Positions 1 through 64,000 of a DNA stretch of 64,000 nucleotides are shown piece after piece (positions within the stretch are counted from its first letter, which is position 1; every line of letters begins with the position of its first letter). This DNA is from Antedon bifida (Eukaryota; Echinodermata; Crinoidea; Comatulida; Antedonidae). The translations under genes and the position numbers were made by a program. The DNA lies in contig OY727095.1 in the NCBI GenBank assembly GCA_963402885.1, positions 25,797,001 through 25,861,000 on the forward strand. The letters run 5' to 3'. The notes below the pieces were generated by a model, which was given only the letters and a program-made list of their open reading frames with translations, had not been told where the DNA came from and searched no databases.

Positions 1-205
1 AATTTGGAATCTTTTCTTCTCAATATTAATTCAGCCCACCCAACTATCAAATTTACAGCTACCAAATCCACTAGTAGCGTTGATTTTTTGGACACTATAG
101 TGACCATAGAAAATGGTACACTCAAAACTGACCTATTCCATAAACCCACGGATAAAAATATGTACCTCTCCCTAGCAGTTGTCATTCCTGACACTGGACG
201 CAATT
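1..205 (+). pseudogene. Penelope-like element reverse transcriptase fragment
   Basis: The frame from position 4 reads HPTIKFTA...VDFLDTIV, then TDLFHKPTDKNMYL. This is the conserved block of Penelope-like retroelement RTs (HPxIKFT, FLD, KPTD-Y). The similarity is lost after about 205, and the frame stops at 265-267. The copy is cut by the window edge, so its full extent to the left cannot be seen. Confidence 0.65.
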
Positions 206-927
206 TGTTTACTTCGTGGCTTATGAATTATTTTTGGCGAAAACTACAAGTCAAATTTTTATTATAATATTGATACAAAATATTAACAGGCAATGTATAA
301 TTTACAAGTACGAATGTGCGATACTCGGGGTACAGCAAAAAAAGCTGTAATGACGTCATAAGACGGATGTGACGTCACATACACGTCAATAACCTCGGTA
401 CCAAATACGGCTATACGGTACCATCTTCGAGACGTCATATGGCTGCATCCGTTTTGAAATTAAAAAATCCGGCTCTATAGCTTTGAGGACATATATTCAT
501 GCCAAATCCCAGCTCAATACTACAACGAATAAGGGAGGAGTAGTACTTTATAAATCGCACTTTTTACTCAATAGTGTCGGATGGAGGAGAAGATGAGAAA
601 GTCCTAGAATCGGGTACCCCGAGTAAAAATATTAACCTCAAATGTTGTCATCATTATCCTTAGTATGTTGGACGGGTCACTACGACCTAAGAAAATAATG
701 CTCCTACCCTGGAATATGTACAGTACTATAGTTTAGTTTATGATTATATTTTTGTTCTGTAGAGTAGGACAGACTATATTTACGTTACACAAAAATAATT
801 GATAATAAATCATTTTGAAGAATGAACAATAATTAATACTGTTACGTCAACAAGTCGAGCGTCGTTTTTTTGTAAGAAATTTCAGACTAGTTTTGTGAAA
901 TATTTGTTACAGTTACACCAGCTTTCT
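206..927. other. Non-coding stretch with a dispersed repeat
   Basis: No gene is seen. Positions 468-548 are an inverted copy of 31862-31945 (shared core includes GGGATTTGGCATG on the other strand). Two CRE-like palindromes (TGACGTCA-type) lie at about 351-378. The 3' UTR of the minus-strand gene would run into this segment. Confidence 0.45.
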
Positions 928-1254
928 TCACCTAGAAAGAGTAGAATGTACACATGACCCATGATCTGCAACCGAACTGTAGATAAGGATGTCATCTATG
1001 TGGAATATTACAAAATGCAACAAGGATTGAGACATAGGATTGGGATCAGAGTATTTTAATTTTGGTTGTTGGTGCAGATGCTGCCTATGACTTGGCCATC
1101 GGTTTTTTTTTACATCAAGACTCTTTATTATAGTTTTTGTGATGACATCTTCAACAATTGGTTGCTGTGCATTTTCCAGCAGTAACTGTTGATCAGATTT
1201 CTGCAACAGTATTTTTTCTAGTTTTTTTATACGTGCATCAGCTCCTTGATTTTT
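928..1254 (-). CDS. Exon 8: C-terminal exon with stop codon
   Basis: This 327-nt exon codes residues 711-818 and ends in TGA at 928-930. The acceptor is TTCTTATTGAGAG, giving phase 0 as needed. The first 35 residues continue the coil (ADARIKKLEKILLQKSDQQL). The tail is basic and His/Gln-rich, then hydrophobic, and resembles no domain I know. No canonical AATAAA lies in the next 250 bases in the direction of transcription; variants CATAAA and AATATA occur near 738-752. An alternative terminal exon outside the window is possible. Confidence 0.68.
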   Translation of the reverse strand, partial: KNQGADARIKKLEKILLQKSDQQLLLENAQQPIVEDVITKTIIKSLDVKKNRWPSHRQHLHQQPKLKYSDPNPMSQSLLHFVIFHIDDILIYSSVADHGSCVHSTLSR

Positions 1255-4200
1255 CTCTCAATAAGAATCATTAAAGAAGAGTGGCCCTTATCAAAGTTCA
1301 TCGTTTGACATTTTGTAAAAATAATGCATATATAAACATTTAACCAGGTCATTTCTTGTCTTAAATGTGCGTTCTAAGGTTAATTGTGATAAAAAGAGAA
1401 AAACAATGCACTACCACATTCACTCGTAGACGTTTAGGCCTAGCTTAATAGCCCGACGTTTTTTTTGATTAATTTTCTTTCCTTTTTGGCAGAATCTGTT
1501 AAATACAATATTTGGGAAAACCTGGTATTTTAGCTGAAAAGTTACGGTTCTTTTATTTGTTTACACTTTCACGCGATTGATCGAAGTGAGTGCATCACAT
1601 CATGATATGAAAATATCAATCTGCGATGCATGTTGGGATTTATAGCGGGCTGCTAAAATTATTAGAATCGACTTATTTTTCACATTTTTAACTGTTTAAA
1701 GACGATTATCGCAGAAGGTCCATATAGTATTTATTTTTACATAAAATGTAGTGTGTGACCTTAAATTAGGTCCACCAAATGTAGGTCTAGTGTCTTTAAC
1801 ATTTTTGCATTCCATTTAGTTCTTGTTAATATATTTCTATGAAAAATTGCTATTCCATTGAGTTTGGCATTAGTTACAAATAATAATGTAAGATCATTTT
1901 TTGTGTGAAATAGTTACCTGTTTCTCTAGAGTTTTGAATTTAATCTGAAGGTGATCAAGCTGAAATTGTTTAGTTTTAAGCTGTTCTAAGTATTGCTGTC
2001 CTTCCTCCTCCATCTGAGTAAGCCTAGCCATTAGATTCTCATTGCGTATCTTGCTGCTGCTCAACTCTTCTTTTAATAGACTACAGTGCTGATGGATACA
2101 TTCAAACTCTGCCTTTAGAGTACATACTTGTGAATCTGATAAAATAAATTGTGAAACAAATTTAAAACTAGACATGAACTCGTCACTTTGAACGCCAGAT
2201 GCACGTCATATGTTAGAATATTGCGCACAGAAAAAAGATTATGCTATTATAAGCTGAAGAAAACAAAATGCTTTCAGTGTGCTCTCTATTTTGTGTCCAA
2301 GTATAATATAGGCCTACAGTATACACTATATACTGTGTACATACTACATACAGTGTAGCATTGGTGAAAATAAGGGACCCGCCTTTAATTCTAATTTTTA
2401 ACATGATGATGTCATCAAAATGAAAGACGAAGATACCAATTTCAGATGAAAATTGTCTGAGCAACAACATATTAACATGTTGAAGAAATTTGGATACATA
2501 GAATATAGATGCGTGCTCTTTTACAATTCAACTGGCCATATGATAACGTCACAACATCCGATGCGCAACATTTGTACATGAATTCATATCTACAATTCAA
2601 CAGCTTACAGGTGCCGGACCAGTGGGAGGTCGCCTCCTACAGTTTGTTCGAGAGTGGGAGAAGCTGATGGTAGACAGCTGGATTCTCTCCACATTAAGCT
2701 ACGGCTACCGCATAGAATTCACAAGCGTCATATAAATACATACATGATATGCGGTTTCCTGGGTATAAAATTCAAGATAATAAATACAGCAACAAAACAA
2801 ACATGACATAAAAAGTGAAAAATACAAACAGAACAATTAGTGTAACTGACAATTAAATAATTGGTTATGGAGAAGGTGTGTGGAGGTCCTCGTCCAACCA
2901 CAATCCCCAAAGATCCAATAAAGCAACGAGGGCTTATAGACGGAATTGCCACGCTGCTCCACAAAGGAGCCGTAGTAAGGGTCGAAGAACATCATGCGGG
3001 CTCGGGCCACGAATCAACCGTATTCTTAATCGAGAAGTCCTCGGAGGACTGGCGACTAATTCTAAATCTAAAACGTCTGAATAAACGATTTATCCGGCCC
3101 CGCAGGTTACGGATGGAGACAGTCTCATCGATCCTGTTAGGGCTAAGACGAGGAGACTGGGCCGCATCGATAGATTTAAAAGATGCATACTTTCACGTAC
3201 CAATCGCAAAAGAAGACCAACGTTGGTTGCGGTTTCGAATCAACAGTTGTCTCTACCAGTTCTTTGCAATGCCGTTTGGCCTATCAACGGCCCCGCGCAT
3301 GTTCATGCGCATCGTTCAAGTGCTCGGTGCGTTCTTTCACAAGAACGGCATTCACATATTTATGTATTATTAATAACGGAACACGTAGGGTTCTTAGTGA
3401 ACCGGGAGAAGTCGTGCCTGGTGCCGACTCAACATCCCATTTATCTCGGAGCGCAGATAGACCTCGTGTCAGGCAGAGTGTGCCCCTCACAGAAACGGGT
3501 AACCAAAGCCCTTGCTGCTATACAAGGCATGATTACCACTTCCGCTCCGACAGCATACGACTGGCTGAGAATGCTAGGTTTCCTAGCCATCTTTGTAGAT
3601 CTAGTTTTGTCGGCTACGGATGCGGCCGCTGCAACTTCATCTGTTAACCTTCTACCGGCCAGGTTCAGACTCATTAATAAAGTTCATTATAACGCAATTC
3701 CAATGGTGGCTAACGGACGGCCAATTGTTAGTGGGCAAATCAATTCAGAGATCAATTCCGGACACCCGAATAGAAACGGACACGTCCGAAGCAGGTTGGG
3801 GTGGTTGCTCCAACCAAAGTAATGACTCCAGCGTTTGGAATGCCGAGGAGGCGTTAGCCCACATCAATCTCTTAGAACTTTGGGCAGTAGACCGAATGCT
3901 GAAGGCGCTACTTCCAAACATAACAAATTCACACGTCCATATTTGCTCGGACAACACAACCGTGGTCGCATACATCAACCGACAAGGAGGAACGAAGTCT
4001 CCGACTCTCTGCTACACTGGTGCATCGCCACAACATAACATTCTGCAGTCGATACCGGGATGCACATGCGTGGGCGGTGGATGACCTGTCCATGTCATGG
4101 GACGGCCTATGGGCATACGCGTTCCCGCCAATATCAATCATACCAATAGTACCGACTCACATTCAGCGCTTCCGATGCCGAGTTCTGTTGATCACACCGT

Positions 4201-7200
4201 TCTGGCCCCGTCAAGCGTGGTATCCACTTCTTGTTAGTCTTTTAACGTCTGCACGGATCTACTGGCGCAAAATCGTGCAAGGTTCTCAGCGATCAACCTA
4301 CAATCCCTGAACCTGACTGTTTGGCCATTGTCAGGGATCAGCTTAGAGACTTGGGCATTCCGGACGGCCCAGCCACCCTGGCGGCCAAATGTAGAAGAGA
4401 GTCGACTCTCACCGTCTATGACACTTCTTTCGCTGTACGAATCAGGCTTGCAAGTACGCACTGTGTCAGGCTACCGGTCCGCGGTTGTGGCCATTACTCC
4501 GCCATTCAAGGATGGCTCGACGGTATCAACTTCCGCAGTAACCACGCAGTTGTTACGCGGTATGTTCAGAGAGCGACCTCCGTCTAAGGTCTTAGTTCCA
4601 CGTCGAGACGTAATCGTTGTTCTATCCGCACTCACGCGCCCGCCGTTCGAGCAAGGCTTCGCTATACAATCTATCGCTTAAGACAGCGTTTCTGGTGGCG
4701 TTGTCCTCATGTAAACGCCGAGGCGAGCTGCATGCGCTCACGCTAGAGCCAGGCCATATACGATTTGAGTGTGGCGGAGTCCGGTTAACATTCAGGAAGG
4801 ACTTTCTGGCCAAGTCCCGCCGGCTGTGTTTGTTCCATCAATGTCCGCATTCTCGGGGGTAGTAGAGGACAAATTCTGGTGCCCGGTAAGAGCACTCAAA
4901 TTCTACATCCACCGAACAGAGACGTTGCAAGAGGGTATATCTCACTTATTCTTCACATCGGTCCCCCCGTATCGGCCAGCCGCAAAATCCATGATTGCCA
5001 GCTGGGTCGTGGCAGCGATTCGGTCCGCTTATGAGTCGTCCAGCACTCCGCCGCCGGCACATATGCATGAGGTGTTGCTACATCCTGGGCATTGTACGCT
5101 GGTGTTTCTATATCACACATTATGACAGCGGCATGGTGGCGGACACAGTCTAAGTTTACTGCGCATTATTTAAGGGACATTTCTGCAACCATGGCGCCAG
5201 TAGCAGCAGCAGTGCTAAAGCCTAGGTTAAAGGTATGTACACTTTACTTGCTCTGCTCTTTGTTAACTTACTCCCACCGCCGACTAGTTCTAGTCCGGTG
5301 CTAATCTGGCTATTGTCGGTTTATACAGGTAAGCTAGGCACGATATAGACTACACAAACCAATAGTGGTGTTAGTAGTCTATGAGTTCTAGCTTACCTGT
5401 ATAAACTCCCTCCCGCCGTCCCCGCAGTCAATTAAGCGGAAAATGATGACGGTGGTACGTTGGAACGTTCCCACATGAGGGCGTGGTTGCGGACTGGTCC
5501 ATTATAATACAGGGGTGTTTTAGGAACTTTTCACTTTCGTATCTAAAGCCCTCCCCCTGGAGAGCACGGGCTATTGTTGGTTTATACAGGTAAGCTAGCA
5601 CTCATAGACTACTAACACCACTACTGTAATCATGAGTATCACTTTTCATTATGAGGAGCTATAACATATTGAAATTTACTGTAATGATGAAAATAAGTGA
5701 CCCAAGTAATTCACGCTTTTGAACATGATGACGTCATCAAAATTTAAAAATTGTAAATCATGTGAAAGATAATTGATTGACCTAGACAATATCAGAATCT
5801 GAAGGAAAATGGAATATTGATAATTAGAGATGCGGTCTATTAAATGTGATAAGTTATGAAGAAATAGACAAATATCCTATATGATATGATACGATGACGT
5901 CACAATGTCCGTTTAGCCTTATTGATGCATGATCGATATCTACAACTCATCAACTCCTAGAATATGTAATAAAAATAAATTTCACTGTTTACTTTAGAAA
6001 ATATGACTCTTTAAAAAAACACGCGCGAATTGTCTAATTCAAAGTGTTCGTTGCTGAAAATGGTCTACGCTTGTGGACGCATCCCTCTCCAAATAAAGGC
6101 AAACGGACCACTTTTTAGTCGCGTGTAACGCAACTCTACAGCTGTTGGTCGGTCGGTTAGTCAGTTGGGGCTCATAATGAATGGAAATCTGTCAGCAAAG
6201 ACAATGTTAAAAGATTTTTTTTAATTGCTATAATTCCTTTAACGTACTACTGCAAGGCAAATGTTCGAAATGCTCTCCAACCGTTATTAGATAAACATGG
6301 AGAACAATTACAGGATAAAGTATTTTGTATGTTACTCGCTGAAGTTATGAACATTGTCAATTCAAGTTCATTAGAATAAATAACACCTAACCACGTTTTA
6401 ACTCTTAATTTCATGTTTCAGTTACTTCAAACCAGGTTTATTTCAGGAACTGGGAGATAGTGCAGCATCTAGCAAATGAGTTTTGGCACCGATATAAACA
6501 TGAATACCTACAATTATTACAGACTACAAGACATAAATGGTAAACAGTCCAGGGAACCTATGGGAACTTGCCAGAGTCACTGACGTGACAAGTAGTGCAG
6601 ATGGGCTTTTTAAGAAGGTCAAAGACCCATTCCCTACAATTTGTGACGTTTTGTAGAAATAATGCATATATATTACTTTAAAAACATTAAACCAGGTCAT
6701 TCCTTGTCTTAAATATACGTTTTATGGTAAATTATGATAAAAAGAGAGACACAATGCACTACCTAAGTAGCTCGCGGTGAATGTCCTCTCGTGGGCAGTC
6801 TTTAGGCCTAGCCTAACTAGGCTTAGTTTTGTAGGCCTAGCTGGTAAACATCGGTAACGTACGAACATGGGTGAATTACAGAACAAAAACAGAAATATCA
6901 ATCCGCGCTCAATGCATGTTGGGATTTATAGCGGGCCGCTAAAATGATTAGAATCAACTTATTTTCACATTTTTAACCGTTTAAAGACTAGCAAAGTTAT
7001 CTCAATAGGACCATATAGTATTTATTTTTACATTAAATGTAATAATAATAATAATAATAAGCTTTATTTAATCACGGATACTTAACTCAACTAAAAGTTG
7101 TTTTTCAGTAAGACCGTGCTCAAAGGAAAACACCAACAAAAATAAATGTAAAAAGCAAATATCAAATCAAATAATAAAACAATTACAGAAGCAAAAAAAC

Positions 7201-10200
7201 AAAAGCAGATAATAAAACAATTACAATAAAATAAAACAAGGATACACTTACTAACTATAAAATTAAATAATACACTACATTTAAATAAAGCTACATGAAA
7301 TTAGCAGTTAACAGTTTCTTAAAAAGAGAGACAGAGTTCACATTTTTAATATCTTCATGTAGCTCATTCCAAACCTTGGCACCTCTATATGATAAGCTAC
7401 GTTTTTTGTAGTTTGTGTTTGGTTTTGGTACAATTAAATTTGGCTTAGTTCTAATATCATAGTAATTGTTTTTAATATTGAACTTATTTAATAAATATGG
7501 AGGTGCAAGGTTATTCATAATCTTAAACATAACAATAGCTTCATTTATATATAATCTTTCATCTAAGTTCATCCAATTTAGACTTTGTAGAGCTTGAGTA
7601 CTAGAGTCGGTTTGAGACTTGTTTGTAATAACTTTTGCTGCGCGATTTTGAAGAACTTGTAGTGTTTTACTTTGAGTTATATTTGAACGTCCCCAAACAA
7701 CATGGCAATACTCAAGATGAGGAGCCATAAGTGATTTGTATAGTTTGCATTGAATTTCTTTTGGAAATATATTATTAGTCTTTTTTAAGTAGTACAAGCT
7801 CTGCAAAACCTTAGATTTAACATTATCGATTTGTGAGCACCAAGAAAGATTATTATCTAATATCACACCAAGGTGTTTACATTTATTTACACGAGAGATT
7901 GGTTCTCCATCTATGTTAATGTTGACTTGTAAGTCAGATAGTTTACTTAACCTCTGACTCGTTCCAATTAACATAAATTCAGTTTTTTTAACATTTAGGC
8001 TAAGTTTGTTGCATATGAGCCATCTTTTAAGACACAATAAGTCAGAATTTATTGTTTCAGTAAGGTTATTAATATTATTGGAAGTGTAGTATATGGCAGT
8101 GTCATCAGCATACATAGAAACAGAGCATTTATTTACAGCATTAGGCAAGTCATTAACATAAAGGAGAAACATTAATGGTCCAAGGATGGACCCCTGAGGA
8201 ATTCCACATATACTGTGACTTTCATCAGAAGAATCACCATTTACATTGGTTATATGTACACGATTTTGCAGGTAGTTTTCAAACCACTGAATAACATTTG
8301 AATGAAAATTGAAAGATCTTAGTTTATTGATAAGAATACTGTGATTTACTGTATCAAAAGCCTTTTTCAAGTCTATCATTACTAACCCAATATAATTTCC
8401 TTTGTCAATGGCTTCTAGCCAGGTCTCTGTGATATTAAGCAATGCAGTCGTAGTTGAGTAGCCTGGTCTAAACCCAGACTGATTTTCATATAGCATTTTG
8501 TTTAGATTTAGGAAATCATAAACTTGTTCAAATACAACTTTTTCAAGAACTTTAGATAATATTGGGAGAATTGAAATTGGCCTATAATTATTACATTCAT
8601 TTTTATTTCCACCTTTATGAAGAGGGCAGATCTTGGCCCTTTTCCATTGTTTTGGAAAAGTTAAATTTTTTAAAGATGTTTGCATTATCATTTAGAGAGA
8701 TTGCTTTGAATTACCAGGCAGCTTGCTGGATTACTATGTTTTATTTTATTATAAGAAATACATTACAAAGAAATACAACTTGCAACATGTTTACTAGTCC
8801 TGGTTCCCTATTATACTATTCGGCCAAGTGTACTATTGAGGAAGCTGATAACAATTAATGTAAATCCTTATTTATGTTCATGGATATTGATAAGCAATTT
8901 TGTTACTGGTAGATGTCAACGAGTTAAGGTCAACAATTAATTTGAATTATATTGACCCAAATACGGGAACACCGCAAGGATGTGTGTCATCCCCACTTTT
9001 ATTTTCAATATATGTTAGTGATTTAAGATGTAATGTTAATTCATGTAACCTTATCAAGTTTGCGGATGATATGTGTTTTACTGGTCTTATTACAGGAGGA
9101 GATGAATTTGTATAGAGAAGAAGTATCAAGGGTTTTAGATTGGTGTAATACTAATTATTTGTGTATTAATTCTAAAAAAAACCAAAGGGCTTATATTCAG
9201 AAAAAATGTTAATCACATTCCACGGAAGTCATGTTGAAAATCTCATAAATATTTAGGGGTTTGGATAGATATGAATCTAAGTTGGGATACACATACATAT
9301 AAAGTGTATGCTAAAGGTGTTCAACGTCTGTATTCCTTAAGGAAGTTGAAACAATATTATATATAGGCCGTGATTTTAAATGTCATGAACTATGACGAAA
9401 ATTATGAAATTACGACTTTTATAATTGAACTGGTCATATGATGACGTCACAATATCCGATGCACATAATTTGTACATGAATTCGTATCTACAATTCAACA
9501 GCTTCCAGAAAACGTTTTAATCATGAGTATCACTTTTCATTCTGAGTAGCTATAACATATTGAAATTGATTGGAATGATGAAAATAAGAATCCAAAGTTA
9601 TTCACGCTTTTGCACATGATGACGTCATAAAAATTTTTAAAACGGTAAATCATGCGAAAGATAATTGATTGACCTAGACAATATAAAAATATGGGGGAAA
9701 TGGAATACGGATATTAAGTGAAGATGCGCTCTATTAAATGTGATAAGCTATGACGAAAGAGACAAAAATCCTATATTTTATATTTGAGTGGCCATACGAT
9801 GACATCACAATGTCCGGTTAGCCATATTGATACATGATTCGATATCTACAACTCATCATCTTCCAGAATATGTAATTTAAAAAAAGTTCACCATGTAGTT
9901 TAGAATCTATGACTGTTTAAAAAAGGGCATAATTTTGACAAATTTTTGAACTTTTTCATAAAAAACGCGTGCAAATTGTCCAATTCGACGTGCTCGTATG
10001 ACGTGAGTCGAAAGCGTTTGAAAGTTGGTAAAATTACTAGAAAAGGCTCGAAAAAAATAAATCACGCAAAAAAAGATTGTTTTAGCTCTACGGGCGCACT
10101 GAATTTTTGACATGCTTAAAATTACATGAAACGCGTAGAAAGTTGATTAGAAATTAATTTTTCGCATTTTAAACACGCATGCGCGTATAACTTTCTGTGA

Positions 10201-13200
10201 AACATGCCATTTTTTTTCCACAGAAAGTTAGCGCATGATATAAATTACACTTTTGCTAAATTTCAATTTGAATTGGTATATGGGTTTCGATCTATGTTAA
10301 ATACGCGAAATTCATAAAATTGCTGTGTGAAGTCATAAAACGAAGTTTCTTGCACATCTACAGCTACAGGTCAATCTTATGACAAAGTTATACAATCTTA
10401 TGTTGGCCAGAATTAGAGATACGCTGCGGACAAAATTTGTGAAAAGAAAGAAGAATAAGATAGAAGAAAAAAAAGATCGTGACAATAACAAGGGGTTATC
10501 CGCCAAGTGTGGATAACCAATAACAATATCACATCTTCAACCTAAACACATAGTAGGCCTACTTCTTGTAGTAAGGCCTAGTGTTTATAAATCAACAAAG
10601 TGTACGTCAGCTTCTCATTTGGCGAACAATTGTGACCAGCTAAGTGTAAATAACAAAAATAACATAGCGTTTTCAGGGGATTTCAGGACACCATATTAAT
10701 TTTTTTAATCCGGAGGGTCGTATGAGAAATCATTACAGAAGTTTAATTTAAACAGCAATTAAAATAATCACATGCTGAAGATGGCTGTGTTATACATTTA
10801 TATATAGGCCTATGCATTTGTATCTAAATTTTATAGACATCAGTGAGTTGTTGCAGTCAGTAAAATCTTGGTTCTTCAACAGATGGTAGTCCATTAATAA
10901 CTTGCTAGAGGATTCAACATCTGCACATTCTCATGGAAGACCAAAGAAAACAAACTGCAAATTTCAAAACTAAGAGGTCTAGTTACATTAAAATGGCCTA
11001 GCTTCAAAATCAGGGAAATCAATCTCACTATCATTGATATATTAGTATTTGCCATAGAGTAGCCCTTGAATGTGATGATTCAAATGATGCATTTAAACAC
11101 ATTGACAATGTGCAACTAATTATCACTCAGTTATGGAAGCTGTTTGAACATTCGCCCAAAAAGTGGCAGCTTACCAGAAGTGCCAACAAGAAGTATAAAA
11201 GTCTCTTCAGTTGGGTGAAAATGCAAAGAAAATAGTAACCAGAAAACTAAAAAAAAGCATGTAAAACAATTAGATGGCTATCTTGTGATGCTTCTATCAA
11301 ATCAGTTTTTAAGGACAGTATCATTCGTATTCTTCAAGCATTAAGTGAAACTAACAACTTTGGCTTACCGAAGAAAATAGACAGTGCTAAATGTATTGGT
11401 CCTGTAAACATTTTGCATTTTGTTTTACCAAATTTGTCGGAGATTTTCCATCAACTTCTCACAGTTGATGCCAAATGTGCTGCCTGCTGAGGTTTTATTT
11501 TGAAGGGTTAGAAGGTGATATTGTGGTTACTGTATCAAATAACAATTAGCTTATGCCTAAGGTTTTATTGAAGAGAAGAAAGTGATTTTTTAAAATGTTA
11601 TTGTTTTTAACACATTTCATAAAGCAACTGGTGTACAGAGAGAAATTGCCATTACGCTTGGTGAGACAATCCAAGAGAAGATAACTGCTATGCAATTTTA
11701 TGTGACGACTCATCGCATACTATGTCTGTGAAGTTGGTTACTAGTTCCTAGTTCCTTATTCAAATTCAATTAAAGGGACAGTCACAAATATTTTTAAAAA
11801 CAGATTTTAATAAGTAATAACTGTCTAATTGATTTGTTATTGCATCAACATGTTAGCCTTAACCTCCTCTACTTCTTCCGGTCAAAGTTCAATAACATTT
11901 TATGCATTTACACCCTCTACGGCGAATAAGTAACTAGCTTTTACGAACGTTATAATACTTGACCTACTTCCTTTTTTCAAAATATTTTGGTATGGATCGA
12001 TCACCCTTGACCTACTCTACCATTTGCCACCCCAGTTCCGCGAACTTTTTTGCGTCTACGCCCTCTACGGCGAATAAGTAACTGGCTTTACGAACGTTAT
12101 AACACTTGACCTACTTAATTTTTTCAAAATATTTTGGTATGGATCGATCACCCTTGACCTACTCTACCAATTGCTACCCCAGTTCCGCGAACTTTTTTGC
12201 GTCTACGCCCTCTACGGCGAATAAGTAACTGGCTTTACAAACGTTATAACACCTGACCTACTTAATTTTTTCAAAATGTTTTGGTATGAATCGATCACCC
12301 TTGACCTACTTTACCATTTGCCACCCCAGTTCCGCGAACTTTTTGGCATCTACGCCCTCTACGACGAATAAGTAACTGGCTTTACGAACGTTATAACACT
12401 TGACCTACTTAATTTTTTCAAAATATTTTGGTATAGATCGATCACCCTTGACCTTTTCTATCATTTTCCACCCCAGTTCCGCGAACTTTTTTGCGTCTAC
12501 GCCCTCAGCGGCGAATAAGTAACTGGCTTTTACGAACGTTATAACACTTGACCTATATATTTTTTTCAAAATATTTTGGTATGAATCGATCACCCTTGAC
12601 CTACTTTACCATTTTCCACCCCAGTTCCGCGAACTTTTTTGCATCTACGCCCTCTACGGCGAATAAGTAACTGGCTTTACGAACGTTATAACACTTGACC
12701 TACTTAATTTTTTCAAAATATTTTGGTATGGATCGATCACCCTTGACCTACTCTACCATTTGCCACCCCAGTTCCGCGAACTTTTTTGCGTCTACGCCCT
12801 CAACGGCGAATAAGTAACTGGCTTTTACGAACGCTATAACACTTGACCTACTTAATTTTTTCAAAATATTTTGGTATGAATCGATCACCCTTTACCTACT
12901 TTAAATGCTGTTTTAATTTCAGGTAGTCATGTTCTACTTGTGTTGAAAAGTGTTAATGAATAAAACGGAATAAATAACTTGTGGTTATCGTTTTTAACCA
13001 AACTGTTGTATTTGTGTTTGCTTCAGAAATTATCTTCTAGAATCGTAACAAGTCAAAACAAAACTAAAATGAATTCGCCGTAAAAGGACATAGGTAAAAG
13101 TTCGCGGAACTAGTTTGGCAAATGGTAAAGTAGTCAAGGGTCATCTACCCATAACAAATTAATTATTCGCCGTAGAGGGCGTCGATGCAAAAACTATTTG

Positions 13201-16200
13201 GAAAAAATTAAGTAGGTCAAGTGTTATAACGTTCGTAAAAGCCAGTTACTTATTCGCCGTAGAGGGCGTAGACGTAAAAAAAGTTCGCGGAACTGGGTGG
13301 CAAATGGTAGAGTAGGTCAAGGGTGATCGATTCATACCAAACTATTTAAAAAAAATTAAGTAAGTCAAGTGTTATAACGTTCGTAAAGCCAGTTACTTAT
13401 TCGCCGTAGAGGGCGAAGATGCAAAAAAGTTCGCGGAACTGGGGTGGCAAATGGTAAAGTAGGTCAAGGTTGATCGATCCATACCAAAACATTTTGAAAA
13501 AATTAAGTAGGTCAAGTGTTATAACGTTCGTAAAGCCAGTTACTTATTCGCCGTAGAGGGCGTAGACGCAAAAAAGTTCGCGGAACTGGAGTGGCAAATG
13601 GTAGAGTAGGTCAAGGGTGATCGATTCATACCAAAATATTTTGAAAAAATTAAGCAGGTCAAGTGTTATAACGTTCGTAAAGCCAGTTACTTATTCGCCG
13701 TAGAGGGCGAAGATGCAAAAAGTTCGCGGAACTGGGGTGGCAAATGGTAAAGTAGGTCAAGGTTGATCGATCCATACCAAAACATTTTGAAAAAATTAAG
13801 TAGGTCAAGTGTTATAACGTTCGTAAAGCCAGTTACTTATTCGCCGTAGAGGGCGTAGACGCAAAAAAGTTTGCGGAACTGGAGTGGCAAAAGGTAGAGT
13901 AGGTCAAGGGTGATCGATTCATACCAAAATATTTTGAAAAAATTAAGCAGGTCAAGTGTTATAACGTTCGTAAAGCCAGTTACTTATTCGCCGTAGAGGG
14001 CGAAGATGCAAAAAAGTTCGCGGAACTGGGGTGGCAAATGGTAGAGTAGGTCAAGGGTGATCGATCCATACCAAAATATTTTGAAAAAATTAAGTAGGTC
14101 AAGTGTTATAACGTTCGTAAAGCCAGTTACTTATTCGCCGTAGAGGGCGTAGACGCAAAAAAGTTCGCGGAACTGGAGTGGCAAATGGTAGAGTAGGTCA
14201 AGGGTGATCGATTCATACCAAAATATTTTGAAAAAATTAAGCAGGTCAAGTGTTATAACGTTCGTAAAAGCTAGTTACTTATTCGCCGTAGAGGGCGTAA
14301 ATGCATAAAATGTTATTAAACTTTGACCGGAAGAAGTAGAGGAGGTCAAGGCTAACATGTTGGTGCAATATCAACTCAATTAGACAGTTATTACGTATTA
14401 AAATCTGTTTTTTTTAAATATTTGTGAATGTCCCTTTAATTGAATTTGAATAAGGAACTAGGAACTAGGAACTAGTAACCAACTTCACAGACATTCGCAT
14501 ACTGCTCAAATGGAGCAAATGATATCTTTTATTATTTATTGTTTGGTAAAATCACATGAATCATTCAAATTAAGCTTTGGCTATTATATATATGTGAATT
14601 CGGAATTACTGTCCCAACTGAACAAGGCACAACTTAAAGTTTAGGATGTTTAAAAACATTTAAATCTGGAAAATGTCATTTGTCAAATTTATGTTTGTTT
14701 TTTAAATTATTTTGGCAAAAATATTTTTTCAGGCAATAATAAATTATATATATACCCTTTTTTACCCTTCTTAGCTGAAAGGAGACGTTTCATGTCCCAC
14801 TGTTGTCAATTTTGTCATTTACGTTGTGAAACAACCAATTTTCTAACGGAAAAACTCCATCTCGTACTACATTAATTTATTACGAATTTATAATTGCTTG
14901 TATATTCAATGTACGTTTGAAAGTGCCAATCGTGGTCTATAATTCAAGAAAAACACACATTTTGAATGTATCGATAAAAGCGTAAAAGTCTAGGACTAGC
15001 CTACACTCCATACAGGTTCATAGGGTGTTAGATTTTTCCCTGAAATGTTCTGATTATCAACATAATTATTATCTACGAAAATACTATACAATTCAATTAT
15101 TTTTAAGTATTTAATTACAAACGTATAACAACAGCGTAAATTTTACAAAAACGTAAACAACGGGACTGGAAGAAGTAATTGCCTTATATTGTTAATGGCA
15201 TAACTAAATACGGCGGGGATTTTCCTCGGATTTCTTAATAGACTTTGCGTAATAATAGTCTACTGCATTGTTTTCTTCGTCATACAGGGTCAGGGCAATT
15301 ATGGCATGTAGCCTAAAAATTCACAACGTAAAACATTGACGAGACTTGAATTCAAAACCTTCTGTTTTAAGGTTAAGATTTACACGATATATGCTAACAG
15401 ATGATCAGATAGGTTGGTGCTCTGTAGATAAAAATTTTCTTGAAAGTTTCGGTTCTAGTAGTCCATGGGATTTAGCTAAAAAATGACCCTTTTCTCACAC
15501 AAATTGCAAGAAAAGGTTTTTTTGATGAAATGTGTTCTTTAGACCCTACTGAACACATTTATCAACGTTAGGACATTTTTCGACAACAGGAAGTAGCCTA
15601 ATTTGCATAATTAAAAATGGCCGCCATTTTTAATAACGTACTCTGTATCTTGGAAACCGCTAGTCACAGATACTTAATTATGGTGTCAAAATCGTTAGAA
15701 TATATGTTTTTATATTCACTTTATTGAAAAAGTTTGTCCAAAAATGAATGAAAGTGCTATTTCTAACATTATTGACCTTTGACCTTGAATTCTCATATCT
15801 CAGCAACCACTAATCGGAGATATACAAATTAGGGCTTAAATTGTTCAGAAACTACACATTTATATCCAGTCTAATGGCATGTTTTTGCAAAAAATGGCCG
15901 ATTCTAACATTATTGACCTTTGACCTTGATTTATCATATCTTAGCAACCACTAATCTGAGAGACACACAATATGGCTCAAACTGTTCAGAAACTACATAT
16001 TTATATTTAGTCTAATGGCATGTTTTTGCAAAAAATGGCCGATTCTAACATTATTGACCTTTGAACTTTGCACTACATAAAATCGCATAACTTTGAAAAT
16101 ATTGTACATATGAAAATATTTTTAGTGTCAAATTGTTCAAAACATACATGTTTCTATAGAGTCCAATGACACCTTATGTCCAATAATGGCCTATTGTATG

Positions 16201-19200
16201 GTCGTTAACATTTGAACTATATTTGAAAAGGATTTTTAAACCCGGAATCTTCTTCATGTAGGCATTCATTAAAACATGTGATTTGGCACTACTTGTTTAG
16301 AATATGGTGGTAATTTAAAGTGCATGTACAGTAAGGATAGCATCACTCTTGAGGGCATTCTTTTAGGTTGAAACATTATTAATAAGGCCTTTTCTACTAC
16401 TAGACGCATTGTTGACAACTGGAATTTTAAAAGGTCGATATTAATGCAACATATTTAGTTTAGTTTAATTAATTAGCTATCGAGACTCATAATTAGGCTG
16501 ACCACCACTTGCAATATTTTCGCCGTATACAGTTAAAACCTCAGTTTCTTATGGAATTTATTTATTTATTTCAATAACCATATACAGTATGACTACTAGT
16601 GGTGTATAGTTTTTTACCTTTTATAATTTGTTTTTGTACCTTTTTTACGTGAATGTATTGTGTATGTACCATGTTTCTATGTGGTTTAATTTTTACCATT
16701 TTTTAACCATCATTTTAATGCTTTTAATATAAATATCTTGTAATTCAGCTTCGCTGCGAAGACGATAAGAAATAAAATAAACAAACGTGTAAACTTGTAG
16801 GCAGTTTATGAATGAATGCAATAGTTTATGCTTATACATTTAATGTACCATGGCCTACTTTAAACTAAACATAATAAGTCAACGTTGCAACTCTTACATT
16901 TTAGAGTGCCAAATTACATGTTCTAATGGTCAAGGTCAATAATGTTAGAATCTGAACAAAAACATGCCATTAGATTAAATATAAATATGTAGTTTCTGAA
17001 CAGTTTGAGCCATATTGTGTGTCTCTCAGATTAGTGGTTGCTAAGATATGATAAATCAAGGTCAAAGGTCAATAATGTTAGAATCGGCCATTTTTACAAA
17101 AACATGCCATTAGACTGGATATAAATGTGTAGTTTCTGAACAATTTAAGCCCTAATTTGTATATCTCCGATTAGTGGTTGCTGAGATATGATAAATCAAG
17201 GTCAAAGGTCAATAATGTTAGAAATAGCACTTCCATTCATTTTTGGACAAACTTTTTCATTAAAGTGAATATAAAAACATATATTCTAACGATTTTAACA
17301 CCATAATTAAGTATCTGTGACTAGCGGTTTCCAAGATACATAGTACGTTATTAAAAATGGCGGCCAATTTTAATTTTGCAAATTAAGCTACTTCCCGTTG
17401 TCGAAAAATGTCCTAACGTTGATAAATGTGTTCAGTAGGGTCTAAAGAACACATTTCATCAAAAAAACCTTTTCTTGCAATTTGTGTGAGTTAAAAGTCT
17501 AAATCCCATGCGACTATAGGGACAAACTGACACTTCAAGTCCATCGATTTGGAATTCTGGCAAGATGCAGGGCAAGGTATTCCAGACAGACAGAGAGTTT
17601 TCACCCAATTTTTAGTCGCGTGCAACAGCAGCTCATTATGTCGGTTGGTTGGTCGGTCAGTTGGTCGGTAAACACTAACTTGAGCACGAGACTGCAGCCA
17701 TGTATATGGCCTTGTTGAACAAAAGGCTTACCAGAGTTTTAAAATGTTAAATAAATGTTAAATGTAATGCATTCTGGTCCTCAAGTTTAACTGGAAACTG
17801 AGGAAATTCGGATTAGGCCTTCCTCGGAACCACGGCAGCCAGCAGTGAAGCGCCTACCAGATCAGCACACTGGGAGACGATCCCCTACTCTTTTTGAATA
17901 GTGTACCAAGTTCTTTAACGTGCACTGTTAAGTACACGGGACCAACGGCTTTACATCCTATCCAAAGGATGAGGCAATGAGAGTAAAGCATCTTGCCTAA
18001 GGATGCAATTAGTATGGTACAGATAACCTCGAACCCATGCCTATCACATGCTAGTCCGATATTACTATTACACCATCACTCTCCGATATATACAGCACCC
18101 GCCGCTATTTCTAGACGGTCTCCCAGCGGGCCCAACGTTGCTTAACTTCGGTGATCTGACGAGAACCAGTGTTTCAACGCAGTATAGGGGATGAAAAGTC
18201 TCAGTCAAAAGGTAATTCACTTCTAGTTCACCTGTCTTTTTATCAACATTTGATGAATGATGATCCATGATTTTGCCCACTTCCAACCTACATAGGTTGT
18301 TGTCATGTAGTGCAGATATTGTTTTCTCTAAGTGTTTTATTGTGAGATGCAGTTCTTTGTTCTCACTCGCAAGCTGATCAATAGTTCTATAAATTAAAGC
18401 AATGACAATAATAATGATTTTGTACATAGATTGCATTCATGTGTAGTCATCAATTTTAATTTAAATATTAATGTTATACCTATATCTATACAAGATAAGA
18501 CGATTTAAAGACACTAGATCTGCAATTTTTAACATTTTGTAAAAATAATTTAATTTAAAAATTTAAAAACATTAAACCAGGTCATTTCTTGTCTTAAATG
18601 TGCGTTCTAAGGTTAATTGTGATAAAAGGAGAAAAACAATGCACTACCCAAGTAGCTCGTGTCAAAAGTTCTCTTAGCTAATACCCCTTTCACACCAAAA
18701 GCAAAACACTTTGGAGTTGATGTCCCTGTGTTGTGAAAGGTAAAATCCAACAACTCCAGAGTTCAAAACAGCGGGGTTGAACAGCTGAACGTTTTCCGAA
18801 CTGCAGGGACACACCAGTGTTTTGGTATGAAATGTACCAACATCAAACTCTGGAGTTTTTAGGTCAAAAGATCATCAATCATTGCTTAGTTTTATTTCGA
18901 AATACTTTAAATATTTGTACAAAATATATAGCGGGTCTAAAAAATAATAATAGTCCTTACGTCGAACGTGAAAAGTAGCCTAGAAACAACATCTCGTTGC
19001 TCATCAAAAATAGTTTTTGACGCCATAGGCTGTTATATATAAATACTATAATGCTAAAATGAAAGAGTTCCATGAAAAATAACCTGTCATTTGGTGAAAA
19101 ATTAGCCTCTAAATCGGTAAACTTTTGTTTGTTTGCCTGGGTCAATTATTGAATAAGTTAGGACTGATTTACCCGCACAGAATGTTATCGTCCAAGGTGA

Positions 19201-22200
19201 TGAATATTAAGTAAGTAATACAACAATAATAGGTACACAGCAAGTACATGGTGTGCAGTAGTTTCAATGTCAAAGAGTTTTTTGTTGTTTTTTTTTTCAA
19301 GCATCACAAATGGTAAGAAAAGAAAAATTTACTAATCTGTATGATTTTCCTTTAAAACTTTATTATAATACAGTATACTTGTTTATAACTTCATATAATA
19401 TATCCCATCTAATTTCTATTTTTTCTGAAATATTCAGTTCATATTATTAATTAATATTAATTGCATTCTAAAGTGTTTTTGCTATTTTGTTTTTTTTCTT
19501 TATTACATTTATATGGCGCTTTTTACAAAGTTACAGTTCATTTATTTGTTTACCCTTTCACGCGATCGATCGAATCACAATATGAAAATATCAACCCACA
19601 CACGATGTATGTTGGGATTTATAGCGAGCCACTTAAAATTATTAGAATCAACTTATTTTTCACACTTTTAACCGTTTAAAGACGAAAAAAATATTGCAAT
19701 AGTATAGTATTTCTTTTTACATAAAATGTAGTGTGTGAAATTAAATTAGGTTAAAAAAACAGAGGTCTAGTGTCTTTAAGTTGAATACAGTAATGTGTTT
19801 TAATTATTTAGTAGTTGTGTTGATTGTTATACTTACTCATTGAATGTTGTCTCCATCATAGAGTTTTCTGATACAGTATTGGTTAGTTGTTTTTGTAACG
19901 TATCTTCAAGTCTATCTGGAGTCTTTGAATACAATTAGTACAGCTAATATTATTTTACGTCTTTTATTATTAACAAATCAAAACTACAACTACTGCATGG
20001 TATGTTTCATCGTGGAGATACCTTCTCTGTGGTTTTATAAATTTAACAGAAAGTAATTCAACTTTTGCATGTGCACAAAATAGTAAACAGTAGAGGTCAA
20101 ACTAAGTTTCAAGATTGGTAGATGGACCAATAAATTCAATATACAATTATTAATTGAATATTTTATTTACATTTTTTCAATATAGTCCAGATCCCTATGT
20201 ATTTTCGTGTGCAGATCATGGGGAAAATGTAAACACTATTGTTTTTTATGAATATTTGAATCATGCATGCTGGTTATAAAAACCCATGTTGTCAAATTTC
20301 TAAAATTCATCTTTGACCTCTGATCTCAATTTGAATGTTTTGACCCATTAAAAACAAAATGGTCATATCTTAATAACTCATTACGCTTAGATTAAATGAA
20401 ATAATTTTAGTCAAATTCAAATTATGTGGGAGATGCATATTAATATTCATTAATGGAAAAGTTTGTCCAAAAATGGCTGGAAATATGATTTTTGGCATTT
20501 TTAACCTTTGACCTACATATCATATAACTCCGTAACTAACAGTTGGACAAACTTTAAATAGGGCTCAAATTAATCTGAAGGTATGTTTCTATTCAGTCTA
20601 TAAGAACTTTTTCAAGAAAATGACCTGAAATCTTCTTATTGATCTTTGACCTGTACTGGTAGTACACATTCCTATAATCTCAAAACTATTGGTCGTAAAA
20701 TGTTTTTTTGTGAAATTGTTGTATAAATAACATTTTATAAAAATGTAAAAGAATTCTATTTATGATCACTAACTTTGTAATTTATTAACATCACTAGCAT
20801 TTGTTTTAGTATTAAAATGTGTTACTGTTATATTAGCTGATTTTAAGCACTTAACATGAATTTATCAGAATTATGTGTATTTAATATAAAGTTTTGCCTT
20901 AAATAATGCTAAGAAAAGAATAAAGATTCTGAAAATCAATAAGGTTATAATTGCAAGATAATGCATATAACCTAATAAATGAAAACAAACCAAACAGTTT
21001 TAAATGTTATTTGTTTTAATACTACCTGCTTTTCATCTAAATCTTCCTTTTTCTGTTGTAACTCAGCAATTTTGTCTTTGAGCTCATTTCTTTGGTTCCA
21101 AATGAACAGAATAACCTTCTGGAAAAACACATGGTCTTTAACACAGCCATCCGGTCCTCCGTCCATAGTTTCCAATTCATGAAATATATGCAGGAGAATG
21201 TTTTCCTGCTGTAAAAATGAATAATACCAGTGTTTAAGGAGTAGGATTCTTGTATTCTTGATCTGAATTTAGCTAATTAGCATTCTGCAAACTTCTTATT
21301 GGTGATTGCATGGTGGCGTCACACAGCAAATATCCAATTTTTTTCTCTACACCAAACTGACTCTAAAAGGGAATAATTTCCGGCTTTTTGGATATATTTG
21401 ACATGAAACAGCTCATAAATTAACAACAAATCGTTATTGATTGAAGAATACAACAAAAATCTATAATTTGTAAGTCAAAACTATTCTTCTCAAAATCTTG
21501 ATCAGCTAGGCCTTCGCTCCACAAGTACATTTGTTGCTACCCATCGTAACTACGGACGCCAACCAAGACGAGCCAAGTAGGCCTATTGTACGGTGGACTA
21601 CATATTGCATAGGCTTAAACTTTGTGATTTCTTATATCTTCTACAAAGCAAACTTCAACCCAACTAGTGCTGATTGTTATACGACCGTCTAAAATACTAT
21701 TTTATGTACAAAAACCTGCTGTAACTGAGTTTTTTAAAGCTTTACTTAATTTGAACAACATAATCTTGATCATCAAGGTTCAAATCCAAACGCGGTCGTC
21801 ACACCTAAGCAAGCACAAACAATGGCATTGTCACCAAATGATAGCGCTGACTTGATTGAATTATTTCAATCAATAAAATCGCCCCCCGTATTATCACCAG
21901 TTTCTCCAGAACATGAACTATCCCAAAATCCTGTTTACAACAACCAAACGAAATCGCCTCCAATACTGTCACCGGTCTCTACCACACAAAATCCAGTTAA
22001 AAATAAACTTGAACAATACCTTGTGGAAGAAAGAGGCACAATAGAATGTATAGCAGGATGTGATTCAACAGGAAAAACGAAAACACAATAGCATGTACTC
22101 TTTGTTCAAAGCAGTACCACAGGACATGTGTAGACGCTAAAGGAAAAAAAGGCCCATGGATATGCTTAGTGTGTAAACGTATTCCTAGCATCCTATCAAC

Positions 22201-25200
22201 TCTAACAGAGACTATCTTAGTATTTGACCAACGTCTAAGATACATTGAGGAAAGGTTGACCAAAAAGAAACCTGATTCAACCAATGAAGTGACCAAGACC
22301 CAGGAAAACAAACAACTTCTCATAAACAATGAGTCAATGAAAAAAGAAAGAGAATGTCTGCGACATGAACTAAAAGAAAGTAACAACATCCTCATTGAAA
22401 ACACCAAACTAAAGGCTGAAATAAAGCTCCTATGACAGGAGCTACACCGAAATCAACAGACAACCCAACGCTACCAGCCTACAAGAAATTAGGGCAGAAA
22501 TGGAAAAAATGAAAGAAAAAATCAATAAAACAGAAAGAGAAAACAAACAGCTAATGCTTTCATAGATGTCAAGCGAAACAACGATATGATACTGCAGAAT
22601 GATAAACAAATAACACATCTCCAGGACAAACTACAGACAGCAATACACAAAACAGAAAAAGCAATTGGGAGATAGCGTACGAAGCAAAACAAACCCATGT
22701 AGCCATCGACGCATCAGACTTCCAAACTGTTAACTCAAAAAAAGACAGTCAGAAATTGTCGTATGCAGAAAGTCTTATGAAAAATAATGACAGACATCGA
22801 GCCTACGAAAGCAAGAAACTATCTGTACTACTATTAGGAAATTCGCACCTTAAAAAAGTCGAAGCAAGTTGTATTTTACCAAAAGCAGATGTAAGCGTAC
22901 ACGCATACACTAATGACCAAATTGGAAATGCACTTGATCGATCCACGAAACACTTGACTGTATAGTAATCCATGAAATAACAAACTCTGTAAAGGAATCA
23001 GCTCCAGAAAACTGCGCAGAAACGCTAGACAGCACAGTCAGTGAGTATGCCACAAAACATCCAGATACTAAATGTTTGATATCACTTGGCTTCTCACTAG
23101 CAGGCCCACTACATTTCAGAGTTGAAATAGCAAACTCATAAACGTATAAAGCACAAGATACGCACAGACAAAATACCAAACCTAACATTCTGCGACAATA
23201 GCAACTTCTTACGAAACGGCAAACTGGTCGACACACTTCTAGCACCTGATGGATACCATCTATCAGATGGAGGCACGAGCCTATTGGCCAGTAACGTCAG
23301 ATACAAAGTTGAAAATGTTCTAGGTCTAGGCAGAAAAGCTAACACAGGGAGAGGTAGACCACGTTACCACAAATTTCAACAATTGTAAGGTAACAAAAAT
23401 TCAGAAAGTTATTGTAACTGAAATTAAGCAGTAGACATAAGCATAGTATTATAAATTATATTAATTAAAATAGACAAATACAATCAATAAACATACAAAA
23501 TCAAAGCATGGATAACAATAAAGATAACGATTATTTTATTAATGTTGGTCTCACGGTACGAGACAGTATTGAGCCATCAACGGCAAAATACTCTGATTAC
23601 CTGCTAAACAGGCAAAGTAATTCTATGTTTTTCTACCATGTAAATGAGGAGGAAGTGTTAAAAGTGATTCAATCACTTGATGCAAACAAAACACCTGGTT
23701 TTGATGATATTTCACCAAATGTAGTCAAGGCAGTTGGTGATGCTATTGTAAAGCCCTTGACTTACATATTTAACGTATCTCTTCTCTTTGCAAAAGTAAT
23801 TCCCATATACAAAAAAGGGGACCGTCATTTAGCCTCGAATTATCGCCCGATACTACCAATTTTCTCTAAAATCTTTGAAAAGATAGTCCATTCCAGATCG
23901 CATAATTACTTCAAAACTTACAATATACTAAATGATTGGCAATACGGCTTCCGAAACAATCATTCAACCTCCCATGCTATAATTGATTTGGTCCACAAAA
24001 TACTAAAGGCATTTGAAAATAAAGAGTTCGTAATTGCCACATTTATGGATTTGTCAAAGGCATTTGACATTATTGACCACAGTATATTACTAAACAAGCT
24101 ATTCCACTATGGTATAAGAGGTGTTACACTAAAATGGTTCAGTAACTATTTAAAATCACGAAAGCAATATGTTTTTATAAATGGTACTTCGTCTAATATT
24201 AAGGAGACTAGTATTGGTGTTCCACAAGCCGGGTCCGTATTGGGACCTTTGTTGTTTCTTGTATCATCATCAACAGTCGGCTGCGGAGCAGGCGACTACA
24301 AGCTTTCTCCAGCCACAATGGTCCTTGGCTAATTCTGACATCTTATCAGAGGTCATAACTGTACTGCTAGAATTGGTATACAGTACCTGAATAGCATTTA
24401 CCAAGGGTTCTGGGATGCCATAGTGACGTAGGACTGTAAACATCACTGACCTATTGATCGAGTCGAAGGCTTTCTTAAAATCAACAAAGGTGATTATTAA
24501 CGGAAGTTGGTAGTCTCTGAAGCCTTCCATAATTCTTCTCAAGATGTGTATTTGCTGAGCACAGCTGCGGCCTGGGCGAAAGCCTGCCTGGTTCTTCCGG
24601 AGCAGCGGATCAATGTGAGGCCGAATGCAGTTTAGAAGGATTCTGTTGTAAACCTTCGCAGCTATTGACATGAGAGAGATGCCCCTTTTCATAAGTGACA
24701 GATCACCTTTCTTTGGCAGTGGGATGATGACATTTGTCACCCACTGTTTAGGAGGCGACATTTTTTAGTACACCTCCGAGAAAAAGGCATGGATGGTATC
24801 AATCATCTGGTCACCACCTCCTTGGAGGGCTTCTGCCGTAATAGCACAATCGAGGCCAGCTGCTTTGTTGGTTTTCATAGCTGTGATAGCTTCTGCAGTT
24901 TCTTCACGTGTGGGAGGGTCAGTGCAGATTGGAAGATCGTCACTGGCAGGAGCAGGTAGATCTGATGGGGCCAAGCCACTGTCATTATTCAGAATGAAGG
25001 TAAAGTAGTTCTTCCACTCTTCAAGAAGGTGTTCTTCGTTCTCTGGTGGCTCGCCATTCCTCAGTTTCACCTTGACATTTTTCTTGGTGTTTTTCCTGGA
25101 CAACGTGTGTATTATGTTCCAGGTGGTTGAGTACTGCCCTCTCTCATCAGCAATTTGCTGGTGAAGACTTGCAGCCTCATCGTCTTTGTATGGAAACATT

Positions 25201-28200
25201 ATTTGGGGCAGTACATATGATAGTACACTAGAATCCCTTCTTAAACTCCAGAAAAAGGCTGCTAGAATTATTCTATTTAAAAAGCCATGGCAACATTCTG
25301 AGCCACTGTTTAAGCAATTGAATATACTTAAAATAAAAGATATCAACAGAGTTACCATCTTAGGTTTCATGGCCCAGATTAAAAGTGATGTTTTACCCAG
25401 ACGAATCCAAATGATATTCAAAAGAAACGAAAATACTACCCATAATCTTCAAAATATTTGTAACGTAAAACAACCATACTCTAGGTTAACGTCTGGTCAA
25501 CATTTTATCAGTATACACGGACCGAAACTATGGAACGAGCTCTGTAGAAATCACTTAGATATTGTTAAAAAAAATTATAAAATACCAAAAAAATATGTAA
25601 AAAGAGACGTTTTATCGAATTACAGAACTTAAAATGCTTCACTCATAAAATATATATGCATATATTATGCGTTGTGTTGGTGTGTGTGAGTATACACACA
25701 TAGCCTGTTTTATATTATATGTATTCATACTTTTGCTATAATGTATAAAGAAAGAATACACATGTACTGGAAGTAATAAACTGAATATTTTCTTTTTAAG
25801 AAAAATAAATGTATAAATAATCATGTTAGAAAAACACTCGCTTTATGATGATGAACAACTCTAAAATGTATATAGGAAATGTTTTTTTTTTATTTTATAT
25901 CTATTATGTTGTGTTTATTGTTTTATGTTTTTTATGTAAAAGGGTCCTGCGAAAACAGAAGTGTGAACTTCTCTATGCAGGATCCTTGCCATCATTTATG
26001 CTATGAAACTATATTTATAAACGATGAGTAAATAAAGTGAATTGAAATGAAATATTGAAATATTATTGCGCGGCCTAAATAAATGTTAGACATATTTCAG
26101 CACTAACATCATATTAAGTTCTTGTTCTCTTTTCATAATAGCATAATCTTTTTCTATGGTCAGTTTCAAATGTATGCGTGCATGGCGTTTGTTGTGTCAA
26201 AGTGACGAGTTCAAACCTAGTTCTACTTTCTTTCTCCCTCATTTTTTGTGTCTCGCGTATCTCTAAAATGTGTAAACATACATTTCATAAACTTTGTTAA
26301 CATATGGACATTCAACGATGTCAGAGTTGTGCAACATAACTTACGCGCGATTTTATGAATTTCAATGATTGATCATAGGTTAAAAACGAAGTCATTTTTA
26401 ATTGACACTTAATAAAAGTTAACTATCAGCCCATTATTGCTAAATTTGTCAAAATGGCTGACCAGTACTGACATGCCCCAGAGAAAAACTTATTACTATT
26501 AATAACAAGAAGATTGGAATCGCCTCTCATCTACCCATCGTGATGCAAGAATAAAGGAAACGCCTGACCAAAATTAACTGTTTGCTTAAACGGAAAGCAA
26601 GCAAAAATTAAAATTACTGGAACAAAAATAAAGCTGACAGTCCAGGCAATCTATGAAAAAAAAGGGGGTAACCCAAAACAAATTGCAATAGTTTTCAAAC
26701 CTTTTTTATCTGATTCAGTACCTAATAGGACACTTTCTTTTCAAAATCTACCAAAATCGGATTAGTGGAACATATAATTTAGGGGTCATTTGAGGTCAAA
26801 TAGGTCAAATTTGGTATTAATCAGTTTTTTCGATATAACATGACTGGTATAACATATTTTATCAAATGAAGTATCATATAATAGATATTTCAATTATCTA
26901 TCTTATGATAGCAAACTTGATATGTTTACATGCAAACATGGTATAGTTTTTTGGTGAAAATTGTATTTTTTAACAATTTTTATCAAAAATTAAAATTTTT
27001 CAAGAATTATATTTTAGTCAAAATGTAACTTAATGACATATTTTTTAATCAAAGTTTTACAAATATTTTGCCTATAATATAGTTATGTAAAATTTACAAT
27101 ATCAAAACTGAAACGTAATTTGGTACAGAAAACAAATTTGGTATTAATCAGTTTTTTCGATATAACATGACTGGTATAACATATTTTATCAAATGAAGTA
27201 TCATATAATAGCTATTTCAATTATCTATCTAATGATAGCAAACTTGATATGTTTACATGCAAACATGGTATAGTTTTTTGGTGAAAATTGTATTTTTTAA
27301 CAATTTTTATCAAAAATTAAAATTTTTCAAGAATTATATTTTAGTAAAAATGTAACTTAATGACATATTTTTTAATCAAAGTTTTACAAATATTTTGCCT
27401 ATAATATAGTTATGTAAAATTTACAATATCAAAACTGAAACGTAATTTTGTACGGAATTACAGGCATTTAAATAGAAACACTCAAAAGGTCAAATAGGTC
27501 AAATTTGCTAATAATCACTTTTTTAGATATAACTTATGACTGATTTAACATATTTTATCAAATAAAGTATCATATAATAGCTATTCTAATTATCTATCTA
27601 ATGATACCAAACATGATATCTTTACATGCAAAAATTGTAAAGTTTTTGGGTGAAAATTGTAATTTTTTTATTTTTTATCCAAAATGACAATTTTTCAAGA
27701 ACTATATTTTAGGGAAAAAAGGAACTTAATGACATTTTTTAATACACATTTTTACCAATATTTTACCTATAATATAGTCATGTTAAATTTACAATATCAA
27801 AACTGAAACGCAATTTGGTACGAAATTACAGGAATTTAAATAGAAACACTAAACAAATTTGAGGTCAAATGTTACAATGGTCCAAACCAGGACAAAACTG
27901 CGATTTTTTCTGTCAAAGTTTTCTCAATGGAATTTTCCACTCAGAATTTTCATCCAAATACCATACATAATCTTTGCCGGAGCCATGCTTACTTTTTCCC
28001 CAAATCCAAGATGGCGTCCGAAATTCAAAATGGCTGCCAAAATTATATAAACTGTATTCATAATGACTATGAAATGTTCTTTCCCCACTTTTTAAAGTGG
28101 ATACGCCATCCTCAGCATGTATCTTTTAATTTAAAATGTTCAATCCAACAATGTCCTCCAAAATTCAAGATGGCCACCAACATTTTAAATGGCTGCTAAA

Positions 28201-31200
28201 TTGACTTTTAATTGGCATTTAATTTTTACTATTAAATTGCCTTTCTAAACTGTTTAGATGGTTATGTCATCCTCAGCATGTCATATTAAAATTAGCATGA
28301 GACTCAAAATCTAAAATGGCTGCCAAATTCTAAAATGGCCACCATATTCATGAATTATGTTGGGTAAGAAGGGACTAACATTTCCTTATTTTTAGGTTTA
28401 TCGAAAACCGAAACCATCCTATTGAACATAGATATCGAGAAATGTTGAAAATAATGAGAATTTGTAGTAGGGTAAGTCTAAACCTAAGTAAAACCTTGAT
28501 AACATGATAAATATGACCACCCTATTAGTATTTTATAACTAATTATTGATAAGTTTTAGTGAGGCAACTCGTTTTTAAAAAATCTTGAAAACACAAGGTT
28601 CCACCTAGCTAACACAATGTTGAGAATTGTTAGTTGGAGGTCTCCATTTCAATTCAAGATCTATAAGAAAGTACAGAGACCACCATCTAGAACACAATAT
28701 TGTGTAACCGGGCTTTTACAATTCATCGCAGGCAAAGACGAGACCTCTCCCTCTAGAACACATTAGAAAAATGTTAATGGCGTCTTTGCCCTAAAGAAAT
28801 CTTGAGAGAGAGACTACAGTATCCTTCAGTAGGTTCTATGCTGGTTTCCCCCTGAACATTTGACCCCAGAGGAAATGTCTGGGGAGAAAAACCAGTAGTA
28901 GATGTCCAGGTGAAAAATTTACCTGTGGAAAATGTCCATGGGAAATTGTGCATGGAAAAATGTCCCTGTTCCCAGCCTGTTCCCCCTACTGTACTGTAGT
29001 AAATAAATGACATAATATTGACAGTTTAGTGGGGTTTATGTTTTTAAGCATTTTTTAAGTAATATTGAAAACAAAAGGCTCTATCCAAAACACAATATTG
29101 AGAATTTTTAGTAGGAGTCTCTGTTTTCATAATTTCACAGTAACACCACCCTCTTGAACATAATATTGTGAACTTTTTGTAGGGAGAGGTCTCTATTTTC
29201 AAAAACCCGAAAACAGAGACCCGATATAGAATACAATATTAAGAAGATTTTTTAGTAGAAATCTCTGTTTTGGAGATTTCTTGAAAAGAGAGACCACAGT
29301 GAGCTTTTCAATATTGTGTTAGGCTGTTCCCTGTTTTTAAGGTATCTCAAAACCCCTACTGTGTTTTACTGACAAAAACAAAAAACATCATAAAATATAA
29401 TATTGAAAACTTTTAGTGGCAGTCTCTGTTTTTGAAAACCGGAAAACAGAGACCCAGTATGAATACAATTTTTAGTGAGGATCTTCGTTTTCCAGAAGTC
29501 CTGACAATATCAACCGCCCTATTAAGCTCTGTCTACACTATCAAACTTTATGTGACAAATAAATGTGATGTGCCCAAATATGGACATGATGATGTCATAT
29601 CACTACCATTATTTGGGCACATCAAATTTTTTGTCACATAAAGTTTGATAATGTAGACAGAGCTTAACACAATATTGAGAATTTCTAGTCGTACCTCTGT
29701 ATTTTTAAAGATTTCTTGAAAATAGAGACCACAATATTGAGAAGTTAATGGTAATATGTGTTTTTGAGATTTCTTAAAAAAACAAAAAAAAGTAATCATA
29801 GAACCAGTGGTGGCGCCAGGATTTGCCCGACGGGGGGGCCGAATTGCCCGACGGGGGGGCCGCATTCCCCGACCGGGTAGGGGGCGGGGCCGTACGCGCG
29901 AAAGAGGGGGATGGGTTTGGGAGGGGGTATCCCCCTCCTGAGCCTCAGAAAATTTTGAAAAAATAGATGCTTACACACTGTTTAATAGGCTAGAGCAACT
30001 AGTTTCCATTACATTTAATAACAATGTTACATAATGTAAATTTAAATAAATCCTTCCTAAATACTCTAATACAGATCTTTTTCGACGAACTAATAATAAA
30101 CTTTGATCGAAAAACACTTCAAACGAAATGAACATTTGGTAATGCGGCACTCCGAAAATGCCTCGATAGTGCATGTGTTTAGTGTACGACTGTGCTTTGG
30201 TGGTCTGTTAACCTCAGATATATACCCTATAGCCGGGTGAATAACTCAATGTAATTTAGTATACAATGATTGCTGTAATCGCCGTGTCTATAACACAAAT
30301 CAATAAAATGCCAAATCACCACACACGTTTTTTCGGCCGTGTACATAGAACAAGACATTTCATGTTTATGTTATGTCTATGAAATAATAATAAAAGAACA
30401 TCATGTTTCTCGTTTTTTATTGTTTATACTGCATACCATTATATAAAAAATCTTCATACGCGAGAAAAAAGTTCACGATATTACACTCTACTCTGTACGG
30501 GGGTGTAAATATACAGGTCCACGCTAACGCTTGCACACGGACCAGGGCGGAAAATGGTGTATTTTTGGAGAGTGATGACGTCAGCATTCACACGAGGAGC
30601 GAGCTAAGACAACGTGATGCTGGTAGTGGGAGTGCATGTGTTTTGAAAATAACTCGATTGTGGGTATTTTCCGAAGATTTTAAATCACGTTTTCTTTTTA
30701 AACTCTTGAATTCATAAATAGTAATTAAACTCTTAGCTCTTTCACTTAAGTAGGCCTATTTACACAACTATAGCTCTAGCCTACTCTTCTTAATTAAAAG
30801 AGTCAAGTGCGTCGAATCTGCGTTTAGCGACGGTCGCGGGTTTGGTGCATCTTTTTTTCCCCTTTAGAATTAAGGTGGGTGGCTAGCCACCCTATTCACC
30901 CCCTAGATCGAGATTTATGCGCGAAAAGAAACGTGATCAGACCCTGTTTTATGGTTCGGGCCAACCGCTTCCTCTTTCCCAATCGAACCCGCCCCCACCC
31001 AAACCCCTTTAATCGACAGCGAACATACACGCGGTACACCAATGGTTATTGGTAAATTGAAACAATTCGTAAACTCAACCGTGAGAACATAACTCGTACC
31101 TTTATCCCTGTATGAACGTACGTCGATGCGTAGTTGCAAATGAATCTCCGATTTTCGCCTGGAATCTGGAAAATACACATTTTGGTCCCTGGATGTAATA

Positions 31201-34200
31201 TGATACAGCCCAGATATGTCGACGCGTATACCGCAGTGAGCCGGCCGGGCCATGAAAGATTCGTACAAAGAGACACCGCCAGACAAATGCGTACCACATA
31301 CTGTTTACTTCGCTGTCAGTGTATCGTATGTACGTCAAAAATAGAATGCCGCAGTTACTTACAATATATAGTAGTACACTTAATAATGGTTTTATTTTTT
31401 ACCAGAAAAGAAATGATCATATTTTTCTCCCCGACAATAAGGCCAATACTCCCCGACAGGGGGGCCAGCTTTCCCCGACGGGGGGGCCCTGGCCCCCCTG
31501 GCCCCCCCGCTGGCGCCACCACTGCATAGAACATAACATTGAAAACTTTTAGTGGCAGTCTCTGTTTTAGAAAATCGGAAAACAAAGACCCAGTATGAAT
31601 ACAAAATTAAAAATATTTTTAGTGGGATCTTCGTTTTCAAGAAGTCCTGGCAATAGCGACCACCCTATAACACAACATTGAGGCTAGAAAATAAAGACCA
31701 CAAAATTGAAAATGTTTAATAATAAATCTATTTTTTTTTTAAATGTGCATAATTTAATTACACATATTTTACACATAAGTGTTTGGAAGAACTGTTGGGT
31801 AACAAATGAAAGCTCATGAAATATGCTTCTAAATATTGTGTTAATGAAGGCCTATAAACTACTTCTCCCTTATTCGTTGTAGTATTGAGCTGGGATTTGG
31901 CATGGGTATACTACAGGGACATGTCCTCAAAGCTATAGAGCCAGATTTTATGCACTTTAATTTGATACGATACAGTTGGTTTGTTCATTTACATTTCAAA
32001 GAATAATTTAACCCGAAAATGTATTTTAAAACATTGTTGGGGTCAAAGGTCAGTAAAAGCATTTCCAGTCATTTTATGGGTAAAAGTTGTGTTAGATCAA
32101 ATATAAATATGTATATTCTGAACAATTTAACACCAAAAACAAATCTCTATGTCAAGATATAAGACAACCACTTGTCATAGAGATTGTTTTTGGGGTCAAA
32201 TTAACCTGTAACAGTTGAGATATTCTCTCCTAAATTAGTTGCATACATATCTTACTTAGGTCCTTGACTATAGGCTAGACTAGGAAGAAAATAATATTTT
32301 TTTTACCAAAAAAGTGTTAAAAATATAGTTGCAAAAATATACTTTAATCACATGTAAATGTGATATATTTGATATCATTGGAGTAACTACCATCTGGTAC
32401 AAAACATCATAGTAGATAGTATATTAATCTTAGTTTATATCGGTAAATATTGATTATTACCAATTTTAGACATATTTGACCTCAAATGACCTCTAAAATA
32501 TATGTTCCACTAAACCGATTTTAGTAGATTTTGAAAATAAAACACTCCAATAACTGCAGAATCAGAAAAAACAAGTTTTGAAACTATTGCAATTTGTTTT
32601 GGGTCAATCCACAGATTGCCTGGACGATGATGGTTGATGAAGTCGATTGGAACAATTAAATAGACAATTATGCTGTAACAATGTTATGAAAACCTCCTTT
32701 CCTTTTTATTTTAATTGAAGATGGTTGAATCTAACATTATATTTATAATTGACTAAATTACACACATACTTTTGATGGCGATCCTTGAAATCATAATAGA
32801 TGTATTTATCCGAACCTTGATATAAAAGAAAACTGGTTTTGCTTCAATTGTACTGGAGAGATATTTACCTTATAACCATTATCTAGATGACAATGAATTT
32901 AAATTTGCTTTGTATTGTTTGATAACACAATTAACTACAATAGACGCTATCAACTCTGCTATCCACCACGACAACCTAAATATGTCAAATACCGACTACA
33001 ATAGGTTTTTTTCATGTAAAATAGAGTATTTTTCTATTTTGCACTTAAAAACTCACATATGTTTAACCAGAATTATGAAGGTATTTAATTCATTTTATTT
33101 CAATCTTTCAAATTTCACCATTATTCCCCTCTCTGAAACGTGGTTTATTGTTGATCAAAGTAATTTAATACATTTAAAGATTACACGCTGGTTAACACCA
33201 ACGTCATGACAGAAGAAGTGGCAGAGTGGTTTTGTATATTCATAATTCTATTTCCTTTAAAACCCGAACATATCTGAATTTAATTAAAAATAACTTAAAT
33301 ATTAACGATCATTCTGAATCGATATTTCTGGAAATCATTAATCCTGACTCTAAAAATATAATTGTTGGAAATGTGTACTGCGCACATAGGACGGACACAG
33401 ATGTATTTATCTCAGATCTTAATGATACCTCATCATTCACATAAAATATTGTTGATAAAGAAGATGTTAGTTATGTTATTATACTGTAATTTTTTATCCT
33501 AAATTATATAATTATATACTCTAGGTTTATTTTTATTTTTTTAGTAATGTGTTTTGTTGTGGGTCCCTTCGAGACAAGTTGTAACTTCTAGAAGGGATCC
33601 ATGATAATAATGACTACCAATTACTGCTTTATCTATGTTCACTTTAATATCTTTTTTTTTTATGTTCATTCATTATTATCTGAATAAATGTTATCTGAAT
33701 CTGAATCTGAAGATAAAACTAACCCGGAACTGCTGACACCGACTAAATCAGCTACTTCGGAGGAGTCCCAGCCTACAATGCCATCGTCGCCGGAAGGGCT
33801 AGGCCAACTCCAAAACCTACTAGCCGACGACCCTCAGCTTATTTCGATAGTGGCTTCATCCATAAGCAACCATATTTTATCATCACCAGTACTTTTCAAC
33901 AAGATTGTAAATGCAGTATGTGAAATTAAAGCACTAATTTCGTCTATTAGCAAATCTATCTGCGAAAAAGTAAGTGACACTGTTTATAATAGCGTTGCCC
34001 TGGCGACATTGCAGTCTTAAAAGAACATAATAACACACTGACTGCTGTAAACAACTTACTTAGTAATAAAATAGACGATCTTGAGCAATACAGTAGAAGG
34101 AACTGCCTCTTACTACACGGTGTCCAAGAATCATCACTCAAAGAAACCGACAACCTGGCGCTTGACATAATAAAGTAAAAAATAATGAATAACATCGAAT

Positions 34201-37200
34201 TATGCGATCGATCACATCACTTGGGAGGAAAAGGATACATCACGGCCAATCTGCAGCCAAATCCAAACCCAGGCCAATAATCATCAAATTTACATCCTAT
34301 CGCACGCGCTCTGAGGTCTTCCGCAATATCATTAAAACACTCTGGATACTTAGTAACTGAAAACCTTACATCCAAGCGCCTAGATCTTCTCCGTAAGGCT
34401 AACCTCCATGAAAACATTGAATCTGCTTGGTCCATAGACGGTAACATTTACTGTCTATTGAAGAAAAACAAACAAATCTGAATCTGATATCCTCCACCTT
34501 CTTTGAAATGTATCAACTAAGAGATAAGTACTGTACTTTCCTCTGTTCTTGATCAAATTATTTAATCAAATTAACTACTGCATCCAGTCTAATTGTTGCT
34601 GAACATTGAGACGATTTGTCAGCATTTAATTGAGCATTATTTTCAATCATTCTTAACTATTTAACTTATCATCGTTTTTGCTTGAACACATTTTAACTAC
34701 AGTATACGCTGTTGCCATTCCTTACAATTAACTATACCGCTATTGCCATATTGCTGCATAATTACTTTATGACATTTTCATATTTCATGCAACTTAATAA
34801 TTATGTAATGGCTTGCAATGATCATTAACTGATTGCTTAACTAAATACATTGTTTGATTTTACTCTGTATTTATTTCTGTTATCACATATCATTTACTGT
34901 TGAACTTTTTTACCTTCAATTTATTTTTACCTGACAATTAACTTAATTTATCATTGCTTATCATCTGTTCTGAATTTATTTTCTCTTTATCATCTATTTT
35001 TGAATACCTAACTTTTAACTCATATTTTTCTGCAATTATTGATTCTTGATTGAATTGTTTCAATCATAAATGTGTTGTATATTATCTACATACTTTAATT
35101 GCTTTTTATATTGATTTATATTGACTTTTATATTGATTTTTATTTTTTTTTTTTATTTTATATATTTTTTATGTCTTTTGACCCAAACTCTGACCGACTA
35201 TCTAACACATTTTTACTACAAATTTAATGACCAAAACCTCTCTAATATTACAATCCCAGTCAGTTCCTGACCAATATTAAATCTCACGAATGCTTTTCCA
35301 CTATCCATTTTAACTCAAGAAGCATTTTAAAAAATCTTGACCAAATCAAACAACTTCTAGAAATAGTTAATCACCAATTTGATATTATCGGTGTTAGCGA
35401 AACTTGGCTCAAACATGACAACCCTTTAGTCCAACTTCCCAATTATCATTTTGTTTCCAACCACAGAACTCATAAGGACGGTGGTGGGGTTGCCTTATAT
35501 ATCCGTGATGGCCTTGAATATTTCCTTAGAAATGATCTAACTCTGCAACCCTCTACCTCTGAATCTATCTTTATTGAAATTGTAACACATAACCTAAAAA
35601 ATATTCATGTTGGAACCATTTATAGACTGCCCTCCCTAGACCGAAAACAATTTACTAATGAACTTGACTCTGTACTTTCCTCTTTATCAACAGAAAACAA
35701 GATTGTCTATTCTTGGAGATTTCAACATCGATATCCTTAAATACAATACTGATAACAATGCTTGTGATTTTATTAACTAACTTTTTAGTAATAATTACCT
35801 TCCCTGTATCCATAGACCTTCCCGTATCAGTAAACTTCTGCCACTTTATTAGAAAACATTTTTACTAATCAGATTGAATACCAAAACATAAGTGGTCTAC
35901 TTTATTGTGACATTTCCGATCATCTTCCTGTCTTCAATATTTCTCTTCTCAACACTTCCTTCCCTAATCTTAATCCAAATAAAAACTATACTTTTAGAAA
36001 ATGTAACTTTACTTCACAGGCAAACTTTCGTCTTGAAATGTCCACCCAACAGTGGATTGATGTTATTAACACTGATGACCCAAATAAGGCTTATTCACAC
36101 TTTGAACTTATATTAAAATCAATATATGATAAACACATTCCTCTCCTTAAAAACGAAAAATTTTTTTTTATTAAAGTCATGGATGTCTAATGGCCTACTT
36201 AATTCAATTAAACACAAACATAAACTGTACTCTAAATTTATCCATTGTCCCACCCAAAAAATGAAACAGCCTTTAAACAATTCCGTAATAAATTAAATAC
36301 TACAATTAAAGCTGCCAAAAAAAATCATTTTCATAATACGTTTCTCCAACACAAAAATGATATTAAGGCAACTTGGAAATCAATTAATTCCCTGCTCAAT
36401 AAATCAAATAATACACATACAAATACTTCTTTCAATTTTTCAAGGTGAGTTGAGCAATGTTTCCAATATAATTTCAAATGCCTTTAAAATGGACCTGAAA
36501 TGGACTTTCGATTTTCAAGAAATTCACACATGTTATTTAAATGTATCAAATTAACACAAACCCATACAAATAAATACAAAATGTATAGTATTTTGAGAAA
36601 AAACGAAATTTTAAGATACCTTGGTAAATTAGCGAAAATTACTCACGCCATTGCAATATTCTATTTCAACGGCCGTCGGGAGCATCTATATTCACGACGT
36701 CACATATACACACGACGATCGAGAGCGTGTATGCCGCCCGATAGTCCGTGAATGATCGACGGCCAGGAAAGATACGCGAAGCGCTGACACTAATACTAAT
36801 TTATTCAATATATAATGTTGTTGAAATTTAGTGCCCTAAAATGTACTTTGTACTAAAACCCGAATTTAGAAGGCCTAGGCCTACCTCCCAAACCTTTACT
36901 AGGCCTAGGCCCCAGCGCGCGGAGTCGATCCTCCACCCACCCATGCGAGGATCCGTTTCATGTGCATCCAAAGCGATATCAACAACTTGCTGCTCATTGT
37001 CAAGCCAAAGTAAAATATGAATCAAATTCGTTTTCGAACTGCCTTATTCGTGACAAATAAATTACCATCTCATATTACTAATTTAATTCTGCTAAACTAA
37101 AAACTAAAGAAACTAAATACACGAACCGAAAAATATGGATACGCATCATTGCACACGGCGCTGTATCCTGGACAACGTTGCCAGGCTAACGTCGGTATTG

Positions 37201-40200
37201 CCAGAAAAAACCCGACGATTTGGAGATTTTAAATCGTCATTTACTCGATAAATAACCGTTTATACGGTAATAATTTTATATAAAAAAATTCTAAATATGT
37301 TTCTGCAAAAGCACAAGCATTTTTTAGAAAATACTCCAAAGATTTCAAGAGTTATAGCCAAAAAACTGCAAATTGTCCATTGGAGGGATAGGAATATATT
37401 CGCAAAGTGACGTCACCCGCGAATTTTTTTGATTTTCAAATGGGGCTTTCCCCAAAAGGGCGAATTTATATTTTGTAACAATATACGTTCTAGCAACACC
37501 TAATAGCCCCCAAAACGTCATTCTAAAATGAAAAAAATCGAAAATCCATTTCAGGTCCATTTTAACAAATATTTTGCTGAAATCGGCCCTTCACTTGCTA
37601 ATAAAATTCCCAATAGTAACAGATCATTTATAGACTTCTTAACCAACCTTACCTTAACTCAATATTCTTTACTCCAGTCAATGAGGCCGAAGTTTTTTTT
37701 TGCTCCATGTTTACTCCTAAATCTTTAATTCATTATCATCATACCCGTATTAGTTCAAAATTACATATTCCAACCCATAAAACCAACCACTTTCAACACA
37801 AAATTAGGTATTCCGGACCCAGTTTTTAGAACGATCTGACACTCCCCATCTTAAACTCTGTTTCTAGTAAATCATTTATATCTAAACTTAAAAGTCACCT
37901 TATTTACAAATACAGTATTAACTATTCTTCGGTCATCTTTCTTATCTTTTTTTATTTATTTATTTTTTTTTTTTAATTGTCTGTGTCAATGATAGGTACC
38001 CCCTCCACAAGATGTGTTTTTCATCTTTCTGGGCTTGTACCTTCTTCTTTCTAAATTTTTTTTTATATATATTGTACATTTATTTATTTATTTATTCTTT
38101 CTTTATTCTGCAAACACTTTCAGTACTAGTGCACTGATTTTCCAAAGTGGTACAGTAATTGAAAATATAACAAACATAATAAAATAAAGACAAAGAGTAA
38201 TTGAAATATACATTAAAAATAGCAATCAGTTTTTTATGACATTGAAATCAATTTTGTAATATGAAATGAGTAAATAAATGTTGCTTTGAATTGAATTGAA
38301 TTATCAAAAGTAACAGAAGAGAACAAGAAATGCTACTTCGATTTACTTTGTGTTAATATGGATAAACATATTAATGACTTTTTGAATATGTTCTATATGA
38401 ACAATATGTTTCTCCTAATTGGAGCATACAGCATATAATACATTTTCAGATAAGTATACATACAATATTCAAGTCAAACTGTTTCATTACTCCAAAAACA
38501 ATTGCAAAAAAATGTTTTTTGATGTATTACAATAAAATATGGTCTCAAAAAGGTGTCAAATTGGTCAAAATAAATATGTTTATAAATATTTACACTTTCT
38601 AAACATATTGTTGACCTTTGACAATTCAAATTTAGGGGGAAATAGGGCATGGATGAGCAAGAGATGCTCAGGGGTAACTATATAGATTCAATTAAGGCAT
38701 ATTTATACACAAATTTTCATTAAATTTGATGTGCATGTGCGTTATGTTGCATATAAAGTTTATGAAAATGAACATAAAGGGTCTTTGTACATTACGGTAC
38801 GCGAAAAATGTGCATGTAATTGTAATGCAAATAAATTGTGAATTTTTTAAATGCTCAAAAATGACCTGAAACGTGCAACAAGACTTATATTTTTTGCACT
38901 GCAAACTTTTAACCACACATTTTTTGTGCAACATGCCATTTTTACCTTATAAAGTTGACCGTTGATATGAATAATTTTATATAAAAAAGTTATATTTATT
39001 ATTTGGTTTTTAAATTATAATCAATCATAGAACTTCATAAAATCGTGTATAGTTACGCTATGCAATCATTATAAAATCAGTTTTCTGCACACCTACACTT
39101 AAATCGTGGAAAGTAAAAGTAAAAAAAGATCCTTGTAATCAAGTGTTATCCCCAATATCAATTAGATAAATATTTTCAATGAAAATTAGCTTACATCTGG
39201 TGTGAGTGATAGAGATGATTGGTCTGTAAGTTGCCTGGAACACCTGCTATGTTCCTTATTTTCTGATTCAGCTTGATTGTGAACATCTGGCAACTTCGCT
39301 TTCATCTCTTCTAAGGATTCTGTAGCATTTTCTAATTCTTCCTTTACAAAAATGTAATAGTAGTATATGGTACAAATAATTCATTTGGTGAAATATGAAA
39401 TTCTATTTTCATGAGGCGAATCCCTCGTGAAAATAAAATTTCATTTTTCAAGGATACAAGCAATGCGGCGAGAGTTTGATTCGAACCTCGATCTCACTAT
39501 CAGTAGTCAAGCGTCCAACACACTGCGCCACACGCCCTTACAATGAACTAACTCCAGCCTATCTATGAAATAAATTTAAACATAGAAACTCCTCATATGA
39601 TCTAAGATCTAAACATGACCTGTGTTTAGTAAAGTAATAAATTATCATTTATAATCATAATAAATAAAATATCAATACTATACTTTATTATTATTACTTT
39701 TAATGTAATTAAAGATTTATTGAAAGTAATTTACTGAAAATGCCAGATCAATTTTGATAAATAGCAGGGTTGGCATTTATCAATATTTGCTTATATTTTT
39801 GCTTAAGCAAATAACTTAAGCAGAAAAATTGTCCTAAATTTTACTTTGCACATGCGCAAAATTAAACTCTAGAGGGCAGCAAATTATGTCTTAAGACGAA
39901 AAATCCTTGCTTACGCATGCGCATTAGCTTTTTTTTCTTAGCGATGGCGGCGCTATAACATTTTATCTCCGTATTTTCACTCCCAACAAGCATTCTGGCT
40001 ACTATTGTTTTTATTACTTGAAACAGAGAAAGAGCACAACAGTCGGAAATACATACGAAAATCATTCGCTCTAAACTTAAATCAAATCGACATTTATTTA
40101 TTTTTATCAATGACAGCGACCCTTGGCAGCCGATACAGTTTTCTAAAAGTTAGTCAAATGGGTCGTACCTATCCCGAAAATATTAGTTTTGCTCGTCCAA

Positions 40201-43200
40201 TTTCTAGGCCATCTTTATGAAGATCGATATCATTATTTTAGCGTCCGTAGTACAGCGGAAAACGCACTAGCGTAGCCTTTCCGAATGTTCAATGTTCCGG
40301 CCTAGCGCGCTCGCGTTGTCAAAAAAGAATGTTTCTGTTGCAGAAATGAGCTAAGACGAAATTTTTCATCTCAAGGCAGGGTGTTGTTCGTCTTAGATTT
40401 AAGACAAAATTAAGCAAATTTTTTTGCTTAGATATATTGATAAATCTGACTTAGGCAAAATCAAGGATTTAAGGCAAAGTTAAGACGATTTTTTTGCTAA
40501 GCAAATTTGATAAATCCGGCCCCAGTTTTTAAAGTCCTCACCCACTCGCTTTGATGTTACGCTAGGCCTAGGCAGCCAAGCAACACATACCTGCGCTTCG
40601 TTTAAATTTACCACAGTCATATTTTGGATGGCGCACTCAATATTTCTTAACCATGCAAAACAGATTTGTATGTACTAGCTTACAATTTCGTTATCGTATT
40701 CGTAGCATGGGAAACCCCCTAATATAAAACCAAATTCAAGAATTCTCCTACCAATAGTATACACATAGATATATGCTCTCATATAGAAGATACACATAGT
40801 AGGTGCTATGCATATTTGTACATTACAGATTTTACACAGAATTTTTCCGTAAAAAAGGACAAAAGTTTTTATTTACATTAATAAACATTGTTTTTTTTAT
40901 CAATTTATAAAGTAGTATTGGTAAATATAGTTATGTAAAAAAAAAATTTAAAAAATGTTAATAACATAACAAAAAATCATTTTTCATTTCCATAGCAACA
41001 AAGTAAAATTACAAATTGTACAGCTAGTTTCATTCTCTATAAATAAAAATCATCCGAAATAATGAGCAAAAGCATAATAATCGCAATATTTTCAATTAAG
41101 TATGATTTTTTTTATGATTTTCATATTTCTACAAAGTTACCATCCCCAAATTATACTATGCGCCCTCTACATAGTTTTAAGATGATTGGTTGAAAGTTGG
41201 AAAGCATAACCAGGAAGTAATTGGCAAGTTTCAAACGCAGCAATGCAGGCCTAGAACAATTGGCCTACATTAATCTTGTTTTTTACTATTTATACTAAAG
41301 TAAGTCGTGTTTAAAGGCAAGTAAATTAATTGTTACCTTTCTATTATTAATTATGATTATTAAAAGTTTAAATTAGTTATCTGTTATTAAAGTATTCCTC
41401 TAGGCCTAGTCTAGGCAATTTAAGCTAGGCCTAGACTGACTTACATTGTGTTTGGTAGCCTTCGCATTGGCTAAGTAGTATTTATTCTCTCAAATAAAAA
41501 GTTTATTAACTTGACGATAATCTTATAATGCTAGGCTTCAGGGGTGCTTAGTGATATAGTATGTTATTGTTAGCCTAGACCATGCTTCAGTGTCAAACAT
41601 AGCAGTTTTTTTTAAATGATCGATTTAGATGTACATGAATTGATTTGAAAAAGTAAGATCCAAATATAAAAATAATATAAACTAGACATGAAACTCATCA
41701 CTTTGACGAGTTAGTTATCCGCACGAGAAACGCCACGTGCACGTCATACGTTGGAATTTTGCACACAGAAAAAGATTATGGCATTATGACCTGAACTGAG
41801 AAGAATATGATATGCTGTTAGTGCTGAAATCAATTTTGTGTCATATGGTATATACAGTATAAACAGTATAATCTGTATACATATTAAATACAGTGTAGAA
41901 TAGGTGAAATTACGGGATCCGCCATTTATTCCTATTTTTAACATGGCGACGATATCAAAATGAAACTCTAAGATAGCAATTCGGAAGGAAATTATCTCAG
42001 CAACAACATATTAACGTGTAGAAGAAATTTGAATACGTAGAATATAGATGCCCGCTCTTTTAAATGTGATGAACTATGACGCAAAAGGTGAAAATAGGAC
42101 TTTTTTTATTCAACTGGCCATATGGCGACGTCACAACATCTGATTGGCAAAATGTTCATATGAATTCGTATCTACAATCCAATAGCTTCCAGAAAACGAT
42201 AATCACTTCATATTCTGACAAGCTATAACAGATAGAAATTTATTGTAAAGATGAAAATAAGTGACCCACATTATTTACATTTTTAGACATGATGACGTCA
42301 TAAAAATTAAAATATTCTTTAACTCATGCGAAAGATAGTTGATTGACCTAGACAATATTAAATTCGGGGTGAAAATGGAAAACGGATAAGTGGAGTAACT
42401 TTGTGTAAAACATGCCATTTTTAGTGCACAAAAAGTTAGCTCAAGATATAAATTAAACTTTTGCTAAGTTTCAATTTAAATTGTTATGTGGTTTTCAATC
42501 TAATACACGAAATTCATAAAATCGCGCGCAAGTCACGTTGCGCATTTCTGACGTCATTCACAATAGGAGGTGCACAACTTCACGAGAAGAAATGTTTTGT
42601 TTACACGTTTTTGAGATACGCGAGACACAAAAATGGAGGAGAAATGCGCGTGCGCGCGTAACTTCTTGTAAAACATGCCATTTTTAGTACACAAAAAGTT
42701 GACCCTTGATAAGAATTAACCTTACACCAAGTGTCAATTAATAATCACTTTTTAGTTTTTATTGTATGATAAATCATTGTAATTCATAAAATCGTGCGTA
42801 AGTCATGTTGCGCAACTCTGACGTCATTCAAAAATAGGAGGTGCACAACTTCACGTAAATGTCCATATGATGACAAAGTTATGAAATGTTATGTTTACAA
42901 GTTTTTGAGATCCGCAAGATATAAAAATGGAGGAGAAAGAAAGAAGAATAATATAAAGAAAAAAAAGATCCAGGACGGTTACAAGGAGTTATCCGCTCAA
43001 TAAGGATAACTAAAAAAAGTAACAGGACAGTTACAAGGAGTTATCCGCTCAATGCGGATAAATAAAAAGTGAAAACTTTTTTTTCTTTGAACAAACAATT
43101 AATAACCCACTGAAACTTAATAGTATAGTTAGCAAGTAATGTGTTATTATATTTTTCTCCAACAGAAATTATATTTAAACACCATGGTACAGAACATTCT

Positions 43201-46200
43201 TTTAAAAAATACTTAGTAAAGTATAACAATTGAGGTTAGTGTGATTTAGGCTATTATTTAAACAGACAAGCCTTCTGTATAACAAATGAAAACAATTTTC
43301 AAGTAGTTTTTATACTGTAACCCAATTTATTCTGTAACATTCTAATAGAACATGGAAGTAACTTCAGGCTTGCAAGTATGTCTCATCTGCAATGGTTTGA
43401 AGGGATCGCTATCAGACAGAGAATTGACTTTCAATAAAAAACAAAGGATTAAGTACTTTCCTTAACTCTTGCGATGAGCTTCAGGATGACGTGGCCGAAA
43501 GGGTCAAACATATTCGGAATACCAACCAACCAATATCAAATATAAAATTTCACTTTCAGTGTAGGTCATTATATACAGATACACAGAAGCGTGCACTTGC
43601 AGAGAAACGGAAGCAAGAGAACAACGATAATCTCAAAATAAAGCGCATATCTCGAGAAGAGTCTTCATTATTTTCATGGGATGAACAGTGTTTCATATGT
43701 GGTAAGCAATAAATAAAAAGAAGTGTGTATTTTTAACAAAAGTAAATGTGAAGCCAAAAGAGTTACGTCACAAAATATTCAAAATTGCCAGTGAAATTAA
43801 TGACACTGCTGTCATACAGCTTCTTTCTTTTCATGAGGATATTTTTGCTTTAAATGCAAAATATCACAAGCGATGTTACCAAACATACACATGTAAACGT
43901 AACATACAAACAAAAACACACACACTAAACATTAAGGCGGAAAACAATGTAGATAGCTTAGTTAAATCAACTTTTCAACATTTTAAACCTGTTTTAGATA
44001 ATGGTAATATTGTTCTTTTATGTGACATGCGAAATTTCTACAATGAATGTAAAGACACCGATAAGATCATTTTTTATAAAACAAAAGTTGATGAAATTGT
44101 ATGGTGATGAATTAACATTTTATTATCAAAAAGGGTCAGCAGATGTTGTATGTAAAAGTTTGATGATGTCTATAGGAAATGTACTGAAAGAAATAAAAAA
44201 TATTGAAACTGGAACTGATGCCAACATTAGTGCAGATTGGGATGAGAATGAGGATCACATTCTTTACAAAGCTGCTAGCATTCTTCGTAGAGATATAGAG
44301 AACATCGATCCAACAACACACTATCCAACTGCAGATGAAGTTCATCTTGTAACCTCTGCTGCTTTCCTTGCACACACACTGCGAAGATTCATGTCATTTG
44401 AAAAGCCATGGTGATTATTTCAACTCAGATTACATTGACAAGTTTCCAACGTTTTATTCCACCAAGGACATTGTGTGGAGTTTGCTTCGCCAAGTATCAA
44501 GAGGCATATATAATATACCACAGCATATACACTATTCTCATTCACAAGTGATTCCCTTCTGGACAGGTTTCAATTCAACTAAGTCAAAGAGAAATATGAA
44601 AAGTGTCACGGTCATTGCATATCCACCCATTATAGAAGCACCACCATCTGATATGAGCACTGTATACACAACACTCATACGAGGCAAGGAGTTAGTAGAG
44701 AAGTGTGGACAACCTTTTCATATACATACATTTGACCAGCAGCTATACGCTATTGCACAAATGGTACAATTAAGTCACCAACAGGAATTTCCTAACCTTG
44801 TAATTCGCCTAGTAGTAGAGCAGTTAATGACATGAGCTGTGCATTTTATTACCAAAGCATGAAACTTGGCACAAAGTTTCTTTAATGTATATTATAGATT
44901 CAAAATATCGGGGGGTGCCAAGTGTCCAACGTCCGGTATGGCGGCCATCTTGATTTCAAAATGGCCACCATAAAAACAAAAAATGTTCATATCTTGGCAA
45001 CTATACACATTAGAGACTTAATTCTGGTCTCAAATTGTTCACAAACTATATATTTCTATTTGCTCTAATGAAAATTTTCGTCCAAAAATGACCGGAAATG
45101 ACGTTTCTTTCAGTTTGACCTTTGACCTCGTATTTGTATATCTCTGTAACTACTGGTCATTTTCAATCGATTTTGGTGTCATTTTGTTCAGAATAAATAC
45201 ATTTATATTTGTAGTAATGAAACATTTTCAAATAAAATGACCGGAAATACAATTTATGACCTTTGACATTTAATTATTGAATTTTAATTATGTGAATATA
45301 CTGTATGTGGTTTTTGTTGGTCTTAAATGCACCTAATTTTGAACTTTGACCTGATAGGCGTAATAATATTAAATGATTAATGGACTTAAATTGTATATAG
45401 TACATAAAATTGGTAAACAGTGTGCTTGGTGGTACCATTAGTTCAATGATGTTGGCACCTTCTGATTCGCTAAAAGTTTTAATAGTTTGACAGAGGAAAT
45501 AACATGTTATGGAATACCGTAAAACCTCGAAAAGGTGATAGTATGAGCTTCTTTTCGAGATAGACTGTATTTGAATGTCAAATGAATAGTATGATGATCG
45601 TGTTTATATCAATATATTATTAATGACCTTACAAAGAACCCTTTATATTTCAACAATCAATCCTCAGTTATTCTACAATTTTTTGTTTTCCAAGTGGTAG
45701 GCCTATTTTGATTGCATCTTCTTTTTGTAGGCCTATGCTTCCTCGGTAATATGGTCCTACCCCTCCTTCTTTGTCTGTAGATGGTCTTATACCCCATTCT
45801 TTGTCTGTGGATGGTCTTATACCCCCCTTCTTTGTCTGTGGATGGTCTTATACCCGCTTCTTTGTCTGTGGATGGTCTTATACCCCCTTCTGTGTCTGTT
45901 GATGGTATTACACCCCTTTCTTTGTGTGTGGATGGTCTTACACCCCTTTCTTTGTATGTAGATGGTCTTACACCCCTTCTTTGTCTGTGGATGGTCCTAC
46001 ACTCCCTTCTTTGTATGTGGATGGTCCTACACCCCCTTCGTTGTCTGTGGATGGTCCTACACCCCCTTCTTTGTCTGTGGATGGTCTTATACCCCCTTCT
46101 TTGTTTGTGGATGGTCTTGAACCCCTTTCTTTGTCTGTGGACGGTCTTATATCCCCTTTTTTGTCTGTTGATGGGATTTCACCCCTTTCTTTGTCTGTTG

Positions 46201-49200
46201 ATGGTATTAAACCCCTTTCTTTGTGTGTGGATGGTCTTACACCCCTTCTTTGTCTGTGGATGGTATTACACCCCTTTTTTTGTGTGTGGACGGTCCTACA
46301 CCCCTTTCTTTGTCTGTGGACGGTCCTACACCCTTCTGTGTGGATGGTCTTATACCCCCTTCTTTGTGTGTGGATGGTCTTACACCCCCTTCTTTGTCTG
46401 GACCCACTACTTTGATTGATTAAATCAAGACCTTCAAAGTGAAAGTCCACAGGTGGATGCCTAAAAAGGTCTTGTACAGAACAGTATATTGTAGGTCCAT
46501 GTCACTAATTTGAGAATTACTTGAATATATTGAGATGTCTTTTACGAATTGATTTGGTTCGGATTTTGCTAAAAAATCAATGACTAGAGAAAATCGAGGA
46601 AAAGGATTCAGATGGTTTACAGCAAAGGCCCATTACCATAAAAATGGAGTACATTTTTTTAGATGCAACGAAAATGAACAAGAACCATCTGAGTTTCTGA
46701 CTAATGAAAGTAGGTCTACTGCACAAATGCAGGATAAGTTTGTAGTATGTACTTTGAAAGACGGTGTTCTCTTAACTCATGAAAATGAGAACTTTCCGAA
46801 CTTGTCTCATATGCAACATCAAAGAGGCCAACGAAAGAATGCTACTTTACATCAAAAATATTTCCAAATGGCATCTAACAATTCAATTCAACTTTTATTT
46901 CAGACAATTGTCCATATGGTATAATACATTGCAAAAAAAAAAAAAAAAAGATGAAGGAGAGAGGACCAAAAATTTTATCTAACGATTGACACATCACAGT
47001 TTAGCAAACAAGTCGGCATAGATGAGCTCAGTGATTGCTGTTTCTCAGTGATCTGTCATACTTTACGCCTATCACATAAAAAATTCAGAATAATAATTCC
47101 TGGTCATTTTTGCATTAAGTGTCATTTATTTCGTTAAAAAAAATTAGGTGCATTTATACCAATGTAAACCACATACAGTATGTTCACATACTTATATATG
47201 TCAAAGGTTATAAATTGTATTCCAGTCATTTTATGTGAAAATGTTTCATTACTACAAATATAAATGTCTCTATTCTGAACCAAATGACACCAAAATCGAT
47301 TGAAAATGATCAGTAGTTACCGAGATATACAGATAAGAGGTCAAAGGTCAAACTGGAAGAAACGTCATTTCCGGTCATTTTTTGACGAAACTTTTCATTA
47401 GAGCAAATAGAAATATGTGGTTTGTGAACAATTTAACACCAGAATCAAGTCTCTACTGTTTATAGTTGCCAAGATATGAACACTTTTTGTTTTTATGGTG
47501 GCCATTTTGAAACCGGACATGGACACTTGGCACCCCCCGATATTTTTAATCTATATACATCAAAGAAACTTTGTGGCAAGTTTCATGCTTTGGTAATAAA
47601 GTGCACAACTTGGCTATTTTTATGGCGCTAACTGCTCTACTATAGGCGGATTTCACACAATGGCAACTTTTATTGCATGTATTGGAAAAATGGGGAGATG
47701 CAGGCCTAAATGATATGTTGGCGGATTCTAATGTGTTCGCTCCAGCAAGTGTGGAGATGATGTTGTCAGGAAAGCAGTTCCATCAGGGGACTGACCTTGG
47801 TTTATGAAGCACTTATCCATCAGCTCATTCACAATTTTTGTATATGGTTAGACGAAAGAAAGCAAATTGAAGATCTAGACGAGTGTGTGAACTGTAACAG
47901 AGTTACAAAAGATGTTTGCAACTAGCAGAGACATATCGAATGAAAACACAACTGATCTCACTGCAATGAAAGAGAAGTTAATACCTCTTTTGGAATTTAT
48001 TGAATGTGGACGGCAAGCTTCTTCGACGTTTGCTTTCTGGGAGCATTTTCTTAACGTCATACAAATAATGCTTTCCAACATAAGAGCAGAAAGAGAAGGT
48101 GACTGGAAGTTACATATTTGCAGCCAAATGAACATGCTGCCATATTTTTTTGTTGCAGACCGACCATATTATGCTCGATGGGGAACACTGTATGGTTTAG
48201 AAATGGTTAATTCCCTCCCTGAATCGGTTTCTAAGGCATTTGATGGAAAGTTTTCAGTCAGACAGACACCAGGGAAGTTTAAGGGAATTTGGACAGACAT
48301 GGGAGTGGAGACGACAATTATAAAAGATAGCAAGATCAACAGCGGCATAATAGGATTGACACGTAGAGGTTCAGCTGTACTGAGGTGGACATGCATACTA
48401 GGTCTAGGTCAGTATGCCAAAATGATGCATCAGAGAAGTGGAAAGAAAACTGCTGATACAGATTGTCATGAGCAAACTAAACCAGCCCTGATGAAAAGAG
48501 ATGAATCCGATGCACAACAAATAATAAATCACATACACAATAACATGACCGATCCATTTGCTACATCATCACACCCACTAATGCTTGTAAACTTAGGCAC
48601 AGGACTTGTTTCTACAAAACATTGCTGCTAAAGGCCAGAAGATGTTAGATGACTTTGTCAATTCTCGCTTGGTTGTAAATCCAGGGAAGAACAAATCTTT
48701 CTACCATCCAATTACAAGGTCTGGGGTGAAAACTTACAGACATCTGATGGAAACTACAAATGTAAAAATCAAAGGAAAGTTGAAAATAGCTCTATCACCA
48801 GAATTGATATATCAAAGAGCATTTTTTGTCAAAAGTTAGACCAGAGGAGAACTTGACTACAGTTCTAAGTTATCCTGTAACTGCTATTCCACCATCATTA
48901 TTCAAAGAAGACGAAGAACAAACAAATCAGACCTGCTTCATGCCCTTGAGGACAATGTGAAACATTTAACAACAGCAGACCTCCCACCATCAGAACTAAC
49001 ATCTGCTGTTCTAATAGATGTAATGACGGATATATAATATGACATCATTCGCTGATATCGGAGATTTTTGTTTCGAGAAAATCAAGAAGCTGCTCTGTTC
49101 GAATGAAGAGGTGCATTTGAAGTGTATAAATGAAAATGTGTTATTGTTAAATAATTTGCGTAATTTTACTTCGATGCTATGTAATACCACTTTCACACCA

Positions 49201-52200
49201 AAAGCAAAACTACGGAGACACTCCGGAGTTGACGCCCCGCTGTTTGGTGTGAAAGGTAAAATCAAGCAACTCCGGAGTTTAAAACTGCAGGTTGAACAGC
49301 TGAACATTCTCCGGAGAGCGAACTGCGGGGACACCCCGGTGTTTTGGTGTGAAAGGTACCAACATCAAACTCCGGAGTGTTTCTGGTCAAAAGGTTATCC
49401 TCGCACAATCAATTATTTATTTAGTTTTATTTCAAAATACTATAAATATTTGTAAAAAATATATAGCGGGTCTACAAAATAATAAGTAGTATCAATAAAA
49501 CATTATATTACTTCTGAGACTTTTGAAAGTAATTATTAAATTTAAAATATTATTAATTAAAATGATTCTAATGATCGTCGCTATGTAAACGAACAAAATA
49601 GAGGGCGACATTTACAATTTTATTTTATAAACCCCGGTGTTGCTAGGTTGGTGTGAAATGGATATCTCCGGAGTTTCTCAACGTTTTGAATAGTCATAAA
49701 CCCTGGGGTGTCTCCGGAGACACTCCGGAGTTTTGGTGTGAAAGGGGTAGAAGTGAAATCCGTTTTTGTTACTTTAGTTAAATAATGTTTCTTTTTTTCA
49801 CATAACTATATTTACAAATACTAGAAGTTTTTTTTCCAAAAAGTAATTTATAAAAAAAACAAAACCAGTGTATAATAAACTGTAATGCAAAAAAACTGTT
49901 CAAACATTCTGTTTAAAAGCTGTGTAATGTAACAATGTGCATAGCAACAACTTTTTAAAATTATTTTAGTCATTTTCCAATACCCAAATAGTCTTTTAAT
50001 TGATTTATTAAGTTATAAATAACTTTCTTATATCAGATGATTTGTATTTATATAGAATGAAACTAGCTGTGCAATTTGTAATTTTACTCTGTTGCTATGG
50101 AAATGAAAAATGAATTTTTGTTATGTTATAAAAAAAGTTTTTATTTTTTTACATAACTATATATACAATACTAGTAGATAGTTTTCATTTATAAATTGAT
50201 AAAAAAAAACAATGTTTATTAATGTAAATGAAAACTTTTGTCAAAAACAAATTCTGTGTAAAATCTGTAATGTACAAATATGCATAGCAATGGTTGCTAT
50301 GGCGATGGATATTTTATTTTTTTTATTGTTTTATTCGTTTTCTAATACCAGAGTATGTTTTTAGCAAGTTTCAATGATTATTGGCGAGTAGTTTTGGAGA
50401 AAAGCAATTTTAACTTAAATTATCCTAAAACCATAATTCTTATGTAAAAAATGGCAGCCATTTTGATTATGCGATTTGGACATGTTCCCCCAAAGGGATT
50501 GTGGGTAATTTTGAGTTGTGACCTTCCCAAGACCTATATTTTCTAAAAGTATAAAAATTAGCCGGTAGTATTTCCATTGCCACCTCATCCTTTTCTAGAG
50601 GACTTTTTGGCCATCTGCCCAGCTCTTCTGATCAATTTGATACCAAAATTATCTCGCTGTGACCAGTGGTTGTCGACATTTTAAGGCCTTGTTTATAACT
50701 TTCATCACATTTTTTAAATGTGTAACCAAGCCAAAAATGATTGATTGACCACCCTAAACCAATCTATGAAGTCAAATTCTCTGGTCCTCAAAGTCCATAC
50801 GAAAGTGTATCTAATATAGTCTACTAGAGTAAATATTAATGTAAGAAATGACTATAAAAAGATAATTTTACAATATGGCTGAACCATTTTCTAAAATTTA
50901 CCTGACTAGTTTGTATGCTAATATTCTCACTTAATACTGTAGTTTCCAGATCTTGTAGAATACAAGCCTCTGGTGCACTCATACTCTCGTCAAGATGCCT
51001 AGCAATTAGACTTGCTGCTGGAACACTGAAGGACAATCCTGGTTGTTCACTAACACTGTTCTTCTCAGTATTTGTAGATCTTGTAGGATTTTTTTCTTCC
51101 ATGGGAGGAAATTTTATTAAAGGACTGTAACATTCCTCAATAATGACCCACTCATCTTCATCAGAACTGTTGGTAGGAAGTTTTTTATTATATGGTTTTT
51201 TCAAAATTTGATCAGGATCTATCAGTTTGTCTGCATAATCTGATATAGGTGTAAAAAAATCTGAAAGAGAAGCTTTGAATACCATTTCCATAGATGAAAT
51301 TTCAGTTTTGGCATCACTATTTTCCTCTGGATTAGTTTCAATCAATACTGAAGGTGATGTGAAACTTTGAAAGGATCCAACTCCTGCAATACTTTCATTC
51401 TTCTCCCTATCAGTTCTCTTTCTCAATAGCACTGATGGTGTTTTACTGATAATACTGTCTTCAGCATCAAGTAATAGTTTTGCCATCATCTTTGAAGGAG
51501 TAGTGTAGCTTGAAAAAGAACCAACACCACAGACAAGGTCACCAACTTCCCTATCCTGTGCTTTCTGTATTAATTTTGATGGTGTGCTATAATTGTCAAA
51601 GGAGCCAACATCTAAAACTTCATGTGTTGGCTCTACTATAGCAGATGTGGCATCGAAATCAACTATAGTATGATCCCGACTTTTAAGGTTGTTTTTCTGG
51701 TAACTACTGTTCTCAGGACTACTTGAGTTGGTTGTAGAACTTTTACAATTTAATGACAGGCAGCTTCTCTTTTTCTTATCTTTTTTTGCAGACTTGTTAT
51801 CTACAGACTGTGTTGAAATGCTTGAGGTTGACATGGTTTCAGCATTGTTTCTGGAGTAATCATTTGATATGCTTTCATGCAAATTTGACTGTAATTGTGA
51901 ATCATTACCATTATTTTGAATATCCTTCTTAATTACCATGCTGCCACCTTCTTTTCCTAAATTCCTTACATCACTTTTCCTAGTTTCAACACTAGCTAAC
52001 TCTGAACTGATAGCTTGCTGATCATCTTCTTTAGTTTTCCTATTCTTGTCGTTCTCTGAAGGACATAACTTGGTTTGTGGTAATACATTGGCTGCATGAT
52101 CTACAGATGTTATCTGGTGACCATCTTGATTTTCCACACAACCAGATGATATGACATCGAATGCATCATGTGAGGACACTGGATGGATACTTGGCTCCAA

Positions 52201-55200
52201 AGAAGAATCTGAAGAAAAAAATCACATTATTTTATATTTTAATTTATTAATCATACACTGTCAACAAAATGCAGAGTTTATCCGGAATTGTGTAACCAGA
52301 AATGTGAAATGGGGAATTTTAGGTCAGTATAAACAACGTAAAATTAACCCGGGTAGCTCTAGTACACTCGGTAAGTAAAAGGGATGTGATAAAGAGGGGC
52401 TAAAACTTTTTATCAATTATACACTGATCTAAGATGTGAAATGTTCTCAGTTTTATAGAATCTACAAAACTGATTACATTTTAAATCTATAGTTTTTTTA
52501 CCAGATATATAGTTTGCAAAAGAGTATGTAGCTTGATTGAAAAACTGCTATCGTTTTGCCAATTGTGAGTGTGCTATTCTTAGAAGAGTCATTTCCGGCC
52601 AATAATATCCCTTTCACACCGGAGACACCCCGGGGTTTATGACAATTCAAAACGTTGAGAAACTCCGGAGATACCCCTTTCGCACCAACCTAGCAACACC
52701 GGGGTTTATAAAATAAAATCTATTTTGTTTGTTTACATACCGACGATCATTAGAATCATTTTAATTAATAATATTTTTAATTTAATAATTACTTTCAAAA
52801 GTCTCAGAAGTAATATAATGTTTTATTGATACTACTTATCATTTTTTAAACCCGCTATATATTTTGTACAAATATTTAAAATATAATAATAATATTTAAA
52901 ACTCCGGAGTTTGATGTTGGTACCTTTCACACCAAAACACCGGGGTGTACCGGCAGTTCGCTCTCCGGAGAATGATGACATCATCATGGCTAAAAGTTTT
53001 TAATAATGTGAGTGATGTAATTTCAACAATACAATATATTTGAATATGTAAATGTATATTTGAAATTATAAAACCTGATTGTATTCTTGCAATTTGATTG
53101 GTCAATACGCATCATTGTCATTTGGAATTAGCCCTATCTAATGAAAAAGTGATATCTAATGGTGATAATAAATGGCTCTAATGCATGTTCAGCTTTCTGT
53201 AAACATTTTGAGAATTGTTGCGATGCGACGTTGTTGACAGCACGTTCATATATCAGCTTGCTGTGTGCGTCGTCTATAACTGTTCTCTCCGCGTCTAAAG
53301 TTGAAACACTGCCCGTTTTAATGGCCTAGCTTCCTGGCCTAGCATTCGTCAATGATTTACGATGGATAACTTGAATAAAAGTAGGTGTCTTATTCTGTGT
53401 GTACAAACGACTGTAGAAATGCCACCGACTCCTGCCGTTTGATAAAATATGCCGATGACACTTGCATAGCTGGTAACATTAAAGATGCTGAATCGCTTTC
53501 ACCGAAATAAAGTTATTTACAGAGTGGTGTAAAGAAAACTATCTTATTTTAAATTCTAAGAAAACCAAAGAAATGATTATCGATTTTAGAAAGAAACAAA
53601 GTAATCATGATGATGTAGTAATTGATGGTGAATGTATAAAAGTTGTCAAAGAATACAAGTACTTAGGAACAATCATAGATGATAAATTAAAATGGAGCAA
53701 AAATACAAACATGCTATATAAAAAGGGTCAGCAACAACTGCACCTAATGCGTCAACTTAAGAAATTTAAAGTAGATAACAAAATTCTAACCATGTTTTAC
53801 AAATCGATGGTACTTAGCGTGATATCTTTCTGTTATGCTGTGCTGGGAAATAGTCTCAATGTAAAAGATAAGGGAAAACTACATAGAATCGTACGAAGAG
53901 CTAGTAAAATGCTAAATATCCCTGAAATAGATCTTAATATAAGATTTGATGAGTCAGTGTTATCACTTGTAAAACAAATAATGGCAAATACAAACCATCC
54001 ATTATATGCCGAGTATAACTTTTTAAGGTCAGGGTGCCGTTTACGGAGTATTCTCTCACGAACTACGAGATATAGTAAATCGTTTGTACCAAGTTCATTT
54101 AAAACTTTTAAAAAGCAGTGCAATAGATAAATATACAATTATGAATGGACTGATTTTGTGATATTTTACATTTTTAAATAGAGTATTTTTTTATGATATT
54201 TTATTATAGTACATACTTACTTCAATAATTTGCAATAATCTGCAATACGCCTAGTCTTTCCTCAACACAATGCATTAAGTTTTAGTTTAAGTTACATGTG
54301 CTTTTCTATATTTAAATTTTGTATTTCTTTTGTTGTAACAAGTTTTGTGAATGATGTACAGTATAACTCTATATAATTTTTAATTGTTATGTATGTAGTG
54401 TATCAAACGACACATTTCCAATGGCATGTATGTATTTTGTATGTAATTGGACAATAAAAGATTTTTGAATTTTTTTTTTTGAAAACAAGGATATGGGTGC
54501 AAAGAAGAACAATTTTTAAATATATTCATTATCTACTCAGTTACAAAATATGTTTTTCGATTTTAATACTTTGTTAAAACTGTCACTGTCATAGTCGATT
54601 GAAATAGCATAGTACATGTAACAATACACCACTACAACGTTTATATTTTGTGTAATTATTAATTAATACAAACGTTGAGAAGCAACTGTAATAAAGTTTA
54701 TTTGTATATTGCGCATTTATAACAGTAGGGCCTACTCACACTCACATACTCACTCACTCAATACTGTACGTTTATTTGTACATATGTTTATAATTATATC
54801 TAACAGTACCCACACTCACAGTAAATTCAAATGGCGACCAAAATGGTTAATACGTATTTACAGTAATGTCCAAGTACATTGCAATACTATATCTATATAG
54901 GTTAATTCCCCAAGTGCCAATAAATTTACCTACAGCTGGTGGTACTTGTGTTAAACCAAAGAGTTATATTGGAATGTTCCATTCATCGGAAATCAATACA
55001 TTTGTATAAACATATATTAAATCTATCAAAATAGTATTTTTTTTTTAAATCGGTCTGTCTTCAACATTATGATGCTGTACTCGAGCTGTTCAACCGGTTT
55101 TCAGCTATTAAAAACAATTGGTTGGTAAATTTACTTCATTTCTATTAGTATTAATACTTTCTTTCGAGATAAATAATTACTGTTTATGAGTTGAATGGTG

Positions 55201-57131
55201 TATATTTCATGAGTTGAAAAATTAAATAGAGCAGTCAATTTTTCAACGAATGAAATATTCTATCCATTCAACGAATACAAAACATTAACTAGAATTTAAT
55301 TCGTCACTTTGACGAATTATAGGTGATCATCTAAAATATAAATTTAAGTAAGTGCAAAATTCGGTAAATCGCGTGTTATTTATAGAATGTTTAATCGATG
55401 GTATATAAAGTTGGTTAGAATCTCGGTACTGATTTTAACCACCTGATGTAACCCCGTTTACTAATTAAATTGAGTTAGATAATTAGTTATTGACAATTAA
55501 AACGAATTTAAGTTCAACGATTTGCCCCAAATAGGGGTGCTTTCCGATCGTGGTATACACTGTCTATGGATGTCCTTTTGAATAATACCCGCACACAATA
55601 ATACGAGGATGCTTCGCATTTTCCTATCTCCTCCTACGATAATTGTGTTTAATAGCTGAAAACCGGTTGAACAGCTCGAGTACAGTTTCATAATGTTGAA
55701 GACAGGCTGATTTTCTTTATAAAATACTATATTCATAGATTTAATATATGTTTATACAAATGTATTGATTTGCGATTAATGGAACATTCCAATCTCTCAG
55801 ACTCCCAGTTTGTAGGTAAATTTATGATCCCTTTGTTTAACACAAGTCGGTAAATGTATGGGCCCTTGGAGAATAAATTTAAAACTGAGATATACATAGT
55901 ATTGCAATACTTTGACAATATTGTAAATATGTATTAACCATTTTTGGTCGCCATTTGAATCGAAATTTTCTTACTGTGAATGTGGTTACTGTTAGATATA
56001 TAAACACATATACAATTTACAAAGAACATTTATTACTGTGACTGTGGGTAGGCTCTACTGCTGGATATATAATCAAATAATATACAAATACAAACTTTAT
56101 TACTAACAGTTGCTTGTCAACGTTTGTATTAATTAATAATTATAAAAAATATAAACGTCGTAGTGGTGTACTTTACTATTTCAATTGACTATAACAGGGA
56201 CAGTTTTAAAAAAGTATTAAATCATAAATGTTTTACTGTGTTTAGTGGTATATTATTGATGGGCCTATAAAACATTTAAAACAATATTTCGTTACCGAGT
56301 GGATAAAGAATATTTAAAAATTGTTCTTCCCATCCTCTTCCCCATCCCTCAACTCTAATGTTATATACAAAACACAAAATGGGTTTGTTTAAATGAGTTC
56401 AAATAAAAAATTTGGACTCATTTTTAAGACAAATTTCTCATTCGGAAGTAGGCCTAATTCCCTGGGTGCTAATTTTAGTTGACTACATAAATCATCGTGT
56501 CTATTTATTCGTTTCTGTATTAACGACAATGTACTATAGTCCTGCGGTACGTACATTTGAAATCGCCAGTTTTTTTTTACGCTGAAATTACTGTGTATCC
56601 ATCTGTGGACACGACCTAGATGGTCAAAGTGACAAATTAAATTCTAGTTTGTAAATATCTTGTGTTGCAAACAAATTTAATGGTTTTTAAATGCAATAAA
56701 AAAATGGACAAAATTTCCAAATGAAAAACTGAATGAATTTTAAAATGAATATTTTATGTCATCTTTTAAATTTTACAGCATTTTTATGTATTTTATCCAT
56801 TTCTTTCTTTACAAAGGCTTTTTCGCACCACGGCTTTAGCCAGCTATATCCCCAGAGGACTACTCATTCAGAAGCTATATTAAGCGGAAAGCTTATTATC
56901 TATGGCTGACATTTTTTATATTTTGTAAACTCGATTAAGTGATAGGTCCAAGCTGCTTGACCCCAAAAAACGTCTGGGAAAAGAGAGTCAGTGAGTGCTC
57001 ACGGTTGAATGATTTTGGATTCTCGTCCTTTGATTGGTTGACTTGTGGCGAATCAACACAAAGTGAAGTGAAATAATGTATTGAAATTCTTTCTTACCAT
57101 TTGCTGATCCCTCTAATTCATCCATAATCAT
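928..57131 (-). CDS. Eight-exon gene for an 818-aa serine-rich/coiled-coil protein (whole gene, introns included)
   Basis: This is the only host gene I can support. The exons, in transcription order, are 57098-57141, 50902-52208, 39195-39341, 21026-21208, 19837-19922, 18232-18386, 1918-2135 and 928-1254. Each intron starts with GT and ends with AG, and the split codons agree at every junction: 1+2, 0, 0, 0, 2+1, 1+2, 0. From the ATG at 57131 the sum is 2457 nt, or 818 codons plus TGA. Residues 1-447 are polar and probably disordered; 448 to about 740 are mostly heptad-like coiled coil. A repeat with core GSF..[YF][ST][TS]PS starts at residues 213, 241 and 289. DEDEWVII (W365, I368) fits an LC3-interacting region. 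The layout, and one motif resembling vertebrate SPAG5/astrin, hint at a spindle or adaptor protein, but this is weak and the family is unidentified. Introns reach about 18 kb and are packed with transposons. Confidence 0.8.
1296..1795 (+). mobile_element. MITE family A, copy 1 (left end lost)
   Basis: This is similar to 6630-7040 and to the two halves of 18509-19775. The right end is AGGTCTAGTGTCT followed by TTAA at 1796-1799. The left TIR is missing. It sits in the last intron of the minus-strand gene. Confidence 0.6.
1918..2135 (-). CDS. Exon 7: main coiled-coil exon
   Basis: This is a 218-nt exon coding residues 639-710. The acceptor is TTTATTTTATCAG and the donor CAG|GTAACT. The product is a continuous amphipathic helix with repeated a/d Leu, Met and Phe (CSLLKEELSSSKIRNENL, then LEQLKTKQFQLDHLQIKF), typical of a dimeric coiled coil. 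It lies about 16 kb from exon 6 because of transposon load in the intron. Confidence 0.82.
2168..2610 (-). mobile_element. Helitron-like repeat fragment, 3' end at 2168
   Basis: On the minus strand it ends CTAG followed by T, preceded by a degraded hairpin around GTCA/TGAC (CAAAGTGACGAG). The body (TGATGATGTCATCAAAATGA, GGCCATATGATAACGTCAC) is shared with 41682-42210. It abuts the truncated DIRS-type element at about 2611. Confidence 0.5.
2861..4084 (+). pseudogene. DIRS-type RT and RNase H pseudogene
   Basis: The first frame (2861-3370) shows the RT fingers and palm: SSEDWRLILNLKRLNKR, then DLKDAYFHVPI (motif A Asp), then FFAMPFGLSTAPRMF (motif B). It should run on to a Y-x-D-D box but reads IHIFMYY and stops, so the second catalytic Asp pair is deleted. 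The +1 frame resumes with GFLVNREKSCLVPTQ and IYLGAQID (thumb side). Another frame at 3740-4010 gives RNase H: DTSEAGWGG, INLLELWAV, and SDNTTVVAYINRQGG with the catalytic Asp. Reverse transcription by this copy is not possible. Confidence 0.85.
4310..5240 (+). pseudogene. DIRS-type tyrosine recombinase pseudogene
   Basis: In pieces over two or three frames: LSGISLETWAF, TVSGYRSAVVAI, LTRPPF, LKTAFLVALSSCKRRGELHAL (contains the first catalytic Arg region; written here as LKTAFLVALSS then CKRRGELHAL), HIRFECGGVRLTF, and at the end AAWWRTQSKFTAHYLRD with the nucleophile Tyr context. The order and motifs are those of the DIRS YR/phage-integrase domain that inserts circular DNA copies. A stop after IQSIA (about 4679) and a frameshift near 5090 break it. 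Confidence 0.8.
5630..6175. repeat. Dispersed repeat R, partial copy
   Basis: Similar to 9500-9990 and 42200-42400 (ATCATGAGTATCACTTTTCAT, CATGATGACGTCATCAAAAT). A CRE palindrome TGACGTCA lies at about 5728. The right part (TTTTTAGTCGCGTG ... GGTCGGTCGGTTAGTCAG) recurs at 17610-17680. No gene is seen. Confidence 0.5.
6176..6629. other. Unassigned non-coding stretch
   Basis: I see no open frame of note, no repeat match inside the window and no RNA signal here. Confidence 0.4.
6630..7040 (+). mobile_element. MITE family A, copy 2, cut by a LINE
   Basis: Shares AACCAGGTCATT, TGTCTTAAAT, GATAAAAAGAGA, TGTTGGGATTTATAGCGGG and CCATATAGTATTTATTTTTA with copy 1. It ends abruptly at about 7040, where the (TTA)n tail of the minus-strand LINE starts, so the LINE came later. 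Confidence 0.6.
7040..8691 (-). mobile_element. 5'-truncated non-LTR retrotransposon (LINE)
   Basis: This minus-strand copy consists of the RT and C-terminal part (7291-8691), about 230 bp of 3' UTR, and a (TTA)n microsatellite tail at 7040-7062, as in CR1/L2-type elements. No endonuclease or ORF1 lies upstream. Some base pairs beyond 8691 may belong to it, but no coding similarity is seen there. Confidence 0.8.
7291..8691 (-). CDS. LINE reverse transcriptase, open but lacking its N-terminal endonuclease
   Basis: This is a 466-codon open frame. RT motifs are intact: NNYRPIS (35-40), SGFRPGYST (72-80), motif A VMIDLKKAFDTVNH with catalytic Asp107, motif B GIPQGSILGPLMF (163-175), and YADD at 194-197 with both catalytic Asp. 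The thumb (KHLGVILDNNLSW) and the family C-terminal block (RGAKVWNELHEDIKN) follow. The start is arbitrary: the natural protein would extend N-terminally through an APE endonuclease, which is missing. The copy is young for this window, since no stop or frameshift interrupts 1.4 kb, but it is not autonomous. Confidence 0.88.
   Translation of the reverse strand: MIMQTSLKNLTFPKQWKRAKICPLHKGGNKNECNNYRPISILPILSKVLEKVVFEQVYDFLNLNKMLYENQSGFRPGYSTTTALLNITETWLEAIDKGNYIGLVMIDLKKAFDTVNHSILINKLRSFNFHSNVIQWFENYLQNRVHITNVNGDSSDESHSICGIPQGSILGPLMFLLYVNDLPNAVNKCSVSMYADDTAIYYTSNNINNLTETINSDLLCLKRWLICNKLSLNVKKTEFMLIGTSQRLSKLSDLQVNINIDGEPISRVNKCKHLGVILDNNLSWCSQIDNVKSKVLQSLYYLKKTNNIFPKEIQCKLYKSLMAPHLEYCHVVWGRSNITQSKTLQVLQNRAAKVITNKSQTDSSTQALQSLNWMNLDERLYINEAIVMFKIMNNLAPPYLLNKFNIKNNYYDIRTKPNLIVPKPNTNYKKRSLSYRGAKVWNELHEDIKNVNSVSLFKKLLTANFM
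8692..8890. other. Unassigned segment between two LINE fragments
   Basis: AT-rich, with no coding or repeat signal recognised. Confidence 0.3.
8895..9362 (+). pseudogene. LINE reverse transcriptase fragment
   Basis: The first frame gives NTGTPQGCVSSPLLFSIYV (RT motif B) and LIKFADDMCF (motif C, FADD). After a stop at 9113 another frame continues RVLDWCNTNYLCINSKK, then HKYLGVWIDMNLSWDTH, the RT thumb. The clade differs from the neighbouring minus-strand LINE. Both ends are truncated. Confidence 0.75.
9363..10520. repeat. Dispersed repeat R, long copy (Helitron-like body)
   Basis: Similar in order to 41690-43065: GGCCATATGATGACGTCAC, ATCATGAGTATCACTTTTCAT, GATGACGTCATAAAAATT, AACATGCCATTTTT, AATTCATAAAAT. 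The right end has a hairpin GGTTATCC ... GGATAACC at about 10495-10519, matched by GTTATCCGC hairpins near 42985 and 43040. The frame at 9907-10113 (-) is not a gene. Confidence 0.55.
10521..10914. other. Unassigned non-coding stretch
   Basis: Nothing recognisable apart from scattered TAGGCCTA motifs. Confidence 0.3.
10915..11712 (+). pseudogene. Decayed hAT-like transposase remnant
   Basis: Broken frames read CHRVALECDDSNDAF, LWKLFEHSPKKWQL, then CDASIKSVFKDSIIRIL, then NNFGLPKKIDSAKCIG and ILHFVLPNLSEIF. The order (CH near a helix, W/F-rich stretch, FxxxMxxxKxIG-like block followed by a leucine-rich block) resembles the hAT-type transposases seen in KIAA1586-like proteins. There are many stops. 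The foldback element starting at 11722 interrupts it; related sequence may continue after 14503. Confidence 0.5.
11915..12900 (+). repeat. Left arm tandem array, about seven 147-bp units
   Basis: The landmark GGCGAATAAG (GACGAATAAG in unit 4) starts at 11921, 12069, 12216, 12363, 12510, 12658 and 12805, so the period is 147-148 bp. Units share CGTTATAACACTTGACCTAC, GATCGATCACCCTTGACC and CCAGTTCCGCGAAC. Divergence between units is a few per cent. Confidence 0.93.
13080..14300 (-). repeat. Right arm tandem array, inverted, with a dimeric higher-order pattern
   Basis: The landmark ATTCGCCGTAGAGGGCG recurs at about 13164 (short unit), 13250, 13399, 13545, 13690, 13837, 13985, 14132 and 14280. 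From about 13400 two variants alternate. One has GGGCGAAGATGC with ACATTTTG; the other has GGGCGTAGACGC with ATATTTTG and AAGCAGG. This gives a 294-bp dimer that the left arm lacks. Confidence 0.9.
14504..15438. other. Unassigned AT-rich stretch
   Basis: No supported gene. The first bases may continue the hAT-like remnant split by the foldback element. The rest holds no repeat I could match in the window. Confidence 0.3.
15439..17541. mobile_element. Second foldback-like element with about 600-bp inverted arms
   Basis: Left arm (about 15439-16070) and right arm (about 16920-17541) are inverted copies: TGGGATTTAG, CACACAAATTGCAAG, CTGAACACATTTATCAACGT, TCTAACATTATTGACC and others. Each arm holds two internal subrepeats of about 135-140 bp (AGCAACCACTAATC). 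No clear target duplication. The centre (16070-16920) has no coding capacity and may contain another insertion (see 16540-16795). Arms carry perfect DR1 motifs. Confidence 0.75.
16540..16795 (+). mobile_element. Possible LINE 3' end
   Basis: A non-coding T-rich tract ends CAGCTTCGCTGCGAAGACG followed by AAATAAAATAAAC. A short hairpin plus A-rich tail is typical of LINE 3' ends. Weak evidence, with no coding part attached. Confidence 0.3.
17600..17700. repeat. Short dispersed repeat
   Basis: TTTTTAGTCGCGTG, then GGTTGGTCGGTCAGTTGGTCG, the same order as 6105-6170. Function unknown. Confidence 0.4.
17815..18178 (-). mobile_element. SINE with chimeric 5S rRNA and tRNA-like head
   Basis: On the minus strand it opens with a 5S rRNA-like stretch (18090-18172: GGTTCTCGTCAGATCACCG, AAGTTAAGCAAC, GGGCCC, GCTGGGAGACCGTCT, GGGTGCTGTA). 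A deletion of about 16 bases follows GGGCCC. A tRNA-like part comes next (about 18000-18078: TGGTGTAATAGTAATATCGG as box A, GGGTTCGAGG as box B), then a body (TTAGGCAAGATGCTTTACTC, GCACGTTAAAGAACTTGG, GTAGGCGCTTCACTGC). A 5S+tRNA head is known in AmnSINE1-type elements. It ends about 55 bp from the exon 6 donor. Confidence 0.75.
18232..18386 (-). CDS. Exon 6: coiled-coil exon
   Basis: This is a 155-nt exon (1+51 codons+1). The acceptor is AATTTATAG and the donor CAG|GTGAAC. It codes ENKELHLTIKHLEKTI and following residues, with leucines at heptad spacing, then a polar tail HHSSNVDKKT. The open frame continues past the donor into a SINE carrying a 5S-like sequence; that extension is not coding. 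The single G at the exon end joins AT of exon 7 to make Asp638. Confidence 0.78.
18509..19775 (+). mobile_element. MITE family A, copy 3, with intact TIRs, split by another MITE
   Basis: The left TIR AGACACTAGATCT (18509) and right TIR AGGTCTAGTGTCT (ends 19775) match at 12 of 13 positions and are flanked by TTAA at 18505-18508 and 19776-19779. This fits a piggyBac-like TTAA duplication, or a TA duplication with a longer TIR. The family sequence breaks at about 18670 and resumes at about 19530. A MITE C fragment fills the first part of the gap. Confidence 0.65.
18684..18960 (+). mobile_element. MITE family C, copy 1 (right end lost)
   Basis: Starts CCCCTTTCACACCAAAAGC right after TA at 18682-18683 and follows the 49187-49747 copy through CTGGAGTTT and ATATATAGCGGGTCTA. 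It is more diverged (CTCCGGAG sites changed to CTCCAGAG), consistent with CpG decay. Confidence 0.6.
19837..19922 (-). CDS. Exon 5: short coiled-coil exon
   Basis: This is an 86-nt exon coding residues 558-585 plus two bases of Glu586. The donor GA|GTAAGTAT is near consensus; the acceptor ATTCAAAG is weak in pyrimidines. The product begins TPDRLEDTLQKQL. It was too short to show as an independent open frame and is supported mainly by exact phase agreement with both neighbours. Confidence 0.7.
20280..20660. repeat. Degenerate TTTGACCT repeat family
   Basis: Contains GAAAAGTTTGTCCAAAAATG and ACCTTTGACCT as in the arms of 15439-17541 and 44813-47642. Heavily decayed, no TIR seen. Confidence 0.4.
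21026..21208 (-). CDS. Exon 4: helical segment with Gly-Gly-Pro turn
   Basis: This is a 183-nt, phase 0-0 exon coding residues 497-557. The acceptor is TTTTTACAG at a NAGNAG site, so use of one extra CAG is possible; the donor is CAG|GTAGTA. The product has an amphipathic start (QENILLHIFHELE), a MDGGPDG turn, a hydrophobic stretch (VFFQKVILFIW) too short and too interrupted for a confident membrane span, and then a charged coiled coil (RNELKDKIAELQQKKEDLDEKQ, split here as RNELKDKIAEL then QQKKEDLDEKQ). Confidence 0.8.
21822..23388 (+). pseudogene. LINE ORF1: PHD finger, coiled coil, SGNH esterase
   Basis: After a Ser/Pro-rich start (residues 1-70), a PHD finger is split by a frameshift near 22075. 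It reads IECIAGCDS, then IACTLCSKQYHRTC and GPWICLVCKR, giving Cx..C-CxxC-HxxC-CxxC spacing. A charged coiled coil follows (about 22200-22680). An SGNH/GDSL hydrolase has block I VLLLGNSHLKKV (22825-22860) and the late block APDGYHLSDGG (23242-23274) with the Asp-x-x-His pair. This set is known in ORF1 of CR1/L2-like elements. At least four frameshifts or stops make it dead. Confidence 0.78.
23508..24262 (+). pseudogene. LINE ORF2 fragment, RT fingers and palm
   Basis: The frame gives LDANKTPGFDDISPNVVK, then AKVIPIYKKGDRHLASNYRP, QYGFRNNHSTSHAI, and motif A ATFMDLSKAFDIIDHS with catalytic Asp, then motif B GVPQAGSVLGPLLFL where an Ala is inserted before Gly-Ser. It stops where the foreign LINE begins; motif C (YADD) is absent. 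The upstream endonuclease is also missing, although ORF1 lies only 120 bp away, so an internal deletion preceded or accompanied the insertion. Confidence 0.8.
24263..25175 (-). pseudogene. Nested LINE fragment of a different clade
   Basis: Minus strand: TWNIIHTLSRKNTKKNVKV, REETAEAITAMKTNKAAGLD, a stop near 24763, then IPLPKKGDLSLMKRGISLMS (Asn-Tyr lost before Arg), KNQAGFRPGRSCAQQI, motif A FVDFKKAFDSINR, and then an internal deletion jumping to the C-terminal signature CGWRKLVVACSAADC. The 3' end has a short (TGA)n tail next to the host LINE. TTGTAT flanks both sides, a possible 6-bp duplication. Probably RTE-like; the clade is not certain. Confidence 0.75.
25176..25632 (+). pseudogene. LINE ORF2 C-terminal block
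   Basis: The reading frame has YGNIIWGSTYDSTLESLLKL, QKKAARIILF and FISIHGPKLWNEL, the conserved C-terminal region of CR1/L2-like ORF2, ending at 25630-25632. It is the downstream part of the element broken at 24262. Confidence 0.75.
26045..26220 (+). mobile_element. Helitron-like 3' end, plus orientation
   Basis: Ends with a short hairpin GTCAAAGTGAC (about 26196-26206), ten bases, then CTAG at 26217-26220 followed by T. The same hairpin and CTAG-T occur at four other places in the window. The 5' end was not located; the start given is nominal. Confidence 0.45.
26815..27860 (+). repeat. Tandem array of about 330-370-bp units, three copies
   Basis: The landmark TTTTTTCGATATAACATGACTGG starts at 26824 and 27151 (period 327); the diverged third copy starts near 27517. 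The first two copies are almost identical over their full length; the third differs at roughly one base in ten. AT-rich and non-coding. (Landmark shown as TTTTTTCGATATAAC plus ATGACTGG.). Confidence 0.85.
27861..28559. other. Non-coding stretch with AAAATGGC(TGCC/CACC) motifs
   Basis: Repeats of AAATTCAAAATGGCTGCC, AAGATGGCCACC and TCCTCAGCATGT at about 28010-28350 suggest a degenerate tandem repeat of about 150-170 bp. No gene is seen. Confidence 0.4.
28560..29796. repeat. Degenerate satellite with AATATTG / GAGACC half-palindromes
   Basis: Loose units of about 90-110 bp: ACACAATATTGAGAATTTTTAG, then GAGTCTCTGTTTT, then AAAACAGAGACCACC. The GTCTCTGTTTT and AAAACAGAGAC parts are mutually complementary, so units fold. 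It continues at 31533-31740 after the hAT-like insertion. (First motif split: ACACAATATTGAG plus AATTTTTAG.). Confidence 0.6.
29526..29663. mobile_element. 138-bp palindromic MITE
   Basis: Almost a perfect hairpin: GCTCTGTCTACACTATCAAA at the left and its complement at the right (one mismatch), arms of about 55-60 bp. Flanked by TTAA at 29522-29525 and 29664-29667; a TTA or TA duplication cannot be excluded because the flanks are palindromic. It sits inside the degenerate satellite. Confidence 0.8.
29805..31524. mobile_element. Non-autonomous hAT-like element with 8-bp target duplication
   Basis: The termini are CAGTGGTGGCGCCA and its exact complement. CATAGAAC flanks both sides (29797-29804 and 31525-31532), a perfect 8-bp duplication. 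Subterminal parts are G/C-rich (CCCGACGGGGGGGCC, repeated twice at each end). No transposase is seen; small frames in the interior (30403-30717, 30915-31338) overlap in several phases and look random. A GATGACGTCA site lies near 30574. Confidence 0.9.
31533..32449. repeat. Satellite remainder and dispersed repeats
   Basis: 31533-31740 continues the satellite. 31862-31945 is the inverted copy of 468-548. 32035-32180 belongs to the TTTGACC repeat family (GGTCAAAGGTCAGTAAAAGC) and includes two CTATGTCA/TGTCATAG half-sites. No gene. Confidence 0.45.
32830..33440 (+). pseudogene. LINE endonuclease (APE type) fragment
   Basis: Frames give ILHLKTHI, then FTIIPLSETWFIV (the catalytic SETW block), then VVLYIHNSISFKTRTYLNL, and ESIFLEIINPDSKNIIVGNV. 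The order is that of the N-terminal APE-like endonuclease of L2/CR1-type ORF2. It breaks off at SDLNDT (about 33432). Confidence 0.7.
33441..33711 (+). mobile_element. LINE 3' UTR and tail
   Basis: Contains the stem-like pair GGGTCCCTTCG ... GAAGGGATCC and ends CTGAATAAATGTTATCTGAA with a (TCTGAA)n tail. It is similar in layout to the 3' UTR at about 25930-26050 and probably belongs to a separately inserted or internally deleted copy of the preceding endonuclease fragment. Confidence 0.5.
33712..34482 (+). pseudogene. LINE ORF1 (RNA-binding type) pseudogene
   Basis: A Ser/Thr-rich start and a helical region (LVASSISNHIL-like) end at a stop at 34018. Then other frames read LEQYSRRNCLLLHGVQES, LCDRSHHLGG, GYLVTENLTSKRLDLL and IDGNIYCLLKKNK. 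LEQYSRRN...HG and the S/R-LL...NG-IY pattern are those of LINE ORF1 proteins with an RRM-like domain that binds the element RNA. At least three frameshifts. Confidence 0.7.
34483..35210. other. T-rich spacer inside the LINE
   Basis: No coding signal. Many ATTTAACT/ATCATT words and a T-run near 35140-35165. Probably the intergenic part of the LINE or an old insertion. Confidence 0.35.
35280..36170 (+). pseudogene. LINE APE-type endonuclease pseudogene
   Basis: Read in several frames: CFSTIHFNSRSILKNLDQIK-like start, FDIIGVSETWLKHD (catalytic SETW), HRTHKDGGGVALYI, ESIFIEIVTH, VGTIYRLPS, LGDFNID (catalytic Asp-Phe-Asn), and CDISDHLPVFNI (catalytic SDH). All main active-site blocks survive as sequence, but frameshifts at about 35240-35300, 35700 and 35780-35850 destroy the protein. 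It would nick target DNA in an active element. Confidence 0.75.
36180..36483 (+). pseudogene. LINE ORF2 linker before RT, left part
   Basis: HKHKLYSKFI-like start, then AFKQFRNKLNTTIKAAKKNH and FLQHKNDIKATWKSINSLLN. These are typical of the region between endonuclease and RT. The reading frame ISNAF is interrupted by the MITE at 36488 and resumes NKYFAEIGPSLA after 37565. Confidence 0.7.
36488..37561. mobile_element. 1074-bp MITE with TTAA target duplication
   Basis: TIRs AATGGACCTGAAATGGA (17 bp exact, longer with mismatches through TTTTCGATTTT). TTAA is duplicated at 36484-36487 and 37562-37565. Removing the element and one TTAA restores the LINE frame across AFNKYF. A TTAA duplication is the mark of the piggyBac superfamily. 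The interior holds a TAGGCCTAGGCCC tract and a CpG-rich patch near 36670-36740, and no transposase. Confidence 0.92.
37562..38310 (+). pseudogene. LINE ORF2 remainder and 3' end
   Basis: FNKYFAEIGPSLANKI to about 37690, then after a large deletion the C-terminal block (HTRISSKLHIPTHKTNHFQH, IRYSGPSF, LTLPILNSVSSKSF) to about 37900. The non-coding 3' part has (TTTA)n runs near 37960 and 38090 and ends TGAATTGAATTGAATT. Confidence 0.65.
38520..39130. repeat. Repeat R and TTTGACC family remnants
   Basis: 38590-38640 has TTGACCTTTGACAATT. 38690-39080 matches parts of repeat R (CAACATGCCATTTTTA, AAAGTTGACC, AACTTCATAAAATCGTG as at 42660-42810). No gene. Confidence 0.4.
39195..39341 (-). CDS. Exon 3: start of the coiled coil
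   Basis: This is a 147-nt, phase 0-0 exon coding residues 448-496. The acceptor is TTTTTGTAAAG and the donor GAT|GTAAGC. The N-terminal half (EELENATESLEEMKAKL) has heptad spacing; the second half is polar and Ser-rich. It lies alone in a repeat-rich region, 9.6 kb downstream of exon 2 in transcription order. Confidence 0.78.
39465..39537 (-). ncRNA. tRNA-like sequence, pseudo-tRNA or SINE head
   Basis: On the minus strand, 73 nt starting GGGCGTG with a box A (TGGCGCAGTGTGTTGG) and a box B (GGTTCGAATC) at tRNA spacing. The anticodon arm folds only as a 4-nt loop (ACTA-CTGA-TAGT) and the acceptor stem is poorly paired. It is therefore probably not a working tRNA. The sequence after it is AT-rich without a clear SINE body. 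Confidence 0.45.
39766..40524. mobile_element. MITE family D, copy 1
   Basis: The ends GGTTGGCATTTATCAA and TTGATAAATCCGGCCCC are imperfect inverted repeats. The interior has palindromic GCTTAAGCA words and TTTGCTTAG/CTAAGCAAA. A related sequence in inverse orientation is at 59466-59790. Small frames here are not genes. Confidence 0.6.
40740..41160 (+). repeat. Dispersed repeat E, left copy
   Basis: An inverted copy is at about 49780-50300: TGCATATTTGTACATTACAG, AACATTGTTTTTTTTATCAA, CATTTCCATAGCAACA and ACAGCTAGTTTCATTCT are shared as reverse complements. Between the two copies lie repeat R and the repeat-derived gene. Confidence 0.7.
41161..41681. other. Unassigned stretch
   Basis: TAGGCCTA-rich words near 41400-41450. 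No gene or repeat boundary recognised. Confidence 0.3.
41682..43065 (-). mobile_element. Helitron-like element, best-preserved long copy
   Basis: On the minus strand it ends with hairpin AACTCGTCA-AAG-TGATGAGTT (9-bp stem, one G-T pair), then TCATGT, then CTAG at 41685-41682 followed by T. The other end carries one or two hairpins GTTATCCGC ... GCGGATAA (42985-43060). The body contains internal duplicates (AACATGCCATTTTTAG at 42411 and 42674). No Rep/helicase, so it would be non-autonomous. Confidence 0.6.
43340..44809 (+). pseudogene. Repeat-derived gene of unnamed family, N-terminal part
   Basis: Read across four or more frame changes: VCLICNGLKG (CxxC), HFQCRSLYTD, EQCFICGK then KKCVFLT (CxxC..C), AKYHKRCYQTYT (HxxxC), NVLKEI, then DWDENEDHILYKAASILRRD and HIHYSHSQVIPFWTGFNS, ending FPNLVIRL at 44809. 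The protein continues after the insertion as GGFHTMATF. I recognise the family as long multicopy proteins common in invertebrate genomes, but know no accepted name or function. Whether it is a transposase or a domesticated gene is unclear. This copy is dead. Confidence 0.6.
45775..46420. repeat. Minisatellite, about 21 units of 29-31 bp
   Basis: The unit is GTGGATGGTCTTATACCCCC plus TTCTTTGTCT, with one-base length changes. Because most units are 30 bp, several frames on both strands stay open for up to 212 codons; these are not genes. Confidence 0.93.
46560..46980. other. Element interior with A-run and LINE-tail-like sequence
   Basis: A 114-codon frame at 46580-46924 has no recognised domain. 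CAATTCAATTCAACTTTTATTT (46873-46895, read in two parts CAATTCAATTCAA and CTTTTATTT) looks like the complement of a LINE 3' tail, and an A-run follows at 46934. Not supported as a gene. Confidence 0.35.
47646..49035 (+). pseudogene. Repeat-derived gene, C-terminal part
   Basis: Continues GGFHTMATFIACIGKMWGD, then SVEMMLSGKQFHQGTD with a stop, then in another frame FWEHFLNVIQIMLSNIRAER, GDWKLHICSQMNMLPYFFV, DRPYYARWGTLYGLEMV, FSVRQTPGKFKGIWTDM and IGLTRRGSAVLRW, then after a shift VNPGKNKSFYHPITRSG, then PSELTSAVLIDVMTDI. The motif order (leader helix, GDW..H, MLP, YARW, G-L-T) is that of the unnamed family. Stops near 47805, 48630 and 48840 make it non-functional. The 3' part runs into MITE C at 49187. 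Confidence 0.62.
49187..49747 (+). mobile_element. MITE family C, complete copy (561 bp)
   Basis: Ends CCACTTTCACACCAAAA and its complement (TTTTGGTGTGAAAGGGG), flanked by TA at 49185-49186 and 49748-49749. Both termini are followed inward by CTCCGGAG palindromes (at least nine CCGGAG sites in all). A TA duplication suggests a Tc1/mariner-like partner. The frame 49039-49455 that runs into it is not a gene. Confidence 0.85.
49780..50300 (-). repeat. Dispersed repeat E, right copy (inverted, longer)
   Basis: Reverse complement of 40740-41160, with an extra internal near-duplicate (TGTGCATAGCAACAACT at 49937 against ATGCATAGCAATGGTTG at 50281). Confidence 0.65.
50301..50901. other. Intron sequence beside exon 2
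   Basis: AAAATGGCAGCCATTTTGAT hairpin-like word near 50448. No gene or complete repeat. Confidence 0.3.
50902..52208 (-). CDS. Large exon 2: serine-rich region with GSF/TPS repeats and LIR-like motif
   Basis: This is a 1307-nt exon, open throughout, after a consensus acceptor (TTTTTTTCTTCAG) and before donor CAG|GTAAAT. It encodes model residues 12-447, rich in Ser, Asn, Asp, Glu and Lys, with no membrane segment. Three clear copies of V-GSF-x2-[YF]-[ST]-[TS]-PS start at residues 213, 241 and 289. Partial copies (KTPSVLLRK near 264 and SDFFTP near 327) sit between and after them. DEDEWVIIEE at residues 361-370 is a textbook acidic-W-x-x-I LC3-interacting pattern. Lys/Arg runs KKDKKKR occur upstream of the repeats. 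Codon usage and the long frame argue that this is real coding sequence, unlike the transposon scraps around it. Confidence 0.85.
52608..52978 (-). mobile_element. MITE family C, copy 3, inverted and truncated
   Basis: Starts TCCCTTTCACACC after TA (52606-52607) and follows the complement of the 49187 copy through ACCGGGGTTTATAAAATAAA and CTCCGGAGTTTGATG. It ends in CTCCGGAGAATGATG without the outer TIR. Internal CACACC-bounded units (52611 and near 52925) suggest a rearranged copy. Confidence 0.7.
53395..54475 (+). pseudogene. LINE RT C-terminal fragment with 3' UTR
   Basis: LIKYADDTCIAG (motif C, 53440-53475), frameshift, then from 53558 one frame KTKEMIIDFRKK, EYKYLGTIIDDKLKWSKN (thumb) to HPLYAEYNFLRSGCRLRS, RTTRYSKSFVPSSF and stop at 54128-54130. 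The last block is the C-terminal signature of Rex1/Babar-like LINEs. The 3' UTR ends AATAAAAGATTTTTGAATTT. It is 5' truncated just upstream of motif C. Confidence 0.78.
54490..56345. mobile_element. Inverted-repeat element with about 650-bp arms
   Basis: Left arm 54490-55150 and right arm about 55630-56345 are inverted copies (AATTGTTCTT, ATTAATTAATACAAACGTTG, AATGGCGACCAAAA, GAGCTGTTCAACCGGTTTTC). The left arm carries extra (CACT)n words near 54735-54765. The spacer includes the Helitron-like end at 55289. No coding capacity. Confidence 0.75.
55289..55630 (-). mobile_element. Helitron-like 3' end with perfect hairpin, minus orientation
   Basis: On the minus strand: AATTCGTCA-AAG-TGACGAATT (9-bp perfect stem, 55298-55318), then AAATT, then CTAG at 55292-55289 followed by T. 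This is a canonical Helitron 3' terminus. The 5' boundary is unknown; the end given is the edge of the spacer. Confidence 0.6.
56570..56647 (+). mobile_element. Helitron-like 3' end, plus orientation
   Basis: TGGTCAAAGTGACA (5-bp stem) then CTAG at 56644-56647 followed by T. It faces away from the 55289 end, so the two could be ends of adjacent opposite elements. 5' limit not seen. Confidence 0.45.
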
Positions 57132-57141
57132 GTCATCAAAT
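57098..57141 (-). CDS. First coding exon (exon 1 of the model)
   Basis: This 44-nt exon follows a T-rich acceptor ending AATAG and ends at a strong donor, G|GTAAGAAAG. Two in-frame ATGs lie at 57131 and 57125. The second has A at -3 and G at +4, so the protein may start MIMDELEG or MDELEG. It ends with one nucleotide of a codon, which the next exon completes with AT to give Asp. An upstream exon must exist if the acceptor is used, because the exon begins at a splice site. Confidence 0.7.
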
Positions 57142-58540
57142 CTATTAAAAAGAATAATAAATGTAAAGAACTGAAGTATATTAGTAAAAAAAAAATGTAA
57201 TCCATTTAAATTACTTTTTTACAAGGATGATAAACTACTACAATGTAAATTAATGCCTAATAAATGTATGTCAAAAATAGTGCAATTTAGTTGTCACTAG
57301 CCGTTGCCCATTCAATATGGATGGGCACCATCTTATAATGATTTGAAGTTCGGCAATCAAAAAGATAATACAGTAATATAATACAATGCAGTTGGATAAG
57401 CATGAACATACATTAATTAACTATAATAATCTGGAATGAATTTTCAAACTCATCTATCGATAACAAACTGTATTATGTTTTAGGATCAACAGCTATTCCT
57501 CTACCTAATGAAGTAGAGCAGATTTTTTATAGATTTTGTAAACTTTATGCCAAGAGAGCTTGGAAAAAAAGATCAGAAATTAAACATGTTCAATCGTTAT
57601 ATTAGATTAAGATCTGTATTACTGAACATCAGTTAATTTAAGTTTTAAATTGTTATTTTGTTGGAGACTTTAGTTAATGTTTATGCATTTTTTTTTTTTT
57701 TTACATATTTGTTTAGTTAAGTTTGTGAATTTGTAATTTTCAATAATTCTAAAAGCAAGCAATTTAAACACAATTGCAGAGTCATCGCAATAGTGCTCAC
57801 TGTAAAATGAATGTTTGAAACATGCAGTCAAAAAAAAACCAGAATCTTGTTAATATATTAGTTTTTAATATACTGTATCTTTCTTCTTGTTTTGTTTGTG
57901 TAAATATATAATAATAATAGATGTTTATTATTGATTAATACTATTTTTTTTATGTTAGTTATTTTCCATCCTCATATTTTGGTATAGGACATACTGAATT
58001 TCATAGTCGGATAGTAAATTATATTTTGTAAAAGCTCTAATAAAGTATGTTGTTAATATCAATTCTCACTGGAAAACAGCGAATTATACCCTTTTCACAT
58101 CTGCGTAAATTGTTACAACTTGTAACCAGGTTTAAACTCCCGAAATATTACACGCTTTCATATAGCATATGCGAAACCCTGAGAATCTCAAGGAATCAAG
58201 TATTGTCATTGCATAGTTGGACGTGCTATTTAATTATTAGTGTACTGTGATTAGTAAGTTAAATTCCAGGGCAACACACATACTAGTACAAACTTGGGAC
58301 ATCTCAGAAAAAAAGAACAAGCCTCTCGTCGGTGTGAAATCTCGGGAAATTTTCTAGAAAATTGTCTTCACACTACGCAAACCTGGTTAGAAGTTGTTAC
58401 ATTTTGCAGACTTTATCATTGCATTACATTGTCTTCCCACCCACGACAGTCGTGAGCAGCTGTGTCTCGCACAATTACTCTGAAACCATGTTGGAAGTTG
58501 TTGATCAAGATGTTTCATTACATGACTATAAATGATATTC
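57142..58540. other. Intron stretch without recognised feature
   Basis: AT-rich with T-runs near 57690. Small open frames at 58047-58250 and 58387-58569 have no recognised domain. Confidence 0.35.
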
Positions 58541-58640
58541 CAGTGGTGGCGCCACCTAAAACCCACCATCGGGAAGGATTGACCATGTTTGTCGGGGAGA
58601 AAAATATGATATTCCCTAAATAAAACAATACCCTACTGAG
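58541..58640 (+). mobile_element. hAT-like terminal fragment
   Basis: CAGTGGTGGCGCCACC near 58541 equals the terminus of the 29805-31524 element, and GTCGGGGAGAAAAATATGAT matches the complement of its right subterminal part near 31410-31435. So this is a short rearranged relict. Confidence 0.55.
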
Positions 58641-58859
58641 TGTGTGAAATCAAGAATTTTCAACTTTAAAAGCGACTAAAACTACCCTCAAACTAATGTT
58701 TAATATCATCATCAGTCTTAACTGATGGTCTTAACTCCCCGATTAAAGCCGGCTTTATCAGATAGACGGTCTTACTAAAGTACTGCGTACAGTAACAAAT
58801 TGAGGGCGTACTTTACGCGTGGAATACCAAGTAAGGTAATGTTCATCATGCTTGTTCAA

Positions 58860-59045
58860 TTCACAAGAATCTTTTAGTTTACCAACTGAAACTAGAACAA
58901 AAGTATGCTTTTATCTTTCTGTATTTTTATATGTTATAATTTTTCTTTACTTTTAAACTTGTAACTGGACCATTTTGGAAAGCAGTACTGCATTACTGAA
59001 ATGCAATCCAGTCAAAAGAAAGAATAAATAAATTAAATAAATCAA
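58860..59045 (+). mobile_element. Possible LINE 3' end
   Basis: TTTTGGAAAGCAGTACTGC, then AATGCAATCC and AAGAAAGAATAAATAAAT as tail. Non-coding 3' end only. Confidence 0.35.
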
Positions 59046-59384
59046 CAGTACGTACATTTATACGTGAGAAAGTCTATTCTAGGCCTATATAAGAATAAAA
59101 TCACCGTTATTATTTGATTTAACACTTAAATTGGTTGTCTTTCATGATCAATTACGTAGAAGCAACAAAAAGAGAGTTTTAAGAACTTCAACTAAATCGG
59201 CTACTAAATCAGGCCAACATCAACTAAATCGAGACAGATTTTGATCGATTTTTTTAGTCCTTGAGGGGGCAGGCTAAATCGCCGACTCTGTTGCTGGGTG
59301 TAGTTGTGGCTAGTAATAGTAGAGTATCTAAAACCTACGATACATTTTTTTCTCTCTTTCATATCTTTTAATTATCTTCTTTCT

Positions 59385-59790
59385 CTTCCCCCCCCCCCTT
59401 TTTTTTTTAGAAGGGGTGGGGGCATTTCCCCCGTAGCACCCCACCCCTGGATCCGCCCCTGGAAAAATGTTAATTTGATTTAAGTTTAGAGCGAATAATT
59501 TTCGCATGTATTTCCTACTTTTGTGCTCTTTCTCTATTTCAAGTAATAAAAGCATATAGTAACCAGAATGCGCCTCTCTTGTTGGAGTGAAAATGAGGAA
59601 GTTTACATGTTATAGCACCACCATCGCTAAGAGAAAAAAGCTAATGTGCACACGTAAGCAAGGATTTTTCATCTTGAGACATAATTTGCTGCCCTCTAGA
59701 GTTTAATTTTTCTGCTAAGACGGTTTGATAAATAACCTTAAGTTGTTTGCTTAAGCACTTCTTAAATATTTCAACCCTGGGGCGGATTGC
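59385..59790 (-). mobile_element. hAT-like terminus joined to MITE D copy 2
   Basis: CCCCTGGATCCGCCCCTG (complement CAGGGGCGGATCCAGGGG) at 59445-59462 is a hAT-type end. 59466-59790 is the inverted copy of 39830-40080 (TAAGTTTAGAGCGAAT, CTCTTTCTCT, GCTAAGAGAAAAAAGC). Small frames are not genes. Confidence 0.5.
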
Positions 59791-59989
59791 AATATAAAGA
59801 CCTAGGCTTACTTTAATCTAAGACCTAACACCACGAGAAAGTCTCAGTTAAGCCTAGCATTAAGATTATGTAAAATGTTAGGAGATTTTAACAAATACGG
59901 TAATTAAAAAAATTGGCAAAAATGTAATTTGATTAATGTAAATATTGGTTAGTATAGTAGGCATAAAATCACCAACATCACAATCACAA

Positions 59990-60090
59990 CTAGGGCCTAG
60001 GCCTATGCCTAGCCCTAGCGGTCTAGCTAGCTAGTAGTAGTAGGCCTTAGTAGTAGGCCTGGCCTAGCTTAGGCATAGGCTAGGCGGGTG
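59990..60090. repeat. TAGGCCTA-rich tract
   Basis: Clustered CTAGGCCTA, GGCCTAG and CTAGCTAG words, repeated at 61530-61680. Such tracts recur through the window. Confidence 0.6.
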
Positions 60091-60350
60091 CTGGTCAACC
60101 CGTACCCAAACCAACCCGTACCCATGCCAACTCGTACCCAACTTGGCTAACCCGTATCCAAATAATTGGTCAACTCGTACCCACTTTGGCTAACCTGTAC
60201 CCAAACCAACCCGTACCCATGCCAACTCGTACCTAAATATTTGGCTTACTCGTACCTAAGTGTTTGGCTTACTCGTACCCATTATTTGGCTTACCCGTAC
60301 CCATTTTTGGCTTACTCGTACCCATTATTTGGCCTACTCGTACCCAATTT
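60090..60350 (+). repeat. CCGTACCCA tandem repeat
   Basis: About 12 loose units of 18-27 bp around AACCCGTACCCA / ACTCGTACCCA, with TTTGGCTAA/TTGGCTTA linkers. An inverted short stretch (TGGGTACGGGTTG) lies at 61469-61520. The 64-codon frame here is an artefact of the repeat. Confidence 0.85.
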
Positions 60351-60799
60351 GAATAATTAATTGTAATGATTTCATCGGCGCAAAACTAGTGGTATGCTTT
60401 TGTCGTATGAATATTTTTATATTTAAATTGTTTTTTTATTTTACAGGTCTCGGTGAAATGTGTGCTAATAAAAATGACCATTGATTTGATTGTAAACTTC
60501 GTTTAATTAGGCATATATTTGTTAACATTTATTTAATAGTATTATAGTTTTATAAACGTATATTTGATGTGTCTTTTTTATTTTCGTAAGAGAACATTAA
60601 TTAATAAAAAATATTTTAACTGCTGTATAGTATTACAATTCTCAATTAAGCCCAGGTAAAGTAGGCCTACCAACAACGTAAAATTGTTATACTTTTACAA
60701 TTTTTCACCTAATTATCTTCCCTGATTAGATTCGATCAAGTAATTATTATTTCTATTGTATTGGTAATTTAAAATTGGTTGAATTAAGCAAATTGAATT

Positions 60800-61450
60800 T
60801 CTCGTAGATTTCGTGTTACATGTTTTTGTTGACCGGGATTAACCTTTTATTATTTATTACGCATTTATAGGGCGTCAAAGAGACGACTCAGTCGTATGAT
60901 CGTTTTCCATATATTGTATTTATTAATAATTCAGTGAAATGATCATATCGGGGATCATAATTATACACGTACTGTAAGGCCTGCAGGGCTATGGGGTAGA
61001 ATTACTCGTAGATTTCGTGTTACGTGATTTTGCTGACCGGGATTAACCTTTTTATTATAAAAAAACGCGCATTTATAGGGCGTCAAAGAGACGACTCAGT
61101 AATGACGTATGATCGTTTTCCATATATTGTATTTATTAATAATTCAGTGAAATGATCATATACACGTACTGTAAGGCAATTAAACATTTTGGCAGATTTT
61201 CTTCTATAACATGCAGCTACGTGTTTTTGCTGACTAGGGATTCCTCTTTTATATTAAAAAAACGTATTTGTAGTGTGTCAAAAAATAGACAACGCAATGT
61301 GGCGTATGATCGTTTTCTATTTATTTTTTTTTCTTAAATAATTCAGTAAAATTATCTGTTTGTTTACGGCAATTAAACATTTTTGGTAGATGTTTCCTCA
61401 ATAACAGCTAGGCCTAGCTACGTGTTTTTGCTGACGAGGGATTCCCTTTT
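60800..61450 (+). repeat. Tandem array of about 190-bp units, three full and one partial
   Basis: GTGTTACATGTTTTTG/GTGTTACGTGATTTTG, GACCGGGATTAACC, GGGCGTCAAAGAGACGACTC and GATCGTTTTCCATATATTG recur at about 60812, 61016 and (diverged) 61218, with a partial at 61419. It is bounded on both sides by GTACCCA-type repeats in opposite orientation, so the block may be one inverted-repeat element of about 1.4 kb (60090-61520). Confidence 0.8.
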
Positions 61451-61529
61451 TAAGTAAGTAAGCCAAAATTTGGGTACGGGTTGGTGGGTACGAGTTGGCA
61501 TGGGTACGGGTTGACCTGTATTCGGCTAC

Positions 61530-61690
61530 CTAGGCCTCCTAGGCCTAGCTAGGCTAGGCAGTCCTTGCTGGGTACTACTAGGCCTAGGCTAGGCCTAGCC
61601 TAGCTAGGCTATACTAACTACTACTCTAGGCCAGCCCTAGCCTAGTAGGCCCTAGACCTAGCGTAGGCTAGACCAATGCTGTCTCCTCAA
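61530..61690. repeat. TAGGCCTA-rich tract
   Basis: Dense CCTAGGCCTA and GCCTAGCTAGG words next to the candidate first-exon donor. Strongly palindromic. Confidence 0.65.
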
Positions 61691-61732
61691 TAACAATACT
61701 GTACCTGTACCTGTCTCCAGTATGTTACTTAC

Positions 61733-62010
61733 CTTACCTAAAGCTCGGCCTACAATACAATGCCTGGGCTATTTATTAATTATTGTATTTAAAAATATCT
61801 CTAGCTGACACGCGACATATGACACTGGTCGTCCGCGTGTGAATGATATGCCCTCTGCTGCTGCTGCTGCTGCCACCGCCTCTCCTCTCCTACAACGGCG
61901 CGCGCACGATCGTAAAATTAAATGTAAATAAACAAAGGAGGAACGCGTGTGTAGTACGCCTCTCTCTCACTACTGCGCCACCAGCGTAACTTCTGACCAA
62001 TGAACAAAAG
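61733..62010 (-). promoter_or_regulatory. Candidate CpG-rich promoter and non-coding first exon
   Basis: Read on the minus strand, this block has an inverted CCAAT box (ATTGG near 61998), a cluster of CpGs with CGCGCGC near 61900, a (CAG)n run near 61858-61873, and then a perfect splice donor AAG|GTAAGT whose exon would end at 61733. No long open frame precedes the donor, so it would be 5' UTR. It sits 4.6 kb upstream of the first coding exon. CpG density is unusual for this AT-rich window. The link to the gene is inference. Confidence 0.4.
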
Positions 62011-62069
62011 TTGTTTAGTAGATCAAACAAAGATTGTATAGCGCGCCGCTACAACAAGTACCCAAACTA

Positions 62070-62489
62070 AAGGCCCATTTACACTAGAGCGATAACGATC
62101 GATGATAAAAAGATAAATATGCATTTTTCATACCTTAAACAAAAGAAGTTTTCATCATAGAACTATCTAGGCCTATGTCATCTATGCTGCCTTTGATGAA
62201 AATAATATTTCCACCACGTCCAATCAAATGACGTCATTAGTAAGAGCAACAATATCGTTACAATTATTATGATCGTTAAGATTTTATTGTTTTTATTGAT
62301 CATGACGTAATTTGTTTGGATTTTCAAAAATATTATTTATAATATATACATAATAATAATATAATAATAATACATGATTATCCTATAGTTCTAGAACGAA
62401 AACGGTTCTAATTTATTTCGTTTTATCCAAGATGTAGGATGTTTATCTATTTATCGTCGATCGTTATTGCCCTAGTGTAAATTGGCCTT
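62070..62489. mobile_element. 420-bp MITE with TA duplication
   Basis: Left end AAGGCCCATTTACACTAG and right complement AAGGCCAATTTACACTAG, followed by GCGATAACGATCGATGATAA-type sequence on both sides. TA flanks at 62068-62069 and 62490-62491. The interior is AT-rich, (TAA)n near 62340-62370. It sits just upstream of the candidate promoter of the minus-strand gene. Confidence 0.8.
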
Positions 62490-62694
62490 TAATCGTTACA
62501 AACTTATGTTTGCCTTTTCACAAACACGTGTAGTTTACACATTATTTCTAGTATATAATGGGTCAGTTTGTTTGCATATCTGAAAAACAAAATAATGATG
62601 GCTTCTTGCCTTAATTAACATAATAAATATTAGTCAGCATACATTGCGTTACAAATGTCTGTATTGCGTCGAGTGTCAGTTATCTAAAAAATGT

Positions 62695-64000
62695 AGAAAC
62701 TACAGGAAAACAATTATCTAACATTTTCTTGTTGAATGATATCCAAAATTTACCAAAATCGGACATTAAGAAGGGGGTTAATTAGCATAATTTCAAAACG
62801 GCTGCTTTTTACTATACCATTTTGAAGCACCTTAATGGTTAGGGTTAAGACTAAGTGCATTACGAGTAGATTAAATGTGATGTTAAACTTTTCAATTAGC
62901 ATATTTAAATTACCATATGACGTACCTATGACATGAAATGTCACAATACTGCTCATAAGACATATCCTATAGGAAAAATGTAACAAACCGCAGGAAAACC
63001 ACTTTCTTGACATTTTTTCTGTCGAAATTTGTCAATAAGTTTCCATATTTACAAAATCTCATTTATTCTTCAGAAAACTTATGAAGATGAACTTTTTTCG
63101 GCAACAGATTTATACTCACAACATGGTACATTAGCACATGTTGTGTTTCCTACAACTTCATCTTATTAACATTGGTAAAGGATAATTTTAAAAATATTAT
63201 ATTGAGGCCATTTAATTATGTGGTTCAGGTTATTCAAACCCATCCTACAACTCATCTCAATTTCCCAACTGGAACTCTTTATGGCACTATAATAGGCCTT
63301 AATGTTTATCTTTCAAATACATTTTCAATGAGCATAACAACAAGGACATTCAATAATGTGTCAGTTAAAGATATACTTTTTAACACATCAACGGAATTCA
63401 AAAGGAGTAATTTTCAAACTTGCCACTACTAATTACAGTATTTAAACAACAAGCAGTATATAACTTCCTTGACAGAAAATGTCAAGAAAATGGAATAGAA
63501 ACTTTGAATGCATATGGAGATTAAATTAATTTACACAGATGCAAGCAAATATAAATGAGATTGCAGTTATAAAAGGATGCAGTTGCAGAAAATTAACTGG
63601 AATGTTCTAGTGCATGTTGTGTGAAGGGTGGCCGAAACATAACTTCTGATACCCAGTTGATGATCTTAACCTGGATGTGTTAAAATGTTCTACTATTTTC
63701 ATTACATTTAAAACATATTTTTCTGTGGTTTATATATTTTCCCCTTATAATACAGGTAATGCCAATTGAGCATTATTGTGACATAATATGAGGTCATAGG
63801 TACGCTATATGGTAATTTAAATAAGAAAGTTTAATATCACATTTATATCTACTCGTAATGCACAGTTAAGTAGATACGTAGCTTCAAAATGGTATAGAAA
63901 ATAGTGGCCATTTTGAATTTATGCTAATTAACCCACTTCCTGCTGTCCGATTGAACTTTGGAAATGATGTTCATTTCAACAAAACAAATGTTAGGAAACT
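62695..64000. mobile_element. Inverted-repeat element running off the window
   Basis: 62695-62955 and 63765-64000 are inverted copies (AAAATCGGACA / TGTCCGATT, GGGTTAATTAGCATAA / TTATGCTAATTAACCC, TACGAGTAGAT, TACCATATGACGTACC). A second inner pair is near 63010 and 63470 (TGACATTTTTTCTGTC / GACAGAAAATGTCA). An 86-codon frame at 63172-63432 (+) has no recognised domain; whether it is coding cannot be said. Confidence 0.65.

What the first reader, a model, noticed from the sequence alone, without database searches (positions are those of the whole stretch)
11713..14503. Complete foldback transposon with exact 9-bp target duplication
Perfect outer TIR, perfect TCGCATACT duplication and tandem 147-bp units in opposite orientation in both arms make a textbook foldback element, inserted in a decayed hAT-like gene. 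No transposase inside, so it must be mobilised in trans.
Basis: partly seen in the sequence, partly recalled or inferred. Interest (0 to 1): 0.8.

Follow-up and report, generated by a model that had tools for sequence, protein, structure and literature searches.

The report
Foldback transposon and its probable driver
A 2.8-kb hairpin-like piece of mobile DNA sits in this genome with an exact 9-letter duplication around it, at a site that exists empty elsewhere, and it looks like a shrunken copy of a 17.6-kb element that probably carries the enzyme that moves the whole family.

Summary
Window 11722-14494 is a foldback element flanked by a perfect 9-bp duplication. A duplicated segment on the same contig carries the same site empty, with one copy of the nonamer.

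The 34-base end occurs 136 times in the 315.6-Mb genome at up to 3 mismatches. Of 40 two-ended copies examined, 31 have an exact 9-bp duplication, 3 have 10 bp, 2 have 9 bp with one mismatch, 4 have none.

A likely partner was found. Two 17.6-kb copies share the ends; one has a 1855-codon open frame. The window copy's right 1601 bp is 99.4% identical to a 4.1-kb class, which is collinear with the 17.6-kb form minus its interior. The protein has a MULE-like D-D-CxxH-E order, in-frame 46-residue repeats beside the core, and a possible Cys-peptidase tail resembling USPL1 only weakly. Pfam's MULE model does not match it.

"Perfect outer TIR" is wrong over 195 bp (95%, 7-nt indel). The hAT claim was not confirmed.

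The window element is an ordinary non-autonomous copy; the large partner is a new variant of a known kind.

The parts
11713..11721 (.). left copy of the 9-bp target-site duplication TCGCATACT
   Evidence: present once in the empty site
11722..14494 (.). complete non-autonomous foldback element, 2773 bp
   Evidence: end sequence found at 136 places in the genome
11722..11908 (+). left outer terminal repeat (187 nt), start ATGTCTGTGAAGTTGG
11898..12900 (+). left array, about 6.8 tandem 147-bp units
12895..13190 (.). middle spacer; from base 12895 on the sequence matches the right part of the 4.1-kb class and bases 15437-15749 of the 17.6-kb element (read as an internal-deletion junction); degenerate unit pieces at 13096-13198
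13191..14310 (-). right array, about 7.6 tandem 147-bp units in opposite orientation
14300..14494 (-). right outer terminal repeat (195 nt)
14495..14503 (.). right copy of the 9-bp target-site duplication

Best explanation
The window element is a young, non-autonomous foldback DNA transposon. SHOWN: it is a discrete insert with a 9-bp duplication of a site that exists empty elsewhere; dispersed copies share its ends and mostly 9-bp duplications; it is collinear and nearly identical with the right part of a 4.1-kb class, which is collinear with a 17.6-kb element (A1, C10:3506092-3523717) that has the same ends and a long open frame. INFERRED: the short forms arose from the long one by internal deletion; the A1 protein is a DDE transposase that binds the terminal repeats (probably several sites in the 147-bp arrays), cuts the element out, joins it to target DNA with a 9-bp stagger, and also moves copies such as this one in trans; arrays change by whole units through unequal exchange or slippage. 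The role of the peptidase-like tail is unknown; my guess is that it removes SUMO from the transposase or a host factor.
For: Empty site with a single TCGCATACT in a duplicated segment (1198 identities, 35 gaps, 7 substitutions in 1240 columns). 136 ends against 0 in the backward control. TSDs 31 of 40 exact 9, 3 of 40 exact 10, 2 of 40 nine with one mismatch. A copy nested in another copy's TIR: the target ATTAAAGGG is duplicated there and present once at that spot in the window TIR. A1 and A2 share the ends and differ at 21 of 17362 aligned bases, plus 12 gaps. A1 has a stop-free frame of 1855 codons. A protein search of the whole genome (41 of 41 candidates scored) finds only A1, A2, one decayed copy and one distant relative. 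Window right part 99.4% over 1601 bp to the 4.1-kb class; spacer 99.4% to A1 over 313 bp. D, D, CxxH and E in the order of two canonical MULEs of this genome, by a hand-made pattern found in 1 of 20000 shuffles; these residues are kept in the 25-36%-identical relative.
Against: No credible Pfam match and no PDB match to the transposase core: the weak Pfam rows (DUF4650 E 0.0011, Tox-HDC E 0.0047) are below their cut-offs and I take them as chance. Single-sequence hhalign to two canonical MULEs was no better than 20 shuffles. The DDE pattern was written after seeing the sequences, and a first, stricter version matched none of the three. The genome holds 69 MULE-model matches at E<=1, 36 marked over the cut-off, which could in principle act in trans. 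A2 has two frame-shifting gaps and no TSD, so only one open copy is known. 4 of 40 copies have no TSD. Not all copies are collinear with A1: 35 of 37 middles matched A1 at least in part; L013 did not, L031 had no middle, and L048 was left out because no right-arm unit was recognised. No expression or activity data.
Confidence: 0.8

Rival explanations
1. The family is moved by one of the canonical MULEs of the genome, and the 17.6-kb copies are foldback elements that captured an unrelated ORF.
For: 69 matches to the Pfam MULE model exist in the genome, 36 marked over the cut-off; the A1 protein is not matched by that model; TSD size fits MULEs.
Against: None of the 69 places lies between paired family ends among the 100 ends listed (compared by eye; 36 ends were not listed). 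Most shorter copies are collinear with A1 minus its interior, the usual picture of an autonomous element and its offspring. A diverged relative of the same protein keeps the putative catalytic residues.
Confidence: 0.12
2. A P-type or other superfamily transposase drives it, as in Galileo, and the MULE-like look is superficial.
For: Foldback structure arises in several superfamilies (PMC3169594, passages; PMC3573991, search listing); core not recognised by the Pfam MULE model.
Against: 9-bp TSD in most copies, where P-type elements are recalled to make 7-8 bp; no THAP domain in the parts scanned with Pfam; D1-D2 distance 72 lies in the 60-76 range printed for arthropod MULEs (PMC13359780, passage), though D2-E 234 lies outside the printed values (up to 214).
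Confidence: 0.06
3. The structure is an inverted duplication or recombination product, not a transposon.
For: 4 of 40 copies, including A2, lack a TSD.
Against: The empty site and the nested copy show discrete insertion with a 9-bp duplication; dispersed copies share the ends.
Confidence: 0.01

Closest known systems
FB / FB-NOF foldback of Drosophila melanogaster
   Same: Long internally repetitive inverted arms, and a foldback carrying a large ORF (both recalled).
   Different: No NOF sequence was available to compare. FB-NOF is called non-autonomous in a 2013 title (Badal et al., seen only in reference lists); here one copy has an open frame with transposase-like residues.
Tm1 (Meloidogyne), Mutator/Foldback, Phantom subclass
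   Same: Composite foldback-like TIRs of variable length, 9-bp TSD, a transposase-coding copy plus other copies (PMC3169594, abstract and passages).
   Different: Tm1 has 13-15 bp repeats and a 496-aa Phantom-like protein; here 147-bp units, a 1855-codon frame, and no Pfam MULE or FLYWCH match.
Tetris (Drosophila virilis)
   Same: Foldback with about 220-bp internal tandem repeats and 8-10 bp TSDs (PMC4079207, abstract and passages).
   Different: Its authors found no autonomous copy; here a candidate is in the same assembly.
Rehavkus (MULE outgroup)
   Same: 9-bp TSD and a minisatellite (PMC6446971, table and passages).
   Different: Rehavkus has a PHD finger and its minisatellite lies before the 3' TIR; here no PHD was matched in the parts scanned and the minisatellite is in frame on both sides of the core.
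Galileo (P superfamily foldback)
   Same: Long repetitive TIRs; there the repeats hold further transposase-binding sites (PMC3688188, abstract).
   Different: P-type transposase with a THAP domain; none seen here.

Membership tests
Foldback transposons (structural group) | Long inverted termini built of tandem subrepeats | tested here: met
Foldback transposons (structural group) | Discrete insertion with target duplication | tested here: met
   empty site
MULE superfamily | TSD of 8-11 bp, mostly 9 | tested here: met
   34 of 40 exact 9 or 10 bp; 2 of 40 nine with one mismatch; 4 of 40 none
MULE superfamily | Transposase matched by the MULE DDE profile (PF10551) | tested here: not met
   hmmscan; 69 places in the genome, none at A1 or A2
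MULE superfamily | DDE residues with CxxH between D2 and E | tested here: inconclusive
   residue order present, but by a pattern made after inspection and loosened once; hhalign no better than shuffles
Rehavkus | PHD finger in the transposase | tested here: not met
   no PHD in the 1102-aa tail, the core or the joined C-terminal part; the N-terminal repeat part of the 1855-codon frame and any upstream exon were not scanned
NOF | Homology to the NOF protein | not testable with these tools
   no NOF sequence held
Peptidase C98 (USPL1-like) | Pfam C98 profile or clear homology | tested here: inconclusive
   USPL1 is the only PDB match (two sequences of one protein, E 0.13 and 0.19) over the His/Asp box; Pfam none; PF15499 rings at one other locus of the genome, not at A1 or A2

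The most novel reading that the evidence does not exclude
The 17.6-kb element is an autonomous foldback transposon of a lineage outside the profiled MULEs: a DDE transposase flanked by an in-frame 46-residue minisatellite and fused, through three exons, to a USPL1-like SUMO isopeptidase that controls transposase or host SUMO state.
Probability: 0.25. Interest if true: 0.75.

Novelty: new variant of a known kind. Interest (0 to 1): 0.55.

Why it matters
Some foldback families, such as Tetris, are known only without their driver. Here short copies, intermediate deletion classes and a full-length copy with an open frame sit in one assembly with near-identical ends, plus an empty site and a self-insertion. 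That makes the question of what moves a foldback, and what the repeat arrays are for, testable with one protein and a few ready-made substrates of 1.2 to 4.9 kb with different unit numbers.

Tried and rejected
Canonical MULE as the coding content: no match at A1/A2 by Pfam. Relatives in viral contigs and genome contigs: pattern hits, none confirmed by tblastn. PHROGs: none. Ectopic recombination as the cause of A2's missing TSD: neither reciprocal flank-end junction was found at up to 1 mismatch; the three other copies without TSD were not tested this way. Protein-level constraint on the 46-residue repeats: pN/pS 0.75 over 22 units, so weak. hhalign of the core to two canonical MULEs: uninformative. 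Target preference: none clear; in 31 nine-base TSDs, inner positions are 66-73% A+T and the two outer ones 49%, against roughly two thirds A+T in the window. A genome search with the window spacer and one with the last peptidase exon did not complete. A first look for the empty site stopped 131 bp short because the paralog has its own insertion; the site was then found from the neighbouring long-repeat element. hAT assignment of the flank: no Pfam support. Not examined: the 36 family ends not listed, and the 20 regions asked for (two with both ends known, 18 with one).
Full report
OBSERVATION. TRF finds 6.8 and 7.6 copies of a 147-bp unit in the two arms, and the arms pair as inverted repeats over about 1.19 kb at 93.7%. 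The outer repeat is not perfect: 187 against 195 nt, a 7-nt indel, one further gap and nine substitutions.

PROOF OF INSERTION. The flank is a decayed ORF region with a close paralog on the same contig: a 79-aa piece is 99% identical at C8:22748174-22748410. The neighbouring long-repeat element has a 100% match at C8:22745015-22745285. The stretch between them (L068) aligns to the joined window flanks over 1240 columns (1198 identities, 35 gaps, 7 substitutions), straight across the insertion point. It carries one TCGCATACT and no element. So either the insertion is younger than that duplication, or the paralog lost its copy by precise excision, which is known for a MULE (Muta1 in yeast, PMC5225508, passages). 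Both need a discrete mobile unit. A second natural case is L040: one copy sits inside another's terminal repeat with ATTAAAGGG duplicated; the window's own TIR has it once at that spot.

FAMILY. The genome is 315.6 Mb in 27 contigs and the window is C8:25797001-25861000. The terminal 34-mer occurs 136 times at up to 3 mismatches (78 forward, 58 reverse), with 0 in the backward control; 100 of the 136 places were listed, all exact. I fetched 40 stretches covering 38 places, which with the window give 40 two-ended elements; they were chosen because both ends had been seen, so they are not a random sample. TSDs: 31 exact 9 bp, 3 exact 10 bp, 2 nine with one mismatch, 4 none (A2, L014, L016, L020). 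As a control, 28 of 35 same-element nonamers matched and 0 of 1190 cross-element ones did (the window copy, A1, A2 and L040 were left out of that count). Motif counts of units range from 0 to 13 per arm. Some lengths recur (4136 bp four times, 4608 five, 4313 three, 4272 two, with the outer L040 element), and 4313 and 4608 differ by two units. Of 484 units collected, 194 were distinct.

THE LARGE COPIES. Two copies are 17.6 kb: A1 (C10:3506092-3523717, 10-bp TSD) and A2 (C12:11699974-11717646, no TSD). They differ at 21 of 17362 aligned bases plus 12 gaps, three of them large: one 138-bp coding repeat, one 148-bp array unit, and 236 bp near the right arm. A1 has a stop-free frame of 1855 codons; against it A2 has a 2-base and a 1-base gap there. 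A genome-wide protein search with 41 of 41 candidates scored found A1, A2, a decayed copy at C14:9678753-9681325 and a broken relative at C12:12343110-12345735, 25-36% identical piece by piece.

DERIVATION. The spacer of the window copy is 99.4% identical to A1 15437-15749 over 313 bp. Its right 1601 bp is 99.4% identical to the 4136-bp class (L018, L021, L022, L030). That class, and the 4313- and 4608-bp ones, match A1 only from 13705 on between their arms, so A1's roughly 1263-13705 is absent. An older subfamily is about 90-93% similar; L034, 4301 bp, belongs to it. Of 37 middles compared, 35 matched A1 at least in part; L013 did not, and L031 had no middle; L048 was not compared. I read this as internal deletion; the direction is inferred.

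THE PROTEIN. The core lies between in-frame 46-residue repeats: 17 motif hits before it and 6 after, or 16.2 and 5.3 copies of a 138-bp unit by TRF. Constraint among 22 units is weak (pN/pS 0.75). The core has D, D, CxxH and E with distances D1-D2 72 and D2-E 234; two canonical MULEs of this genome have 63 and 69, and 114 and 117. My first pattern matched none of the three; the loosened one matched all three and 1 of 20000 shuffles of the core. A 2026 survey of arthropod MULEs prints 60-76 for D1-D2 in most families, and mostly 120-135, up to 214, for D2-E (PMC13359780, passage). The need for the triad and the CxxH histidine is shown by mutagenesis of Muta1 (PMC5225508, passages). The residues are kept in the broken relative. 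Against this, PDB sees nothing in the core, Pfam gives only chance-like rows below cut-off, the MULE model rings 69 times in the genome, 36 over the cut-off, but not at A1 or A2, and hhalign to two MULEs is no better than shuffles. I therefore say it works like a MULE and leave membership open.

THE TAIL. Past the frame, two further exons with GT-AG borders stay open in A1 and A2; no transcript was available. The joined 300 residues have a Cys box (NTCTVDN), a CxxxC, and a His/Asp box; that these are catalytic is recalled from the USP/USPL1 fold, not tested. The only PDB matches up to E 10 are two sequences of one protein, SUMO isopeptidase USPL1, at E 0.13 and 0.19, over the His/Asp box. Pfam gives none. 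The C98 profile rings elsewhere in the genome (C9:1535319-1537121), not at A1. This is a lead, not a result. One paper in the library holds both 'USPL1' and 'transposase', on adipocytes by its title and the start of its abstract (listing only).

KNOWN KINDS. Foldback structure has arisen in more than one superfamily (Tm1 and Tetris papers, passages; Galileo abstract). Tm1 is the nearest published arrangement that I saw: foldback-like TIRs, 9-bp TSD and a coding copy. Rehavkus shares the 9-bp TSD and a minisatellite but has a PHD finger (PMC6446971, passages), not found here in the parts scanned. In Galileo, repeats in the TIR hold extra transposase-binding sites (PMC3688188, abstract); I transfer that role to the 147-bp units by analogy only.

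VERDICT. The window element is a well-proven but ordinary non-autonomous foldback copy. Its value is that its likely driver, intermediates and an empty site are all present in one assembly, and that the driver has an unusual protein.

Noticed in passing
window 15493-17497: A second long-inverted-repeat element (arms about 15493-16028 and 16957-17497, 97% complementary) with about two tandem 140-bp units per arm; no exact duplication of 8 bp or more found. A genome search with 40 of 209 candidates scored gave 40 full matches and 12 short ones, with at least eight +/- pairs 1.5-2.6 kb apart.
   Followed up: partly
window about 9773-15760 and C8:22745015-22749910: Segmental duplication: the paralog lacks the foldback but has its own insertion of about 1.6 kb at the position of window 11590.
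   Followed up: partly
window 7294-8691 (-): Open 466-aa reverse transcriptase frame, Pfam RVT_1 E 1.2e-38, probably a non-LTR element.
   Followed up: no
window 45751-46400: Minisatellite of about 22 copies of a 30-bp unit, with long open frames on both strands.
   Followed up: no
L009 and L010 (A1), element bases 6739-8972 and 10917-11645: 138-bp coding minisatellite inside the transposase frame; A1 and A2 differ by one whole repeat.
   Followed up: partly
genome G000: 69 matches to the canonical MULE profile at E<=1, 36 marked over the cut-off, several in frames over 600 codons.
   Followed up: no
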